In this document: positions 1-64,000 of the stretch, piece by piece
How positions within the stretch are numbered: position 1 is the first letter of the stretch
Layout of the letters: every line of letters starts with the position of its first letter
Source: Methanobrevibacter sp.
Lineage (GTDB): Archaea > Methanobacteriota > Methanobacteria > Methanobacteriales > Methanobacteriaceae
Direction: 5' to 3'
Assembly (NCBI RefSeq): GCF_015062935.1
Contig: NZ_SUTM01000003.1
Span: forward strand, 1-64,000
Length of the DNA: 64,000 bases
Made by a program: the position numbers and the translations under genes
Notes under the pieces: model-generated
Seen by the model: only the letters and a program-made list of their open reading frames with translations
Told to the model about the DNA's origin: nothing
Database searches by the model: none

Positions 1-144
1 TTAAAACCAATATTATCAAAAATAACCATTAATGAATCGAATATATCTTCATTAATTACCTTTCTACGATATTTAATAACCAATACCAAGTGATAAGTTA
101 ACATGTTATACTGAATGCTGATTCCTATTCAAAATACTACCCAT
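1..144 (-). pseudogene. tnpA: IS200-type TnpA transposase, N-terminal part, frameshifted
   Basis: Reading from ATG at 144 gives MGSILNRNQHSV and then a stop (TAA at 106-108). Shifting frame at that point restores YNMLTYHLVLVIKYRRKVI and further residues to the left edge. This is the start of Y1 HUH transposases of the IS200 family, including the HLV segment and the basic KYRRKVI stretch. The simplest explanation is loss of two bases (a TA) in a TATA run near 106-111. TnpA normally cuts and joins single-stranded element ends. With this lesion it should be inactive unless ribosomes slip. The C-terminal part with the catalytic tyrosine is outside the window. Confidence 0.7.
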
Positions 145-203
145 AATAATCATTATAAGAAAATAACTATTTAAAAGTTAATAAAAAAATAGTATACCCA
201 ACT

Positions 204-247
204 TGCAATTCATCCACAACTTACAGAAGTTGTGGTATTCTTGCATT
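204..247 (-). repeat. Element-end hairpin, copy 1
   Basis: A perfect 9-bp stem, CCACAACTT (214-222) and AAGTTGTGG (227-235), encloses the loop ACAG. The 44-nt block is shared with 42493-42536 and lies upstream of tnpA on the minus strand, the usual place of the left-end hairpin recognised by IS200/IS605 TnpA. Confidence 0.75.
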
Positions 248-397
248 ATTAAGATAAATCATATAACCGGAAACCATGGCTTTAGCATTGTGACAGGCAA
301 CATTGTAACCAATACACTTGAATACTTGTTTATAATTTTAATGTTCAGTGTAATTACTCACATAATTTTAAAAATAGAAAAATAATTAATATTTAAT

Positions 398-681
398 GGC
401 ATGTTAAGAGTAACCCACCTTCTGTTTAACAGCATTCATCTTAGCGTGCTACCTTGCCTCATACAGGTTGTCATCGGCACCTTTGCTCTTGCATCCTACG
501 GAATGGCCGTTTCACCGCTTCTTTTAATGTCCTCAATTAAATATCATCGTCTACCATTAAAAGCCGTGTCGTTTCTGCTCCAGAGTCATACTTCTCAGTA
601 TACGTTTTTCAACGCCGTAGTTCTGTACTGATGGGCGGAGTTTCCTTAGTTTAAAAAACCAGCAGCTGTCTTTAACTTGCC
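398..681 (-). ncRNA. rnpB: RNase P RNA
   Basis: Catalytic RNA of RNase P, which removes 5' leaders from pre-tRNAs. On the minus strand the conserved blocks appear in order: AGGAAACTCCGCC near the 5' side (the P4-proximal GGAAA..UCC region), CAGAAACGACACGGC, GAAACGGCC, a central GCAAGAGCAAAGGTGCC segment, and ACAGAAGGTGGGTTA near the 3' end. The ends pair into a P1 helix: GGCAAGTTAA at the 5' end (672-681) with TTAACATGCC at the 3' end (398-407). The length of about 284 nt suits a type A archaeal RNase P RNA. Any short reading frames here are fortuitous. The ends are set by the P1 helix and may be off by a few bases. Confidence 0.88.
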
Positions 682-701
682 AAAAAATATTTAATTAAAA
701 G

Positions 702-776
<75 letters not shown>

Positions 777-872
777 ATAAGATAAAAATAGTATACAACT
801 ATATAATAATTATAGAATAGATAATATATAAACCTTTCTATAAAATGAAGAAAATTAAAGAAAATAATAAAA

Positions 873-1403
873 TTAATTATTTTCTAATGATTCAATTCTT
901 TTATCCAAATCATTTAACTTTTCTTCAGTGGCTTTTTGGAATTCTTCAGAAGATTTTTTAAATTCCTTGAAACTTTTATCCAAATTATCTACATTAGTTG
1001 TAGTTTTAGTAAATTTAGATTCGAGTTCCTTTAAATCATTTGTAGTAGCTAAAGACCAGTCCTTAATTAATTCATCACTTTTTTCATCTAAAAAAGCATC
1101 AATTTTATTAGAAAAGAAATCTGTGTTTAAACTAGAGGTATCAATATCACTTAATTTGATTTTGATTCTTTTACTCATGGATTCGGATTTTCCTTTTTCA
1201 GGACTGCCTTCTTCTTTAGTTAAATCATAACCTGAATCCCCATTAGATCCACCTAATATTTCGTCCATATGTGCATCTGCACTGGCTGGAACATAACTGC
1301 GTATTTTAGTTACAGTATTTGGGCTATTTAATAAATAATAATATACTAAAACGACAATTGCCAAAATTAAAATTACAATTGCAACTGCTTCCATAGCATC
1401 CAT
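873..1403 (-). CDS. Single-pass membrane protein with C-terminal coiled coil, unknown function
   Basis: A 176-aa protein. Residues about 6-25 form one hydrophobic segment. A polar, Gly/Ser-rich linker follows (about 45-80), and a long charged heptad-like region (about 95-176, rich in Lys, Glu, Leu and Asp) predicts a coiled coil facing the cytoplasm. The start has a clear ribosome site (AGGTGG just upstream). It follows the similar 1412-1837 gene after 8 bases, so both are likely one transcript, and the shared architecture suggests they interact. I do not recognise the family; a membrane-tethered scaffold is only a guess. Confidence 0.75.
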   Translation of the reverse strand: MDAMEAVAIVILILAIVVLVYYYLLNSPNTVTKIRSYVPASADAHMDEILGGSNGDSGYDLTKEEGSPEKGKSESMSKRIKIKLSDIDTSSLNTDFFSNKIDAFLDEKSDELIKDWSLATTNDLKELESKFTKTTTNVDNLDKSFKEFKKSSEEFQKATEEKLNDLDKRIESLENN

Positions 1404-1411
1404 TTTACCAC

Positions 1412-1837
1412 CTATTTATTCATTTTTCTAAGTTTTTCTTCTTTTTCTTCAATTTCTTTAAGCATTTTTTCCAATTTTCTTTGTTCAGTTTCAGCTTCGA
1501 GTCTTGCTAATCTTTCATTAATTTCAGAATGAAGGTATCCAACATTGCTTCTAACTTCGGTGGTGGATTGCCTAATAGCTGAAAGACTATCTTGTTGCTC
1601 TTGTGGCAATGGAATTGGATTGTCCATTAATCTTTTAGATTCAATGTCCTTTTCCACCATGGACATTTTCTTAAGTTCAATTTCTTTTTCAAGCATTAAA
1701 ATTGAATTTTTAGATTGTGCAACTTTTCTCCATTGGAAAACAATTATAATCAATACAATGGCAACAATGATAAGAATAATTAAAGAAAACAGCATCATAT
1801 CATTTGAAAGCACTTGTGTTACAACAGAACTATCCAT
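1412..1837 (-). CDS. Single-pass membrane protein with coiled coil, unknown function
   Basis: A 141-aa protein. Residues about 15-35 form a strongly hydrophobic segment (LIILIIVAIVLIIIVF) and are followed by a highly charged helical tail with two coiled-coil stretches (about 42-65 and 95-141), split by a Pro-containing turn near residue 75 (NPIPLP). GGAGG precedes the ATG at 1837. It is the first gene of a two-gene operon with 873-1403, divergent from methionine aminopeptidase with about 100 bases between. No enzymatic motif is visible and the function is unknown. Confidence 0.75.
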   Translation of the reverse strand: MDSSVVTQVLSNDMMLFSLIILIIVAIVLIIIVFQWRKVAQSKNSILMLEKEIELKKMSMVEKDIESKRLMDNPIPLPQEQQDSLSAIRQSTTEVRSNVGYLHSEINERLARLEAETEQRKLEKMLKEIEEKEEKLRKMNK

Positions 1838-1936
1838 TTATTAACCTCCAATTTTTATAAACTAGTTTAATAATAAAATATTATATAAACTTTATTAGAT
1901 ATAAAATTAATTATTTATTCAAGAAGGTAAAAATTT

Positions 1937-2854
1937 ATGATAGAATCATACATACAAGCTGGAAAACTGGCTTCTAAAATTAGGAGTGAAGCTTCAAAGA
2001 TGATTACAGACGGAGCTTTGGTTTTGGACTTAGTAACTTATGTAGAAAATGAAATATTAAAAAATGGTGCTGAAATTGCATTTCCATGTAATGTATCAAT
2101 CAACGAATATGCCGCACATTACACCTCCCCTGCAGGAGATGAGACCAGATTTAAAGCAGGTGACATGGTCAAATTAGATTTAGGAGCAATGATAGACGGA
2201 TACATAGCTGACACAGCAATAACTGTACTGGCTAGTGGAAATATGGATGAATACTATACCCAAGATCAGATTAACTTACATGAAGAAATAATTGAAGCAT
2301 CAGCTGCAGGCCTTGAAGCTGCAATTGCAACCGTTAGAGCAGGCGTTGAAATCTCAAAAATAGGTGCGGCAGTGCATGAGGCAATATCCGAGTATAATCT
2401 AAATCCTATATTCAATCTCATGGGCCACAGTTTAGAACAGAATAATTTACATGCAGGAATATCCATTCCAAATTACGACAATAACGATAATTTTAAATTA
2501 GATGAAGGCCAGGCAGTAGCTATTGAACCGTTTGCAACTAACGGAGAAGGTATTGTTAATGATGCACCGGGACACTACATATTTTCCTATTTGGCCAATA
2601 AACCATTTAGAATGAAAAGTACTCAAAAAGTTTTAAAATACATTCAGCACAATAACAGATATGTCCCATTTTCCGGAAGATGGATTACAGATGAATTCGG
2701 TGAAAGAAAAGGTGCAATTGCCCTAAAACAGTTATCCGATGCAATGGCAATATACCCATATGCGCCGCTTCGTGAAAAACAGGACTGCTTTGTAAGTCAA
2801 AAAGAACATACAATAATCGTTGAAAAAGAAGGTTGTACAGTTACAACTATTTAA
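1937..2854 (+). CDS. map: Methionine aminopeptidase, type II
   Basis: A cytosolic metalloprotease that removes the initiator methionine from nascent proteins. The pita-bread fold metal ligands are visible: D81 in KLDLGAMIDGYI, D92 in ADTAI, H164 in LMGHSLE, E197 in AIEPFA, and a C-terminal Glu in QKEHTIIVE. Substrate-binding H61 lies in HYTSPAGDE. The 305-aa length and the insert after GHSLEQNNLHAG fit the archaeal and eukaryal type II enzyme. The gene is monocistronic with the ribosome site AGAAGGT, and ends at a strong palindrome (2865-2883). Confidence 0.93.
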   Translation: MIESYIQAGKLASKIRSEASKMITDGALVLDLVTYVENEILKNGAEIAFPCNVSINEYAAHYTSPAGDETRFKAGDMVKLDLGAMIDGYIADTAITVLASGNMDEYYTQDQINLHEEIIEASAAGLEAAIATVRAGVEISKIGAAVHEAISEYNLNPIFNLMGHSLEQNNLHAGISIPNYDNNDNFKLDEGQAVAIEPFATNGEGIVNDAPGHYIFSYLANKPFRMKSTQKVLKYIQHNNRYVPFSGRWITDEFGERKGAIALKQLSDAMAIYPYAPLREKQDCFVSQKEHTIIVEKEGCTVTTI

Positions 2855-2864
2855 AATTAAAAAA

Positions 2865-2883
2865 AAGGAGTTTAAAACTCCTT
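2865..2883. terminator. Palindromic hairpin between convergent genes
   Basis: AAGGAGTTT-A-AAACTCCTT is a perfect 9-bp stem lying after an A-run, between the ends of map (+) and the Ig-like secreted protein gene (-). The position suits a bidirectional transcript-end structure. That role is inferred. Confidence 0.5.
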
Positions 2884-3865
2884 AAGCTCTTACTGCATAT
2901 CTATAAAATTGAGCAGTGGCTTTTGCCTTTCCATATGATGCAACAACATTGAATTTGCCTGTTTTCAAAGGTGTCTTCAATGTGAAAGTTGCAATTCCTT
3001 TTTTATTTGTTTTTGCAGTATAAGTTTTTTTATTGAATTTTACTTTGACTTTTTTATTTTTTGATATCTTACCTTTATTATCAAGCAATTTAACCTTAAA
3101 TTTAAAGGTTTTTGAAAGCTTTTTAGCGCCGAATTGAGTTAAAGGAATTAAAGTAGGCTTAACAATTACCTTATTAACGACTAAAAAATCCTTATATTGT
3201 GCAGTTACAAGATAAGATCCAGGCTGGAAATTAATTTTTAATTTTGCATATCCATTCTTATCTGTCTTAATAGTGTGTTTTTTGAAGTTCACTGTAAAAG
3301 TAACTTTTTGATTAGCTTTTACCGGTTTTCCATCATCACCGTATACACGAACAGTATAAGACTTTCCACTGTTAAAGTAGACCTTGCAATCCTTATTTCC
3401 AGTTAAAACATCAAATACGTTGATAGTATCGCTTTTAATATCTGAAGTTACGATATTCATCAGATAAAGTGTGTGGGAACCTTTATTCAAAGGCAATAGA
3501 AATAGGGCAACACCATTAGAGTCGGTTGTAGCATTGACACCTACAAACAGAGAATCAACACCGCAATATACAATAGTGTCTTTTAAAGGAGTTCCATCCT
3601 CATCTAAAAAAGTTGCAGAGTATTCGACTCCATTAGAATATCTTTTGGTGACGTTGCCTGTTTTAATACTGGTTGAATTGTCATTTACTGCATCTGAATA
3701 ATCAACAGAAAGTGCAGTATCATCACCATTTGAAGTGGATATAAGACCATCATCCACTGAATCAGAAATTATATCAGTGCTGTTTTCATCCGCCGCAAAG
3801 GATACGCTAACAGACAATAGAACAGCGAAAATCATGAAAAATAAGAAATATTTATTTAATTTAAT
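2882..3865 (-). CDS. Secreted Ig-like (adhesin-type) protein with a non-canonical start
   Basis: The mature protein is extracellular, with a signal peptide (KLNKYFLFFMIFAVLLSVS, then Ala-rich cleavage near FAADEN) and at least two Ig-like/bacterial-invasin-like domains. One lies in the middle (TTDSNGVALFLLPLNKG) and one at the C-terminus (TNKKGIATFTLKTP). This is the adhesin-like family common in Methanobrevibacter, thought to bind host or microbial surfaces. The longest frame begins with ATG at 3910, but a TATA box (3911-3919) touches that codon and would start transcription near 3885-3890. Translation therefore more likely begins at ATT (3865), six bases after GGGGGAT, or at the internal ATG (3835). 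No C-terminal anchor is seen. Confidence 0.75.
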   Translation of the reverse strand: MKLNKYFLFFMIFAVLLSVSVSFAADENSTDIISDSVDDGLISTSNGDDTALSVDYSDAVNDNSTSIKTGNVTKRYSNGVEYSATFLDEDGTPLKDTIVYCGVDSLFVGVNATTDSNGVALFLLPLNKGSHTLYLMNIVTSDIKSDTINVFDVLTGNKDCKVYFNSGKSYTVRVYGDDGKPVKANQKVTFTVNFKKHTIKTDKNGYAKLKINFQPGSYLVTAQYKDFLVVNKVIVKPTLIPLTQFGAKKLSKTFKFKVKLLDNKGKISKNKKVKVKFNKKTYTAKTNKKGIATFTLKTPLKTGKFNVVASYGKAKATAQFYRYAVRA

Positions 3866-3910
3866 ATTATCCCCCCATGTAATGCATATATTACAACATT
3901 GGGAGTACAA

Positions 3911-3919
3911 TTATATAAA
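3911..3919 (-). promoter_or_regulatory. TATA box of the Ig-like protein gene
   Basis: TTTATATAA on the minus strand is the only strong TATA-like element ahead of this gene. With archaeal spacing of about 25 bases, transcription would start near 3885-3890. That excludes the ATG at 3910 from the transcript. Confidence 0.5.
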
Positions 3920-3959
3920 GTTAATGATTAAAAAAAGAGAAAAAAAGAAAGAAGAAAAA

Positions 3960-4817
3960 TTAGTATTCCACAGGAAGTGGTAATCCTAATTTAGCTCTTC
4001 TTTCACGTTCTTTGCCGTTTTTGTCTTTTTTACCTTTAGCTAATTTTTCAAGTAAAGGAAGACCTGGTTTTACATCGTCCATTGGTTTTGTTTCAATTAA
4101 ACCAGCGTCAACAGCAGCTTTGAATATAGATTCACCGTCATCAGTTCTGGTTAAAACAGTGGACCATCCGTCAGGGGATCCTACAGAACCGGTTGATACG
4201 TCAGCCCATTCAGCAACATAATCCATACAGATGTTACATCCAGCTTGTTCGTATCCGTGGGTTTCTTTAATAGCTAAACCTGAGTCTTCGCCATCTTTAG
4301 TTAACCAGAATTTTCCTTTTCCAATGTCCATTTTAGTAGCATCGGTTAAGCTGTCAAATCCTAATTTTGCGGTTGCAAAAGTGTCAAGAGAAGCCATAGG
4401 GAAGTTTTCCATACAGTAGATACCGATGATTAATTTGATTTTGTCAGCGACAAATCTTGATAATGGATAAGCTTGTGCTTTTCTTAAACCTTGGGTTTGA
4501 CATGGAGTTGCAACAACACCAACTTTTTCTAATCCGTATTGACGGGTTGCTTCTTTTACAGCAGATAAGGTTGGGGACATTGAGTATTTGGTTCCTGCAG
4601 CTGCAATAACTTCATCAGATGAGGTTACTACAGTAGGAATAGGTCTCCAATCTTCATCAGGAGTTCCAGCTACAACAGCACCTTCAATGATTCCTTCATC
4701 GAGTGCGTAACAGAGTAATGCTGAAACAATTCCTCCGTCTTGTGATACTTCTAAAATTTTGCTATCAGTAGATCTAGCAGATAATGCTTCTTTGTAAGTA
4801 CCTAATGGCATGTTCAA
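3960..4817 (-). CDS. frhB: Coenzyme F420-reducing hydrogenase, beta subunit
   Basis: The iron-sulfur flavoprotein subunit that binds FAD and F420 and passes hydride to F420 in the FrhABG complex. The 285-aa length matches the family. The fold's Cys motifs are present ([40 protein letters not shown]), the last being the FrhB/FdhB C-terminal signature. It is the last gene of frhADGB, starting 5 bases after frhG ends. F420H2 made here feeds the two F420-dependent steps of CO2 reduction to methane. Confidence 0.95.
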
Positions 4818-4822
4818 TCCTC

Positions 4823-5671
4823 CTATAATCCTGTTTCCTTTTTAATTTCTTTTATAGGTAACCATGCTCTTGGGCACATTGCATAACATGATCCACATTT
4901 AATACATCTGTCCCTATCACAACTAGGTCTACCTTCAGAAAAGCCCATAGCTCTTGTTGGACAAGCTAGAGCACAAGTTCCACATCCAGAACATAATCCA
5001 TTACGGATAATGTTAGTTAATACATCACAGCCGCATCCGGTGTTACAAGCAGCTTTATCAATAGCTGGTTGTAAGTATTCTAAGTTACCTTCACATAATG
5101 CGACAACTGCTTTTGCAATCATTTCAGGTGCTACAGGACAACCAGGAAGTGCTAAATCAACTTTAACTAATGAACTAACAGGTACGAAAGATTCGTGTTT
5201 AGGTTGTGCTTGTTGACCTCCACGTGCGAAGGTTGTGAAACAACCGGTCATAGCACAGGAACCGAATGCACAAATTAAAGCGGATTTTTTCCTTGCTTCT
5301 TGAATTTCGTGAAGACTGTGTTCATCTTGTAAACAAACGGATCCTTCAATTAAACATAAGTCCATTTCAGGCATTTCTTCTGCGAAAGTACCGTGAATCC
5401 ATTTATCAACTAAAGTTTGTCCGTATACAATGTCAACCATATCTGTTAAAACAGTGGATAAAATGTCGTAGTTTTCGGTTAAAGACATTGCATCACCAGT
5501 ACAACCACTTAAGTGTATGTAACCAATACGTGGTTTTGCTGAAGCAGCTTTTTCTTCTGCAGGTGCAGATTCAACAGGTGTTTCTACAGGAGCAGCTTCA
5601 ACTTTTTCTTCTACTTTTGGTTTTGCTGGTTCAGCTGAACCGCCAAAAGCTTTTTTCAATTTATCAAACAT
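4823..5671 (-). CDS. frhG: Coenzyme F420-reducing hydrogenase, gamma subunit
   Basis: The small electron-transfer subunit, which carries electrons from the NiFe site to FrhB. The proximal-cluster cysteines are visible in [22 protein letters not shown] and LPGCPV. The C-terminus has a two-[4Fe-4S] ferredoxin module ([12 protein letters not shown] and [12 protein letters not shown]). An Ala/Pro/Glu-rich N-terminal region of about 45 residues precedes the catalytic-fold start near [11 protein letters not shown] and looks like a flexible linker. The start codon overlaps the frhD stop (ATGTTTGAT at 5671), so translation is probably coupled. Confidence 0.95.
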
Positions 5672-6240
5672 TATTTTACCCCGATTTCTTTTAAAATAAG
5701 ATCAATAGCATTTGGAACTGCCTTTTCAACAGGTTCTGTTAAACCCAAATCAACATCCGGAGTTGGAATTTCTGCTGGTTTACAACCTACAACAACTACT
5801 TCACATTTCTGAGAAATTTCTTGAAGAGGTTCCTCAACTGTCATTCCGTGAGGATTATCATATTTCCCTTTTTGCATTACATTAGGATCAAATGTATCTA
5901 CTGTTCCAGGTTCTGCATTAAATTCAACTACATCAACAACTATGAGTTTTTTCCAGTCATATTCAGAGTATAATGGGAAAAAGTTAGTTGGAGCAGCTGT
6001 TCCTCCGTCAACGAACTGAACAGAATCTGGCAAAGTTACATCTTCAAATTTTTCTTCAATTTGTTTTAAAATATCCTTGTCGAATTCATCCTCAACATAT
6101 GCAGTAACCGCTGGGTCATAATAATCATTGGCATCATTGGTATATTTTTGTAAAAGATTTATAACAATTGGGCCAAACCCATCATCTTTAAATAATACGT
6201 TTCCACAACCAACAACAATAATCTCCGAATCGTAAGGCAT
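5671..6240 (-). CDS. frhD: Hydrogenase maturation endopeptidase for F420-reducing hydrogenase
   Basis: A HyaD/HycI-family protease that removes the C-terminal tail of FrhA after nickel insertion. The N-terminal [16 protein letters not shown] motif with the Ni-sensing acidic residue is present, followed by VDGGTAAP and [14 protein letters not shown], whose conserved Asp is the second metal-binding site. The 189-aa length is a little above the usual 150-170 because of extra residues around 30-70. It sits between frhA and frhG, as in Methanothermobacter. The gap from frhA is 18 bases. Confidence 0.92.
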
Positions 6241-6258
6241 TAAATTCCTCCAAAATAA

Positions 6259-7473
6259 CTAGATTCTCACCATTTCATTTTTGAGAATGGATTTATCTTC
6301 ATCGTCAACTACCATTACGTGAGTAGCACATGATAAACATGGGTCGTATGCTCTGATTACATGTGGACCAAACTCATGGTGGAATCCTTCGGTTGCAGGA
6401 CCCATTGTTGGAATGTTCCAGGTAGTTGGTACAATTGCAGAGTAGAATTGAGTTTTACCTTCTACAACTTTTGCCATGTGTACATCAGTTCCTCTAGGAC
6501 CTTCAATTACACCGAATCCAAGTTCTCCAGTTCCTCTTTTATCGTAACTTACGTTTGCAGGAGCGGAAGTGTCAAGTGCATCTAATGCTTCCATACATGC
6601 GTCATAGTTTTTGAGCATTTCGTCAGCACGAGCAACGTGTTGTGCGATTACACCTTTGTCTTTGAATCCTTGGAATTTTTCCATCCTTGCTCTAGGACCG
6701 GTTTCTACGTTTTTACCTTCCCATAAAGGAATTACAGAACATCCTCTTTTACCAATTTCTGGATCATCATACCATGCTTCAGGTAATACTTCAGAGAATT
6801 TATCCATATCAAATTCGTTAGTACCGTAAGTAGCATCCATAGCCATTAATGGTTGGTTAACTACACCTAAGTCTTTTGGTAAGCCTGCGTCGAGAACTAA
6901 TCCTTTAATAAATTCAACGTGAGCTTCGAGTTTTGGTCTGAGTGCGGTCATTCTTTCGATTAATCTTTCTTTAGTGAATGGAGTAATGTTTCTTGCCATA
7001 CCACCTACTCTGATATCTGCAGGGTGAATTCCTTCACCAGCACACATATCTACAACATATTGTACAGTTTTTCTGATTTCACTTACACTGTCAACTGCAG
7101 TTGCGAAATTACTTTCATTAGTAATATCTGGTGCAACTAAGAAGTGGTGAATTGCTGCACTGTTAATACCGTGTGCTGCTGCGATAGCTTTTCTTAACAA
7201 TTTAGCAGCTGTAGGAATTTCAATTCCTAATGCCATGTCCATTGCTTCTGCGGAAGCTAATGTATGTGGAATTGGACAAACTCCACAGATTCTTTGACAT
7301 AAAACAGGAGCTGTTTCAGGTGCTTTGTTAAGAACCATCTTTTCTAAACCCCTTACAGGAGTTATACTAAAATACATACCTTTTGTAACAATCCCTTCAT
7401 CGTCAACTTCCATGACCAATTCGGCATGACCTTCTTGACGAGTTGTAGGGGATATAACTACTCTATCTTTCAA
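6259..7473 (-). CDS. frhA: Coenzyme F420-reducing hydrogenase, alpha (NiFe) subunit
   Basis: The large subunit, which splits H2 at the NiFe centre. The ligand motifs are CQRICGVC (C63 and C66 from the start chosen) and DPCLSCATH (C379, C382). The 19 residues after His385 are the tail that FrhD removes. I chose the TTG at 7473 because GAGGTGA lies 5 bases upstream and the resulting 404 aa fits the family. The upstream ATG at 7497 would add eight residues and place the ribosome site inside the gene. It is the first gene of frhADGB, with a TATA-like palindrome at 7513-7526. Confidence 0.95.
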
Positions 7474-7512
7474 ATATGTCACCTCAATTATTAGCAATTA
7501 GAAACTAACATT

Positions 7513-7526
7513 AAACATATATGTTT
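7513..7526 (-). promoter_or_regulatory. Palindromic TATA region ahead of frhA
   Basis: AAACATATATGTTT is a perfect 14-bp palindrome containing a TATA-like core, 40-53 bases upstream of the frhA start. It is placed to be both core promoter and operator. A regulator cannot be named from the sequence. Confidence 0.45.
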
Positions 7527-7624
7527 TTTATTATTAATAAGTGATGTTGTAAAACAAATATCGAAACATATATAAAATATAAAAATATATAATAATTTTA
7601 TTATAATTTAAAGGAGGGAAAACA

Positions 7625-8149
7625 TTGGATAAAGCAAACATTATAATTTCAATTATTATCGTATTATGTATTGCAGCTGCCGTAGCGGCATATGGTATAA
7701 CCAATAGTGATAGTCCAATATTCTCTGATTTATCAAGTATGTCAGCTAGTAATAGCGGAGACGGACTTGGAAATAACACCACAAGTTTAAGTAATACAAG
7801 TAGCTCTGTAGCAGTGACAAATGGTGGAGCAAGTAGTAGTGGCTCAGGATCAAGTTCAGGATCTTCTTCATCCGGAAGTTACGGTGGAAGCAGTAACTCA
7901 GGTTCAAGTTACAGTGGAAGCAGTAGCTCAAGTTCAAGTTCTGATTCAGGTTCCAGTTCCAGTAGTACTCATTTATCATATTCTAGTGCTCAAAGTATTG
8001 CAAACAGTGCTGTAGGAGAACCTGGCTGTTATGCTGGAAGCGTATACTATTCCGGCGGATACTGGTATGCTACAATCTACGATGAAAACGGTAATGCTGT
8101 GGACGGCATTGTGATATCTGATGCTACCGGTAGTGTCAGTAGAGGATAG
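7625..8149 (+). CDS. Membrane-anchored or secreted protein with Ser/Gly-rich linker
   Basis: A 174-aa protein with TTG start, AAAGGAGGGAAAACA just upstream being a strong ribosome site. Residues about 5-23 form a signal anchor. Residues about 40-115 are a low-complexity Ser/Gly/Thr linker likely to be extended and perhaps O-glycosylated outside the cell. The C-terminal 55 residues, starting near STHLSYSSAQSIANSAV, form a small folded domain ending GNAVDGIVISDATGSVSRG that resembles PepSY-type modules. The gene is divergent from frhA. Substrate and role are unknown. Confidence 0.75.
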   Translation: MDKANIIISIIIVLCIAAAVAAYGITNSDSPIFSDLSSMSASNSGDGLGNNTTSLSNTSSSVAVTNGGASSSGSGSSSGSSSSGSYGGSSNSGSSYSGSSSSSSSSDSGSSSSSTHLSYSSAQSIANSAVGEPGCYAGSVYYSGGYWYATIYDENGNAVDGIVISDATGSVSRG

Positions 8150-8236
8150 ATTAACCTAATCTTTTCTTTTATTTTTTTAATAAAATAGATAACTATATAT
8201 AATAAGAGAAATAGAACTATTATTGTTGTATATGTG

Positions 8237-8310
8237 GGGCCCGTAGCCTAGCTGGATAGGGCGTCGGACTTCTAATCCGAAGACCCCGGGTTCAAATCCC
8301 GGCGGGTCCG
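8237..8310 (+). tRNA. tRNA-Arg (TCT)
   Basis: Acceptor GGGCCCG/CGGGTCC with discriminator G; anticodon arm TCGGA-CTTCTAA-TCCGA gives anticodon TCT (codon AGA); T arm CCGGG-TTCAAAT-CCCGG. No CCA is encoded. AGA is the main arginine codon in AT-rich archaea. Confidence 0.93.
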
Positions 8311-8367
8311 CTCCCAATACAATTAAAAACTTTTTTTGAAATTTTTTTATAGAATTTAATCAATTAT

Positions 8368-8441
8368 GGGCTTGTAGCCTAGTCTGGAAGGGCGTAAGAC
8401 TCCTAATCTTAAGATCGAGGGTTCAAATCCCTCCAAGTCCG
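8368..8441 (+). tRNA. tRNA-Arg (CCT)
   Basis: Acceptor GGGCTTG/CAAGTCC with discriminator G; anticodon arm TAAGA-CTCCTAA-TCTTA gives anticodon CCT (codon AGG); T arm GAGGG-TTCAAAT-CCCTC. It lies 57 bases after tRNA-Arg (TCT) and was probably derived from, or is co-transcribed with, it. Confidence 0.93.
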
Positions 8442-8452
8442 TATTTATTTTT

Positions 8453-9640
8453 TTAAAAATTATCCAAAGTAATTATTTTTTCACTTTTTGGCTTTGCCGG
8501 AGGTTTATCAAGCAATATCTCACCGTATTTGCCCCCTCCTCCAGGAACAACATCAATTGTTCCATTTCTAAAAGCTTCGATAGCCCGTGAAACATTTGAA
8601 TCTATTTTTTCAATATCATTAATCGCAACATTAATCAAAACATCTATTTCTGTTGAAAACTCATCAATCATCTTCTGCCATTTGCCCTGAACAGTTTTTG
8701 TTGTAACTCCCTTATCATAAACGGTTGATATAAGCTCGGCAAGAGGCATTAAATGGACATACGGAGGTCTGAAATCAGGATGTTTAGGTCGTTTAAAATC
8801 AGCAATTTCAGATATTCTAAAGTCAACTCCCTTTTTAATCCTTCCGCCACAACCACATTTCATATTATTTTCCTTTGCAACAACAGGATCAATCAATTTG
8901 TAGCATTTGGTACAGGCAGTCATATGATACTTCCCAAGATTTGGAAACAAACCGTAATTTGCTTTAACATCCTTATGTTTAATAGCCTTTTTAACTGATG
9001 AAAATGAAATATCTTCAAGCTCAATTTGATTAAATTCCCTACCTAATCTGTGTGGCCATGGAGAATGTGCATCGGAATTAGTTAAAAATACAAAATCCTT
9101 AAGTTCACCCACAGTATCTGCCATGAATGTATCTGCAGATAAACCTAACTCGACAAAATCCGGTTTTTTATCATAGCACTCGTAAATGCTATTAAAAGAT
9201 TTATACATACCTGTCCATGGCGTAAATGCATGTGCTGGACCAATCAGACAATCATATTGTCGAACCAAATCCAATATTTCCGCACCGTCCAATTGTGTTT
9301 TTGGCCTGCCATCCTGATTTTTATTTTTAGAGGGTAACTTTTCAGACAGTTCCCTTGCAATATCAATATCCGGAATGATAATCAAATGATGAATCTTGTT
9401 TTTTCCTTCAACTTCAGTCGTCAAGATAAAATCCATATCATCAGATGAATATATTCCTTCACCGGTAGGGACAGTGCTCCGCTCGATAATGTCCAACCAT
9501 CCAGGATGGAATGCATCTCCGGTTCCCAGAAGTTGCAGACCTTTCAATTTGGATTTTGGAGCCATGTTTTTAATCAGCATGTCTTTAGAAGATGCCATTG
9601 AAAAACAACTGTGAATGTGAAAATCAGCATTTACCAACAT
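8453..9640 (-). CDS. endoQ: Endonuclease Q-type PHP-domain nuclease
   Basis: A 395-aa protein matching the archaeal EndoQ family (the old TIGR00375 hypothetical group), which nicks DNA 5' of deaminated bases such as uracil and hypoxanthine. The N-terminal PHP metal motif ADFHIHSCFS and the following GLQLLGTGDAFHPGW are present. TNSDAHSPWPHRLGREFN supplies later metal ligands. A zinc-ribbon-like segment near residues 240-270 (CTKCYKLIDP.. MKCGCGG) and VPGGGGKYG near the C-terminus also match. The function is transferred from homologs. The stop lies 12 bases beyond the opposing tRNA-Arg (CCT). Confidence 0.82.
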   Translation of the reverse strand: MLVNADFHIHSCFSMASSKDMLIKNMAPKSKLKGLQLLGTGDAFHPGWLDIIERSTVPTGEGIYSSDDMDFILTTEVEGKNKIHHLIIIPDIDIARELSEKLPSKNKNQDGRPKTQLDGAEILDLVRQYDCLIGPAHAFTPWTGMYKSFNSIYECYDKKPDFVELGLSADTFMADTVGELKDFVFLTNSDAHSPWPHRLGREFNQIELEDISFSSVKKAIKHKDVKANYGLFPNLGKYHMTACTKCYKLIDPVVAKENNMKCGCGGRIKKGVDFRISEIADFKRPKHPDFRPPYVHLMPLAELISTVYDKGVTTKTVQGKWQKMIDEFSTEIDVLINVAINDIEKIDSNVSRAIEAFRNGTIDVVPGGGGKYGEILLDKPPAKPKSEKIITLDNF

Positions 9641-9662
9641 GGTTAAATGTTAGAAATTATTA

Positions 9663-10211
9663 TTATATTAATCTATTCAAAATCGCCTTAACATCACAAA
9701 AAGGCATTTTATCATTTTTCGGAATTAAATCAACAGTTAAATCATCAGGATTTGAATCCTTTAAATCTTTTAAAAAACAGTTTGTTTTATCAATTAATGA
9801 TATTAGCTCATCCCTGTTTGTTGGGTATTTGAGTCTTAGTGTTGGAATATCCAAATCATTGACAATTTTAACTTCCAGAGAATGGGCGTTATTGCAGGAA
9901 TTGCCTCCAAATAAAATCAGATCATTTAAAGCATCATACATTTTAGGATGACTTTTTGGACGTTTTCCTATTATGATTGCGGCATCTGCCTTGTCAATGA
10001 TGCGTGAAAACAGATATAATCTTCCCCTTACGCCAGATGGCAGTTCACTTGAACAGTATGTGTTAATCAAATTGTCAAAAGCAAAATTACCCTCGCAAAT
10101 ATCCATATTGTCATTTCTGGAAAAATTCGAAGGAGATAAATAAGTATGTCCGTTCCTTTCAATCAACGGAATAACAATCATAGATGCATCGGGTACAACT
10201 ATAACATTCAT
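9663..10211 (-). CDS. Methanogenesis marker 5-like (DUF2112-like) protein
   Basis: A 182-aa cytosolic protein. The segment SELPSGVRGRLYLFSRIIDKADAAIII and the later IPTLRLKYPTNRDE resemble my memory of the DUF2112/methanogenesis-marker-5 family, found only in methanogens and of unknown function. The central region differs from what I recall, so the assignment is moderate. It lies 22 bases upstream of endoQ and 27 bases after the PAC2-family gene, all on the minus strand, so the three may be co-transcribed. Confidence 0.55.
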   Translation of the reverse strand: MNVIVVPDASMIVIPLIERNGHTYLSPSNFSRNDNMDICEGNFAFDNLINTYCSSELPSGVRGRLYLFSRIIDKADAAIIIGKRPKSHPKMYDALNDLILFGGNSCNNAHSLEVKIVNDLDIPTLRLKYPTNRDELISLIDKTNCFLKDLKDSNPDDLTVDLIPKNDKMPFCDVKAILNRLI

Positions 10212-10238
10212 AAAAAAAGTAAAATTATATATTGGAAT

Positions 10239-11009
10239 CTATCCAATATATCTTAAATCGTCGGCATTGCCCGCATTAGCTTTATTAATTAAATCCTGTT
10301 CCATTTGTTGAGCTTTAGCAATCATTTGCCTTGTTTCTTCAGCTCTTTCTTCAAGTTTATCCACATTAATTTCAAAATTAAGCAAATAGGATAATTTATT
10401 TAATATAGCTTCAGCAGCTTCAGCATCAATGAAATAACCCGGAGTTTCACCCATAAGGCATGACCCCTGGATTCCCTGACGGGTTGCAAATCCTAAGAAT
10501 AATCCGGAAGCACCAACGATACCTCCATCATTAGCTCTGATATCAAGTCCTGCTTCTTTTAATAATTCAACACTTGCTTCATCAGTAGCTGCACCAAAAA
10601 CTTTAGGATTTTCCACAGTAGGTCCGGTAACCATTCCACCAAGTGTGTAGATTCTATCAATACCGTATCCTTTAACGAATTCTAAAATTTCCTTACATGC
10701 CAAATATTGGCCTTCAGGAGATAATGCTTGTGTATTACCGACAAGTAAAATTAAATCCAAATTATCTTCACCAACATCCTTTAAGTAATATAACTCATTG
10801 TACATGTTTTCAATGATACCCTCATCTTTTACAAGAACTTGAGGTGGAAAAGTTGGAGAATAAATTTCAGCAAATTTTGTAGCTCCCAATTCATCAATCA
10901 TATGATCGGCAGCCAATTTACCAACATGTCCAAGACCAGGCAATGCTTCTATAAAGATAGGATTATCTAATTCAATATCCTCTAAAACTGTGATTTCAAT
11001 AGTTTCCAT
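10239..11009 (-). CDS. PAC2-family proteasome-assembly-chaperone-like protein
   Basis: A 256-aa protein of the archaeal PAC2/COG2047 group. The N-terminus [23 protein letters not shown], the central [15 protein letters not shown] and the [25 protein letters not shown] segment are typical of the family. Eukaryal PAC2 helps assemble proteasome alpha rings; the archaeal role is not proven. The last about 50 residues are helical and charged. The ribosome site GGAG lies inside the end of the upstream nop10 gene, so the two are coupled. The cluster with nop10 and aIF2-alpha is conserved in many Euryarchaeota. Confidence 0.85.
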
Positions 11010-11014
11010 ATGGA

Positions 11015-11182
11015 TTACTCCTTCATTGATTCTCTTTTCAGTATACGTCTATATTTTCCATATTTATCCTCAACTGAGAATTTTGGAGGATAAATCACTT
11101 TCAGTTTGCCGCCACATTTAGGGCAAGCCTCTTTTAAAGTATAAATACCACATTCAGGACATTTATTCATTTTCATATTCAT
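11015..11182 (-). CDS. nop10: H/ACA ribonucleoprotein protein Nop10
   Basis: A 55-aa protein. The zinc-ribbon cysteines appear as [10 protein letters not shown] followed by ACPKCGGK, and the conserved [19 protein letters not shown] tail follows. Nop10 binds Cbf5 in H/ACA RNPs that guide rRNA pseudouridylation. Three in-frame ATGs (11182, 11176, 11170) are possible starts. The third gives the usual MNKCPEC start but none has a clear ribosome site. It starts 6 bases after the aIF2-alpha stop and overlaps nothing downstream, ending 5 bases before the PAC2-family start. Confidence 0.92.
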
Positions 11183-11188
11183 AAGAAT

Positions 11189-11986
11189 CTAGTTATCTAA
11201 TTCCCTTAAAAATGAACCGTTTCCTTCAGATTCTTCAACAACTGCAATACATCTATCAGCAGCAGCTTTAAGTGCTTTTTCAGCTAATAAATAATCAGTA
11301 GATTTTACAGTAATCCTGTACCTTGGTGCACCAACACATTGGACTTTAATTTCTTCCTCTTCATCACCATTGTCCTCAGCGGCCTTAAGAGCGGAAATAA
11401 TAATTTCTACTCCGTTAGGTACAAAAGTTTCTATATCAACATATCCGCTGATGTGAACTTCCGGAGGAGTAATATTCTTTTTAGCTACTTCAGTAATAGC
11501 ATCAGCCCAATCTTGAGGGATTCCTTCTTCGGTAAGTGATTCTGCACCCTCATCAGAAGCGGTTTCAAAAGCACCATAAACATCTCCAAAGATGTCCATA
11601 AGTTCATAACCCACTTCATCATAAGCAGTGTCTAAATCTTTATCTAAGGATTTAGCAGCCAATTCTAAGAATTTTTCAGCTTTTTGCTCAATTTTCCAAT
11701 GTTGGATTTTTTTAGTCCTTTGATCTTCACGGATTCTTTTTAATGAAGCATCAACATGTCCTTTTTTAGGATTTACACGGAGAACACGGCAAACAATTTT
11801 TTGGTTTTCTCTTACATGATCTCTGATATTTTTAACCCAACCAGAAGATACTTCAGAAATATGAATAAAAGCTTCTTTGCCTTGATATTCTTCTAATTTA
11901 GCAAAAGCCCCATAATTGAGAACTTTATAAACAGTACCGACAATAAGTTCCCCTTCATCAGGCCATTCTTGACTTTTTCTTACCAT
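11189..11986 (-). CDS. eif2a: Translation initiation factor aIF2, alpha subunit
   Basis: A 265-aa subunit of the heterotrimeric factor that brings initiator tRNA to the small ribosomal subunit. An N-terminal S1 RNA-binding domain ([32 protein letters not shown]) is followed by a helical domain (about 90-170) and a C-terminal alpha-beta domain ([15 protein letters not shown]) that contacts the gamma subunit. It lies between S27e and nop10, the standard archaeal order. Confidence 0.96.
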
Positions 11987-12049
11987 ACTCTCACCAACAT
12001 TAATAAAAATTATAAAAAAATAGTAAAAAATAAGTTAAAAACTAAAAAT

Positions 12050-12238
12050 TTAGTTTAAAACTTTTTCAATGTGTGCGGTGATTTTAGCTTTAGCACCGCG
12101 AGATTTGACAAGAGTCTTACCGCAGATGATACATTTAACATCAGATGCAGCACGGTCAAATATAACTTGCTCATTGTCACAATCTAAACATTTAACTTTT
12201 AAAAAGTTTCCTCTACCTTTACTAACCATGTTAATCAC
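12050..12238 (-). CDS. rps27e: Ribosomal protein S27e
   Basis: A 62-aa zinc-binding protein of the small subunit. The four-cysteine zinc site is KCLDCDNEQVIF and KCIICGKTL. The ATG at 12238 directly follows the L44e stop, so the two genes abut. The protein runs at about family length and ends TAHIEKVLN. Confidence 0.96.
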   Translation of the reverse strand: MINMVSKGRGNFLKVKCLDCDNEQVIFDRAASDVKCIICGKTLVKSRGAKAKITAHIEKVLN

Positions 12239-12517
12239 CTATTTTGCTACAAATTCAGGTTTTCCTGTTCTGAAAGATTGTTTGATGTGAGATTTTCCAC
12301 ATTCTTTGCATTTAAGTCTTAAGTCTAGTTTTTTAACTGGTTTGTTTCCAGCAGGTAAAGGCCTTGGATAACCTCTGTAACCAGCAGTTACACGTCTAAA
12401 TTGTCTTTGTCCCCAGGTTAATTCACTAGCTTTCCTTTTTTTAGCAGTGTGAACTTCATGCATTGTGTGTCTTTTACAATGAGGACAGTATGTTCTTTTT
12501 TCTTTTGGTATTTTCAT
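12239..12517 (-). CDS. rpl44e: Ribosomal protein L44e
   Basis: A 92-aa large-subunit protein that binds near the E site. [13 protein letters not shown] and [11 protein letters not shown] form the zinc-finger, with the conserved [18 protein letters not shown] between. It heads the L44e-S27e-aIF2-alpha-nop10-PAC2 cluster. The 233 bases upstream contain a TATA-like TATAAAATATAA run (about 12673-12686) but no further gene that I can see. Confidence 0.96.
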
Positions 12518-12750
12518 TTTTTCACCGTTTCTACACTAAAAAGTGCTTAATTAATTAATCATTGTAAATCTATTCATAACTTTATCTAAACTGAGTTTTA
12601 ACTAAAAAATGTTAGAGATTAAAACTGCATTGTAACGCATCAAGTCTACAGGCAGCAGAAATCCAAATTATATAAAATATAATTTTTTATAATCACAAAT
12701 AGATATGTTCTTTATGTATATTTGATAAGTTATATAAAGTTAATGGAAAA

Positions 12751-13638
12751 TTAGATTTTTACCTGTCTGCCTTTACGATTTTTGAAAAATATTTTTGCAT
12801 TAACCATCGGCAGAGTTACTAAATCCTGTGACCTGAAAGGACCATAAACTTTTTCATCAACACCTACAATAGGGCCTACGTCATCAAAAACCAGCATTGT
12901 AACTAATTCAGTATCTTTAGCTATTTTTTGAGATTCCAAATCGAAAAATTCTTCTACTTCCTCAACAGCATTAGGGTTTTCTTCAATGTTGGTTTCAGCT
13001 ATTGTTTCTTTTTTAGGTTTCACAACAGGTTCTTTGGAAATTGCCTCTTTTTGCTGTGATTTTGCAATTTGCTTTTCAATAGGTTCCCTTTTCTCATCTA
13101 CAATAGGTTTAGCTTTGCTGATTTCATCCAACCTATTTAAAACCTCATCATTCTCTTTTGGTTTTTCATTATGAGAATCCAAAGTATTTTTTTGAGTTTC
13201 AATAGGTCTGATTACAGTAGTTTTCTGTTTATCTTCATCATCAGACAGCTTATCAAGGGAAATGTTACCCCTATGATTTTTTAGAGTGTCGATTAATGAA
13301 TAGTAAAATTTTTCTTCCTCAGGAGTTAGATTTAAAGGGGTTGTATCGACCAAATCGAATTGTGGTTTTCCAACAAAAAGTTTATATGACCTGTGAATGT
13401 TCACTACAGCCGCTTCGCTGATTTTTTTCTCACGCCTTTCACAAATCTCAGTAGCAATTATCTGAGCTTGCTTAAGCATTCCGTGAGCGTTAGAAAATGG
13501 ATCTTCTATAGCCTGCTTTCTTAAGTCATTTAAATACTCGTGAATATCATTGTAAAAAGTCTCTTCTACACGAGCCAATGTACCATTATTACGTTCTTTT
13601 TTCTGAACATGACGTAGCTTTTGATAGAATTCATCCAC
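12751..13638 (-). CDS. gins: GINS complex protein (GINS51 type)
   Basis: A 295-aa replication factor, part of the archaeal CMG helicase with MCM and Cdc45/RecJ. The N-terminal helical A domain (about 1-145, with MLKQAQIIATEICERREKKI and LTPEEEKFYYSLI) leads into a long charged linker (about 146-235). The C-terminal B domain is LVFDDVGPIVGVDEKVYGPFRSQDLVTLP. The order A then B is that of GINS51. The long acidic/basic linker is larger than in many archaeal GINS proteins. It is downstream of pcn by 54 bases, a common archaeal pairing. Confidence 0.85.
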   Translation of the reverse strand: MDEFYQKLRHVQKKERNNGTLARVEETFYNDIHEYLNDLRKQAIEDPFSNAHGMLKQAQIIATEICERREKKISEAAVVNIHRSYKLFVGKPQFDLVDTTPLNLTPEEEKFYYSLIDTLKNHRGNISLDKLSDDEDKQKTTVIRPIETQKNTLDSHNEKPKENDEVLNRLDEISKAKPIVDEKREPIEKQIAKSQQKEAISKEPVVKPKKETIAETNIEENPNAVEEVEEFFDLESQKIAKDTELVTMLVFDDVGPIVGVDEKVYGPFRSQDLVTLPMVNAKIFFKNRKGRQVKI

Positions 13639-13692
13639 TTAATATCATCTCGAATGTAGTGTTTAAAAATAAAAAAAAGTAAACAAATGAAA

Positions 13693-14427
13693 TTATTCAT
13701 CTGTTTCTAATCTAGGAGCAAGCAAGAAACTTAGTTTACCGTCACCGGTAACCATATTAAGGGTTAAACTTAACGGCATGTCAGTACCTAAGCCAATTTC
13801 AGCTTCCTCTGAAAATTTATCTGCTTTAAGCATTTCTCTAATTTTATCCAATGAAAATAAAGATTTTGCATGTTCTTGAATATTTTCTCCATGAAGATAT
13901 TTGATGCTTGCATCACCAAATTCACCGTCAGCTGATGCAATAAAGTAATCTTCATCAACTTGGAATGCAATTTTATCTGAAAAGATATCTATATCGTTAA
14001 TACAATCTTTTAAGATAGAGAAACGAACTTTAAATGATGTTGGGTGATCAATTTGAGGTGGAACAGGGTTATCATATTCCATATCAATTAATCTTATTTT
14101 GAAAGTTCTTGTTGCATCTCCCTCAAAGGTAATAATGAAATTACCTTCATCAACAGACATTAAAACTCTGTCCTGAGATTTTGCACGTTTTAAAACTCTC
14201 ATGAATTCATCAGTATCAATATTAATTTTTTCAGGAACATCACAAATATATTCATCAAATAAACTTGCTTTAAGTTCTAAATGAACAAAAGTTATGTGAC
14301 TACGGTCTAAGGCATCTAATCTCATGCCTTCACTGTCAGTTTGAATCTGTACTTCATCGACAATTGATGAAATAGCATCAAAACTGGTTTTTAATATACT
14401 AGAATCACTTAATTCTGCTTTAAACAT
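13693..14427 (-). CDS. pcn: DNA polymerase sliding clamp (PCNA)
   Basis: A 244-aa sliding clamp that tethers DNA polymerases and repair enzymes to DNA. Both PCNA folds are visible: the first with [20 protein letters not shown], then the interdomain connector [14 protein letters not shown] and a second with [20 protein letters not shown]. The C-terminus [13 protein letters not shown] retains the LAPR(L/I)E signature. It is upstream of gins on the same strand, 70 bases after trpA ends. Confidence 0.96.
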
Positions 14428-14497
14428 AAATAATCCTCTAATTAGTAATGTGTTAATATTTATTTTTTATATATAATAAATTTATCTTTTTATAGGA

Positions 14498-15271
14498 TTA
14501 TTCGTTGCAAGCTTTTTTCATGCTGGAAACATACTCTTTAAGGGCATCTTCCGCATTATCGCCATGTTCCTCAATTATCTTAACAATTGCACTGCCCACT
14601 ATAACTCCATCTGCAATTTTACCAATGTTTGATGCCTGTTCTGGAGTATTAATCCCAAAACCTACAGCAAGTGGCAAATCAGTAACATCCCTAATGTCGG
14701 ATAAAATAGCATTTAAATCAGTTTTTATTTCTGAACGCATTCCAGTAACGCCCAAAGAAGAAACAACATAAATGAAACCGGTAGCGTCACTGGCTATCAT
14801 CTGAATTCTTTCCTTTGATGTTGGAGCTATCAATGAAATTACATCAACATCATTCTTACGGGCAATGTCTGCGATTTCCCCTTTTTCTTCATAAGGTAAA
14901 TCCGGAGCGATTATTCCATCAACACCCAGCTCTTTGCATTTTTTAAAGAATTTTTCATATCCATAAAAGAAAACGGGATTGATATATGTTAAAAATACCA
15001 ATGGAACATCAGTTTTCTGACGAACTTTTCTGACAATTTCAAATACGTCATCAGTTGTTGTATTGTGCTTTAAAGCCCTTACATTTGCATCCTGGATTAC
15101 AACACCTTCAGCCATCGGGTCTGAAAATGGAATTCCTATTTCCACCAAATCACAGCCTGCATCAACCATAGCCAAAATATAATCAACAGTTTTGTCAACA
15201 GTCGGGTCTCCTGCAGTTAAAAATCCTATGAATGCCTTACCGTTTTTGAATGCATTAGAAATTTTACTCAT
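14498..15271 (-). CDS. trpA: Tryptophan synthase, alpha subunit
   Basis: A TIM-barrel enzyme that cleaves indole-3-glycerol phosphate to indole and glyceraldehyde 3-phosphate and channels indole to TrpB. The catalytic Glu lies in [11 protein letters not shown] and the catalytic Asp in IAPDLPYEE; the phosphate-binding GFGI and VIVGSAIV motifs follow. It is 257 aa, full length, overlaps the end of trpB by 8 bases and is the last gene of the operon. Confidence 0.96.
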
Positions 15272-16448
15272 TTAACTCAACTCCCCTGTATTCTGCAATT
15301 GATCTGACATCTTTATCCCCTCTTCCTGAAAGGCAAATCATTATAATATCATCACTATCCATTGTAGGAGCAATTTTCATTGCATAAGCAACTGCATGGG
15401 CACTTTCAATAGCAGGGATTATTCCTTCCATTCTTGATAAGTATTCAAATGCCCCAACAGCCTCTTCATCAGTTACAGGAACATATTCTGCCCTGCCGGT
15501 ATCCCTTAAATAAGCATGTTCAGGACCGACACCAGGATAGTCGAGACCTGCAGATACGGAATAGACAGGTGCAATTTGACCATAATCCCCCTGATTAAAA
15601 ATTGATTTCATTCCATGGAATATACCAATCTTACCCTTTGTTAATGCTGCAGCATTGTAAGGAGTATCTATACCTTTTCCGCCGGCTTCACATCCTATTA
15701 GCCTAACGTTCTCATCATCAATGAAATTATAAAATGCTCCCATAGCATTACTTCCTCCGCCAACACATGCAATGACCGCATCAGGCAGCCTTCCTTCTTT
15801 TTCCAAAAATTGTTGCCTTGCTTCAGCACTGATAACGGCTTGGAAATCACGTACAATCATAGGAAATGGATGTGGACCCATTGTAGAACCTATTACATAA
15901 TTAGTATCATGAACTCTTGCAATCCAATCTCTGAATGCATCATTCACTGCATCTTTAAGGGTTTTGGTTCCTGATTTGACAGAATGAACCTTAGCTCCGA
16001 GCAGTTCCATCCTATATACGTTTAAAGCCTGTCTTTTTGTATCGACTTCGCCCATAAACACTTCACATTCCATATCAAGAAGTGCTGCTGCAGTAGCTGT
16101 TGCAACTCCATGCTGGCCGGCACCGGTTTCTGCAATTACTCTAGTTTTGCCCATTTTCTTAGCAAGCAAAACCTGACCCAGCACATTATTGATTTTATGG
16201 GCGCCTGTGTGGTTTAAATCTTCACGCTTTAGATAGATTTTTGCTCCGCCAAGGTCTTCAGTCATTCGTTTAGCATAATATAATAAAGAAGGCCTTCCGG
16301 CATATTCCTTCAATAAAGTATTTAACTCATCTACAAACTCGGGATTGTTCATGTAATGATTGTATTGCTCTTCCAAATACAGCAATTCATTCATCAATGT
16401 TTCTGATATGTATTGACCACCATACTCACCATATCGTCCTTTACTCAA
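15264..16448 (-). CDS. trpB: Tryptophan synthase, beta subunit
   Basis: A PLP enzyme that condenses indole with serine. The PLP lysine is in the TGAHKINN motif, the indole-gate Glu in ETGAGQHG, and the phosphate cradle is GGGSNAMG. The 394-aa length and N-terminus [16 protein letters not shown] mark the TrpB1 type that pairs with TrpA. Its start overlaps the trpF stop by 4 bases. Confidence 0.97.
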
Positions 16449-17044
16449 TTTATAACCTCCATAATCTCTTTAACTTTCTTTTCATCTTTATAACCGTCAA
16501 CTTCCAAACTTGAACTTAAATCAATTGCATAAGGGCTGAATTCGTCTATAGCCTGCACAACATTTTCACTATTGATGCCACCTGCTAAAAAGAACTCTTT
16601 TTTCAAATCTTTTCTAATTAAACTCCAGTCGAAAGTTTTTCCACTGCCTTTTCCACTATCCAAAAGTAGAAAATCAGCCTGTGAATCATCATAATTAAAT
16701 AAATCATTGTCGTGAGACATTTCAATAGCTTTAATAATTTTTAGCTCATTATTAGTTTTTTCTTTTAAATAATTAATATACTCCTCATTTTCATCGCCAT
16801 GAAGCTGGGCCATATCAATAATCCCCTCATGGTATAACTTCAGGATTTCTTCACAATCAGCATTAACGAAAACACCTACGGAAATGATATCTGAACTTAA
16901 ATAATCTTTCATTTTTGATGCCTGTTCATGTGAAACTTTTCTTTTTGAATCGGCGAATACAAATCCTATATAATCAGGCTTGTACTTATTTACAATTTCA
17001 ATATCTTCCAAACGCCTTAATCCGCAGATTTTAATTTTAACCAT
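16445..17044 (-). CDS. trpF: Phosphoribosylanthranilate isomerase
   Basis: A TIM-barrel isomerase that converts phosphoribosylanthranilate to CdRP. The N-terminal [11 protein letters not shown] carries the catalytic Cys, and the catalytic Asp lies in [17 protein letters not shown]. The phosphate-binding AGGINSENV and DLSSSLE segments complete the site. It is a separate 199-aa protein, not fused to TrpC, and overlaps trpC by 8 bases. Confidence 0.95.
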
Positions 17045-17834
17045 TTTTCAACTCCGAAATGAGTGCCTTCTTATCATCACTTTTCATTAAAGTTTCACCA
17101 ATTAAAACTGCATCGACATTATTTTCCTTTAATTTCCTCACATCTTCAGGTGTTTTAATACCACTTTCAGAAATAAATATAACATCGCCACTAACACATC
17201 TACGTAAGTTGATACTATTTTCAATATCTACACTGAAATCAGTTAAGTCCCTGTTATTGACACCTATAATTTCAGCCCCAACATTAAGAGCAGTTCTGAT
17301 TTCATTGCCGTCGTGAGCTTCAACGATGGCGGAAAGACCCAAATCATGAGCCAAATCCAAAAATTTCTTTAATTGAACAATATCCAAAATAGATACAATC
17401 AGAAGCACTGCAGAAGCGCCCAGCAATTTGGCCTCCCAAATCATGTACTCGTCTATAATGAAATCCTTTCTTAAAAGCGGAATAGTTACATTTTGTGAAA
17501 TTTCCTTTAAATAATCATTTGATCCTTTAAAGAAGTTAGGTTCTGTTAAAACTGAAATAGCTGAAGCACCTGCATCTTCATACTCTTTTGCAATTAATAC
17601 ATAATCAAAATCATCAGCAATCATGCCTTTAGACGGAGAAGCCCTTTTAACCTCAGCAATTATTGATATTTCAGAATCGCTTAATGCAGTTTTAAAAGGA
17701 AAATCAAGAGATATATCCAATTCATTTACTTCACGTTTAAGTTCATCAAGGGATTTTTCCTGTTTTGAGATTTCTAATCTTTCTTTGGTTTTTTGGACTA
17801 TTTCATCTAACATTTCAATCATCTGTTTGTACAT
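17037..17834 (-). CDS. trpC: Indole-3-glycerol phosphate synthase
   Basis: A 265-aa TIM-barrel enzyme that cyclises CdRP to indole-3-glycerol phosphate. IIAEVKRASPSKG contains the catalytic Glu and Lys; LLRKDFIIDEYMIWEAKLLGA contains the second Lys; INNRDL-type GVNNRDL, ISESGI and LIGETLM follow in order. The start overlaps the trpD end by 16 bases; the internal ATG at residue 5 (MIEMLDEIV) is an alternative start. Confidence 0.95.
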   Translation of the reverse strand: MYKQMIEMLDEIVQKTKERLEISKQEKSLDELKREVNELDISLDFPFKTALSDSEISIIAEVKRASPSKGMIADDFDYVLIAKEYEDAGASAISVLTEPNFFKGSNDYLKEISQNVTIPLLRKDFIIDEYMIWEAKLLGASAVLLIVSILDIVQLKKFLDLAHDLGLSAIVEAHDGNEIRTALNVGAEIIGVNNRDLTDFSVDIENSINLRRCVSGDVIFISESGIKTPEDVRKLKENNVDAVLIGETLMKSDDKKALISELKNG

Positions 17835-18826
17835 TCAATAAATCTTTCAAGCTGTTTTATTGCTTTTCCGGAATCAATAATTTCTTCGGCCAGCTGAACA
17901 CCTTCTCTCAATGATTCAACTTTTCCTGCAACATATAATCCTGCTGCGGAATTCAGAAGAACAGCATTTCTTTTTGGTCCTTTCTCACCATTTAAGATTG
18001 CACGAGTAATTTTGGCGTTTTCTTTTGCATCGCCACCTATTAAATCCTCTTTAGATGCTTTTTCCATACCAAAATATTCCGGTGTTATTTCATAAGACAT
18101 TGTTTCACCGTTTTTAAGTTCGCAGACAAATGTCTTGTCGCTTACAGAAATTTCATCCATTCCATCAATTCCGTAAACTGTTAAAGCTGATTTAACACCT
18201 AAATTTTTTAAAACATCTGTTAATGGCTCTACCAGGTCCTTTTCATAGACTCCTAGAACTTCCATTGAAGCTCCGGCAGGACTGGTTAAAGGGCCGAGAA
18301 TATTGAAGATTGTTCTAATTGAAAGTTCCTTGCGTACTCCTGCAACATACTTCATTGACAAATGGTAATTCTGAGCAAATAAAAAACATAAGTTTATTTC
18401 TTTAAGGCAACTTAAACTTTTTTCGGGTTCAATATGAATGTTCACACCCAGTTCTTCCAACACATCAGCGGCACCGCATTTACTGGAGGCGGATCGGTTT
18501 CCATGTTTTGCCACAGGAACCCCTGCAGCAGAAATAACGATGGATGAAGTTGTGGAAATATTGAATGTATTTGACCCGTCCCCTCCGGTTCCAACAATTT
18601 CCAGGACTTCCTTGTCATTTAAAAGCCTTACACAGTGAGCCCTCATTGCCTCTGCGGAAGCGGTGATTTCGTCAATTGTTTCACCTTTCATGGACATTGC
18701 GGTTAAGTAAGCACTCATCTGGACTTCACTTGCATCGCCGCTCATGATTTCATCCATTGTCTGATAAGCTTCATCATAAGTCAAATCTTGATGTTTATAA
18801 ACTTTTAAAATAGCTTCTTTAATCAT
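17819..18826 (-). CDS. trpD: Anthranilate phosphoribosyltransferase
   Basis: A 335-aa transferase joining anthranilate to PRPP. The PRPP-binding GTGGDGSNTFNIST and KHGNRSASSKCGAADVLEELG motifs are intact, with the metal-binding DGMDEIS later. It is not fused to TrpG, unlike in enterobacteria. Its start overlaps the trpG stop by 4 bases. Confidence 0.96.
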   Translation of the reverse strand: MIKEAILKVYKHQDLTYDEAYQTMDEIMSGDASEVQMSAYLTAMSMKGETIDEITASAEAMRAHCVRLLNDKEVLEIVGTGGDGSNTFNISTTSSIVISAAGVPVAKHGNRSASSKCGAADVLEELGVNIHIEPEKSLSCLKEINLCFLFAQNYHLSMKYVAGVRKELSIRTIFNILGPLTSPAGASMEVLGVYEKDLVEPLTDVLKNLGVKSALTVYGIDGMDEISVSDKTFVCELKNGETMSYEITPEYFGMEKASKEDLIGGDAKENAKITRAILNGEKGPKRNAVLLNSAAGLYVAGKVESLREGVQLAEEIIDSGKAIKQLERFIECTNR

Positions 18827-19407
18827 AAAATTCCCCTTTCAACTTTTTCTAAAAAATTTTTTATTATTGTAAACCCGTCGGATGTTAAAATTGATTCAGG
18901 ATGGAATTGCAGACCATAAACATTATAGTCCTTATGCTTTACAGCCATGATTTCTCCATCATCTTTTGATTTTGAAATGATATCAAGACAATCCGGAAGA
19001 GTGTCTTTGATTAAACTTAAAGAATGGTATCGCCCAACACTTATCTCACTAGGCAATCCCTTGAAAATGTAATCGTAATCCAGTGAAATTTTTGATGATT
19101 TTCCATGCATCAATCTGGAAGCATGTGATATTTCTCCTCCAAAAGCCTCACAAATTGCCTGATGACCTAAACAGACCCCTAAAATTGGAATCTTATCATG
19201 GAAATTCAGAACCGCTTCCACACAGATTCCTGCATTTTCAGGCTTTCCGGGTCCAGGGGATAAAATTATGCATTCAGGATTCATGCTGGATATTTCATCT
19301 ACAGTTATCTTATCGTTTCTTACAACACGTATGTCCGGATTAATTTGTCCAATAAGTTGGTACAGGTTATATGAAAAGCTGTCATAGTTATCAATTAAAA
19401 GAATCAT
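18823..19407 (-). CDS. trpG: Anthranilate synthase, glutamine amidotransferase subunit
   Basis: A 194-aa class I glutamine amidotransferase that supplies ammonia to TrpE. The nucleophile is in ILGVCLGHQAI and the His-Glu pair in GLQFHPESIL; IILSPGPGKPENAGI is the family oxyanion loop. It overlaps trpE by 4 bases. A para-aminobenzoate role is less likely given the operon. Confidence 0.96.
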   Translation of the reverse strand: MILLIDNYDSFSYNLYQLIGQINPDIRVVRNDKITVDEISSMNPECIILSPGPGKPENAGICVEAVLNFHDKIPILGVCLGHQAICEAFGGEISHASRLMHGKSSKISLDYDYIFKGLPSEISVGRYHSLSLIKDTLPDCLDIISKSKDDGEIMAVKHKDYNVYGLQFHPESILTSDGFTIIKNFLEKVERGIL

Positions 19408-20900
19408 TCTATCCCTCCATCAGCAATTTTCAATGCATTTATTACTGCTTTGGCTTTGTTTAAGCATTCTTCAAATTCGTTTTCAGGTACACTGTCCGCT
19501 ACAATTCCAGCACCTGAACGAATGAAAACCTTATTGTTTCTGGCAAATGCAATCCTGATTGAAATGCAGGTATCAACATTTCCGCTTAAATCCACATATC
19601 CAATAGCTCCACCGTAAATTCCTCTTTTGTTGTTTTCAAGTTCATTGATAATCTCGCATGCCCTTAATTTTGGAGCTCCTGACAGTGTTCCTGCTGGAAG
19701 AATTGAATCAATTGCAACCAGTGAGTCCAAATCAGACCTTAAGGTTCCGCTGACAGTGGATCCTATATGCATGACATGGGAAAATTTCTCGATTGAGAGA
19801 TATTTATCTACATTGACGGAACCTATTTCGGCTATTCTACCAATATCATTACGGCCCAGATCAACCAACATGTTGTGTTCAGCCAATTCCTTTTCATCGG
19901 CCAATAATTCCTTTTCAAGTTCTGCATCCTCTTCAGGAGTCTTTCCGCGAGGCCTTGTTCCTGCTAACGGAAAGGTAAACAGTTTTTTGTCAGTCAATTT
20001 TACCAGGGTTTCGGGAGATGCACCGGCAATTTCAATATCATCACTTGAAAAATAAAACATGTATGGGGAGGGATTTGTAGTTCTTAAAACCCTGTATGTG
20101 TCAAACAGACTTCCGGAAATGTCCGCTTCGATTCTGTTTGACAGTACCACCTGGAAAATATCTCCTTCAGTAATGTATTCCTTTGCTTTTAAAACCATAT
20201 CACAATAGGTTTCACGTGAGAATACTGGTTTGAAATCTGATTTTAATTTTAAAGGTTCCACTTTTGCCTTTTCGCCGTTTTTAATCAAATCTGCAATTTC
20301 CTTTAAATCTTTGCAGGCCTTTTTATAATTGTTTTCAACATCATCTGTCTTCATGTTTACAATCAGTATGATCTTCTGTTTGAAGTTGTCAAAGGCAATT
20401 ACCTTGTCGAACAGCATCAAGTCAATGTCCTTGAACTGGTCCTGATTTTCAGCATCGAGGTTTAGGGAAGGTTCTGCATACTTGATATAGTCATAAGCAA
20501 AATAGCCTACAAAACCTCCGGTAAATGTTGGCAGATTATCCAATTTTGGAGATTTGTTCTGTTTAACCAAATCCTTAATAATTTCACTTGGATTTTCACT
20601 TTCAATAATTATTTCATCATCATTTAATTCATCAAAATTCCTGCTGCCTCTAATTTTAATAATTCCATCCTGGCAGGTGAATTCCAAAAGAGGATTGAAA
20701 CCTAAAAATGAATATCTTCCCCAGTTTTGTGAGTCTTCAATACTCTCCAGCATGTAACAGTGCTTGCTGGAATTTTTCAAAATTCTTAAAACTTCAATAG
20801 GAGTAGCAATATCCGAAAATAATTCATATGATATTGGAATCCGCTTGTATTGCTTGTTTTTTGAAATATCTTTGACTTCATCTAAACTTGGGAAAAACAT
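19404..20900 (-). CDS. trpE: Anthranilate synthase, component I
   Basis: A 498-aa chorismate-utilising enzyme that makes anthranilate from chorismate with TrpG. The C-terminal chorismate fold shows SPSPYMFYF-like NPSPYMFYFS, GASPETLVKL, FPLAGTRPRGK, HNMLVDLGRNDIGR and IRSGAGIVADS. The N-terminal LLES-type segment (YMLESIEDSQNWGRYSFLGFNP) suggests tryptophan feedback inhibition as in other TrpE enzymes. It is the first gene of trpEGDCFBA. Confidence 0.96.
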   Translation of the reverse strand: MFFPSLDEVKDISKNKQYKRIPISYELFSDIATPIEVLRILKNSSKHCYMLESIEDSQNWGRYSFLGFNPLLEFTCQDGIIKIRGSRNFDELNDDEIIIESENPSEIIKDLVKQNKSPKLDNLPTFTGGFVGYFAYDYIKYAEPSLNLDAENQDQFKDIDLMLFDKVIAFDNFKQKIILIVNMKTDDVENNYKKACKDLKEIADLIKNGEKAKVEPLKLKSDFKPVFSRETYCDMVLKAKEYITEGDIFQVVLSNRIEADISGSLFDTYRVLRTTNPSPYMFYFSSDDIEIAGASPETLVKLTDKKLFTFPLAGTRPRGKTPEEDAELEKELLADEKELAEHNMLVDLGRNDIGRIAEIGSVNVDKYLSIEKFSHVMHIGSTVSGTLRSDLDSLVAIDSILPAGTLSGAPKLRACEIINELENNKRGIYGGAIGYVDLSGNVDTCISIRIAFARNNKVFIRSGAGIVADSVPENEFEECLNKAKAVINALKIADGGIE

Positions 20901-20907
20901 ATTATCA

Positions 20908-20964
20908 CTTGTTATTATTTGTATATAATGTACTATTTAAAACCTTGTTGTCATAATTTGTACA
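20908..20964 (-). promoter_or_regulatory. trp promoter with candidate TRP boxes
   Basis: On the minus strand, TGTACA (20959-20964) lies upstream of a TATA-like TTTTAAATA (about 20933-20942), and AGTACA (20929-20934) overlaps its downstream edge. In Methanothermobacter, TrpY represses trp by binding TGTACA boxes. The same arrangement here implies TrpY-like control, but no trpY gene is in the window. Transcription should start only about 10 bases before the trpE ATG. Confidence 0.5.
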
Positions 20965-20991
20965 TTGAAAAAATCCTTGAAAAAAATATAT

Positions 20992-21390
20992 CTATAATTT
21001 ATCCTGCTCTTTAGAAAATTCAATAACAATTTTTTTAATTTCCCTGCTTTCCAAATAAGGAATGTTTTCTGTGAGTTCCTTTTCCAAATCCATATTCAGC
21101 TGCAGTCTTTTCTGGACATATTCTTCCCCATCAAATTCATTTTTATACTGTTTGTTGAGATTAGAATATTTTGTAATCAGAGGCTGGATAATAGTTGAAA
21201 TATCCTCATCCAATCTTTCATTGATGATTTTTCTATTTCTGATTTCAATTACAAAACCGACAACTGTCATGAAAAATCCTAAAACAGTTACAGTCAATGC
21301 AGGAACAAAAATCTTTTCATTCCCCATATACACTATAGAAAGGACTATTCCTATAAATATCAAAGCAATTCCTATTTTTCTTAAATCCAT
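20992..21390 (-). CDS. Small two-TM membrane protein, unknown function
   Basis: A 132-aa protein with two hydrophobic segments at the N-terminus (about 7-23 and 29-48), separated by a short loop with a conserved-looking GNEKIFVP. A cytoplasmic charged helical region of about 80 residues follows. It starts 10 bases after the CPBP protease gene ends, so the two are probably co-transcribed. No catalytic motif is visible. Confidence 0.7.
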   Translation of the reverse strand: MDLRKIGIALIFIGIVLSIVYMGNEKIFVPALTVTVLGFFMTVVGFVIEIRNRKIINERLDEDISTIIQPLITKYSNLNKQYKNEFDGEEYVQKRLQLNMDLEKELTENIPYLESREIKKIVIEFSKEQDKL

Positions 21391-21400
21391 AATATCATAT

Positions 21401-22183
21401 CTATAATCTTTTATTATTTAACATTTTCAATTCCTTAAAAATTGAAACAAACAAAATTATTGCTGAGATAACTGCAAATGCTGAAACTGCAAAAATTACA
21501 TTGCCGTTAGTAAACAACACTTCATTTACGTCAACCAATCTGATTGTTTCAGCAATCAGGTTATTTAAAAAATGAGCGAAAATTGGAACACAAATATTAT
21601 CTGTTTTAAGATATAGAATCGCCATGCAAACTGCAAAAACAAATGCTGAAAATATGCTTCCGAAACTGTGCAGGGCTCCAAACAGCAGTGAAGATATAAT
21701 TATTGCAAATACTGTTGGAACAATTAAGCGCAATCTTGAAATTAAAACGCCCCGAAAGACTAGTTCTTCAGAAATTGAGGATAAAATTACTGTTGAAAGA
21801 AATCCCCCGACAAAAGGCAGATATCCCATTACAGATCTTGAAGGCAGTGAAAAACTTATCAGAAAATCTAAAGAAGGAAAACTGGTTACAATAAAATTTG
21901 AAAAGTACAGCATCCCATATGAAAAGAAAATATTTAAAAAAACAATTAAAACAATGTATTTCAGATTAATTTTTGAAAACATATTTTTTAAATCATCGAT
22001 AAAGCTATCACGATAATTCCATAATTTAAATATAAAATAAATAATAATAACTACACTAATCCATGATTGATTAAAAGGAAAACCAAAACGGTTGAGCAGA
22101 AATAAAACTAAAAAAGAAGCAATTATCAGCACTGCAATGCTTTTAATTCCAATATTTTTAAGATTATCATTAAATAAAGACAT
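21401..22183 (-). CDS. CPBP-family intramembrane metalloprotease (CAAX protease/ABI type)
   Basis: A 260-aa polytopic membrane protein with about seven or eight hydrophobic segments. The CPBP motifs are present: motif 1 SISEELVFRGVLISRL (paired Glu and Arg), motif 2 SSLLFGALHSFGSIFSAF (His), and motif 3 VPIFAHFLNNLIAE (His, Asn). Such enzymes cleave prenylated or leaderless peptides in eukaryotes and bacteria; archaeal substrates are unknown. The small XRE regulator lies 114 bases upstream on the same strand. Confidence 0.88.
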   Translation of the reverse strand: MSLFNDNLKNIGIKSIAVLIIASFLVLFLLNRFGFPFNQSWISVVIIIYFIFKLWNYRDSFIDDLKNMFSKINLKYIVLIVFLNIFFSYGMLYFSNFIVTSFPSLDFLISFSLPSRSVMGYLPFVGGFLSTVILSSISEELVFRGVLISRLRLIVPTVFAIIISSLLFGALHSFGSIFSAFVFAVCMAILYLKTDNICVPIFAHFLNNLIAETIRLVDVNEVLFTNGNVIFAVSAFAVISAIILFVSIFKELKMLNNKRL

Positions 22184-22297
22184 AATATCAAAAAAAAATA
22201 AAAATAATTTAAAAAAATTTGGGCTAAATTAAAAATGAAACAGCATATATATTAACATCATTAACTAGCAAATTTTTTTAACAAATTCAAATCTCAT

Positions 22298-22501
22298 TCA
22301 ATCATCTTCATCGAACATGAAAACTTCTTCAATAGAATTTTTACCCAAAACTTTTGTAATTTTATAGGCCAATAATAAGGAAGGATTATAACGAGCATTT
22401 TCTAAAGCATTTATTGTTTGACGAGTTACACCAACAGAATCAGCCAACTCTTGTTGAGTTATGCCTTTATTCTGGCGTAACTGGCGTATTTTTGTTTCCA
22501 T
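22298..22501 (-). CDS. Small XRE-type helix-turn-helix regulator
   Basis: A 67-aa protein that is essentially one Cro/C1-type HTH domain. [45 protein letters not shown] contains helix 2-turn-helix 3. The short acidic tail ([10 protein letters not shown]) is typical of the YozG-like group, whose genes often sit beside membrane protein genes. It may regulate the downstream CPBP protease genes and itself; an inverted repeat lies at 22523-22532. Confidence 0.88.
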
Positions 22502-22522
22502 ATACTCACCTATGACATAACC

Positions 22523-22532
22523 GAACGGTCAT
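22523..22532. promoter_or_regulatory. Candidate operator upstream of the XRE regulator
   Basis: ACCG-AA-CGGT is a 10-bp inverted repeat about 20 bases upstream of the regulator's ATG, within a longer region with TGACATA and GGTCATA half-sites. It is G/C-rich in an AT-rich stretch. Binding by the adjacent regulator is inferred. Confidence 0.35.
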
Positions 22533-22642
22533 AATGTATATTTAATTCTTAAAAATAGAATATATAAATGTTTTGAAAAATCATTAAAAATTTAATATAA
22601 AGAATGAATAAATAATATAATATAATTTATGAGTTGATAAAA

Positions 22643-23992
22643 ATGGCTATTCATCCTATTGAATTTAGATATGGAACTCCCGAAATGAAAAGTATCTGGG
22701 AAGAAGAAAACAAATTGCAAAGAATGTTAGATGTAGAATCTGCATTAGCTCAAGCAGAAGGAAAATTAGGAATTATTCCACAGGAAGTAGCTGATGAAAT
22801 CGCAGCAAAAGCTAATACAAATTTTGTAAAATTAGAAAGAATGAAAGAAATTGAAGCTGAAACCAATCACGACATTGCGGCTTTATCCAAATCCATTACA
22901 GAAGTATGTGAAAATGGAGCAGGAGAATACGTTCACTTTGGAGCTACATCTAATGATATTGTAGACAGTTCAAATTCATTACTCATTCGTGACTCAATTG
23001 ACGTTTTAGAAGAAAAATTAGAAAGATTAACTAAAATAATGCTTAAATTAACCGAAGAAAATAAAATGAAAGTATGTATTGGCCGTACACATGGACAGCA
23101 TGCACTGCCAACAACATACGGAATGAAATTTGGTATTTGGGCAGATGAACTCCACAGGCAATACGTAAGATTAGAAAATGCAAGATCCAATGTTTGCATT
23201 GGTATGATGGATGGTGCTGTCGGAACCACCGCAGCATTAGGCGAACAAGGATGGGAAATACATAAAACTGTAGCAGAAATATTAGGATTGCCTGCTGCAA
23301 CCATTACAAACCAAGTTGTTCAAAGGGACAACCATGTAGAATTCATTAGCGTATTGGCTAATATTGCTAGTACTTTAGATAAAATTGCTTTAGAAATCAG
23401 AAGCCTCCAAAGAACAGAACTTATGGAAGTTGGAGAATACTTCGATCCTGAAAAACAAGTGGGCAGCAGCACAATGCCACATAAAATGAATCCAATCACT
23501 GCTGAAAGAATCTGCGGAGTCGCAAGAATCGTTAAATCTTATGTTAATGCAGCTTTAGACAACAATCCTCTTTGGCATGAAAGAGACCTGACTAATTCAT
23601 CCTGTGAAAGGATTATGTTCCCTGAAAGCTGTATTTTAACTGATTACATTCTCAATTTAACCATTAAATTAATGAATAATTTAGTCTTCTACGATGAAAA
23701 CATCGAAAGAAACCTAAACCTAACAAACGGATTAATCATGGCCGAAAGATTAATGGCAGAACTTACCCGTGCAGGAATGGGTAAACAAACCGCTTATGGA
23801 ATTGTTAGAAAAAATGCAATAAAAGCTAACAAAGAAAAACTATTGTTAGGAGAATTGATTCTGGAAGATGAAGAAGTGCAAAAATACCTGACTGAAGAAG
23901 ATGTTGAAAAAATAATGGACCCACACACTTACGTCGGATCTATTTCAATAATCATCGATGAATTGCTTGAAAAATCCAAAGACTGGTTCTAG
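22643..23992 (+). CDS. purB: Adenylosuccinate lyase
   Basis: A 449-aa homotetrameric lyase of the fumarase/aspartase superfamily, acting twice in purine synthesis (SAICAR to AICAR, adenylosuccinate to AMP). The signature GSSTMPHKMNP is intact, with catalytic His in GRTHGQHALPTTYG and TNHDIAAL upstream. I chose ATG at 22643 (MAIHPIEFRYG) rather than the TTG at 22634, since the family begins with this sequence. Confidence 0.95.
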   Translation: MAIHPIEFRYGTPEMKSIWEEENKLQRMLDVESALAQAEGKLGIIPQEVADEIAAKANTNFVKLERMKEIEAETNHDIAALSKSITEVCENGAGEYVHFGATSNDIVDSSNSLLIRDSIDVLEEKLERLTKIMLKLTEENKMKVCIGRTHGQHALPTTYGMKFGIWADELHRQYVRLENARSNVCIGMMDGAVGTTAALGEQGWEIHKTVAEILGLPAATITNQVVQRDNHVEFISVLANIASTLDKIALEIRSLQRTELMEVGEYFDPEKQVGSSTMPHKMNPITAERICGVARIVKSYVNAALDNNPLWHERDLTNSSCERIMFPESCILTDYILNLTIKLMNNLVFYDENIERNLNLTNGLIMAERLMAELTRAGMGKQTAYGIVRKNAIKANKEKLLLGELILEDEEVQKYLTEEDVEKIMDPHTYVGSISIIIDELLEKSKDWF

Positions 23993-24000
23993 GTGAAAAT

Positions 24001-24849
24001 ATGGTTAGTGTAAAAGAACTAAAATCTGTTGATTTATCTTCATTCACTATTGTTACCACAGCAATTGGAGTGTTGTTTTCAATAATATCATCCATATTGA
24101 TTGTAATCATGATGGGTGTTACAACCCCAAGTGCAATCGGAGCATCAATATACATTATTTCAACAGTCATAGTAGGTACTTTAATGTACACCATTTACAA
24201 TTCATTTTGCCAAGGCTTCCTTTACAATACCTTAGCAAAAAAGATTAATCCGATTAAACTTGCATTTGACGGGAACAAAATAATTAAAGTTACAACAACC
24301 GAAACTGCAATCGCAATAGCTATGATTGAAACAGTAATGGTTATCCTGCTTTACTTAGCTAGCGTAGTAATAATGCCTTTAATGATAAATGCAGCAGTGC
24401 AAACATTAATGTATTCAGGCCAGCAAGTATTAGCCTACGGCCTTTATCAGTTTATGCTGTTAATAAGTCAGCCAGCGACAATTGCAATGATCATATTCGG
24501 TACATTCATCATGACTTTTGTATTCGTTTTACTTGGATGTTACATTTATAATATTCTCGCAGGCAGAGGAAGATGTGTTGAAGTGGAATTGTCTCAAGAA
24601 AACAATATGACCGTTATTGAATCAATTGATTATCTAAAATTTGCAATTGTTTTTGCAATAATTAATGGTATATTAAGTATTATTTCTGCAATTGTGATGA
24701 TAGTTAGTGGAGGACAGGCAGTTAATGCAATATTAAATATTGTCTTGTCCTTTGTTATAGGATTCGTATTTGGTGCATTAACAGCAATATTTTATAATTT
24801 CATTGCACCGAAACTTGAAAAATTAAAATTAGAATTAATTGATTTATAA
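24001..24849 (+). CDS. Polytopic membrane protein, unknown function
   Basis: A 282-aa protein with about six hydrophobic segments arranged as two similar halves: about 17-62, 97-135 and 145-185, then 205-235 and 240-270. Short polar loops connect them (NSFCQGFLYNTLAKKINP and YNFIAPKLEKLKLEL end two halves, an internal repeat of F-x-YN-x-xAxK). This resembles Yip1-like or DUF973-like archaeal proteins, but the assignment is weak. GGTGA precedes the ATG, 8 bases after purB ends, so the two are co-transcribed. Confidence 0.7.
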   Translation: MVSVKELKSVDLSSFTIVTTAIGVLFSIISSILIVIMMGVTTPSAIGASIYIISTVIVGTLMYTIYNSFCQGFLYNTLAKKINPIKLAFDGNKIIKVTTTETAIAIAMIETVMVILLYLASVVIMPLMINAAVQTLMYSGQQVLAYGLYQFMLLISQPATIAMIIFGTFIMTFVFVLLGCYIYNILAGRGRCVEVELSQENNMTVIESIDYLKFAIVFAIINGILSIISAIVMIVSGGQAVNAILNIVLSFVIGFVFGALTAIFYNFIAPKLEKLKLELIDL

Positions 24850-24853
24850 ACAA

Positions 24854-27346
24854 TTAATTCTTACTTTCTCTTTTTATTTCAGGAACATATCTCTTAAGCA
24901 TTAATGAAAGAGATATGACTGTTACAGAACTCATTGCCATAGCCAAACCTGCCAATGCCGGTTCGAATGTTATTCCAAATGACGGATATAAAACTCCTGC
25001 CGCAACCGGAATCAGTATTGAGTTATAAGCGAATGCCCAGAAGATATTCTCCTTGATTCTTCTCATTACCTTTTTAGAGAATTGCACTGCGGCAACAACA
25101 TTCTCTAAATCTCCTTCCATTACAACAATATCACCGCTTTCCATAGCAATATCAGTTCCGTTTCCCATTGCAACACCAATATCTGCCTGTGTTAGGGCTG
25201 GTGCATCGTTTATTCCATCACCGACAAATAAAACCTTTTTAGTATGGTTTGCCTGAGTTTCTTTAACAATATCGAGTTTGTTTTCAGGTAAAACTCCTGC
25301 ACGGACATTATCAATTCCAACTTCTCCGGCTACATTGAGTGCAGTGGATTCATTATCTCCTGTCAACATATAAGTTTCAACACCCATCTTATGCAGCTCG
25401 TCGATTGTTCTTTTGGAATTAGATTTGATTTTATCGGATAAACTTAGAATACCCTTGACTGTTTTATCCTGAGCCAAAAAGATAATTGTTTTTGATAGAT
25501 TTTCGAGTTCATGATATTTTTCCACCAGCTCATCTGAAACGTCAATTTCATTTGCCTGCATTAATGAGAGGTTTCCGGCAAAAACATCACTATCATTTAA
25601 TTTCGCTTTAAGGCCTTTTCCGGTTACATTTTCAAACTCGGATGTTTGATCCAAATCCAGATTCAACTCCTTGGATTTGTTTACAATGGCTTTTGCAATA
25701 GGGTGATTTGAATTTTGTTCCACACTTGCGGCAAGCCTAATCAATTCCTCATCTGAAATGCCATATGGAATAATATCATCAACTTCAGGTTTTCCTTCAG
25801 TTATTGTTCCGGTTTTGTCAAAGGCAGCTACATCGATTTGACCTGCATTTTCCAGAGTGTCCCCATTTTTAATTAGAATACCGAATTCTGCGGCTCTTCC
25901 AACACCCACAGTAACTGCGGTAGGAGTAGCCAGACCCAATGCACAAGGACATGCCACAACCAGAATTGAAATCAAACATGTTAAGGAGAACAATAACGGA
26001 GCTCCCAATACAACATACCATATTAAAAATACAATAATTGCTATTGTTAAAATGACTGGAATGAAATATGATACGATAGTATTTGCAAATTTCTGAACGG
26101 GAGGTCTTGAAGACTGTGCTTTTTCAACCAAACGAATGATATTTGACAGAACTGTTTCTTTTCCGATTTTTTTAGCTCTAATCTGAAGTACACCGTCCTG
26201 GTTAATGGTTCCGGCAAAGACTTCTTCACCATCTTTTTTTACTTTAGGTATCGGCTCACCGTTTATCATTGATTCATCCACATAGGATTCACCGCCGACA
26301 ACATCTCCATCAACCGGAATTTTTTCACCGGGCTTTACCAAAAGCAAATCATCAAGAACAATATCTGCTATGGATACCTCTTTTTGAGAAATTACCTCAC
26401 CATTTTCATCAACCTCGATTGCTGTTGCAACAGTCGGCTGAAGGCCTATCAGTTCACGAATAGAATCTGATGTTCTTTTTTTGGCTCTTGCTTCAAGATA
26501 TCTACCAATCATTAAAAAGGAAGGAAGCATTACAGCGGAATCATAAAACATGAACGTATGGTCCAGAACTATGCCGAATGTTCCGAAAATACTTGAAACA
26601 TATGCAACCAGAATACCCATGGAATACATTACATCCATATTCAAATTTTTATGCATTAATCCGTTGATTCCTGCTTTTAAAATAGGCAGTGAAACATATA
26701 AAAATGGAGCAATACTTACAATTAATGACAACAATCCCATTGAGGATATGTGAATTCCAGTAGATTCATGGAGACTATGGGTAAGCCCCATCAGAGGATC
26801 CCATCCGCTGAACATTAAAATCATCAATATGGCTGAAAAGATTAAACCCACTATAATCCTGTTACGTTTTTCAGCCAAATCCTTTTGATAAATTGCTTCT
26901 TCATCAATTTCCGTTTGACCTTCAACCCCTAAAAGTTCAAAGCCCAAGGAAGTTATTACCTCTTCAATCTCATCCAAAGTCACTTTTGATGAATCATACC
27001 TTATTTTAGCTGACTGGGATGTTAAATCAGCCTTAACATCATATATGCCATCCAATCTAATCAAAAAGTTTTCAACATTCATTGTACATGAAGCGCAGTG
27101 CATTCCCTGGATTCTCAAAGTCATTTCATCACTGTGAAGTTCAAAACCCAAGTTTTTAACTAAACGTTCCATTTCCTCATATGAAATCTTTTTAGTATCA
27201 ACTGTAATATGCAGTTTATTTGCGGAAAGGTCTGCATCAACCTCTTCTACTCCTTCAATTTTTCCGAATGTCTTATTAACGCTTAAAACACATGAAGCGC
27301 AGTGCATTCCTTCAATTGGCAAATCCATATGTTTATGTTTTACCAT
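24854..27346 (-). CDS. copA: Copper-translocating P1B-type ATPase
   Basis: An 830-aa membrane ATPase that exports Cu(I). Two N-terminal heavy-metal domains have GMHCASC (C16/C19 and near residue 90). The transmembrane CPC motif is in VACPCALG, phosphorylation Asp in DKTGTITEG, the nucleotide domain has SNHPIAKAI, and TGDN and GDGINDAP close the site. NSILIPVAAG and SSVTVISLSL in the last TM segments fit P1B-1 specificity. The gene is monocistronic with an inverted repeat next to its TATA box. Confidence 0.94.
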   Translation of the reverse strand: MVKHKHMDLPIEGMHCASCVLSVNKTFGKIEGVEEVDADLSANKLHITVDTKKISYEEMERLVKNLGFELHSDEMTLRIQGMHCASCTMNVENFLIRLDGIYDVKADLTSQSAKIRYDSSKVTLDEIEEVITSLGFELLGVEGQTEIDEEAIYQKDLAEKRNRIIVGLIFSAILMILMFSGWDPLMGLTHSLHESTGIHISSMGLLSLIVSIAPFLYVSLPILKAGINGLMHKNLNMDVMYSMGILVAYVSSIFGTFGIVLDHTFMFYDSAVMLPSFLMIGRYLEARAKKRTSDSIRELIGLQPTVATAIEVDENGEVISQKEVSIADIVLDDLLLVKPGEKIPVDGDVVGGESYVDESMINGEPIPKVKKDGEEVFAGTINQDGVLQIRAKKIGKETVLSNIIRLVEKAQSSRPPVQKFANTIVSYFIPVILTIAIIVFLIWYVVLGAPLLFSLTCLISILVVACPCALGLATPTAVTVGVGRAAEFGILIKNGDTLENAGQIDVAAFDKTGTITEGKPEVDDIIPYGISDEELIRLAASVEQNSNHPIAKAIVNKSKELNLDLDQTSEFENVTGKGLKAKLNDSDVFAGNLSLMQANEIDVSDELVEKYHELENLSKTIIFLAQDKTVKGILSLSDKIKSNSKRTIDELHKMGVETYMLTGDNESTALNVAGEVGIDNVRAGVLPENKLDIVKETQANHTKKVLFVGDGINDAPALTQADIGVAMGNGTDIAMESGDIVVMEGDLENVVAAVQFSKKVMRRIKENIFWAFAYNSILIPVAAGVLYPSFGITFEPALAGLAMAMSSVTVISLSLMLKRYVPEIKRESKN

Positions 27347-27392
27347 ATTATCACAACCGTTCTAATCTTATAAAACATAATATTGCATTTAA

Positions 27393-27420
27393 CTATTATA
27401 AAAGTTTAGGTAATACTAAA
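27393..27420 (-). promoter_or_regulatory. copA promoter with inverted repeat
   Basis: A TATA-like CTTTTATAATAG on the minus strand (27393-27404) is immediately preceded by TTTAG-GTAATA-CTAAA (27405-27420). An operator over the BRE would block TFB binding. A copper-responsive regulator is the obvious guess but no such gene lies next to it. Confidence 0.45.
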
Positions 27421-27456
27421 ATAACTTAAAATTTGTAAAAAAAGAAAAAAAATAGA

Positions 27457-27472
27457 GAAACAACCATGTTTC
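27457..27472 (-). terminator. Candidate end-of-operon hairpin
   Basis: GAAAC-N6-GTTTC lies 3 bases beyond the stop of the ferredoxin-nitroreductase gene and is followed on the minus strand by a T-rich run. The position fits termination of the five-gene minus-strand operon. Confidence 0.4.
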
Positions 27473-27474
27473 CC

Positions 27475-28266
27475 TTACATATATTTTACATTGATATCCT
27501 TGTGAGGAACTGTTCTTTTATAAGTCTTTTTAGGATATCCAATTATGAAAGCGGAATACATGTGCTTATCTTTATCAATTTGAGGGAAAAATTCCATCAG
27601 TCTATCATGATCAATCTCATCTGCTTTCAAAATAAATAATGAATAAAATCCTCCAAGGCCTAAGGAATATGCAAGCAATTCCATACGGGTGTTGGCGATT
27701 ACTGCACTTGTCTTATCTGTTGAAAATGTTAAAATTAGCTGATGACCCTGCCATAAAAGAGGATGATACTTTCTTGAGGAGCTATCCTTTAAATATTCTC
27801 CCAATTGTTTTATTCTGAAAAATTCTTCCTCTTCAACTTTAATGATATCATAAACATGTTTCATAAAATCATTCAGTTTTTTGTCCAAAACTACAAATTC
27901 CACATCCTGCTCATTTTGAGCAGACGGAGAATAATAGGCCCCTTCAAACAGTTTGTTGAATACATCTTTGCCTATTTTTTTCTTTTTAAACCAACGTATT
28001 GAGCGTCTTCTTTTCAAAAATTCGAGTAAATCCCTATACTCCAATGAAGATTCCTTGGAATTATAATCGACAATTCTGTCTTCATGGCCTTTAAATATCT
28101 TAAGAGTAATTGCTCCTGAAGGACAAATTGCCATACAGTGGCCGCATTCAAAACAGTTGCTACCTGTTTCATAAGCAACTTCATCTATTTCAATATTGTC
28201 CCTAATACAAACTGACTTGCACTGTCCGCATCCGATACATTTTTCACCATAAATCATTAATTTCAT
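27475..28266 (-). CDS. Ferredoxin-nitroreductase fusion protein
   Basis: A 263-aa protein. The N-terminal about 60 residues are a two-[4Fe-4S] ferredoxin domain (CIGCGQCKSVC and CFECGHCMAICP). The rest is a nitroreductase-type FMN domain, starting LLEFLKRRRSIRWFKKKKIGKDV, with AYYSPSAQNEQDVEFVVL and SLGLGGFYS. Such fusions probably move electrons from ferredoxin clusters to FMN; the substrate is unknown. Its ATG overlaps the amidohydrolase stop by 4 bases; it is the last gene of the truD operon. Confidence 0.88.
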   Translation of the reverse strand: MKLMIYGEKCIGCGQCKSVCIRDNIEIDEVAYETGSNCFECGHCMAICPSGAITLKIFKGHEDRIVDYNSKESSLEYRDLLEFLKRRRSIRWFKKKKIGKDVFNKLFEGAYYSPSAQNEQDVEFVVLDKKLNDFMKHVYDIIKVEEEEFFRIKQLGEYLKDSSSRKYHPLLWQGHQLILTFSTDKTSAVIANTRMELLAYSLGLGGFYSLFILKADEIDHDRLMEFFPQIDKDKHMYSAFIIGYPKKTYKRTVPHKDINVKYM

Positions 28267-29474
28267 TTTACTATAACTCCGTCCTGCATAACCTTTAAAA
28301 TATTATCATTAACACTTAAAATGGAAATATCATCCAAAGGATTTGAATTGACCAAAATCAAATCTGCAACATAATTTTCTTTAACCAGACCCAGGTTATC
28401 CTGATCTAAGAATTCTGCAGCCTTAACAGTTCCGCTGGATATTGCCTCATCTTCAGACATGCCGACATCAATTAAATGGCCCAGTTCTTCCAAATTATGT
28501 CCATGAGGAATAACGCCGCTGTCAGTTCCCATTAAAATATTCACGCCTTCATCATAAGCTACGGAAATGTTTTCTTTGTGAACTTTAACTATTTCTTTAA
28601 GCTTTGCAGTTTTTTCACTTGCATAACTATCCCATGATGGAAAACCGTTTTTATATAAAAACTGATGAACAAGAAGTGTCGGAACCAGGGAAACATTATT
28701 TTCAACCATTCTTTTGGAAGTTTTCCTATCAATGAATGTTCCATGTTCTATTGAAGAAAATCCCGCATCAATGCAGTTATTCATACCCTTTAAACTATGA
28801 CAATGGGCTGAAACCTTCATGTCATTAGCTTTAGCTTCACATACAATTGTTTTTAATTCTTTTTTGTTGAATTGTGCAAATTCCGGTGAAGTATTGGTTG
28901 TTAAAACTCCCCCGCTACACATTACCTTAATAAAATCAGCACCCGCTCTTTTTACTTCACGAGTCTTTTTTAAAACTTCCTCTACACCGTCGCATCTTCC
29001 CTTTGGAAATCCCGGATAAATTATTTCCATGTCAAACCCTGAAGGAAGAAGCAAATCGAAATGACCTCCAGTCATGACCAGTGGGGTAATTGACAGATAT
29101 ACCTTAGGTGCAGGGAACAGTTTTCTTTGCTGCGCTAATTTAAAGCTCAAGTCAGCAGATCCGCAATCTCTAATTGAAGTGACACCAGCATTTAATGTTT
29201 GTAATGAATGAGGTACCGCATTATAAAAATGAATACCTAAAGGATTTGCCATATTCTCTTGTTTATGAAATCCTTTTGCAAAAATATGGGTGTGACAGTC
29301 AATAAATCCCGGAAGCAAATAGTTATCTTCACCATCAATGACATTGACATTAGCTTTGGTATTAACGGATCTGGAAATCTCTTTAATTAAATTATCCTCA
29401 ATCAATACTGACATGGAGGTTTGAATTTCTTCAGATGGATTTAAAATATTCACATTTTCAATCAGAGTTTGCAT
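28263..29474 (-). CDS. Metal-dependent amidohydrolase (imidazolonepropionase/prolidase-like)
   Basis: A 403-aa amidohydrolase-superfamily enzyme. The metal ligands are visible: GFIDCHTHIF (HxH), a Lys in ADFIKVMCSGG (probably the carboxylated bridging Lys), KVSAHCHS, SIEHGTFID, and the Asp of MGTDSGVIPHG. The C-terminal beta-sandwich returns as ADLILVNSNPLDDI. Dipeptidase or cyclic amide hydrolase activity is possible. It starts 7 bases after the DUF126 protein gene ends. Confidence 0.87.
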   Translation of the reverse strand: MQTLIENVNILNPSEEIQTSMSVLIEDNLIKEISRSVNTKANVNVIDGEDNYLLPGFIDCHTHIFAKGFHKQENMANPLGIHFYNAVPHSLQTLNAGVTSIRDCGSADLSFKLAQQRKLFPAPKVYLSITPLVMTGGHFDLLLPSGFDMEIIYPGFPKGRCDGVEEVLKKTREVKRAGADFIKVMCSGGVLTTNTSPEFAQFNKKELKTIVCEAKANDMKVSAHCHSLKGMNNCIDAGFSSIEHGTFIDRKTSKRMVENNVSLVPTLLVHQFLYKNGFPSWDSYASEKTAKLKEIVKVHKENISVAYDEGVNILMGTDSGVIPHGHNLEELGHLIDVGMSEDEAISSGTVKAAEFLDQDNLGLVKENYVADLILVNSNPLDDISILSVNDNILKVMQDGVIVK

Positions 29475-29481
29475 ATTATCA

Positions 29482-29871
29482 CTATAATAATGTTATTGTT
29501 CCGCTATCCCCGTCAACTTCAACTAAAGTACCTGTTGTTAAATCCTTAGTTTCAGCCGGTGAGTCCACCATCGGAATATCGGACATTATTGCACCTGTGG
29601 CTATAATAGGCTCTGCACTAATGCAGATTATAGCTTTGGGAGCAGTATTATTTTTCATCATTTGAAAAATTACATAAGACCCGACTGTGGAACCTTTTCC
29701 ACCAGGGATGAATAAAACTTTATCTTTTATAATTTTTCCTTTTAATTCATGGTTAGGGTCAATTATCTCACCATTTTCAGGATTAACTCCACCCAAGAAA
29801 CTGATGGGTTCGGATGAAACAATCAATTCCCCTTTTCCTTTACCTTTTGCTATACTTCTACAACCAATCAT
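29482..29871 (-). CDS. DUF126 / aconitase X swivel protein, phosphomevalonate dehydratase small subunit
   Basis: A 129-aa protein of the aconitase-X swivelling domain family ([45 protein letters not shown]). In archaea this family is the small subunit of phosphomevalonate dehydratase, which makes trans-anhydromevalonate 5-phosphate in the archaeal mevalonate pathway for isoprenoid lipids. The large subunit (DUF521-type) is not in this window, so the two subunits are split in the genome. It begins 11 bases after the zinc-ribbon gene. Confidence 0.88.
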
Positions 29872-29882
29872 AAAATCCCTTT

Positions 29883-30428
29883 TTATAATAATTTATCTTC
29901 AACACCTTCTCCACGGTTAAGTGCATTGGTAGATTGAATTACGTCCACTAATGCCCAAATCCAAATTACAGTAGTCAACAATAAACCTACGAGCAATAAA
30001 ATTAAAATTGCTGACACAAAATAAGCAATTAAAAATATAGCTCCTTTACGGCTTAATCCTAAATAAAAATGACCCACACCAGGCAGGATAACACTTAAAA
30101 TGATGGAAACAATTATGCTTTTTTCATGAGAAGAAGTTACCACATTATATGACTTGGAATTAACATTGCCGCCTGTTTTATTTTCTATATCATATCCACA
30201 ATTAGGACAGAATTTAAATTCACCGTTAAGTTCAAAGCCACAATTATGGCAAAATTTAGAAGCATTCTGTGAGCCTTTTTGACTTGCATCTTCTTCATTG
30301 TTTTCTATTACAACAGGAACCCTTTCTTCAACATTAACATCTTCATTTGTTTGAGGAAGACTGGCTCCACAATTTTTACAAAATTTAGCGTCTGGAACCT
30401 CAGTTCCACAATCTGGACATATTACCAT
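29883..30428 (-). CDS. Zinc-ribbon membrane protein
   Basis: A 181-aa protein. The N-terminus has two zinc ribbons, [18 protein letters not shown] and [20 protein letters not shown]. An acidic linker connects them, and two C-terminal hydrophobic segments (about 110-132 and 135-158) follow, with [21 protein letters not shown] and a conserved-looking [20 protein letters not shown] end. This is a TM2-like topology with zinc-ribbon head. Function unknown. It lies 8 bases after truD ends. Confidence 0.8.
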
Positions 30429-30436
30429 ATTTTCAC

Positions 30437-31693
30437 CTATATTACATCTTTTTTCATGATTTCCCTTAAAACTGCAGTTGCATATGAGCCTTTATCTATT
30501 GAAAATTCACATAAAACTCCTTCATCAGTTGGAGTTGCTTTTGAATCCCATACCTGAAAACGCATTTGGCGCCTAAGTCCATGACTTCCCAAACGTGGCA
30601 TTTTTGGAACTTCAAAATCTTCTTTTGTGTGATTATATTTTTTCAATATATTTTCTTCCATTTCACCAACTTCCCCACCTGCAAACGGAACTTTTGTACC
30701 GAATAAAGGGCAAGTCGGATTAGCTTTAAAGTTAGTAATTAAATCCTGAAACTCTTCAGGAGTCTTATCGCGAACAATATGTTCTTCGGTATCAATAACG
30801 ATATCTCCTTCGATATATTTATCAATACCCATTTCGACCCTATTACTTACAGCTTCATTAAATAAATATGATTGATAAGCGTGAACAAACATTCTCTGCA
30901 ACGGTTTTGGAAGCGCATGCAATGCATTCATATATGATTTGTCTGTTAGCTCTCCTTTTTTGGAATCTCGAATTAATTCTTTAAGCATCATTTTTTCATA
31001 ACGCATTCCTTTACCCATAAGATTTAGAGATTCTTCGAAATTGCCTTCATCAAAAGCTTTTCTAGCCATTTGATTATCATCTCCCTCATCATCCTGAGGG
31101 TTTCCGATATAGATGCTGACAGCCTTTTCAAGGTCATTTTCAACTAATGCTTCACCAACCAGATGTGTGATTGTTCTTGGTTTGCCAAACCTTTGCCAAC
31201 CGAAATAGTTAGGAACTCCAGTAGTTTCCAACTGTTTTAAGACTTCATTTGCAATTTCAGCGCTTTCCTGAATATCGTCCAAATCCTTGATTAATATTTT
31301 AAATTTATTTCCCTTAAGCTGGCCCATCCTAAGTTTTTTACGTCCACGAACAACCTTTAAAAAATCAGTTTTATAAATATCCAAATTCTCAACCTGTCTG
31401 AGCTGGTCTTCTGAGTCCATGTTAGCTATGCAAATCCATTGTCTGGTGATAGCTTTTTTATCCTTCATTCCGGCAAAGCCCATCCTTTTTCTGGATATGT
31501 GCAAATCACGGGCAATGTCCAGGACAACATCCAATGTGGTTCTTCCTAATTTTTCAATCCAAACATAAACGTTAGGCCCTTCACCATCAGGGATGACCTC
31601 AGGAATTTCTTCAACATAAAAATCTTCATATTGGTTTCTGATTGTTCCACCAATACCTTTTTGGCTAGTTACATAAGTATTAGCATTTAACAT
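30437..31693 (-). CDS. truD: tRNA pseudouridine synthase D
   Basis: A 418-aa pseudouridine synthase of the TruD/Pus7 family, which modifies uridine 13 (and other sites in archaea) in tRNA. The catalytic Asp is in GFAGMKDKKAITRQW; NYFGWQRFGKPR and FVHAYQSYLFNEAVSNR are family motifs; ...MPRLGSHGLRRQMRF ends it. I chose ATG at 31693 (MLNANTYVTSQKG), since an upstream ATG at 31846 would run through the tRNA-Arg gene. TTCCGTGATT upstream is a plausible ribosome site. Confidence 0.94.
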   Translation of the reverse strand: MLNANTYVTSQKGIGGTIRNQYEDFYVEEIPEVIPDGEGPNVYVWIEKLGRTTLDVVLDIARDLHISRKRMGFAGMKDKKAITRQWICIANMDSEDQLRQVENLDIYKTDFLKVVRGRKKLRMGQLKGNKFKILIKDLDDIQESAEIANEVLKQLETTGVPNYFGWQRFGKPRTITHLVGEALVENDLEKAVSIYIGNPQDDEGDDNQMARKAFDEGNFEESLNLMGKGMRYEKMMLKELIRDSKKGELTDKSYMNALHALPKPLQRMFVHAYQSYLFNEAVSNRVEMGIDKYIEGDIVIDTEEHIVRDKTPEEFQDLITNFKANPTCPLFGTKVPFAGGEVGEMEENILKKYNHTKEDFEVPKMPRLGSHGLRRQMRFQVWDSKATPTDEGVLCEFSIDKGSYATAVLREIMKKDVI

Positions 31694-31714
31694 AATAATC
31701 ACGGAAAATAATAA

Positions 31715-31788
31715 TGCCCTGACCGGGATTTGAACCCGGGGAATGGGATCCGCAGTCCCATGTGTTATCCAAACTACACCATCAGGGC
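31715..31788 (-). tRNA. tRNA-Arg (GCG)
   Basis: Acceptor GCCCTGA/TCAGGGC with discriminator A; anticodon arm TGGGA-CTGCGGA-TCCCA gives anticodon GCG (codons CGC/CGU); T arm CCGGG-TTCAAAT-CCCGG. It is the third arginine tRNA in the window. No CCA is encoded. Confidence 0.9.
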
Positions 31789-31839
31789 TAAACAAAATAA
31801 GATAACATATAACTATAAGAATTTTATAGTATTTAATAA

Positions 31840-32277
31840 TTACCATACATACAAGGTATAAGAATACTCACCATAAGACCTTGAAGCCACAGAAACCTCA
31901 TGAACATTATTAAAATTGCCTGAAGAAGCCAATACTTTTCCTTTTAATTTATTATTTTCACAGAACTTATAGTTCGTCAGTTTATAACTGTCTAATTTAA
32001 TTTTGCAAATGTCTGAAACTTCTCTGACTGATTTTTTAGAATTTTTATTATCCTTTAAAACGGTCGAAATTTCGCCTAAAAATGACTGGTCAGTGAAATT
32101 AATTTTTCTGGACAATACTTCCATAGTGTCCTGAGCTGATTTGAAGTCATGGACATCATATGAGTAATCCGGACTTGGAATTGAAATTACAGTGTTAATG
32201 ACAAGTACTGCTATTAAAAGAATAAAAACAGCAAGAATTGATTCTATTAAATAAAAACTTCCTTTTTGGTCTAACAT
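31840..32277 (-). CDS. Prepilin-like single-TM protein
   Basis: A 145-aa protein with N-terminus MLDQKGSFYLIESILAVF. The FYLIE motif, then about 18 hydrophobic residues, is the pattern of type IV prepilins and pseudopilins (a short basic leader, then Phe with Glu at +5). The residue before F is Ser rather than the usual Gly. The remaining extracellular part has no known domain. It is upstream of the tRNA-Arg; whether it belongs to a pilus system is inference, as no pilus genes lie nearby. Confidence 0.6.
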   Translation of the reverse strand: MLDQKGSFYLIESILAVFILLIAVLVINTVISIPSPDYSYDVHDFKSAQDTMEVLSRKINFTDQSFLGEISTVLKDNKNSKKSVREVSDICKIKLDSYKLTNYKFCENNKLKGKVLASSGNFNNVHEVSVASRSYGEYSYTLYVW

Positions 32278-32392
32278 AGGTTAAACTTAGAAATAAAAAC
32301 AAATAAAAAATTTGGAAGTGTGAAAGTGTGCTTTTGTGCAGATTAAAAATTTCAAAAAAAAATGATTAAGAGAAATATAATTTTCTCCCAAT

Positions 32393-33766
32393 TTAATTTT
32401 CACCAAGGATATGTTTAATAACCTTTTCTTTTTTGGCAATAGCTGCATCTGAAGCATCTTGAACTTTTTGCTTCATTTGCTCAAAGTCTTCAGGTGTTGT
32501 TTCACCGACTAATTTTTTAATTTTGGTGTATGCAGCTTCCCTAAATAATGGAACCAGTTTTTCTTCGGTTGCATCTTCCTTAATTAAAATCGGTTCACCT
32601 GAGTTGTTGACTTCACCGATTTCAGAAATGGCTACATCATATTTGGATACTGCCTTTTTAATGTCGCCTACAATTTCCTGTGGTGCAATCAGCATTAATG
32701 AATCGGTTGAAACACCTAACGGATCTATGTTTAAAGCCTCAAGCATGTTTAATACGTTTGGAGCAACCATTTGCCTGATTTCCTTTTCATAAAATTCAAG
32801 ACCCACACCGGTTGTATTTGATATTTCATGAGCGTCACCTCTAAGACCTCCATTTGTAACATCTGTCATTGCATGGATGTCTTTTACAAGGTCTGCTTCA
32901 AATAATGCATGTGATGCCTGGACAAAGTTAACGTTCATTGTATCCCATACAACATCGAAAAATCCGTTATAAAGAGCGGTTGTTGTAATTGTTCCTCCAC
33001 CGGAACCTTCTGTCAATAGAATGACATCTCCTTCTGTTGCGCCTTTTCTTGCTGTTGGAGGATATGCGGATACACCAACACTTCCGACAGCTGATACGAA
33101 CCTGTCACCTAAAACCATGTCTCCACCAACACGCAAGGTACTTCCCGCAACAATAGGAACATCTACAAGCTCGGATACTGCTGCAACACCTGCTGTAAAG
33201 TCAAATATTTTAGCAACATCACCATCATCGGCAAGATGGACATCACTTAAAATAGCTACAGGGTCTGCTCCCATTACACAAACATCCCTTAAAGTTGCCC
33301 TTGTTACATGAAAACCGCCTAAAAATGGATATTCACTTAATCTTGAGTGTATACCATCAACTGCAGTTGTAATATAAACTTCATCATTATTCACCGGCGC
33401 TTTTACTACGCCTCCGTCATCCTGTTCTGAGGGATTGACCAAGGAAGCTGTGTTAGTTGATGAAACTATTTCCGCTATTTTTCTGTGGACGAAAAAATCT
33501 CCCGCGCCTCTTGAACCTACGCCCATTTCACCCATAAGCACATCAGCTTTATTTACACTGGCTATCTCCTTTAAAAATTCATCATCACTTTCTTGTAATT
33601 TTAAAGTTGTTGAGACTTCGTCAATTACTGCTTTTGCCATTTCTATAGAGTTTTCCTCTGATATTTTTTTGTATTCACGTATTCTGACTGCTAAAATTTC
33701 TGCCAAATCTTCATAATCATAATCATCAATTCTAGCCCTTACAAAGCCTTCGATATCCATAATCAA
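32393..33766 (-). CDS. AIR synthase-related (PurM/SelD-like) protein
   Basis: A 457-aa protein. GVGSRGAGDFFVHRKIAEIV, DDGGVVKAP, VYITTAVDGIHS, DPVAILSDVHLADDGD and VPIVAGSTLRVGGDMVLGDR give the ATP-binding dimer fold of the PurM superfamily; DVTNGGLRGDAHEISNTTGVGLE is the C-terminal half. This is the selenophosphate-synthetase-related archaeal group (COG2144 type) of unknown reaction, not PurM or ThiL. An N-terminal helical extension of about 65 residues precedes the core. It overlaps hisH by 4 bases and is last in cfbD-hisH-AIRS. Confidence 0.8.
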   Translation of the reverse strand: MIMDIEGFVRARIDDYDYEDLAEILAVRIREYKKISEENSIEMAKAVIDEVSTTLKLQESDDEFLKEIASVNKADVLMGEMGVGSRGAGDFFVHRKIAEIVSSTNTASLVNPSEQDDGGVVKAPVNNDEVYITTAVDGIHSRLSEYPFLGGFHVTRATLRDVCVMGADPVAILSDVHLADDGDVAKIFDFTAGVAAVSELVDVPIVAGSTLRVGGDMVLGDRFVSAVGSVGVSAYPPTARKGATEGDVILLTEGSGGGTITTTALYNGFFDVVWDTMNVNFVQASHALFEADLVKDIHAMTDVTNGGLRGDAHEISNTTGVGLEFYEKEIRQMVAPNVLNMLEALNIDPLGVSTDSLMLIAPQEIVGDIKKAVSKYDVAISEIGEVNNSGEPILIKEDATEEKLVPLFREAAYTKIKKLVGETTPEDFEQMKQKVQDASDAAIAKKEKVIKHILGEN

Positions 33767-34359
33767 ATCTCCAAATTAGTAAAGTTTTTCAATATTTTTA
33801 ATCCTGCTTTTCCACTTTTTTCCGGGTGAAACTGTGTTGAAAATAAGTTGTTTTGACATAGAGATGCGACTATATCCCCACCATATTCACAAACTCCAGC
33901 TATAATGCTTTCATCCTCAGGAATAACATGATACGAATGAACAAAATAGAAAAATTCACCGTCGATGCCTTCTAAAATCGGCGAATCATTAACGACATTT
34001 AATTTATTCCATCCCATATGAGGTATTTTAACTCCTTTTGGAAGTATTTCCACTGTACCTTTAAATAAATTCAGCCCGTCAACACCTTTTGACTCTTCAC
34101 TAGAGCTCATCAAAACCTGCTGACCAAGACATATTCCTAAAAACGGCTTGTCATCCTGAACGTGTTCGTTAATGACATCCTCAAAAGGTTTCAGGTTTTC
34201 CATTGCACTTCCAAATGCTCCAACACCAGGGAGAACCAAATAATCACTCTCAGCAATAACTTCCTTATCATCAGTTATCTGATAGTCCGCACCTATCTTT
34301 TTAAATCCGTTGGAAATACTTTTTAAATTTCCGCTTTTATAATCAATTATTGTTATCAT
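33763..34359 (-). CDS. hisH: Imidazole glycerol phosphate synthase, glutamine amidotransferase subunit
   Basis: A 198-aa class I amidotransferase that gives ammonia to HisF in histidine synthesis. Catalytic Cys is in [11 protein letters not shown], His-Glu in [25 protein letters not shown] is the oxyanion loop. It starts inside the end of cfbD (17-base overlap) and overlaps the AIR synthase-like gene, so it is tightly embedded in a non-histidine operon. Confidence 0.95.
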
Positions 34360-35440
34360 CTTCTAACCATCCAATAGCTGATCTAATCATTCCACCAAAA
34401 TCTGAAAATACGATTTCATCCGTACCCAATGTTTTTGAGTGGGCATCAAGCTCTGCAACAACATGAGTGTATCCCAAATCCCTTAAAGGTTCAACCAAAC
34501 GTGGCCCATCAGTTACTGCAACTGATTCTACATCAAAATCTTCAATTGGGAATGCATGAGGAACACCGAACACGACAATTAAATCTAAATCTTTATCTTT
34601 CAGGTAATCTGCAGCATTATCTCCAGTTATAGGATATTCATCAAGACCTCCTGTGATGAAATCGGGCTCAATATCCAATTGGTCATTAATGTTGACTGCA
34701 TGCTGCCTTATTCTCGGCAAACCAATGTTTTCATCCAGATTAGCAACAAAGAGAGGTTTGTTGTCCGGATTGATTTTTCCATAGTCAAAATTAATAATGT
34801 CCGCAAATAAATATGATGTCTCTTTTTTAACATTGAGAACAAAAGCTACTTTCTTATTGTCTCTTAATGCTTTAACAACAGTTTTTGCAATAGCTTCTTT
34901 TGAATCTCCAAAATTAGGTTTGATATATTTTCCCTGTGCCATTCCACGGGTTTTTTCAACTTCTGTTGCCTTTTCAAGCATTTCAATTTGCCTGTCAGAT
35001 TCTTCACGTGGAATTACACCGGCTTCCACTGCAGCATCTAATGCCATGATTGCCCCTACAGTGTTATCACCTTCACCAGACCCCCCATGGGACTCAACAG
35101 GAATAACAGTACATGGCAAATCTGCAGTTTCAATTGCATCCTTTAAATCCTCACCAATAATCATACTGGCACAGGTACCTGCAATTCCCATCAATTTAGG
35201 TTTAAACTGTTCATAAGCTTCAGTTAAAGTTTCAACCAGTTTTTCACCAGCTCCTAAAATAAAATCATTTTCAGACATTCCTGTAGTTACAACACGAACT
35301 CCATCGCTTTCTAAAAGCCTAGCTGTTCTAAAGCAGCAGCCAGTAGGTCCATGCATAACAATAACATCAACATTCATATCTCTTAATGTGTAAAGAGTAG
35401 CAGCAATCGGACTTGGTCTTGGATGTATAATTTTTATCAA
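34343..35440 (-). CDS. cfbD: Ni-sirohydrochlorin a,c-diamide reductive cyclase, NifD-like subunit
   Basis: A 365-aa nitrogenase-like protein. With CfbC (NifH-like), it reduces and cyclises the F430 precursor; F430 is the nickel cofactor of methyl-CoM reductase. [15 protein letters not shown] carries the Fe-S Cys pair, with [15 protein letters not shown] supplying a later Cys, and [24 protein letters not shown] following. Residues [16 protein letters not shown] at the start are typical. It is first in a three-gene operon, divergent from 35510. cfbC is not in this window. Confidence 0.92.
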
Positions 35441-35509
35441 CTCACTAAAATTAAATAAATAAATATTTTAAATTATTAATTTATATAATTTATTTAAGGA
35501 GATTGTAGT

Positions 35510-35908
35510 ATGAAACTTGACAAACAAATATTAGAGGAAAAAATTCGCGAATACAGGGCTTTCAAAAGCTGTTCTGAATCTACATTAATGGGACTTTGTG
35601 AAACTGCACAATACCCGATGAGTCAAGCTGAAATGTGCAAGATAGCTTGCGGATTTGCAGGAGGAATGGGTGGAACCTTTGATGAAGGAACCTGTGGTGC
35701 AGTGACAGGAGCATTAATAGCCAACGGTTTGGTGAATGACGACCCCTCCAAAATCAAAGAAAATGCTAAAAAGATTTTCAATGTTTTTAAGGAAGAATAT
35801 GGAACAGTACGCTGTGACAAAATAAGTAAAAATGGTGAAGACAAATCCCCATGCGTTGACTGTTGCGTATTTATTGCAAATAAAGTGGCTGATTTGTGGG
35901 ACGAATAG
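35510..35908 (+). CDS. C_GCAxxG_C_C-type redox protein
   Basis: A 132-aa cysteine-rich protein. ESTLMGLCETAQYP, ACGFAGGMGGTFDEGTCGAVTGAL and SPCVDCC carry the spaced cysteines of the C_GCAxxG_C_C family, thought to bind a metal cluster or work in redox. AAGGAGATTG precedes the ATG. It is divergent from cfbD with about 70 bases between; function unknown. Confidence 0.85.
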   Translation: MKLDKQILEEKIREYRAFKSCSESTLMGLCETAQYPMSQAEMCKIACGFAGGMGGTFDEGTCGAVTGALIANGLVNDDPSKIKENAKKIFNVFKEEYGTVRCDKISKNGEDKSPCVDCCVFIANKVADLWDE

Positions 35909-35913
35909 AAAAA

Positions 35914-37275
35914 CTAATTCATTGTTGTTTTTAATTTTCTTAAAGTATATCTGGCATATGTGAAATTCAAAATGGATGCTAAAATCCTACCTACTGCAAG
36001 ACCTATCCAGATACCCATCAAACCCCAATTGAAGACCATTCCAAATAGGTAAGTGAAACTTACTGTGAATATTAATTCCCTTATTATAGTCCATGCAAGG
36101 GCGGTTGTTCCACGGCCGATACCCTGATATAAAAAGCTTGAAGGCATTCCAATACCTACCAAAAGCAACCCAAAGCAGGCTACCCTTAAAAAGTTTGTTA
36201 TTTCAGGAATCAAAGAAGCAGTTTCAGGAGTGTAAGCAAATATCAAGGATAACTGAGGTGCAAAAATTACTAAAATAAGCATGATTCCTACTGCAATAAC
36301 AGTTGCGAATTTTGTTCCGTAAGTATGAGTTCTTTCTAAAAATTCCCAATTGTTAGCGCCGAAAGCGCTTCCACTAACAGCTGCAACTGCACTGGCAACA
36401 GCTGTCAAAGGCATTATTCCGAACAAATACAATCTTTGACCTGAAGTGAATGCTGCAATACCATATTCACCACCAACAGATGAAATAAACATCAAATAGA
36501 AACTCATTGCAAGAGACATCATGAACATGTCCAGTGATGCGGGAATACCGACTTTCAGTATATCTTTTGCTATTTCTGATTCAAATTTGAAACCTTTTAG
36601 ATTAACATCCACATAGGTATCTTTTTTAATTAAAATCCAGTACATTATTACGATTGCTGAACCTAAAGAGCTCACTATTGTTGCAAGAGATGCTCCGGCT
36701 GAGCCCAAATTTAGGACATAGATGAAAATAGGATCCAGTACAACATTCAAAATAACAGAAACGATTATTGCATACATTGCTCTTTTCATATCGCCTTCAC
36801 CACGGAGAATACCGCTTCCTCCGTTGGCAAACATGAATGCGAACAGTCCTAAAAATAAAGGAGTTCCATATTTAATCGCTTCAACTAATGATTGGCCACT
36901 TGCACCATATCCTCTAAGAAGAGGCTCTTGAATAAACAAAAGAATCAATGTCAGCACTATTGAAGCTACTAAAAATATTAAAAGAGAATGAGATGCTGAT
37001 TTGCTTGCCCGTTCATGATTTCTTGCACCGACTGCACGACTTATACTGCTTGTCGCACCGTTACCAAGTCCAACACTAAAACCGTTCAAAATCATGAATA
37101 TCGGTGTTACAAAACCGATTCCCGCAATAGCTGCCTGACCTAGCCCTGCAATCCATATTCCGTCAACGATATTATATGATGCGGTTAAAAGCATTGATAT
37201 CATTATGGGAATTGCGAGTTTTCTAACAGCAATTTCAGGTTCCCCTCTCATCAGCTCAACATTTTCATTAGCCAT
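35914..37275 (-). CDS. MATE-family multidrug/sodium antiporter
   Basis: A 453-aa protein with twelve predicted TM segments in two homologous halves, typical of MATE exporters (MISMLLTASYNIVDGIWIAGLGQAAIAGIGFVTPI in the first, VGIPASLDMFMMSLAMSFYL in the second). It probably uses an ion gradient to expel cationic compounds. It is convergent with the C_GCAxxG gene, 5 bases between stops. Substrate cannot be told. Confidence 0.93.
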   Translation of the reverse strand: MANENVELMRGEPEIAVRKLAIPIMISMLLTASYNIVDGIWIAGLGQAAIAGIGFVTPIFMILNGFSVGLGNGATSSISRAVGARNHERASKSASHSLLIFLVASIVLTLILLFIQEPLLRGYGASGQSLVEAIKYGTPLFLGLFAFMFANGGSGILRGEGDMKRAMYAIIVSVILNVVLDPIFIYVLNLGSAGASLATIVSSLGSAIVIMYWILIKKDTYVDVNLKGFKFESEIAKDILKVGIPASLDMFMMSLAMSFYLMFISSVGGEYGIAAFTSGQRLYLFGIMPLTAVASAVAAVSGSAFGANNWEFLERTHTYGTKFATVIAVGIMLILVIFAPQLSLIFAYTPETASLIPEITNFLRVACFGLLLVGIGMPSSFLYQGIGRGTTALAWTIIRELIFTVSFTYLFGMVFNWGLMGIWIGLAVGRILASILNFTYARYTLRKLKTTMN

Positions 37276-37501
37276 GTTACTCCCCCAATATTACTAACTA
37301 TAATTTTCATATGATATAAGTATACTTAAAATGGAAAATTCGATTGATTAAATCGATGCTGAAAATAAATACCTATTAAATTTAAAAGGAATTTCACATT
37401 AACATTAACCCTTTGAAAAATTAAACTAAAATTAAAAGTAGGATATATATCATTAAATTAAAACAAGTCATAAAACCCAAATATCGGCCGTTAATGTAAA
37501 A

Positions 37502-38047
37502 TTAAAATTCCAATTGCTCTGCAATGCACATTTTGCATACTGCATTTGGAGATTCAAGATTGGCATCCTTTACAGGGCAGTAAAATTTCCCGTCGTGTTC
37601 CTCAACATACAAAGATCCTGGAAATGGAGTTCCCACAGGGTGAATCGGTTCTTCCAATATGAAAGTGGTGTATAATGAGATGATTCCATAGATTAATGGA
37701 AATTTAGTTTTTGAAGTCATAGATTCCGCATCATGATATGATTTTAAAGTAGCTACCGCATCGATGAACTCTTCCTTATCTACAGGTTTGTCATAATGAT
37801 TGTTGTCGCTGTGAACATCCTTTATACGGCCTAAAAAATATTTGGCATAAACTCCATGACTTTTCTGTTTATAACTATCCTGAACGTATTTGGATTCTTC
37901 AATCATCTCGGCATTGACGGCCATTAAATCAAATACTGAAATAGTGGCAGAGTATTTCTTTAAAATATCCAGAATAGACTGTGGTGAAACCTCATTCTCG
38001 CTTGAGATAACATTTGAAAAATCATCATACATTTCAACACCATACAT
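37502..38047 (-). CDS. DUF2115 (UPF0305) family protein
   Basis: A 181-aa soluble protein. It matches the methanogen-enriched DUF2115/UPF0305 group: YAKYFLGRIKDV, PLIYGIISLYTTFILEEPIHPVGTPFPGS and the C-terminal FYCPVKDANLESPNAVCKMCIAEQ with three Cys. The Cys residues suggest metal binding. The function is unknown. The 226 bases upstream of the preceding MATE start hold no gene that I can see. Confidence 0.78.
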   Translation of the reverse strand: MYGVEMYDDFSNVISSENEVSPQSILDILKKYSATISVFDLMAVNAEMIEESKYVQDSYKQKSHGVYAKYFLGRIKDVHSDNNHYDKPVDKEEFIDAVATLKSYHDAESMTSKTKFPLIYGIISLYTTFILEEPIHPVGTPFPGSLYVEEHDGKFYCPVKDANLESPNAVCKMCIAEQLEF

Positions 38048-38151
38048 GAATTAAAATATCTGATTTGTATTAAAAATAATTTTCCAATATGTATCCGGCG
38101 CATTAAAATCAGAAAAAATATTTAAATAATTAATCGAATAAAAAAAATATT

Positions 38152-38385
38152 ATGATTAATCCATTTATTGCAGCAATTTTGTCATTTTTTATACCAGGTC
38201 TGGGCCAAGTCCTTGCCGGAAGATTGAAAAGAGGCATAATATTTTTTGTAATAGCTATATTAATAGTCATTATTGCAACAGTAATATTCCAGCATTGGAT
38301 TGTTAGAATATTCGATTTATTATTTGCATTATTTGCTGCATACGATGCCTACCAAATGGCAAGAATCAGAATAAGAAGATATTAA
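38152..38385 (+). CDS. Small TM2-like membrane protein
   Basis: A 77-aa protein, nearly all membrane: segments about 5-20 and 28-46, with a third amphipathic stretch at 48-66. FIAAILSFFIPGLGQVLAGRLKRGIIFFV matches the TM2-domain GxGQ...G..KRG pattern that the zinc-ribbon protein at 29883-30428 also has in another form. The gene is single and convergent with the permease. Function unknown. Confidence 0.75.
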   Translation: MINPFIAAILSFFIPGLGQVLAGRLKRGIIFFVIAILIVIIATVIFQHWIVRIFDLLFALFAAYDAYQMARIRIRRY

Positions 38386-38403
38386 TCTTTTTTATTTCTT
38401 TTT

Positions 38404-39420
38404 TTAAAGGGTCAAAAAGTAAACTCCCAACAGAATAACCAACAGCACCACATTCAAAACTGTGAAAATAATCAAATATCTGATTTTAAATTCATCGCAT
38501 TCACGAACAAGAATCTTATAAGAAATAAGATTTGCCATAGAAGCTATAAGAGTTCCAAAACCACCTATATTAATTCCAACAATAATGGCTTCGTAATTTG
38601 TACTGAAACCACTAAGCAGCATTGCTGCAGGAACATTAGAGATTATTTGAGAAGAAACAACACCCCAAATGACTTCATTACCTATGATAAATCTTTTAAA
38701 TATAGATGTGAATAACGGAATATTTTCCAGGTTTCCAATCAATACAAAAAGCGCTATAAAAGTCAAAAGCAGAAAGTAATCGATACCGCTGAAAACCCTT
38801 TTAAAGAAATTATTATATGAAACTTCAACTTCACCCATTACAGGTAAATCAATATTATCCTTTGGAACAAAAAATGACACTATGACTAAAAATATTACTG
38901 AAACAACAATATACGGCAAAAGCAGTAGGAAAAATGACTCAAATGAAACATTGGAGACCGTATACATGACAATATTATGTGGAGCCCCTATAGGAAGAAC
39001 CATACAGCCAACATTGGCGGCAATAGTCTGCAGAGATACTGTCAATATTGTCAAATCCATTCTGTCCACTTTTTTTAATGCAAGAATGGAAAATGGAACA
39101 AATATAATTAATGAAACATCATTGGTAATGAAAATTGAACTGAAAAAACATGTGAAAACCAGTAACAGTACCAGGCTTCGGGTGTTTGCAATCCTTGTCA
39201 GTAATTTTCTAACGAGAATCTCAAAAATAGCTAAATTTTTTAAAATCTCAACAATCAGCATTATTATAAAAAGCAAAATTATTGTATCCCAGTTAATATA
39301 ATTCAAGTAATCAAAACTGGGTTTTACAAAAAAACAAGATATAATAGCTAAAATTAATGATATGGAAAAGACAATTTCTTTTTTAAAAAAATCAATGCTT
39401 TTAGCTATCCCTTTATTCAT
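38404..39420 (-). CDS. SLC13/ArsB-NhaD-type permease
   Basis: A 338-aa polytopic protein with about ten TM segments. NWDTIILLFIIMLIVEILKNLAIFEIL, SSIFITNDVSLIIFVPFSI and VVSSQIISNVPAAMLLSGF are the two repeat motifs (x-T/N-D and SNxPAAxLL) of the ion transporter superfamily that includes NhaD, ArsB and SLC13. The second half is shorter than in ArsB (about 430 aa). Likely an anion or Na+/H+ transporter; substrate unknown. It lies 14 bases after the TIGR04076 gene. Confidence 0.85.
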   Translation of the reverse strand: MNKGIAKSIDFFKKEIVFSISLILAIISCFFVKPSFDYLNYINWDTIILLFIIMLIVEILKNLAIFEILVRKLLTRIANTRSLVLLLVFTCFFSSIFITNDVSLIIFVPFSILALKKVDRMDLTILTVSLQTIAANVGCMVLPIGAPHNIVMYTVSNVSFESFFLLLLPYIVVSVIFLVIVSFFVPKDNIDLPVMGEVEVSYNNFFKRVFSGIDYFLLLTFIALFVLIGNLENIPLFTSIFKRFIIGNEVIWGVVSSQIISNVPAAMLLSGFSTNYEAIIVGINIGGFGTLIASMANLISYKILVRECDEFKIRYLIIFTVLNVVLLVILLGVYFLTL

Positions 39421-39434
39421 AGTATCCGACGATA

Positions 39435-39749
39435 TTAATCTGCATCCTCTTCCATTGTTTCAAGCAGGAAACTGACTGGTCTGAATCCGTCATTGCATGA
39501 TATCATTGCAGATTTTTTATTTTTCATCCATCCGCCATAGAAATCTTCTGCACCATTGGCCAAACCCATTACAAAAGCTGATAAACTTTCCCACGCACTG
39601 TCACAGAATCCTTCCGGTTTTTGCCAGCCGTTTGCAATGAAAACCTGTCCTTCCTCAATATCGCACTCATGTTCCAATGGATTTTCATATTTGTCAATCA
39701 AGTCATCATGCCTGACTTTTCTCATGACTGTAATCTTAACTTTTTTCAT
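39435..39749 (-). CDS. TIGR04076-family protein
   Basis: A 104-aa protein, MKKVKITVMRKVRHDDLIDKY then HECDIEEGQVFIANGWQKPEGFC, and near the C-terminus SAMISCNDGFRPVSF. The three conserved cysteines suggest metal or redox binding, as in the TIGR04076 group, whose role is unknown. Its ATG overlaps the SAP gene stop by 4 bases. Confidence 0.75.
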   Translation of the reverse strand: MKKVKITVMRKVRHDDLIDKYENPLEHECDIEEGQVFIANGWQKPEGFCDSAWESLSAFVMGLANGAEDFYGGWMKNKKSAMISCNDGFRPVSFLLETMEEDAD

Positions 39750-40303
39750 AGTATCCCCAAATCACTGCTTTCATATCTGTTATGACCTTTAAGAGATTTT
39801 TTATATTTCCAGCATTTTATTGCCTCTTCGAGAGACTTGTCATCATTTTCCTCAAAGAAGTCCCGTATATATTGATTGTATTGAAATTGTTTATCAATCT
39901 TTGTTTTTTCCTTAGAATTTTGAATTTCAAAGTAAGCATCAATTGCATCACGATAGGTTTTATCAGGATTCGCTTTCAGCCATTTTTGAAATTTGACATT
40001 GAACTTGAAGGTTTTACCTATTTCATTTTCAAAAAATTCCCTCTTGTCTTGGCTGCATTTGAAATTTTCACCTAATTTTGAATCCAATGCGATTGTTGAA
40101 TGAGATTTATTTGAAACTTGCCTAACCACAGGTTCTTTTAACTTTTCACCAGTTTTCAAATAATGAATTATCCTATTTTCCAAATCTTGCTTAGATCCGC
40201 TAATCTTCAAACCCTCGGACCTGCAAAAATCTTTTAGCTCCTCTTTTAGAAAATAGTACTCCTTAAACTCTTCAGCATTTAAATTTTTATTCAATTTTTG
40301 CAT
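39746..40303 (-). CDS. SAP-domain protein with DUF6434-like C-terminus
   Basis: A 185-aa protein. Residues about 18-55 (LKEELKDFCRSEGLKISGSKQDLENRIIHYL) form a SAP helix-extension-helix domain, usually DNA-binding. The C-terminal half (FKFNVKFQKWLKANPDKTYRDAIDAYFEI and FEENDDKSLEEAIKCWKYKKSLKG) has two copies of a [F-x-W/F...NPDKTY-DAI-x-Y/CW] motif found in SAP-DUF6434 proteins. It is the first gene of SAP-TIGR04076-permease. Function unknown; DNA binding is inferred. Confidence 0.78.
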   Translation of the reverse strand: MQKLNKNLNAEEFKEYYFLKEELKDFCRSEGLKISGSKQDLENRIIHYLKTGEKLKEPVVRQVSNKSHSTIALDSKLGENFKCSQDKREFFENEIGKTFKFNVKFQKWLKANPDKTYRDAIDAYFEIQNSKEKTKIDKQFQYNQYIRDFFEENDDKSLEEAIKCWKYKKSLKGHNRYESSDLGIL

Positions 40304-40661
40304 AATAATCCATTAAGATATTTAGTTACATCATAAATACTCTCAAAAAAACAGTTTAAAATGAATAAGGATAAATTTGATTAACAAATTTTGACACATC
40401 CTCATTCAAATACTAAAAACATAGGTCTGCAATATGCAGTCTAACACCTAATTAGATGTTATCTGATATTATGAACATCAAGATATATAAAAGTTACCAT
40501 AGCCCATTTAAAGTTTAAAGCAATATTCATCTAAAAAATAATATTATACGATAGTTGCAATATTGATTTTAAAAATAAATAACGTATATATATTTTTAAG
40601 TAAAAACAGTTATTTCTAAAACACTGATATAATTTTTAAAAAAAAAAACATAGGTGTTTTT

Positions 40662-40739
40662 ATGAATTGGAAAGAGCATTATAATGAAAACACTCCCATT
40701 AAAAATGGAGAAAATGTAATATGGCAGTTGAAAATTTAG
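40662..40739 (+). CDS. Possible 25-aa micro-ORF
   Basis: ATG with AGGTG seven bases upstream and a TATA-like AATTTTTAAA further upstream; translates as MNWKEHYNENTPIKNGENV and six more residues. It may be a real small protein or the stub of a decayed gene. The 358 bases before it (40304-40661) contain no gene, only a short inverted repeat CTGCA-ATA-TGCAG near 40430. Confidence 0.25.
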   Translation: MNWKEHYNENTPIKNGENVIWQLKI

Positions 40740-40810
40740 TGCTTGCTATCTCTTATTTTTTCATGGCAAGTTACTACATATTGTTGGCTTTTAACTTGTT
40801 TGATTGCTAA
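40721..40810 (+). CDS. Possible 29-aa hydrophobic micro-ORF
   Basis: This frame overlaps the end of the 25-aa frame and has GGAG about 11 bases upstream. The peptide (MAVENLVLAISYFFMASYYI and nine more) is one hydrophobic span with a charged N-terminus. It could be a small membrane peptide or chance. Confidence is low. Confidence 0.25.
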   Translation: MAVENLVLAISYFFMASYYILLAFNLFDC

Positions 40811-40937
40811 CAATCTATGATGTCAAATAGGAAGCCTAGTTGGATTCATCCGAAATTTTCCAATTTGATAAACTGACAATTTAGATGACAATTGGCTTTA
40901 ATATGTGTTTTATAGCTTCCTTTTTACACATAGCCAA

Positions 40938-40995
40938 TTGAACCACCCCATCCTATAGAGGATGGGGATTCCTGAATTATTTTCACTTAATAAGG
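40938..40995 (-). ncRNA. Candidate omega RNA 3' end / right-end hairpin
   Basis: On the minus strand, directly after the tnpB stop, a 9-bp stem CCCCATCCT-ATAG-AGGATGGGG (46-67 bases into 40900s, 40946-40967) is followed by GTGGTTCAA. In TnpB systems, the omega RNA scaffold overlaps the 3' end of tnpB and the right end, and the guide is the flanking DNA just beyond. By analogy the guide would begin near 40937 with TTGGCTATGTG. The 5' boundary, inside tnpB, is not defined. Confidence 0.5.
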
Positions 40996-42138
40996 TTAAT
41001 TTAAGTATTTTATCAGGCCATCCCCGTTGAACCAGCGGTTTAGAATATTAATTGCTGCGTTTGTGTCCCTATCAAGTATTTTTCCGCATTTTGGACATTT
41101 CCAGTTGCGTTTTTTGACTTTTAACTCTTTGTTTATGTGTCCGCAGTGGTGGCATGTTCTGCTTGTGTTGTGTGGTTTTACGAATTGTACACCGTCTGCT
41201 CCGGGTTTGTAGAGTTGGAATTTGTCTTTTAATCTTTTTATGAATCGCGATAGAGGAAATATCATGTTTTCCTCCCCTCCAATTAAAATCTTGATAGTAG
41301 AGTAGTTTTCTTCAAAGACTATTGTATCATATTTTTTGACTAGATTGTAGGTTAATTTTTCAATGTAGTCATTTAATTGGTTTGTTCTTTTGTTGTACCA
41401 TTTTTGTAGTCTTTTTTGTAGTTTTTTCCATCGCCTGCTCATGTTTCTGCATTTGGATATTAATCTGTTGATGTGTTTGATCATTTGGTTGTCATGGTCA
41501 ACATCAAAGAATTCTTTTTGTCCTTCGCTTGTGACTAGCCATCCATTTTTGTTGGAATTGATATCACATCCAATGTGCTCTTCGGTTAATGGTAGTTGTT
41601 CTGGTGGTTGTGTTTTGATGTTGAATGATGCATAGTGGTTCAATCCATCATAATATACAGTGATGTTGTTGAATTTGGTGTCTGGACTGTTTAATAAATC
41701 CAAGTATTCTACGCTTGTGCTGAAGGTCACTTCACCATGTTTTCTTAAAGTTAGTGTGTTTTTTTCTACTGGTCTTTTGTCTTTTCGGATAGTTTGTCTG
41801 AAGCTAGGTCGTGTTTTCTTTTTAGAGTGAAATTTTGGAGGATTATGCCTTTTGCTTTTAAAACTGTTTTTAAACGCTTTATGCAAATCATCACGTGCCT
41901 GTTGAAGACTGGTGGACTCTGTTTCCTTCAGGTATGGTAACTCTTTTTTAGATTCGTTTAAAAATTGATTTAACTCATTTTTAGTTGGAATTTTATTACA
42001 ATCACCATATTTGGCTTTATATTTATTTAAAAGTTCATTATGGGTTTTACGAGTACAACCATAGTTTTGTTTAAACATGACTTCTTGTTCGGGAGTTACA
42101 TGAAGCTTAACAACCACACCTCGAATATACTCACCCAT
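40996..42138 (-). CDS. tnpB: TnpB RNA-guided nuclease (IS605 OrfB family)
   Basis: A 380-aa protein, ancestor type of Cas12. The RuvC-like catalytic residues are present: D in IGCDINSNKNGW (near residue 192-195), E in FEENYS (276-277), D in LDRDTNAAINIL (356-358). The zinc ribbon TCHHCGH and WKCPKCGK is intact. I chose ATG at 42138 (MGEYIRGVVVKLHV) over 42147 because GGAGG is then 10 bases away. There is no visible lesion, so the protein may be active. Confidence 0.92.
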   Translation of the reverse strand: MGEYIRGVVVKLHVTPEQEVMFKQNYGCTRKTHNELLNKYKAKYGDCNKIPTKNELNQFLNESKKELPYLKETESTSLQQARDDLHKAFKNSFKSKRHNPPKFHSKKKTRPSFRQTIRKDKRPVEKNTLTLRKHGEVTFSTSVEYLDLLNSPDTKFNNITVYYDGLNHYASFNIKTQPPEQLPLTEEHIGCDINSNKNGWLVTSEGQKEFFDVDHDNQMIKHINRLISKCRNMSRRWKKLQKRLQKWYNKRTNQLNDYIEKLTYNLVKKYDTIVFEENYSTIKILIGGEENMIFPLSRFIKRLKDKFQLYKPGADGVQFVKPHNTSRTCHHCGHINKELKVKKRNWKCPKCGKILDRDTNAAINILNRWFNGDGLIKYLN

Positions 42139-42492
42139 AAATCTCATTCCTCCAGTCCAATATATATACCATTTTCATTCATATCTAAAAAAAATGAAAA
42201 AACATCTACTCTTTTTTAAAACAACGATTAAAATCACATTTAATTGAATAATATCTCATTTATAATTACCCATATATAAAAAATATGAGAGAGCATTTGA
42301 AAAGTAATCGAATAACGAACTCAGAGCAATTTTTTAAAACCAAAACAATTTTTCATAATCAAAGCAATTATTTAATAATCCAATAACAAAAAAGTATACT
42401 GAACACAAATTCAAGACCCAAAATAGCCTCAAAAAAACGCAAATAAAATAAAACACAATAAAATTAATTAAAAAAGACAGTACCCCCAATAG

Positions 42493-42536
42493 TGCAATTC
42501 ATCCACAACTTGCAGAAGTTGTGGTATTCTTGCATT
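42493..42536 (-). repeat. Element-end hairpin, copy 2
   Basis: A 44-nt block identical to 204-247 except G for A in the loop; stem CCACAACTT (503-511 of 42xxx) and AAGTTGTGG (516-524). It marks the left end of the tnpB element, upstream of tnpB as expected. The rest of 42148-42492 is AT-rich with no gene that I can see. Confidence 0.75.
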
Positions 42537-42560
42537 TTAAAGATAAAAAAAATAGAGGAT

Positions 42561-43751
42561 TTAACCTCTTGTTACAATACTGATAATGTCTCCGTCCTGT
42601 AGCTCATAATCACTGGCTACACGCATCTTTTTCCTTGCATCAACTGCATGCATGAACTTATCACCGATATCTGTATGAACGATGTAAGCCAATTCCTTAG
42701 GTGTTGAGCCTTTAGGAACTAAAAATCCGTCTGGCAAGACATTACCCTTTTGGTCTGTGTATTTGTTTTCATCCTGAACAGGATAAACAACAATTTGGTC
42801 CAGCAAGTCAAATATAGCATAGTTGAGTGCTTCCTGAACACCAGTACTTCCATAAACATCCAAAATGCTTGTTTGAATATATTCCAAACCATTGCGTTGA
42901 GCATCAGACAATTCTTCAGGCTTTAATATTTCAAAATGATCTTCACCGGACAAGTAACTGATTAATCCGCTTTCAGCTGCCTTTACAAGTGCAAGCTCTG
43001 AACCTGCAGAAGTTGGAATTACATTCGGATATTTTTCCTTGATTCTTCTGATGTTTTCAGCTGAAGTCGGCAGGTCAGCCTTGTTTGCAATAATCATCAT
43101 CGGTTTTGCAATGTGTAAAATATTACGGGTTAAATCAATCAAATCCTGTTCTTCCCATTTGTTGTAATCAGGTTCAATTGTTCTTTTAGCTTCGATAATA
43201 TCTTCAATAGCTATTCCGGTACCTGATAACTGATCAAAAAGTACTTTTGAAATATCGAGGTGTTCAGCACCTACCTTTCTTATAAGCCTGACCCAATTTT
43301 TAGATAATATTCCATACATCCACATTACTATCTCGTTTTCCAAAAATTCCAAATCTTCAAGAGGGTCATGGCTTCCCGCATCAACAGGATTTCCTTCAAG
43401 GTCTGTTGAGCCTGAAGCATCAATAACATTAATGAATACTTTAGCCTGCATTAAATCGTCTAAAAACTTATTACCTAATCCTTTTCCTTCATGTGCTCCC
43501 GGAACAAGACCCGCAACATCAATCATTTCAATTGGAAGCAATCTTTTTCCATCAACACATATTGAATTGTGAGGATTGCATGTCACACCTAACTCCTGAC
43601 ACGGACAATCTTTAATTACATGAGCAACTGCTTTATTCGCATCAATTGTTGTAAATGGATAATTTGCCATTTCTACAGCAGATGCAGTTGCTGAATTAAA
43701 AAAGGATGATTTTCCAACATTTGGTTTTCCACAAACTGCAATTTGAAGCAT
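42561..43751 (-). CDS. YchF/DRG-type GTP-binding protein with TGS domain
   Basis: A 396-aa TRAFAC-class protein. Walker A is [11 protein letters not shown], switch II region [23 protein letters not shown], and NKAD the base-specificity motif. An insertion of helical region follows, with a C-terminal TGS domain ([29 protein letters not shown]). It probably acts at ribosomes as its relatives do. Start at 43751 ([15 protein letters not shown]) since AAAAGTGATTATT precedes it; the ATG at 43760 is less likely. Confidence 0.9.
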
Positions 43752-43829
43752 AATAATCACTTTTCAATAATAACATCATAATGTATGTATTCTAAATTAT
43801 AAATAGTTTCAGAAGTAAAAGTAATATCA

Positions 43830-44699
43830 ATGAAAGATGAAGAAATAGAACGTCCGCAGGCAATGAAAATTCGTCAGGGCATACAGGATGCAATGACATA
43901 TTCCTTGCCGGACAAGAAATTTAATCCGAAAAATATCGATTTGGTTGAGATAGACATTGAATTAAATGATTTAAGCTGGAATTTTAATAATTTTAGGATT
44001 TTAAATCTGACTGACATTCATTTGGGCCAATGGATTAATCCGGAATACCTAGACGAATTAATAGACTACGTCAATACATTAAATGTTGATTTGATTACAT
44101 TAACCGGAGATTACTTTTCATACGTTATTGAAGGCTATGAAGAATCCCTGGAAAATTCATTAAAGAAATTAGATGCTCCTTACGGTAAAGTTGGTGTTTT
44201 GGGAAATCATGACCATTGGATGAGTTCTGATAAAATCAGAGAAATATTTAAAAATTCAGACATTATTGACTTAAGCAATGATGTTATTACCCTTGAAAAA
44301 GATGGAGACCGCATTAACATTTGCGGTGTTGACAGCTGCACAGTCTGCGCTGATGATTTAGACAAGGTTATTGCAAAAATGCCTAAAAACATTCCAAACA
44401 TTTTACTTGCCCACGAACCTGATTTTGCAAAGGAATCATCACAAACCAATTTATTTGACCTTCAAATTTCAGGCCATTCCCATGGAGGGCAATTTATCAT
44501 TCCAAAATTTGAAACCACACCATTCAGAGGCCCTAACTCAACAAAATACCCAGTAGGACTATATAAAGTAGGAAATATGATTCAATACACAAGCAAAGGG
44601 CTTGGAACCAATTCATTCAGAGTTAGAATTAATTGCAAACCAGAAGTAACAATTATTACCTTAAAAACAACCAAAAAACATAAAATTGAGATAGAATGA
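43830..44699 (+). CDS. Metallophosphoesterase
   Basis: A 289-aa calcineurin-like phosphoesterase. Metal-site motifs in order: LTDIHLG, TLTGDYFS, LGNHDHWMSS, LLAHEPDF, SGHSHGGQF. It resembles the YkuE-like group but has no signal peptide; a hydrophilic N-terminus precedes the domain. It overlaps the downstream alkaline-phosphatase-superfamily gene by 4 bases (ATGA), so they are translated together. The substrate is unknown. Confidence 0.9.
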   Translation: MKDEEIERPQAMKIRQGIQDAMTYSLPDKKFNPKNIDLVEIDIELNDLSWNFNNFRILNLTDIHLGQWINPEYLDELIDYVNTLNVDLITLTGDYFSYVIEGYEESLENSLKKLDAPYGKVGVLGNHDHWMSSDKIREIFKNSDIIDLSNDVITLEKDGDRINICGVDSCTVCADDLDKVIAKMPKNIPNILLAHEPDFAKESSQTNLFDLQISGHSHGGQFIIPKFETTPFRGPNSTKYPVGLYKVGNMIQYTSKGLGTNSFRVRINCKPEVTIITLKTTKKHKIEIE

Positions 44700-46819
44700 T
44701 TAAAAACAGATTAATCTCCTCATTAAGGACAATAATCACTACTCTATTATATATCCTAGCCAGTGCTGTCGCAATTTATGCAGTGGATTACATAAGCACT
44801 GATTTTACTGTTGGCCCCTGGTATAATGCATTCATCATTGTCATAGCGGTTGCAATTGCAAATGCACTTTTGTGGCCAATATTTAGACGTTTCCTGATGA
44901 AAGCAATCATATTTACATTAGGCATAGGATCACTATTCATTAACTCAATAATTTTCTATATCACATCTTTATTCATTCCCGGCGTTTCAGCAGGAGTTTA
45001 TGGAGTCCTCCAAGTTCCAATCATGATGGCAATTGCCACCACATTCGTTACACACATTACCGACACAAATTACTACGACAGTTACCTGAAAAATATTTTA
45101 AGATATGCATTAAAGCAAAAAGCTGCATATAAAAAGAAATATCCTGGACTGATCATGCTTGAAATTGATGGTCTTTCAATAAACATCCTTAAAAAAGCAA
45201 TTAATAAAGGCGTGATGCCCAACATTAAAAAATGGATAGATGACAAGTCACACACATTGAAGGGTTGGGAAACAGATTTATCATCACAGACCGGATCAAG
45301 TCAGGCCGGAATTCTCCATGGTAACAATAAGGACATTGTAGCTTACAGATGGGTTGAAAAAGAAAATAACAACAAAATTGTCGTTTCTGGAAAATTAAGC
45401 GATGCCCCCGAAATAGAAAAAAGAATAAGTGATGGGAACGGTTTGCTTGTTAACGGTATAAGTATTGCAAATATGTTTTCTGGAGACAGCAAGATTCCCA
45501 CATTAACATCATCCAAATTAAAAGGCATGAGAAACATTTACAACAAAACATTGGATGCGGTGTTTTTAGATGCCTATAACTATCAGAGATTAATTGTATT
45601 GCTCTTATGGGATATTATCCTAGAGTTAAAGTCCCAAATAGTCCATCGTGTGAAAAATATACAGCCAAGACTTAGAAGAACAATTGTTTATGCTGCAGTT
45701 AGGGCGGGAGCCAACATAGCTTTAAGAGAAGCAGCAACCGATGTTTTAACAAGTGAAATACTAACAGGCAATATTGACACAGCCTATGCAACATACATGG
45801 GTTATGATGAAATTGCCCACCACTCAGGAGTTGAGGATGACGACGTTTGGAAAGCATTGAAATACATTGACTTCCAATTTGCAAAATTAACATCTGCAAT
45901 TGAAATGAGCGACAGAAATTATGAGATAGTTGTCCTGTCAGACCATGGCCAATCCAAAGGAGCTACTTTTAAACAGAGATATGGAATAACCCTAGGCGAT
46001 TACGTTAGAAAATTCCTTCCGGACGACATGATGATATTCAAAAATGAATATAATATTGACCACTTCAGAGATGCCGTTATTCCTGAAAATAAACAGATTA
46101 AAAATATCAAGAACAAATTTGGAAATATTCGTGACGATTTATTTGAAGATTTAAAATCTCTCCAGGACATTAGGGACGAAGTTGAAAAAAGAAAACCTGC
46201 AATAATATTTGAAAACAGACAATATAAAAACATTAGAGACAAATATTCAAATAGCTTAGATTATATTAAACACCATGAAAGTATAGAACAAAGTACTAAA
46301 AAAGCAAAAGATTCTGAACTGATTGTTTTAGGATCAGGCAACTTAGGTTTGATTTACTTAACCCAATGGAACCAGCGCCTTACTTATGAAGAGATAGTAA
46401 TGCTATTCCCAGACTTGATACCGGGTCTTGTAAAGCACACAGGAATAGGATTCATATTAGTTAATTCGATAGCCAATGGAGGAATGGTGATTGGTCAAGA
46501 TGGAATATACTACCTGGAAACAGATAAGATTATTGGCGAAAATCCTCTCGAAAACTTTGGAGAAAATGCCGCCAAACACCTGAAAAGACAGAATTCCTTT
46601 AAAAATATGCCTGACATTCTAGTCAATAGCTTTTATGATGAAAAACATGATGAAGTATGTGCATTTGAAGAGCTTATTGGGTCCCATGGAGGACTGGGAG
46701 GTGACCAGACAAAACCGTTTATTTTATATCCTTCCGAATGGGAGGACCCTGGTGATTTGATTGGTGCAGAATCAATTTACAAATTTTTAAAAAAAGAAAT
46801 AGAGAATTTAAACTCTTGA
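44696..46819 (+). CDS. Membrane-anchored alkaline phosphatase superfamily enzyme
   Basis: A 707-aa protein. Four N-terminal TM segments (about 9-30, 40-62, 70-97, 100-120; similar to holin-type DUF membrane domains) anchor a large domain of the phosphodiesterase/alkaline phosphatase superfamily: LIMLEIDGLS (metal Asp and nucleophile region), TGSSQAGILHGN (possible Thr/Ser nucleophile), AHHSGVEDDDVW, VLSDHGQSKG (DH metal ligands) and GSHGGLGG. Together with the upstream phosphoesterase it suggests hydrolysis of a phosphodiester in lipid or wall metabolism; that is inference. Confidence 0.85.
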   Translation: MIKNRLISSLRTIITTLLYILASAVAIYAVDYISTDFTVGPWYNAFIIVIAVAIANALLWPIFRRFLMKAIIFTLGIGSLFINSIIFYITSLFIPGVSAGVYGVLQVPIMMAIATTFVTHITDTNYYDSYLKNILRYALKQKAAYKKKYPGLIMLEIDGLSINILKKAINKGVMPNIKKWIDDKSHTLKGWETDLSSQTGSSQAGILHGNNKDIVAYRWVEKENNNKIVVSGKLSDAPEIEKRISDGNGLLVNGISIANMFSGDSKIPTLTSSKLKGMRNIYNKTLDAVFLDAYNYQRLIVLLLWDIILELKSQIVHRVKNIQPRLRRTIVYAAVRAGANIALREAATDVLTSEILTGNIDTAYATYMGYDEIAHHSGVEDDDVWKALKYIDFQFAKLTSAIEMSDRNYEIVVLSDHGQSKGATFKQRYGITLGDYVRKFLPDDMMIFKNEYNIDHFRDAVIPENKQIKNIKNKFGNIRDDLFEDLKSLQDIRDEVEKRKPAIIFENRQYKNIRDKYSNSLDYIKHHESIEQSTKKAKDSELIVLGSGNLGLIYLTQWNQRLTYEEIVMLFPDLIPGLVKHTGIGFILVNSIANGGMVIGQDGIYYLETDKIIGENPLENFGENAAKHLKRQNSFKNMPDILVNSFYDEKHDEVCAFEELIGSHGGLGGDQTKPFILYPSEWEDPGDLIGAESIYKFLKKEIENLNS

Positions 46820-47659
46820 AAGCCAATAGTCAAAAATCTCTGAAATTTCTTCATCAAAACCTATTGTTTTATCTTTATTTTCAGGAATTGCCTGAGGATG
46901 ATCCTTATTTAATCTAATTAAAGTAGTGTTTGGATAATTAAAAGTCATCTGCTCAAATGGATATCTTATAATGCCCGGAGTGTTATATCCAACTCCAAGT
47001 TCCAGAAATACAATGTTTTTGTCTTCATCAACATGATTTAAAAAATCAGAATATTTACTGTTCATATCATGCCATTTAGCATCTTCAACAAACCTGTTAT
47101 CAACTCTTAAATTTAAATCCATCTCTTCACCGCAAACAGGACATTTCGGAATTAATTCTGTAGGTATTTTGAAATCTTTAGTATTTTCCACCCATTCAAA
47201 GACCTGGTCTTTATTAGAGTATAATTTATCGTGGCATGGCTTGCTGCATTGCAATAGGCCATAATCCCCCTGAGTGGCAAAAATCCTTTCATCATCAAAT
47301 CCATTTATCCAAAACTGAGACTCAACATTTGTGGTTAATACAAAATAATCCTTATCTTCAACTAATTTCAATAATTTCTGATAAACCTCTGTTTTGCCCA
47401 CATCATACCTGTTTGCAAAAATATGGAGTGCCCAGTAAGCCCATTTCTCTTCAGATGTTTTGAATGGATAAAATCCTGAAGAGTACATGTCTGTGAAATT
47501 ATACTCTTTTATAAAATCCTTGAAATATCTTTCAAATCGCTCACCTGTATATTCAATGCCCGCTGCAGTTGAAAGCCCTGCACCTGCACCAATAATAATA
47601 TAATCCGCATTTTTAATAGCTTCGTAAGCTTTATCTAATCTTTGTACAAAACGTTCCAT
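46808..47659 (-). CDS. Class M-type sirtuin (SirTM-like)
   Basis: A 283-aa NAD-dependent protein. NADYIIIGAGAGLSTAAGIEYTGERF (residues about 17-42) is the SirTM NAD motif, then FTDMYSSGFYPF, FVLTTNVESQFW, TQGDYGLLQCSKPCHDKLYSN and CPVCGEEMDLNLRVDNRFVED. The zinc Cys pairs are present. SirTM enzymes act as protein mono-ADP-ribosyl transferases. It sits 8 bases after a macrodomain gene on the same strand and overlaps the end of the opposing phosphatase gene by 12 bases. The ADP-ribosyl target in this organism is unknown. Confidence 0.88.
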   Translation of the reverse strand: MERFVQRLDKAYEAIKNADYIIIGAGAGLSTAAGIEYTGERFERYFKDFIKEYNFTDMYSSGFYPFKTSEEKWAYWALHIFANRYDVGKTEVYQKLLKLVEDKDYFVLTTNVESQFWINGFDDERIFATQGDYGLLQCSKPCHDKLYSNKDQVFEWVENTKDFKIPTELIPKCPVCGEEMDLNLRVDNRFVEDAKWHDMNSKYSDFLNHVDEDKNIVFLELGVGYNTPGIIRYPFEQMTFNYPNTTLIRLNKDHPQAIPENKDKTIGFDEEISEIFDYWLSRV

Positions 47660-47667
47660 CTTATCAC

Positions 47668-48444
47668 CTAAAATAATAATCTTTTATAAATTGAATAATC
47701 GTCATCTGTAAATACGTTGAAAATCACATGATTTAAAGTGGTTTCATTATTTTTCAAATACTCGCTGACAGTTTTAACGGCAATTTCTGCTGCCAAGTCC
47801 TGAGGGAAATTGAATACTCCTGTGGAAATGCAACAAAATGCAATTGAGTCAAGTTCATTATAGCTTGCTATTTCCAAACAGGACTTATAACAGCTTGCCA
47901 ATGCTTCACAGTCTTCATCAGAAGGTCTTGATCCTTGAGGAATTGCGGGTCCGACAGTGTGAATTACATATTTTGAAGGCAGGTTATATGCTCCGGTGAT
48001 TTTTGCCTTGCCCACCTTTTCATCCTCATTCTGTATTTTCATTATCGTATTGCATTCATCCCGTAGCTGGACGCCTGCCGCTGAGTGAATAACATTATCA
48101 ATGCAGTTGTGTAGAGGTATAAAACAGCCTAATAACTTTGAGTTTGCAGCATTGACAATTGCATCAGCTTTTAAGGTTGCAATATCACCCTGCCAAAGCA
48201 TTAGTTTACCATTGACCTCTTCGATATCCTCAACAGATGTCAAATCTTTGTTTAATGTTTCGTTTGTTAAAAAATCATCCTGAACTTTTAAAAATTCATC
48301 AGACACTTTAGAAGGCATTCTAACATTCATCAGTGCACGCAGCAAATTTCTTTTATCATCATAATCCTGTGGAATTTCAATTGACTCTTTTCTTTCATCT
48401 ATCAAGTAATTAATTAAAAAATCTAATTGTTCGCGTGTATTCAT
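47668..48444 (-). CDS. Zinc-dependent macrodomain ADP-ribosylhydrolase (SirTM-linked type)
   Basis: A 258-aa protein. [31 protein letters not shown] (residues about 97-127) matches the zinc macrodomains linked to SirTM, with C107, H112, C114 probably binding zinc. [22 protein letters not shown] and [24 protein letters not shown] complete the ADP-ribose site. An N-terminal helical region of about 75 residues precedes it. It would remove ADP-ribose placed by the neighbouring sirtuin. No GcvH-like or LplA2 gene is present here. Confidence 0.9.
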
Positions 48445-48499
48445 TTAATCCCTCCTAATTTGTTAATAATAATTTATTTTTAGTATTTAAATGATTTTT

Positions 48500-48536
48500 G
48501 TAACTTTTAGGAAACCATGTAACTAAAAAGTAACTA
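48500..48536. promoter_or_regulatory. GTAACT repeats between the macrodomain and HxlR genes
   Basis: GTAACT occurs three times (48500-48505, 48519-48525, 48530-48536); the last two are direct repeats GTAACTA 11 bases apart, one helical turn. They lie about 24-60 bases before the HxlR start, a good place for an autoregulatory operator. Confidence 0.4.
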
Positions 48537-48559
48537 ATAAATAATAATTTAATCAAACT

Positions 48560-48949
48560 ATGACTATGAACACCGAAAAAATAGTTTGTCCTGTTGACAG
48601 AACTTTAAACCTAATCAATAAAAAATGGAGCATACAAATCATAAGGGATATGTTTTTTGGCAAAAAGCATTTCAAGGAATTTAAAGAGGATAAACCTAAA
48701 TTAAGCAATAAAGTCCTATCAAATTGTTTAAAAGAACTGGAAGAAAACGGACTTATTGAAAAACATGTTCTGGACACAACTCCCATAACTACAGAATATC
48801 ACTTGACTGAATACGGCAAATCAATGAACAAAATCATCTATGAACTCGCAATGTTCACATTACATGATGCAAATGACAACAGTTACTCTGACGAAATTAG
48901 AAATGATTTGAAAAAAACATTTAAAGAAAAATTAGAGATAAATGATTAA
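48560..48949 (+). CDS. HxlR-family winged-helix regulator
   Basis: A 129-aa DNA-binding protein. CPVDRTLNLINKKWSIQIIRDMFFGKKHFKEF and KLSNKVLSNCLKELEENGLIEKHV form the winged helix, with TTPITTEYHLTEYGKSM the wing. The conserved Cys (near residue 9) is often a thiol/electrophile sensor in this family. It overlaps the CbiE gene by 8 bases. It probably represses itself. Confidence 0.9.
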   Translation: MTMNTEKIVCPVDRTLNLINKKWSIQIIRDMFFGKKHFKEFKEDKPKLSNKVLSNCLKELEENGLIEKHVLDTTPITTEYHLTEYGKSMNKIIYELAMFTLHDANDNSYSDEIRNDLKKTFKEKLEIND

Positions 48950-49589
48950 AATGAGAGGTAAAATATATATTGTTGGAATCGGACCCGGTGCAAGCGAATA
49001 TTTGACAAAAAAGGCTATCGATACTGTCAGGTCAAGTGACTATACCGTCGGCAGCACCCGTGCAATAGACCTGTTTGATGATGTGGCAGGCAAAATTGCT
49101 TTTAACGTTAAAGATTTGGTGGATAAACTGGAAGAGGGTGTTCAACTGGCTTGCGACGGCAATACGGTTTCAATATTGTCAACAGGAGACCCTGGTTTTT
49201 CAGGTGTTCTAAATACTGTTTTAAGAATTTCAGCTGAAAAGGACTTCCCAAAGGAAAACATTGAAGTGGTGCCGGGAATCAGTTCCCTCCAGCTTGCGGC
49301 TGCAAAATGCCACATCCAATGGGACAATGCCAACGTGATGACTTTTCACGGAAGAGAAAATATAGAAGACATCTTGCCGGTTATCAACAATGGAAAAGTG
49401 ACCATAGCTCTTCCTTCTCGTAAAGTTAAGGATATGGCGCAATTCCTTCTGGACAACGGCGTTGAACCGGACAGGAAAGTTGTCGTGTGTGAGCGCTTAA
49501 GCTATCCTGACGAAAAAATTGTAGAGTCCAGTTTAAAAGACATTGCTCAGAGTGAATTTACCTATATGTGCATTATTGTTATATATTAG
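48942..49589 (+). CDS. cbiE: Cobalt-precorrin-7 (C5)-methyltransferase
   Basis: A 215-aa SAM-dependent methyltransferase for corrin-ring synthesis. GKIYIVGIGPGASEYLT is the P-loop, VSILSTGDPGFSGVL the SAM loop, VVPGISSLQLAAAKCHI and VMTFHGRE follow. The 215-aa length matches CbiE alone, without a CbiT domain. It is co-transcribed with the HxlR regulator. Start may be ATG 48942 or 48951. Corrinoid is needed by methanogens for Mtr; other cbi genes are not here. Confidence 0.88.
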   Translation: MIKMRGKIYIVGIGPGASEYLTKKAIDTVRSSDYTVGSTRAIDLFDDVAGKIAFNVKDLVDKLEEGVQLACDGNTVSILSTGDPGFSGVLNTVLRISAEKDFPKENIEVVPGISSLQLAAAKCHIQWDNANVMTFHGRENIEDILPVINNGKVTIALPSRKVKDMAQFLLDNGVEPDRKVVVCERLSYPDEKIVESSLKDIAQSEFTYMCIIVIY

Positions 49590-49602
49590 AGTTATTTACT
49601 CT
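49588..49602 (+). terminator. Short hairpin after cbiE
   Basis: AGAGT-TATTT-ACTCT immediately overlaps the cbiE stop. It may end the HxlR-cbiE transcript. The second AGTTATTTACT at about 49619-49629 shows the region carries a short direct repeat. Confidence 0.35.
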
Positions 49603-49717
49603 TAAAATTCATTTTAAAAGTTATTTACTATTTAATTTTAAAAATAAAGTTCATATATTAAGTTCTTCATACTTTATTTGTTGATTTAGTTAAAAATTAA
49701 CAATTAAGGTAGATATT

Positions 49718-52621
49718 ATGAACATGAAAATAAACACCACATGTTTCATTTTATTGCTTCTACTTTTAATAACGGCCGTTTCGGCTGCAGACAATGAAAA
49801 TGAAACATTAGAAATGATTTCACAACCTGATTCCAGCAAGGATTTATGTAGTGTTAGTGTAGAAAGTAATGACGAACTGCAGAAAACAGATGACGAGAAA
49901 TTAAGCGAGACAGTCATATACAGCACTCTGATTAAAGAAGGTACAAAGAAAAAAGTTACTTTGAGTGCGCCTAATGTAAAGATGTATTACAAGGACGGCA
50001 GCAAATTTACAGCAACTTTAAAATATCAGAAAATGCTAATCGAAAACGCTAAAATCAAAATTCAGATTGACGGCAAAACATACACCAAAACAACCAACAA
50101 TAAAGGACAGGTTTCACTGAATCTGAATTTGAAAAGTGGAACTTATACTGTTTTAAGCAGCTGCAGCGGAAACAGTGAATTTGAAGGGGCTACCGCCAAA
50201 AGTACAGTGACCATCAAAAGTACAATCAAAGCCAATGATTTTTCAAAATACTATAAAAACAGTGCATCATACTCTTCAACATTTTATGATAAAAAAGGAA
50301 AGCTCCTGAAAAATACTGCAGTAAAATATAAGCTGAACGGGAAAACCTATTCAGTTAAAACCAGCACCAAAGGAATTGCAAAACTGGCTATTGATTTGAA
50401 ACCCAGATCATACCCAATTTCGATAATAAACTCCAAAACAACAGAAACAATCACAAAAACTGTCACGATAAATTCTTTAATAGTCAGCAATGATTTAACA
50501 TTCAGCGAGAACAAAAAAGGAAAATTCAATGTTAAAATATTAAACAGCAACGGTAAAGTCTCAGCCAAACAGAAAGTGACCATCAAGATTGACGGCAAAA
50601 CCTATACAAAAACAACAAACAGCAAAGGAATTGCAACTCTTGAATTAAGTTTAATTGGAGGAGAATACACAATAACCACCCAATACTCCGGGCTTAAGTC
50701 CACAAATAATATTACCGTAAACAAGATTATTAAATCAAGCAGTTTTATCCATACCCTGCTGATACCAACCTATGCCAACATCACAACAGAACATGTCTTC
50801 GACTATCCAGGATATACCTTGAAAAGCGGTTTGAATGGGATTATTAAAATGCCTAAAAATGAATTATTCGCCATTCAGATTGGAAATAAAAGCCATATGT
50901 TTTCAAATATCCCATTTGACGGGATTACATCAACACTAATAGGTTATAAATACCACTTGATTCCGCTGGATGGCAGTAAAATAATAAGCGACACCGACAA
51001 AAGCAAGCTAAAAGGAGAAGGAATAATCATCTCAAGAAGCGGAGGTTTTACACAAATCGATTATCAGTCAAAAACAAGTGATAATGTAGAATTGTTTGGA
51101 ATTTATGCAGATAAAGGACTTATGAACAGTGAAACATTCACATATATGCAAAATGACAAAATAACCGCAAAAGTCAATGTTTTAACTCAAAGCTTTGACG
51201 AATTCGGATTAAGATATAGCCTATCCAAGTTTTACCAAAAAACAATATATGATTTCAATTACAAAAGCTATGATGAAATAACAAATCACAATACCGATTG
51301 CATCAGATTCGTCAATACAAATACTCCAGTTACATTTTCATACTTTGGAAAAAGCATTGCAGGTTATGTGTCAAAAGAGAAAATAATTACCAAATTTATT
51401 GTTAATGGAAAAGAAGAACTTGAACAGAAAGAGACCATAAGCTACGGATTAGGAGAAAAATATCGAAAAACCGTAGGGTTTGAAGTTCTGCAGGCGTACA
51501 GCATAATAACAGAAAAAATCACTTCAAAAACATTGGAAAACTGGGTAAAAAATAATAAGATTTACTTGAACAGGTTTGGTGTGATGAACGCATATGGAAT
51601 GCATCTGGCTTCACTAGAGACATTCTGGCTTGCAGATAAGTTAGCTGATGAATATTCAAGTGATTTTGGAGTTACATGGAAAAGAACAAAAGCTGCAACA
51701 ATACTTGGCGGAATAAACCTGGAAGATACTTATCTAAACATTTTAAATGCAGATATGGGAATGGAAGTTAAGGGAAATGCGGACAATATCAATTCATTCA
51801 GATTAATAAATTCACTTCAGTTACCCAATATCGAAGAATACTGCTTAGATTCCGTATCATTAAGATATTTGGATTTTACCACAAATTCACAGGACAATAT
51901 GTACATAGCAATAAACAACAATAAATCCAGTATCGCACAATTAGGAGAAATGCTATACATCTTTTCAGAAGATGGGAGCAACTCAGCAATCATCGTCAAC
52001 ACAACAAGCGGCGTAGCCAGCGTGATTCATGAACACAACAATGCCACATATAAAGGGTCCTCCATTTCAACTGTCTGTGATTGCTGCAGCATTGTTCAAC
52101 TGGCCAATGACATTATGGGCGGAGTAAATAATGCATTAAACATTTTTTCAAATGCAAAAACTAAAATAAAAGACTTTATGGATCAGATTCACCCCATGAG
52201 TAAAATTGCCTATAAAATGCTGACACAGGCAGGAGGGAAAATTTTAACAGGAGTGACAAAAGCAACTTTAGGCATAATCGGAAACATGGTTTTTATTCAG
52301 CAGCTTGGAGTAGACTATAGGGAAACCAAAGATCAAAAAGACTGGTATAAATTTATGGACACAATTACATTTACCAGACCTGGTTATCTTCAAAATAAAA
52401 AAGTTTACAATATTCCCAATAGTAAAGGAGGATATGATTACCTTGAAGTTAAACTAAATAGTGACTTGAGCCTAGACAGGGACAATGCAATATATATAAG
52501 TGATGGAAAATCAAAAAAGTTAAGTAGAGCCGAAACTTATAGTTATTTCAGTGACGAATATTGGTCGCCGATTAATGTCCCAACAAAATATTGGGATAAA
52601 AGTTGGACGGGAATGAAATGA
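49718..52621 (+). CDS. Large adhesin-like secreted protein with Ig-like repeats
   Basis: A 967-aa protein with a signal peptide (FILLLLLLITAVSAADN). Residues about 80-340 hold at least three Ig-like repeats, each with an IKIDGKTYTKTTNxKGxA-type strand (e.g. IKIQIDGKTYTKTTNNKGQ; IKIDGKTYTKTTNSKGIATL). Residues about 350-967 are a large domain with no repeat that I recognise; it includes CDCCSIV and a hydrophobic stretch near 850-880. No C-terminal anchor motif is visible. It overlaps the next gene by 4 bases. Surface binding is inferred from the family. Confidence 0.82.
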   Translation: MNMKINTTCFILLLLLLITAVSAADNENETLEMISQPDSSKDLCSVSVESNDELQKTDDEKLSETVIYSTLIKEGTKKKVTLSAPNVKMYYKDGSKFTATLKYQKMLIENAKIKIQIDGKTYTKTTNNKGQVSLNLNLKSGTYTVLSSCSGNSEFEGATAKSTVTIKSTIKANDFSKYYKNSASYSSTFYDKKGKLLKNTAVKYKLNGKTYSVKTSTKGIAKLAIDLKPRSYPISIINSKTTETITKTVTINSLIVSNDLTFSENKKGKFNVKILNSNGKVSAKQKVTIKIDGKTYTKTTNSKGIATLELSLIGGEYTITTQYSGLKSTNNITVNKIIKSSSFIHTLLIPTYANITTEHVFDYPGYTLKSGLNGIIKMPKNELFAIQIGNKSHMFSNIPFDGITSTLIGYKYHLIPLDGSKIISDTDKSKLKGEGIIISRSGGFTQIDYQSKTSDNVELFGIYADKGLMNSETFTYMQNDKITAKVNVLTQSFDEFGLRYSLSKFYQKTIYDFNYKSYDEITNHNTDCIRFVNTNTPVTFSYFGKSIAGYVSKEKIITKFIVNGKEELEQKETISYGLGEKYRKTVGFEVLQAYSIITEKITSKTLENWVKNNKIYLNRFGVMNAYGMHLASLETFWLADKLADEYSSDFGVTWKRTKAATILGGINLEDTYLNILNADMGMEVKGNADNINSFRLINSLQLPNIEEYCLDSVSLRYLDFTTNSQDNMYIAINNNKSSIAQLGEMLYIFSEDGSNSAIIVNTTSGVASVIHEHNNATYKGSSISTVCDCCSIVQLANDIMGGVNNALNIFSNAKTKIKDFMDQIHPMSKIAYKMLTQAGGKILTGVTKATLGIIGNMVFIQQLGVDYRETKDQKDWYKFMDTITFTRPGYLQNKKVYNIPNSKGGYDYLEVKLNSDLSLDRDNAIYISDGKSKKLSRAETYSYFSDEYWSPINVPTKYWDKSWTGMK

Positions 52622-52971
52622 ACAATAAAGACATAATATTAATAGTAGCATTATTCATCATATTTGGCGTGCTGATTTTTACTACACCATACATTGATGG
52701 TCGAATATCCCTAGACATATGGATATTCTTTATTATATTAATTTTTGCAGCAATAATAGTCCGAATAATGATGGCACTTGGAAAAAAATCTAAAAATGAG
52801 ATAATTGATAATTTTACTAATCAAAACCAGATTATTCAAATATTGGGCATTACATTCTTCATATCAGTCGTATATGAATTAATTACAGGCCATGACTTAA
52901 AAATTACCTGGTATTTACTTGGTTTTATAATAATTGTTACATTTTTAGAATGGTTTTTCGAAAAAGAATAA
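52618..52971 (+). CDS. Small polytopic membrane protein coupled to the adhesin gene
   Basis: A 117-aa protein with four hydrophobic segments (about 5-22, 26-48, 67-85, 91-112) and few charges. I chose ATG at 52618 because it shares ATGA with the adhesin stop; an ATG 15 bases upstream would lie inside the adhesin. The coupling suggests a partner of the adhesin, such as an anchor or protective protein. No homology recognised. Confidence 0.7.
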   Translation: MNNKDIILIVALFIIFGVLIFTTPYIDGRISLDIWIFFIILIFAAIIVRIMMALGKKSKNEIIDNFTNQNQIIQILGITFFISVVYELITGHDLKITWYLLGFIIIVTFLEWFFEKE

Positions 52972-52979
52972 ATGGTAAA

Positions 52980-53008
52980 AAGTTAAAATAATTAATTTAT
53001 TTTAACTT
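52980..53008. terminator. Perfect 12-bp hairpin between convergent genes
   Basis: AAGTTAAAATAA-TTAAT-TTATTTTAACTT is flanked by a T-run on the plus strand and lies between the ends of the adhesin operon (+) and arsA (-). It is well placed to end both transcripts. Confidence 0.55.
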
Positions 53009-53020
53009 ACTTTTTTAATT

Positions 53021-54097
<1,077 letters not shown>

Positions 54098-54187
54098 ATA
54101 TATATTTACTTATTCTCAAAATTAACACTACCAACATTACAAGTAGAGGTTTAGTGCCGAAATTTATAATCACAAAAAAAACTTTGA

Positions 54188-54952
54188 TTAAATTATCACA
54201 TTAAAAAATAGCAATATAATCATTAAACCTAATGAAATTAAACTAAATTTTTTCATACCTTCAATTCTTTTTAAGTCAAATGGCAATATTTTATTTGCAA
54301 CATCAGGGGAGAGAACAAAACATTCTAAAAGTAATGCCAATACAACTAAAATTAAATCCATATTCAAAAATGAACCCTTAACAAATATATCTTTTAAAAA
54401 ATTAGTTAAAGAGACACCTAAAGGCCCTGAACCCGCAGTAATGCCTAAAAACCAATAAAAAATAGGATGATATCCAATATTACCTCCACCATACACTGAA
54501 CCGTTGTTTTCATTAGAGTATGCATTTCTTCTTAAAAGCATGAATATTCCTGGAAAACACACTGCTAAAGCAAATGCAATGGCATTATATAATCCATATT
54601 TTAAAGCCGCACAGAAAAAACCCCATGATACTAAAAATGACGATACAAATAAAAATAAAATTAATCCCTAATTAGTACCTTGCATTAAATCGGAGGAAAA
54701 TAATTGGAATTTTTCATCAAAAAAGTCACGTTTGTATATTAAAATAGTAAACATGGTACCGACAATAGTAAAACCAGTCATAGACAGCATGAAATCGGAT
54801 TTGAATAGCAATTTTAATAGTAATGAAATAATGACACTCAAGCAGATGCATTCTATAAAAATGCCCAACGAATAATATTTAAGTTCTTCATCGTTCAAAT
54901 ACACCCATTTTGTCCTCATGATTTCTTTTAAACTTTTGTCCATATTCCTCAT
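54188..54952 (-). pseudogene. Four-to-six-TM membrane protein split by an in-frame TAG
   Basis: From ATG at 54952 a protein of 94 residues runs to TAG (54668-54670). The same frame continues at once with GLILFLFVSSFLVSWGFF and 141 further residues to the stop at 54188. The downstream half has no good start codon until a GTG at 54562, inside the frame and within a hydrophobic segment. The first part has two TM segments and an acidic-basic N-terminus (DKSLKEIMRTKWVYLNDEEL). The whole would be a 254-aa membrane protein. Nonsense mutation is most likely; read-through is possible. Confidence 0.65.
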
Positions 54953-55095
54953 GCAATATATTATTTACATATTCTATATAAAACTATTTTAATTGAAATT
55001 CCAAGTGATTTTTAGCCTGTGTTATTTCATAAAGTCGCACTTCAAAAATATTTATTATTAATGAAATTGAAACTAATTATATGTAAAAATAATCT

Positions 55096-55410
55096 TTGGT
55101 GAATATCATGAATAGATTAGAAATTGCTCAGGAGTTTGCAAAGACTGTAAATTCAAAATATATCCTTAAAATCATTTTGTTCGGATCCGTTGCAAGATGT
55201 GAGGATGGTGAAGATTCAGATATTGATATTTTGATAGTGTCTAATTTTCCTGAAAAAATCGAAGAACAAATCGATGATGAAGTTGCCTGGATTATGCATG
55301 AAAAAAGTGAATTAATTTCCGCCCACATCATGTCTGAAGACAGATTCAAAAATACTCAACATTTTTCTTTTTTAAGTAACGTTCTTTCTGAAGGTGTTGA
55401 AATTGGATGA
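55096..55410 (+). CDS. MNT-type nucleotidyltransferase-domain protein
   Basis: A 104-aa protein of the minimal nucleotidyltransferase family. FGSVARCEDGEDSDIDILIV is the GSxxR...SDxD active-site motif (intact GS and both Asp). A C-terminal Asp/Glu ligand may lie in AHIMSEDRF. It overlaps the HEPN gene by 8 bases. MNT/HEPN pairs are often toxin-antitoxin modules in which MNT AMPylates the HEPN toxin; this is the likely model. Confidence 0.9.
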   Translation: MVNIMNRLEIAQEFAKTVNSKYILKIILFGSVARCEDGEDSDIDILIVSNFPEKIEEQIDDEVAWIMHEKSELISAHIMSEDRFKNTQHFSFLSNVLSEGVEIG

Positions 55411-55774
55411 AACTCAAGCATTTTTTGATAAATCAAGCAAAAAATTAACTCTTGCAAAAACAGCTTATTCTATGGAGGATTATTCGGATGCCGTTAGCTT
55501 ATCTTATTATTCCATGTTTTTAGTTGCTAAGGCGTTAATTCTTAAAAAAGGAATTAAACCTCCTAAAACTCATGCAGGTTTAATTCATTTATTTAACACA
55601 CATTATGTCAAGGAAGATGAATTTCCCTATGAAAAATATAAATATTTAGCATCCACTCAAGCACAACGTGAAACAGCAGATTACGATGCCATCGATGAAA
55701 TTGATGAAAGGATTGCTAGAAAAAGAATCAAACAAGCTGAAGAGTTTATTAAAGAAGCAGAAAGATTCATATAA
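55403..55774 (+). CDS. HEPN-domain protein (partner of MNT)
   Basis: A 123-aa helical protein. SLSYYSMFLVAKALILKKGIKPPKTHAGLIHLFNTHYV and ASTQAQRETADYDAIDEID match the HEPN family. The Rx4HxY RNase motif of HepT toxins is not seen: after the Arg of QRETADYD there is no His. I chose TTG at 55403 as the start, since GGTG lies 6 bases upstream; GTG at 55394 would place the ribosome site inside. Function unclear without the RNase motif. Confidence 0.85.
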   Translation: MDETQAFFDKSSKKLTLAKTAYSMEDYSDAVSLSYYSMFLVAKALILKKGIKPPKTHAGLIHLFNTHYVKEDEFPYEKYKYLASTQAQRETADYDAIDEIDERIARKRIKQAEEFIKEAERFI

Positions 55775-55914
55775 TTTATTAAAGTAGTTAATCTTACAGT
55801 AACTACTGATTTTATATCTTCACTAACAGCAAAAAAACAAATTTTATTACCGACGATGACAGTATTTTATAAATTGTCTGAAAATAGTAACCTTATGATT
55901 TTCCATAATCACAC

Positions 55915-55948
55915 TTTAGTACTAAATGTAATTTTAATTTTTTATAGT
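55915..55948. repeat. Orphan copy of the arsA promoter block
   Basis: TTTAGTACTAAA (55915-55926) is a perfect 12-bp palindrome and is followed by the same 28 nt as at 54070-54097. No gene follows it in the arsA orientation, so it looks like a duplicated promoter fragment. The flanking 55775-56024 holds no gene that I can see. Confidence 0.5.
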
Positions 55949-56024
55949 TATATAAAGTTAGTTATTTTAGCAAATATTGCAACCTCAACCACATTATTTT
56001 TCATGATTTTTTTGTAAGACCAGT

Positions 56025-56190
56025 TTAATCCCACCAATCACAGGCCAGGAAATTAATTATGTGTTTTTCGTCAATTCCTTCATAATCATGATGTTCATGA
56101 ATGTTGAATCCGAAGTTATGAGCGAAAAACAGCTCACCTCATCAGCGAAAATCCACAGGAGTTTTTGAATACTTTCATTCAATTAGTATC
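56025..56190 (-). pseudogene. Possible gene fossil (C-terminal fragment)
   Basis: On the minus strand, GELFFAHNFGFNIHEHHDYE followed by GIDEKHIINFLACDWWD ends in TAA at 56025-56027. Upstream, ESIQKLLWIFADE reads in another frame, so a single shift joins them. The peptide has protein-like composition in otherwise non-coding DNA. I do not recognise the family. It may be chance. Confidence 0.25.
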
Positions 56191-56322
56191 GCCAATCAAT
56201 TTTATAATTAATATGACCCCGCCCAATATTTAACATAGATTAAAATATGCACGTATAAATTGTACAATCTTATTTATATCAATAAAAATATATCCATTTG
56301 TACAATTCATGGTGAAAATATT

Positions 56323-56945
56323 ATGCATATAGTAATAATCGGTGCCGGTGCGGCAGGTTTGACACTGACATCCAACCTAAGAGATAAAAACAACGAGACA
56401 GAAATAACCGTATTTACAAGAAACGAAGAGATTGCATACTCTCCTTGTGCCATTCCACTGGTGCTTGGAGGATCTGTTGACTCATTTGATGACATAGTAA
56501 TGCATGATGCAGATTACTATCTAGACAAAAATATCCAGATACACTTGTCCACCGATGTGACTGATGTGGATTCATTCAAAAAAATCATAACCTACAAAAA
56601 AGATAGCGATACCGAAACAATGACATATGATAAGCTTGTGATTGCCACAGGATGTGAAACTATACCCCCTGAATTTGAAATCGAAGATATGAAAAATATC
56701 CATTCTCTGGCAAACATTGCTGACGGAAGAGCTATCCAAAAATCAATTGAAGATAGCGAAGATATCGTATGATTTCGGATGCTGATATTTCATCAAAAAT
56801 AGATATTCTGTCATTAATCATTTCAAATGACATGAAATGCTTTGAAATCATTCAAAAGGAATTTTCTTATACCCCATCATTGACAACTGTTGTAAATCCT
56901 CTGGTTCAAGTGGCATTGAAAGTTGCCAAAAAGATTGATAAATAG
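56323..56945 (+). pseudogene. FAD-dependent CoA-disulfide-reductase/NADH-oxidase-like gene, internally deleted
   Basis: From ATG at 56323, 149 residues show the Rossmann GAGAAGLTL, redox Cys in YSPCAIPLVLGG (C42) and ATGCETIPPEF. A stop then comes at 56770-56772. Just after it, another frame gives ISDADISSKIDILSLIISND and EIIQKEFSYTPSLTTVVNPLV, then a stop at 56943-56945; this matches the C-terminal interface domain of the same family. About 240 residues (NAD domain and part of FAD domain) are absent. The product cannot work. GGTGAAAATATT precedes the start, so the ribosome site survives. Confidence 0.8.
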
Positions 56946-56948
56946 TTT

Positions 56949-57551
56949 TCACTGGCATTTGATGGTCTGCCAAGTCATATCAAAATTTTTCTCAAAAATT
57001 AAATCAATATCTGCATCCGGAAAATTTAACCAGAAATATTGAGTTCCCATATACAGGATATGCAATGAATCTACAATGTTTTCGGTTGAAAAGTCCTCGG
57101 AGATTTCATTTTGCCTTTTGCCCTCTTCGACAAGATCTGTTAAAAATATTTTAATATCATTTTCTGTTTGTGAAATTATCCTGTTGACGTCATTATGGGC
57201 ATGACCTATTGAGGTTAAAAGAAGAATTACACTGCTATAATTGATTTTTTCATTGATGCTTTCAATTTCCACACCTTTAATATAGTGATGTAAAATATTG
57301 AGCAATGTGTCATGGATTCTGTCCTTTGATGAACCTTCAAGAATGATTTTATCAAAATCGACTTTAATATAATCCACCATATACTTTTGAAGAATTGCTT
57401 CAAATATCTCGCTTTTATCTGAAAAATAATAATATATGCCGCCTGTTGTCAGTCCGGTATAATTTCGAATTTCACTAATTGAAATATCAATTGATCCTTT
57501 CTCCAATATTAGTTTTAGTGTTTTTTCAGCAATCAAGTCTTTGGTGTTCAT
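56949..57551 (-). CDS. TetR/AcrR-family regulator, copy 2
   Basis: A 200-aa repressor-like protein. The N-terminal HTH is ISISEIRNYTGLTTGGIYYYFSDKSEIFEAILQKY; the rest is a helical ligand-binding domain with no known ligand. It is a clear paralog of the gene at 57571-58179 (MNTK-LI-E-TLKL start and YYYFS-K-EI in both), and follows it after 19 bases. Confidence 0.9.
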   Translation of the reverse strand: MNTKDLIAEKTLKLILEKGSIDISISEIRNYTGLTTGGIYYYFSDKSEIFEAILQKYMVDYIKVDFDKIILEGSSKDRIHDTLLNILHHYIKGVEIESINEKINYSSVILLLTSIGHAHNDVNRIISQTENDIKIFLTDLVEEGKRQNEISEDFSTENIVDSLHILYMGTQYFWLNFPDADIDLIFEKNFDMTWQTIKCQ

Positions 57552-57570
57552 CTAACCGCCCGTGTTTAAG

Positions 57571-58179
57571 TTATTCTGTGAATTTTATCTTTTCCCATTC
57601 CAAATCAAAATTATCTTCGAAGTCCTGAATCATATCATCAATTAAATATACTTCCCATTTATATTGAATTCCCATGTACATGATAATTAATGACTCTACA
57701 ATGTCTTCCGTTGAGAAGTCCTGTCTAATTTGTCTGTTTTTTTGACCTTCCTCAATAATTTCTGTGAGAAAATCCCTCAATTCCTTTAGAATACAATGAG
57801 TATACTCCCCATAATTTTCATAAGCAAATCCCTCTCCGGTTAAAACCAGCAATACTGATCTGTAGTCTATATCACCATCAATAGATTCAATCCTGATTCC
57901 GGTTTCTTTTTGCCTGAAAATTTCAGCCATGACATCATGGATTTTTTCTTTTGCATTACCATTTATCTGTCTGAGCGTGTCTATATTGAATCTGTAATAA
58001 TTCATATAATATTTTTCAATAAGTTCATCGTATATTTCTTCCTTATTTGAAAAATAGTGATATATTCCACCAATTGCAATTCCGGAGGATGCACTTATTT
58101 CTCTAATAGAAATGAGAGAGTCTTGTTTTTCTATCATTAATTTTAAAGTATTTTCTAAAATTAACTGTTTTGTATTCAT
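57571..58179 (-). CDS. TetR/AcrR-family regulator, copy 1
   Basis: A 202-aa protein; HTH ISIREISASSGIAIGGIYHYFSNKEEIYDELIEKY, then helical ligand domain with FSTEDIVESLIIMYMGIQYKWE, also seen in copy 2 (FSTENIVDSLHILYMGTQYFW). It is the first gene of the pair, 42 bases after a duplicated GAAC-N4-GTTC operator. TetR proteins often control exporters, but the next divergent gene is a giant adhesin. Confidence 0.9.
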   Translation of the reverse strand: MNTKQLILENTLKLMIEKQDSLISIREISASSGIAIGGIYHYFSNKEEIYDELIEKYYMNYYRFNIDTLRQINGNAKEKIHDVMAEIFRQKETGIRIESIDGDIDYRSVLLVLTGEGFAYENYGEYTHCILKELRDFLTEIIEEGQKNRQIRQDFSTEDIVESLIIMYMGIQYKWEVYLIDDMIQDFEDNFDLEWEKIKFTE

Positions 58180-58221
58180 ACATTAAACAATTTATATTTT
58201 ATAGTTATTAAATGATATAGA

Positions 58222-58274
58222 GAACGAACGTTCGGTTGAAGTGTAAAATTAATTTTAAGAACAAACGTTCTGTT
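58222..58274. promoter_or_regulatory. Duplicated TetR-type operators
   Basis: GAACGAACGTTCGGTT (58222-58237) and GAACAAACGTTCTGTT (58259-58274) agree at 14 of 16 bases, share the core GAAC-N4-GTTC, and start 37 bases apart. They lie between the tetR pair and the adhesin. Binding by the adjacent TetR proteins is the natural inference. Confidence 0.6.
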
Positions 58275-58416
58275 ATATTGGAAAATAAAAACTAAATTTA
58301 TAGTTTTAATTCATCAAACAACAATAAGTTTATAAAACAATAAACGGAAAAATATTATTGAGTAAATTTTTTGAATGAATATTCTATAATTACTTACAAA
58401 TTTGAGGTATTTTAAA

Positions 58417-61400
58417 ATGAAGAAAAAAACGATAGGGATATTGCTGATAATCCTTGTATTGTTTATAAGTATTGGCGCAATTTCAGCGGCTGATGCTAAT
58501 GAAACATTAATGGAAGAAGTCAGCGATACCGAGATAGCAGTGACTTCTGTTGCTGTTGACGAAGACAACGCTATTTCGCCGGAGAGTGAAAGTGGCGGAG
58601 ATGTTGAAATTAATGTAACTGATAGTCGAGATGAAAAATCAATTTCGAATGAGGTGAAGGTAACTTCTAAATCAAATGAGGTGCTTTCCGCTTCAAACGA
58701 TGATGTGCTTAAAGCCGACACAGACTGTTTTTGGTGGGCTGAAAATAATGAATGGTTCGAAGATTTGCGTGACGCAATGGATCATATTAAAGATAGTTCT
58801 AGTAAAACAGGAACAATATATGTTAACGGCGGTACATACACCGAGCTTGACAAAGGAACATGTGGGGACATATATATTCATTTTACAAGTGCGGCAACAA
58901 TAACAATACAGCCGTTTGATGGTCAACAGGTTATTTTCGACGGCAGTGTTAAGGAAGATTATTACCTGTTTTGGTTAGACCATGCAGACTTAAAAGTCAC
59001 ATTCAATAACATAATATTCAAAAAAGGACATGCAACAGCCAGTGGTGGTGCTATCGAAGTTGCTCACGGACAAGTGACATTGAACAACTGTATACTGACT
59101 GAAAATGAAGCCCTTGATTATGGTGGAGCTGTAAGTGTGGCCGATGCTGGAACATTCATAGCCAACAATTGCCGGTTCATAAATAATTGGGCGGAAGACG
59201 ATGGTGGAGCTATCTCCTGTGAGGATGACGGTACTGTTCAACTTAATAATTGTTATTTTGAAGGCAATAAAAAAATTAAAAATGGTGTCGAAGAAGAAAA
59301 CGACTTCGGATATGAAGATGGTGCAAGTAAGCCTGGAACATGGATTTTTAACGATTGCCTATTTAAAGGACATGGTTCCCTTGAAATTGAAGTAGACGCT
59401 CCAAATAAATCAGTCACAATAACTCCTAGTGTTACAGATGATGTAAATACTGTAGTTTTATATAAAGATGGTTATTATTATGAAGAGCAATCTTTTGCTA
59501 TTCGCCCTTATGCTGAGTTCAATGACTTGGATGAAGGAACATATACTGTTTACCTGATAAAAGATCCTGATAAAAGATACGAGTATTCTGGAAATACTTT
59601 TACTATTATAGAACCTTATTTTGTTTTAGATGATAAAGATGTATTTGAAACTTTAAGTGCTGCGGTTAATGCTATTCCTAATGGTGGAAGTGGAGTAATT
59701 ACTGTTGAAGCCGGAACTTACAATGACACTGATAATTTTAACATAGTCATTAGCAATAAAATAGTAACAATTATGCCTAAAGATACTGAATCTCTAATAC
59801 CGGTTACTTTTTCAGCCCTTTATGAAAATTATCTGTTGCATGTAGCAGGTTCTAATGCTCAACTCATTTTGGAAGATATAACTATTACTGGTAAATTTTC
59901 AATGTATGCATTATATATCAATTCTGGTTTGGAATGTTCTATTACAGACTGTGAATTTAATAATATTAAAAATTCTCAAAACCAACCTGGAACTCCAATT
60001 AATGCTCAAAATTCAAAATTAGAAATAAATGGTACTACTTTTGAATTAAACGGCCAAATTAGCTTAATGAATACTGTTGTAACTATAGATGACTGTCATT
60101 TCACTAGCAATACTGGCCGTCAGGGCGGAGCAATTAATGCAAATCCTTCTTCAGATTTAACTATTACAAACTCAGAGTTTACCCGTAATGATGCAACAAC
60201 TGAAGGTGGTGCAATATATGCTACTAATCTTAAAATTGAGGACAGTACATTCATGCTAAACACAGCTGAAACTGGAGGAGCTATCTATATAACTGACAGC
60301 AGCGACAGACTCGTTAATATTACCTCCTGTGTTTTTGATTCCAATATTGCAACTAATCAGAGAAACATATTCTCCAAATCACCTACAAGGAAATTTGATT
60401 TACAGTTTAATGAATATGATTTGAATTTAGCAATGAATGAAAAAGATGCTTCATATGGCGCAGATTATATTCTTAATGGTGTTTTTGACTGGGGTTCAAA
60501 TTTAAATAATACTGTAACCCTTTTATCCGGAACCATGGATGATGAAAATATTTTCGGAGAAGTGCTTACTGTTGAAGATAACAAATTTAATATAAATCTT
60601 GGAGTGCTTAGCGGTGGAACACACGAATTAGCCATGGAAGGAATGTATACTCAGGGAGACAGTAATGACCATTTCTATACTCACGTATATTATTCTGATT
60701 TAAATGGAAACGAATTCTATCTAACAAACCCTGCATATCTAAAAGTAGTGATTGCAAAAGCTAAAATATTATTGAATCTTGAAGTAAAAAATGTATTAAT
60801 ACCTGAAATACCTGTTTTAAATGTTTATGCTAATTGGGATAATAATTACACAATTTTCATCGGAAATAAATATTATAAGCTTGAAGTTGTAAACGGTAAA
60901 GGTAGCATGCAGCTGACCGGTCTTGATTTAGGTAATTATTCAGTTGTTGCTATGCGCGATGCTGATGAAAACTTTGATCTTGCCATGAATTTTACTACTT
61001 TTTCAGTAAGTAAAACCTACAGCAACTTCCTCGTCGTAAGTACAAATGTGGAATATGATACTTTAGCACAGGCTGTAGCCAATTCCGGCAATGAAGATAC
61101 AATATATGTTAAAAACGGCACATATAAAGACACAAAAGTAGTAATATCCAATAAGACTTTAGATATTATTGCACTGGAAACTGTGGTCTTTGATGCTCAG
61201 GGCAGCGATGCGAATTTCATAATCGTAAACAAAAATGCTGAAGTCTATATTTATGGTATAGCATTCAGAGGAATTCACAACAGAAATACAAATTATGGAG
61301 CTATAGTCAATCACGGATATCTTTCACTAGATTCATGTAATTTTACAGATAATAAGATTACAAAAACATCATTTGCTGGAAATGGTGGAGCAGCTATATT

Positions 61401-64000
61401 TAGTGACGGAGAATCACTGGAAATTGACAACTGTAATTTCATAAACAATGTCGCTCCTTTAAAAGTAAGTACTGCAGCAGTCACATCATTGGGTTATGAG
61501 GATATTTCAATCACAGATTCCAAATTCATAAACAACACTGCACGTGAAGGAGGAGCAGTTCACTTTAAAAACATAGCTCAATTTGAATCAGCAATCTATT
61601 CATGTGATTTTGAACAGAATACTGCTGTTAAAGGATCTGCAATATATGTTGGAAACAATTCAAGATATGCCTCTGTAAGTCTATCTAATTTCGTTAAAAA
61701 CAACATCAAAAATAGTTTAGGAGAAAAAGCCCAACTTGAAGGTGGAGTAATATATGTCAATGGAAACACTACCGAGGTAACAATTGACATAGGATTATCC
61801 AACTTTGAAAACAACGCCAACAAGGATGTGGACGGAGGAGTCTTATGTCTTGACGGAAGTTCAAATGCATTCATTGAAGGCTGTACCTTCAATAACAATA
61901 GCGGTAAGTTGGGTTCTGCAATTTTAATCAAAAACCCTAATAATGAAAAACTCACATTGTTTATAGATAGCAGTTCATTTACAGATAACCATGCAACAAC
62001 TGGAGCTGTTGCAACCTCTCCTAAAGTTATAGCACTCATTGAAGAGTGTATTTTTATAAATAACACTGGAGAAAACAGACATGTTTACAGCAACGGATTT
62101 ACCGTGGCTCATGATACTGTTTTTGAAGTTAGCGATGTTAACTTAAAAGCGTCAACTGTTTCATATGGTAATGACTCAATAATCAAAGGTACAGCAGATC
62201 CTGGTGTCAATATCTACACATTAGCAAACTTAACCGTTTCTGGTGAAAATGTCACCGCAGAAATTAAAAACAATGCATTTACCTATAATGCAGGTGTATT
62301 GAATCATGGAAAACATACCGCTGTTTTAAACAATATTGTAGATATGAACAATAATACCTACTTGATGGACAGCATAAGCATAACTTTCAAAGTTAACCGT
62401 ATAGGCATTGAATTAAATGTTTCTGTTGACAATATTACCTATGGTGAAACCCTGAACATCATTGAAACATTGCCTTCCACTGCTTCAGGTAGAATAAGTT
62501 ATCAATTGAATGGAAAAGAATACACAAAAGATGAACTCGAATCATTGAAATTAGATGCAGGAAAATATAGCCTAGTAGCTACCTACAATAATGAAGATTA
62601 CGCACCTTCATCTTCCACCATCAATTTTGAAGTATATAAAGCCAATCCGACCATTTCTGTAGAGGATGTGGAAGTAGAGGATAATGGTACCGTTATTGTA
62701 AACATAAAAACAAATGTTCCATCAATCTATACAATAGAAATTGGAGATTACAAAACTGATAAATATGTTAACGGTAGCAGAGCTGTTGAAATAGATAAAA
62801 TATTTGAACCTGGAACCTACACAATCAAAGTCACTTCACAGGAACGTGTAAACTACAAATCAAATTCCACTGAGGCTACTTTGAAAGTCACTAAAAATAT
62901 TCCAGTAGTCACATTAAGTGCCTCCAATAAAGTCACATCTCCAAATGAGGCTATTGTCGGTGTTTCAGCTCCGGAAAATGCAGTAGGAAATATCACCTAC
63001 ACAATAACAGATTCAAATAAAAACATTGTTAAAACCCTAACCCAATCCTGCAGAGACGATTTAATCGTTTCCGATTTGGATGACGGAGACTATGAAATCA
63101 ATGCAATATTTGAAGGTGATGATTTATACTATTCAACCAGCAATATCAAAATGGCTCCATTATCCATTATGAGGTCCGCAAGTAATGTAAATATTCTCAG
63201 CGAGGATGAAGATGACTATGATGATGAATATTACTATCCATTCATATACCAGGAAGATGAAGATTCAGATTATGAATATTATGAAACCCTGGAAGAAGCA
63301 ATAGATGCGGCTTCATTAATGGGAGGAATCATTACAGTTAGAGGAGGAACCTATTATTACGAAGATGGAAACGCCGGTATTGATATTGAAGGGGAAGCTG
63401 AAATAACAATCAGAGCTTTTGCAGGCGAAGAGGTTATTTTTGACTGTCAACATGAAAGTGACTTCCTGTATTTAACATATGATACTGAAGTAGAGATAAT
63501 TGAGACAGCTCCACCTATTCCTATTATATATACCACAGAAGGACCTACAATTACACTTGAAAACATTACCGTAATCAACGGATATGCCAACAGTGATGGT
63601 GGAGTTATCGAAATGGATGCAGGTACTTTAACATTGCTGAACTGTAATTTCTACAATAACGAAGCTGAATATGGTGGAGTAATATATATCGGTTCAGTTA
63701 CTTCAGATCAGGATGCAGATGTCATTGCAGTTAACACTACATTTATAAACAATACTGCAAGATCTGAAGGTGGAGCAATCTATATTTCAGAAGGTCTTGA
63801 ACAGTTCGTATCCGCATCATTTTTAGGATGTACATTTTTAGACAACTACCAAGGTGAAGATGATGAGAGAACTATGAATTACTTTGCTGGTGATGCTGCT
63901 GATGAAATAGTTAAGAAAGCTTGTATATTTAACGCTAAGGATACAGTAACTTGGTCAATGGATAAAATCAACCAGACAGTAACTGTTATCGGTACATCTA
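58417..64000 (+). CDS. Giant beta-helix adhesin-like protein (right end outside the window)
   Basis: A secreted protein of at least 1861 codons, open at the right edge. The signal peptide (KKKTIGILLIILVLFISIGA then AAD) is followed by parallel beta-helix (pectate-lyase-like) repeats, many with GGAI/GGAV and NNC-F-x-NN strands (e.g. GGAIEVAHGQVTLNNC, GGAVSVADAGTFIANNC). From about residue 1250 Ig-like segments appear, then a second beta-helix block. GAGGT precedes the start. It is the adhesin-like class of gut Methanobrevibacter and probably binds host or bacterial surfaces. I checked the frame at several points to the edge and saw no stop. Confidence 0.88.
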   Translation, partial: MKKKTIGILLIILVLFISIGAISAADANETLMEEVSDTEIAVTSVAVDEDNAISPESESGGDVEINVTDSRDEKSISNEVKVTSKSNEVLSASNDDVLKADTDCFWWAENNEWFEDLRDAMDHIKDSSSKTGTIYVNGGTYTELDKGTCGDIYIHFTSAATITIQPFDGQQVIFDGSVKEDYYLFWLDHADLKVTFNNIIFKKGHATASGGAIEVAHGQVTLNNCILTENEALDYGGAVSVADAGTFIANNCRFINNWAEDDGGAISCEDDGTVQLNNCYFEGNKKIKNGVEEENDFGYEDGASKPGTWIFNDCLFKGHGSLEIEVDAPNKSVTITPSVTDDVNTVVLYKDGYYYEEQSFAIRPYAEFNDLDEGTYTVYLIKDPDKRYEYSGNTFTIIEPYFVLDDKDVFETLSAAVNAIPNGGSGVITVEAGTYNDTDNFNIVISNKIVTIMPKDTESLIPVTFSALYENYLLHVAGSNAQLILEDITITGKFSMYALYINSGLECSITDCEFNNIKNSQNQPGTPINAQNSKLEINGTTFELNGQISLMNTVVTIDDCHFTSNTGRQGGAINANPSSDLTITNSEFTRNDATTEGGAIYATNLKIEDSTFMLNTAETGGAIYITDSSDRLVNITSCVFDSNIATNQRNIFSKSPTRKFDLQFNEYDLNLAMNEKDASYGADYILNGVFDWGSNLNNTVTLLSGTMDDENIFGEVLTVEDNKFNINLGVLSGGTHELAMEGMYTQGDSNDHFYTHVYYSDLNGNEFYLTNPAYLKVVIAKAKILLNLEVKNVLIPEIPVLNVYANWDNNYTIFIGNKYYKLEVVNGKGSMQLTGLDLGNYSVVAMRDADENFDLAMNFTTFSVSKTYSNFLVVSTNVEYDTLAQAVANSGNEDTIYVKNGTYKDTKVVISNKTLDIIALETVVFDAQGSDANFIIVNKNAEVYIYGIAFRGIHNRNTNYGAIVNHGYLSLDSCNFTDNKITKTSFAGNGGAAIFSDGESLEIDNCNFINNVAPLKVSTAAVTSLGYEDISITDSKFINNTAREGGAVHFKNIAQFESAIYSCDFEQNTAVKGSAIYVGNNSRYASVSLSNFVKNNIKNSLGEKAQLEGGVIYVNGNTTEVTIDIGLSNFENNANKDVDGGVLCLDGSSNAFIEGCTFNNNSGKLGSAILIKNPNNEKLTLFIDSSSFTDNHATTGAVATSPKVIALIEECIFINNTGENRHVYSNGFTVAHDTVFEVSDVNLKASTVSYGNDSIIKGTADPGVNIYTLANLTVSGENVTAEIKNNAFTYNAGVLNHGKHTAVLNNIVDMNNNTYLMDSISITFKVNRIGIELNVSVDNITYGETLNIIETLPSTASGRISYQLNGKEYTKDELESLKLDAGKYSLVATYNNEDYAPSSSTINFEVYKANPTISVEDVEVEDNGTVIVNIKTNVPSIYTIEIGDYKTDKYVNGSRAVEIDKIFEPGTYTIKVTSQERVNYKSNSTEATLKVTKNIPVVTLSASNKVTSPNEAIVGVSAPENAVGNITYTITDSNKNIVKTLTQSCRDDLIVSDLDDGDYEINAIFEGDDLYYSTSNIKMAPLSIMRSASNVNILSEDEDDYDDEYYYPFIYQEDEDSDYEYYETLEEAIDAASLMGGIITVRGGTYYYEDGNAGIDIEGEAEITIRAFAGEEVIFDCQHESDFLYLTYDTEVEIIETAPPIPIIYTTEGPTITLENITVINGYANSDGGVIEMDAGTLTLLNCNFYNNEAEYGGVIYIGSVTSDQDADVIAVNTTFINNTARSEGGAIYISEGLEQFVSASFLGCTFLDNYQGEDDERTMNYFAGDAADEIVKKACIFNAKDTVTWSMDKINQTVTVIGTS

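Follow-up and report, generated by a model that had tools for sequence, protein, structure and literature searches.

What does an ADP-ribosylation writer/eraser pair act on, and what switches it on, in a methanogen that lacks the lipoyl system with which such pairs are associated in some bacteria? The question is raised by a 64,000-nucleotide stretch of a Methanobrevibacter contig (hereafter the window), which encodes a class M sirtuin (SirTM) and a zinc-dependent macrodomain protein (Zn-Macro) in tandem. Rack et al. 2015 reported that some bacterial pairs form operons of their own, whereas others are part of extended operons (PMC4518038). The extended form with GcvH-L and LplA2 is known from Lactobacillales and Staphylococcaceae (PMC4518038, PMC11490716). 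Ariza et al. 2024 crystallised and solved the Zn-Macro of Methanobrevibacter oralis, a close relative, which comes from a lone pair (PMC11490716). The initial annotation, which took GcvH-L and LplA2 to be the normal companions of the pair in bacteria, therefore overstated the case, since lone pairs have been published for many bacteria as well as for M. oralis. For the same reason, it is no novelty in itself that a methanogen has the pair and lacks the lipoyl partners. What we add here is a three-gene unit, an operator with four half-sites, a flavoprotein that shares this operator, and the HxlR and PPOX contexts of the pair in bacteria; the enzymes are of a known kind.

The enzymes of the pair

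Zn-Macro is the first gene of a two-gene operon (47668-48444, minus strand, 258 amino acids). Its best PDB match is the M. oralis enzyme MorMacro (8RSI, 2.7e-123, full length), with SauMacro (5KIV) far behind, and the protein scores above the NCBIfam threshold for 'protein-ADP-ribose hydrolase'. The macrodomain starts near residue 80 and is preceded by an N-terminal extension, which is a 3-helix bundle in solved structures. It contains the zinc loop C107x4H112xC114 (Cx4HxC in 66 of 67 homologues), the Dx3H dyad D116/H120 and the NAAN motif at residues 98-101 (N98-N101). SauMacro has an Arg-Arg that forms part of the positive patch found in the enzymes of extended operons; in the window protein the aligned residues are Pro-Gln. 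MorMacro takes ADP-ribose off PARP1 E988Q but not off GcvH-L (PMC11490716). From its motifs and its homology, including that to the M. oralis protein, we assign the window protein as a MacroD-type Zn-Macro and predict that it is a zinc-dependent ADP-ribosyl hydrolase, the eraser of the pair.

The SirTM gene follows after a gap of 8 bp (46808-47659, minus strand, 283 amino acids). In a phmmer search of the PDB, two solved SirTM structures were the only matches below 1e-3, SpySirTM (5A3A) at 2e-59 and a fungal fusion (8RSN) at 1.9e-30; no canonical deacylase appeared at this threshold. As in other SirTMs, a glutamine (Gln130) replaces the catalytic histidine. The reference residues of SpySirTM are Gln137 (the replaced catalytic His), Asn118 and Arg192; in the window protein Gln130, Asn111 and Arg185 are invariant in an alignment of nine sequences. 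The protein also has the GVGYNTP motif at residues 222-228, which recurs in 69 of 74 homologues, and keeps four zinc-type cysteines (Cys138/142/173/176). Thus the full set of published signature residues of SirTM and Zn-Macro is found in the two window proteins. By homology and these residues, the sirtuin falls into class M and is predicted to be a mono-ADP-ribosyltransferase, the writer of the pair.

Both ORFs of the pair are intact and conserved. Across the family, 75 of 139 genomes carry a SirTM, and of 70 loci surveyed, some of them incomplete, almost every one has the two genes side by side. The reading of the two genes as a writer/eraser pair, made in the initial annotation, is supported by these comparisons, and its ORF boundaries were exact. 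The M. oralis 'minimal operon' (MorMacro, 8RSI/8RSJ/8RSK; PMC11490716) shares with our locus the family of methanogens, the two genes and the catalytic motifs. The M. oralis paper reports the pair only, and in the literature searched we found neither a regulator nor an operator nor a co-regulated flavoprotein for it.

Absence of the lipoyl system

We searched the assembly, which is 99.6% complete, for the lipoyl system. There was no match in the genome to GCV_H (PF01597; 13 of 14 controls gave matches) or to the LplA/LipB catalytic family LplA-B_cat (PF21948). PF03099 gave one match, a BirA-type biotin ligase beside a biotin carboxylase, and PF00364 also gave one, in a carboxylase subunit at its biotin carrier end. 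Control genomes gave matches for all four families. The genome thus has no GcvH, no lipoate ligase and no lipoate pathway, only a biotin system. The earlier observation that neither GcvH-L nor LplA2 is encoded here therefore holds for the genome as a whole and withstands the refutation that had been proposed along with it. With both partners missing, a different target protein is implied, as had been proposed.

The locus differs from the extended operon of Staphylococcus aureus and Streptococcus pyogenes, which comprises GcvH-L, Zn-Macro, SirTM, LplA2, OYE and LLM (PMC4518038). Here, GcvH-L, LplA2, the lipoate pathway and OYE/LLM are missing, the charged-patch Arg-Arg is absent, and it is a PPOX/NimA-type flavoprotein that has the same operator as the pair. 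Both systems share the SirTM and Zn-Macro chemistry, as judged by homology, and an association with flavin-dependent oxidoreductases.

A divergent regulator belongs to the unit

Divergent from the pair lies a gene for a 129-residue HxlR/DUF24 regulator (48560-48949, plus strand; the start may be 48566). It matches the HxlR winged-helix domain PF01638 at 1.2e-22, and its PDB neighbours are YodB (2.2e-15), YybR, HxlR and QsrR. An N-terminal cysteine in a CPVD motif aligns with the cysteine of YodB, and a CPV-type motif is found in 47 of 48 homologues. Sensors of the DUF24/HxlR family use dyad operators that overlap core promoter elements, and they control flavin or oxidoreductase genes. The regulator here resembles YodB, QsrR, HypR (YybR) and HxlR in its winged-helix family and its N-terminal cysteine, and is probably a thiol-sensing repressor. 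It differs from these four in acting, as we infer, at an archaeal BRE/TATA promoter and on an ADP-ribosylation pair.

The unit is flanked by a gene for a phosphodiesterase/holin-like membrane protein (44696-46819, plus strand) and by cbiE, encoding cobalt-precorrin-7 C5-methyltransferase (48942-49589), which lies on the regulator's strand and is overlapped by the regulator gene by 8 bp. The usual order in the genus is phosphodiesterase, then SirTM and Zn-Macro on the opposite strand, then HxlR and cbiE on the strand of the phosphodiesterase gene. In SirTM-negative species the direct neighbour of cbiE is the phosphodiesterase gene or another gene from the upstream flank, and the regulator, Zn-Macro and SirTM are all missing. 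Because all three genes are missing at these empty sites, the unit is a cassette of three genes that are present or absent together, the divergent regulator among them. The two-gene module described in the initial annotation is thus real but incomplete. Within the genus, the regulator has close orthologues in 40 of 46 SirTM-positive genomes and in 0 of 21 SirTM-negative ones (Fisher p about 2e-12, a value inflated by the relatedness of the genomes, which are not independent).

The trio is also found at unrelated genomic sites and in other gene orders, either as divergent genes or as one operon. The regulator accompanies the pair at five sites free of cbiE (loci L035, L043, L065, L084 and L090), and a 134-residue PPOX-type flavoprotein often lies beside the trio (L035, L043, L053, L057, L064-L066, L084 and L090). 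The neighbouring regulator has been lost at some SirTM loci (L037, L045 and L088), and in the genera g9 and g12 the operator described below often occurs without an adjacent regulator. In g12, a glutathione peroxidase gene and a flavodoxin-like gene stand beside the pair. Flavoprotein, glutathione peroxidase and flavodoxin-like gene together give the pair redox-themed contexts.

A predicted operator shared with a flavoprotein

An alignment of 35 intergenic regions showed a conserved BRE/TATA region. Here it reads AAAAATCATTTAAATA (48484-48499, minus strand; TATA box 48484-48491), which, from general knowledge of archaeal promoters, we take to be the BRE/TATA box of the pair; it lies 40 bp before the Zn-Macro ATG. 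A scan for sigma-70 promoters found fewer sites than in shuffled sequences, as expected in an archaeon. In the aligned Zn-Macro upstream regions, the pattern GTTAC-N6-GTWAC-N3-GTTYC-N6-GTTAC stands immediately 5' of AAAAATCATTTAAATA. In the window this corresponds to a predicted operator, found by its conservation, with the sequence GTTACTTTTTAGTTAC-ATG-GTTTCCTAAAAGTTAC (48500-48534, minus strand). It abuts the BRE/TATA box and consists of two 16-bp dyads with a period of 19 bp, that is, four half-sites. Among 67 upstream regions, the mean best half-site cluster was 2.13 per 60 bp compared with 0.30 in shuffles, and 82% of the regions have at least two half-sites.

We searched the 67 genomes of the genus for the 35-bp pattern, allowing up to two mismatches. 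This gave 53 sites, of which 32 lie at the Zn-Macro/SirTM promoter and 21 at the promoter of a NimA/PPOX-type flavoprotein; there were none elsewhere in these genomes. The reversed control pattern gave six scattered matches. Within the genus, the pair and the flavoprotein are thus the only genes with this conserved, putative two-target operator. The genome studied here has both sites, at 48500-48534 and at 100285-100319 of the same contig (G000:C3), the second one outside the window. A search of this genome with a single 16-bp dyad gave 11 places, and the two predicted promoters account for three; several of the remaining places have a common core unlike that of the operator.

The second site is followed by a TATA box and by the flavoprotein ORF at 100381 (about 100.4 kb). 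The 134-residue flavoprotein that often lies beside the trio at other sites matches Pfam PNPOx_N, and its sole PDB match is a protein of the NimC/NimA family. The flavoprotein that shares the operator is the leading candidate for the acceptor of ADP-ribose. Roughly half of the genomes in the genus that carry SirTM have no orthologue of it, so it can be neither an obligate acceptor nor the sole target or partner of the pair. In the literature searched, we found no paper that joins HxlR with a macrodomain and a sirtuin, or NimA with HxlR and flavin.

Bacterial relatives and origin

Among the relatives of the locus, at least 593 candidate stretches were confirmed. The bacterial sample was chosen by similarity to the archaeal proteins, so that it provides a lead and not a census. 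By a single distance rule, 20 of 76 bacterial relatives have an HxlR gene close to the pair. Of the Pfam families represented in 150 operonic neighbours, the PPOX flavin domain leads with 12, either on its own or in a fusion with a ferredoxin domain; next come ferredoxin-type domains, DUF1848, NAD(P)H-binding, nitroreductase and zinc dehydrogenase families. Several bacterial HxlR promoters have a similar dyad, GTTTC-N6-GTAAC (L197 and L215). Neither the GcvH nor the LplA family ranks in the top 25 by frequency among operonic neighbours. When the loci of 76 close bacterial relatives were searched with the E. coli proteins GcvH and LplA, there was no match; this search had limited sensitivity and no extended-operon control. 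Some bacterial copies are on plasmids.

In a quick tree, the SirTMs of the genus form one clade (support 98) among Firmicutes-like sequences. The tree needs five label changes, of which the starred branches force only one, and settles neither the number nor the direction of transfers. We did not adopt a single source or a single transfer into archaea; the other methanogen genera stand apart from the genus clade. Transfer of the pair from bacteria is plausible from its sequence relationships. The earlier suggestion of a transferred module adapted to an archaeon is compatible with this nesting as far as transfer is concerned; with 75 of 139 family genomes carrying a SirTM, the module is not peculiar to this archaeon.

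A proposed switch and its alternatives

Given the gene identities, the absent lipoyl system, three genes that come and go together and an operator with two targets, we consider it probable that the locus encodes a lipoyl-independent ADP-ribosylation switch, induced by thiol stress or electrophiles and co-regulated with the flavoprotein. Here, the HxlR/DUF24 repressor would keep the pair off by binding both 16-bp dyads, which adjoin the BRE/TATA box, as suggested by the operator position and the regulator family. Oxidation or alkylation of the N-terminal cysteine would release the repressor, by analogy with YodB, QsrR and HypR. Zn-Macro, SirTM and the operator-bearing NimA/PPOX-type flavoprotein would then be induced jointly. 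SirTM would use NAD+ to mono-ADP-ribosylate a non-lipoylated protein, and Zn-Macro, by homology with enzymes including that of M. oralis, would take the mark off again. HxlR proteins can also act as activators.

The pair could instead be a general metabolic or housekeeping ADP-ribosylation switch with no dedicated redox link, and the HxlR gene a neighbour coupled to cbiE and thereby to cobalamin synthesis. In favour of such coupling, the regulator gene at most loci shares 8-11 bp with cbiE, which is read from the same strand. However, SirTM-negative species keep cbiE and lack the regulator, the regulator moves with the pair to the five cbiE-free sites, and the operator is confined in the genus to the pair promoter and the flavoprotein. 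This makes the housekeeping reading unlikely.

Even less likely is a toxin-antitoxin or anti-phage unit, in which a toxic SirTM ADP-ribosyltransferase would be countered by Zn-Macro as the antidote and HxlR would be an autoregulator. A writer/eraser operon with the eraser first and tight spacing, a patchy presence with clean empty sites, and the plasmid copies in bacteria would all suit such a unit, and DarT/DarG likewise combine an ADP-ribosyl writer with a macrodomain eraser encoded together. Yet DarT/DarG have other enzyme folds and targets, PADLOC gave no match for the locus, and the phage records that matched were three, all without annotation. Moreover, one syntenic site is kept in most of the genus with no sign of hopping, the flavoprotein is putatively co-regulated with the pair, and characterised SirTMs are highly specific for a carrier protein (PMC4518038).

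The carboxylase subunit with the sole PF00364 domain, the only biotinyl/lipoyl-type domain of the genome, might take the place of lipoyl-GcvH-L as the SirTM target. The fold of a biotinyl domain resembles that of the lipoyl domain of GcvH-L. We find this very doubtful, as the carboxylase has no genomic link to the pair and the known acceptor site of GcvH-L, Asp27, is on the surface away from the lipoyl lysine (PMC11490716). The least probable reading, a deacylase SirTM whose O-acetyl-ADP-ribose is cleared by Zn-Macro, can draw on an NCBIfam match to a deacylase subfamily that is weak and far below cut-off, and is dismissed in view of the PDB matches to SirTM structures only and of Gln130, since characterised SirTMs with Gln for the catalytic His show no deacylase activity (PMC4518038).

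Implications

Returning to the proposed thiol- or electrophile-induced switch, the two-target operator suggests that the redox theme known from the lipoyl operons has been kept in the absence of lipoate. One may go further and suppose that, in methanogens as in anaerobic bacteria, lone pairs supply the reversible modification within an HxlR-run thiol/electrophile response. The acceptor would then be the NimA/PPOX-type flavoprotein under the same control, or the related bacterial protein that is fused to ferredoxin; we offer this as a conjecture with a small chance of being right. If true, ADP-ribosylation would act on a flavoprotein in place of a lipoyl carrier.

Taken together, the two-target operator narrows the matter to a testable regulon of one regulator, one ADP-ribosylation pair and one small flavoprotein. 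An archaeal genus common in animal guts thereby gains a candidate thiol-sensing regulon.

Additional SirTM copies

In a methanogen genus other than that of the window, an extra SirTM (class M sirtuin) gene lies in tandem at four loci (L053:9009-9911, L054:8603-9466, L055:6662-7522 and L056:1984-2844). Its product has lost the GVGxNTP loop, carries AGGEYLS in place of GAGAGLS and has the catalytic Gln replaced by Asn. This second copy is probably a pseudoenzyme, retained next to a putatively active one. A further, divergent second SirTM (39% identical; L041:7664-8494) has no Zn-Macro (zinc macrodomain) gene in its vicinity and is surrounded by several HxlR regulator genes, two PPOX flavoproteins and putative membrane proteins in one cluster.

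Gene neighbourhoods

The SirTM/Zn-Macro pair is repeatedly adjoined by DUF169 proteins (cluster c17) in two methanogen genera (L053, L057-L059, L065). In the methanogen genus g12 (L047-L052, L060, L061), its neighbours are genes for glutathione peroxidase and for flavodoxin-like, GNAT and alpha/beta-hydrolase proteins. In the present genome, a gene assigned by eye only as old-yellow-enzyme-like (L092:1794-2795) follows the biotin carrier gene; an old yellow enzyme belongs to the bacterial extended SirTM operon (PMC4518038).

At the bacterial HxlR-linked SirTM loci L197 and L215, a GTTTC-N6-GTAAC dyad upstream of HxlR resembles the archaeal operator at the Zn-Macro promoter. Recurrent members of the SirTM/Zn-Macro operons of bacteria (L152:4846-5775 and similar loci) include DUF1848 and radical SAM/SPASM proteins, which may be additional partners.
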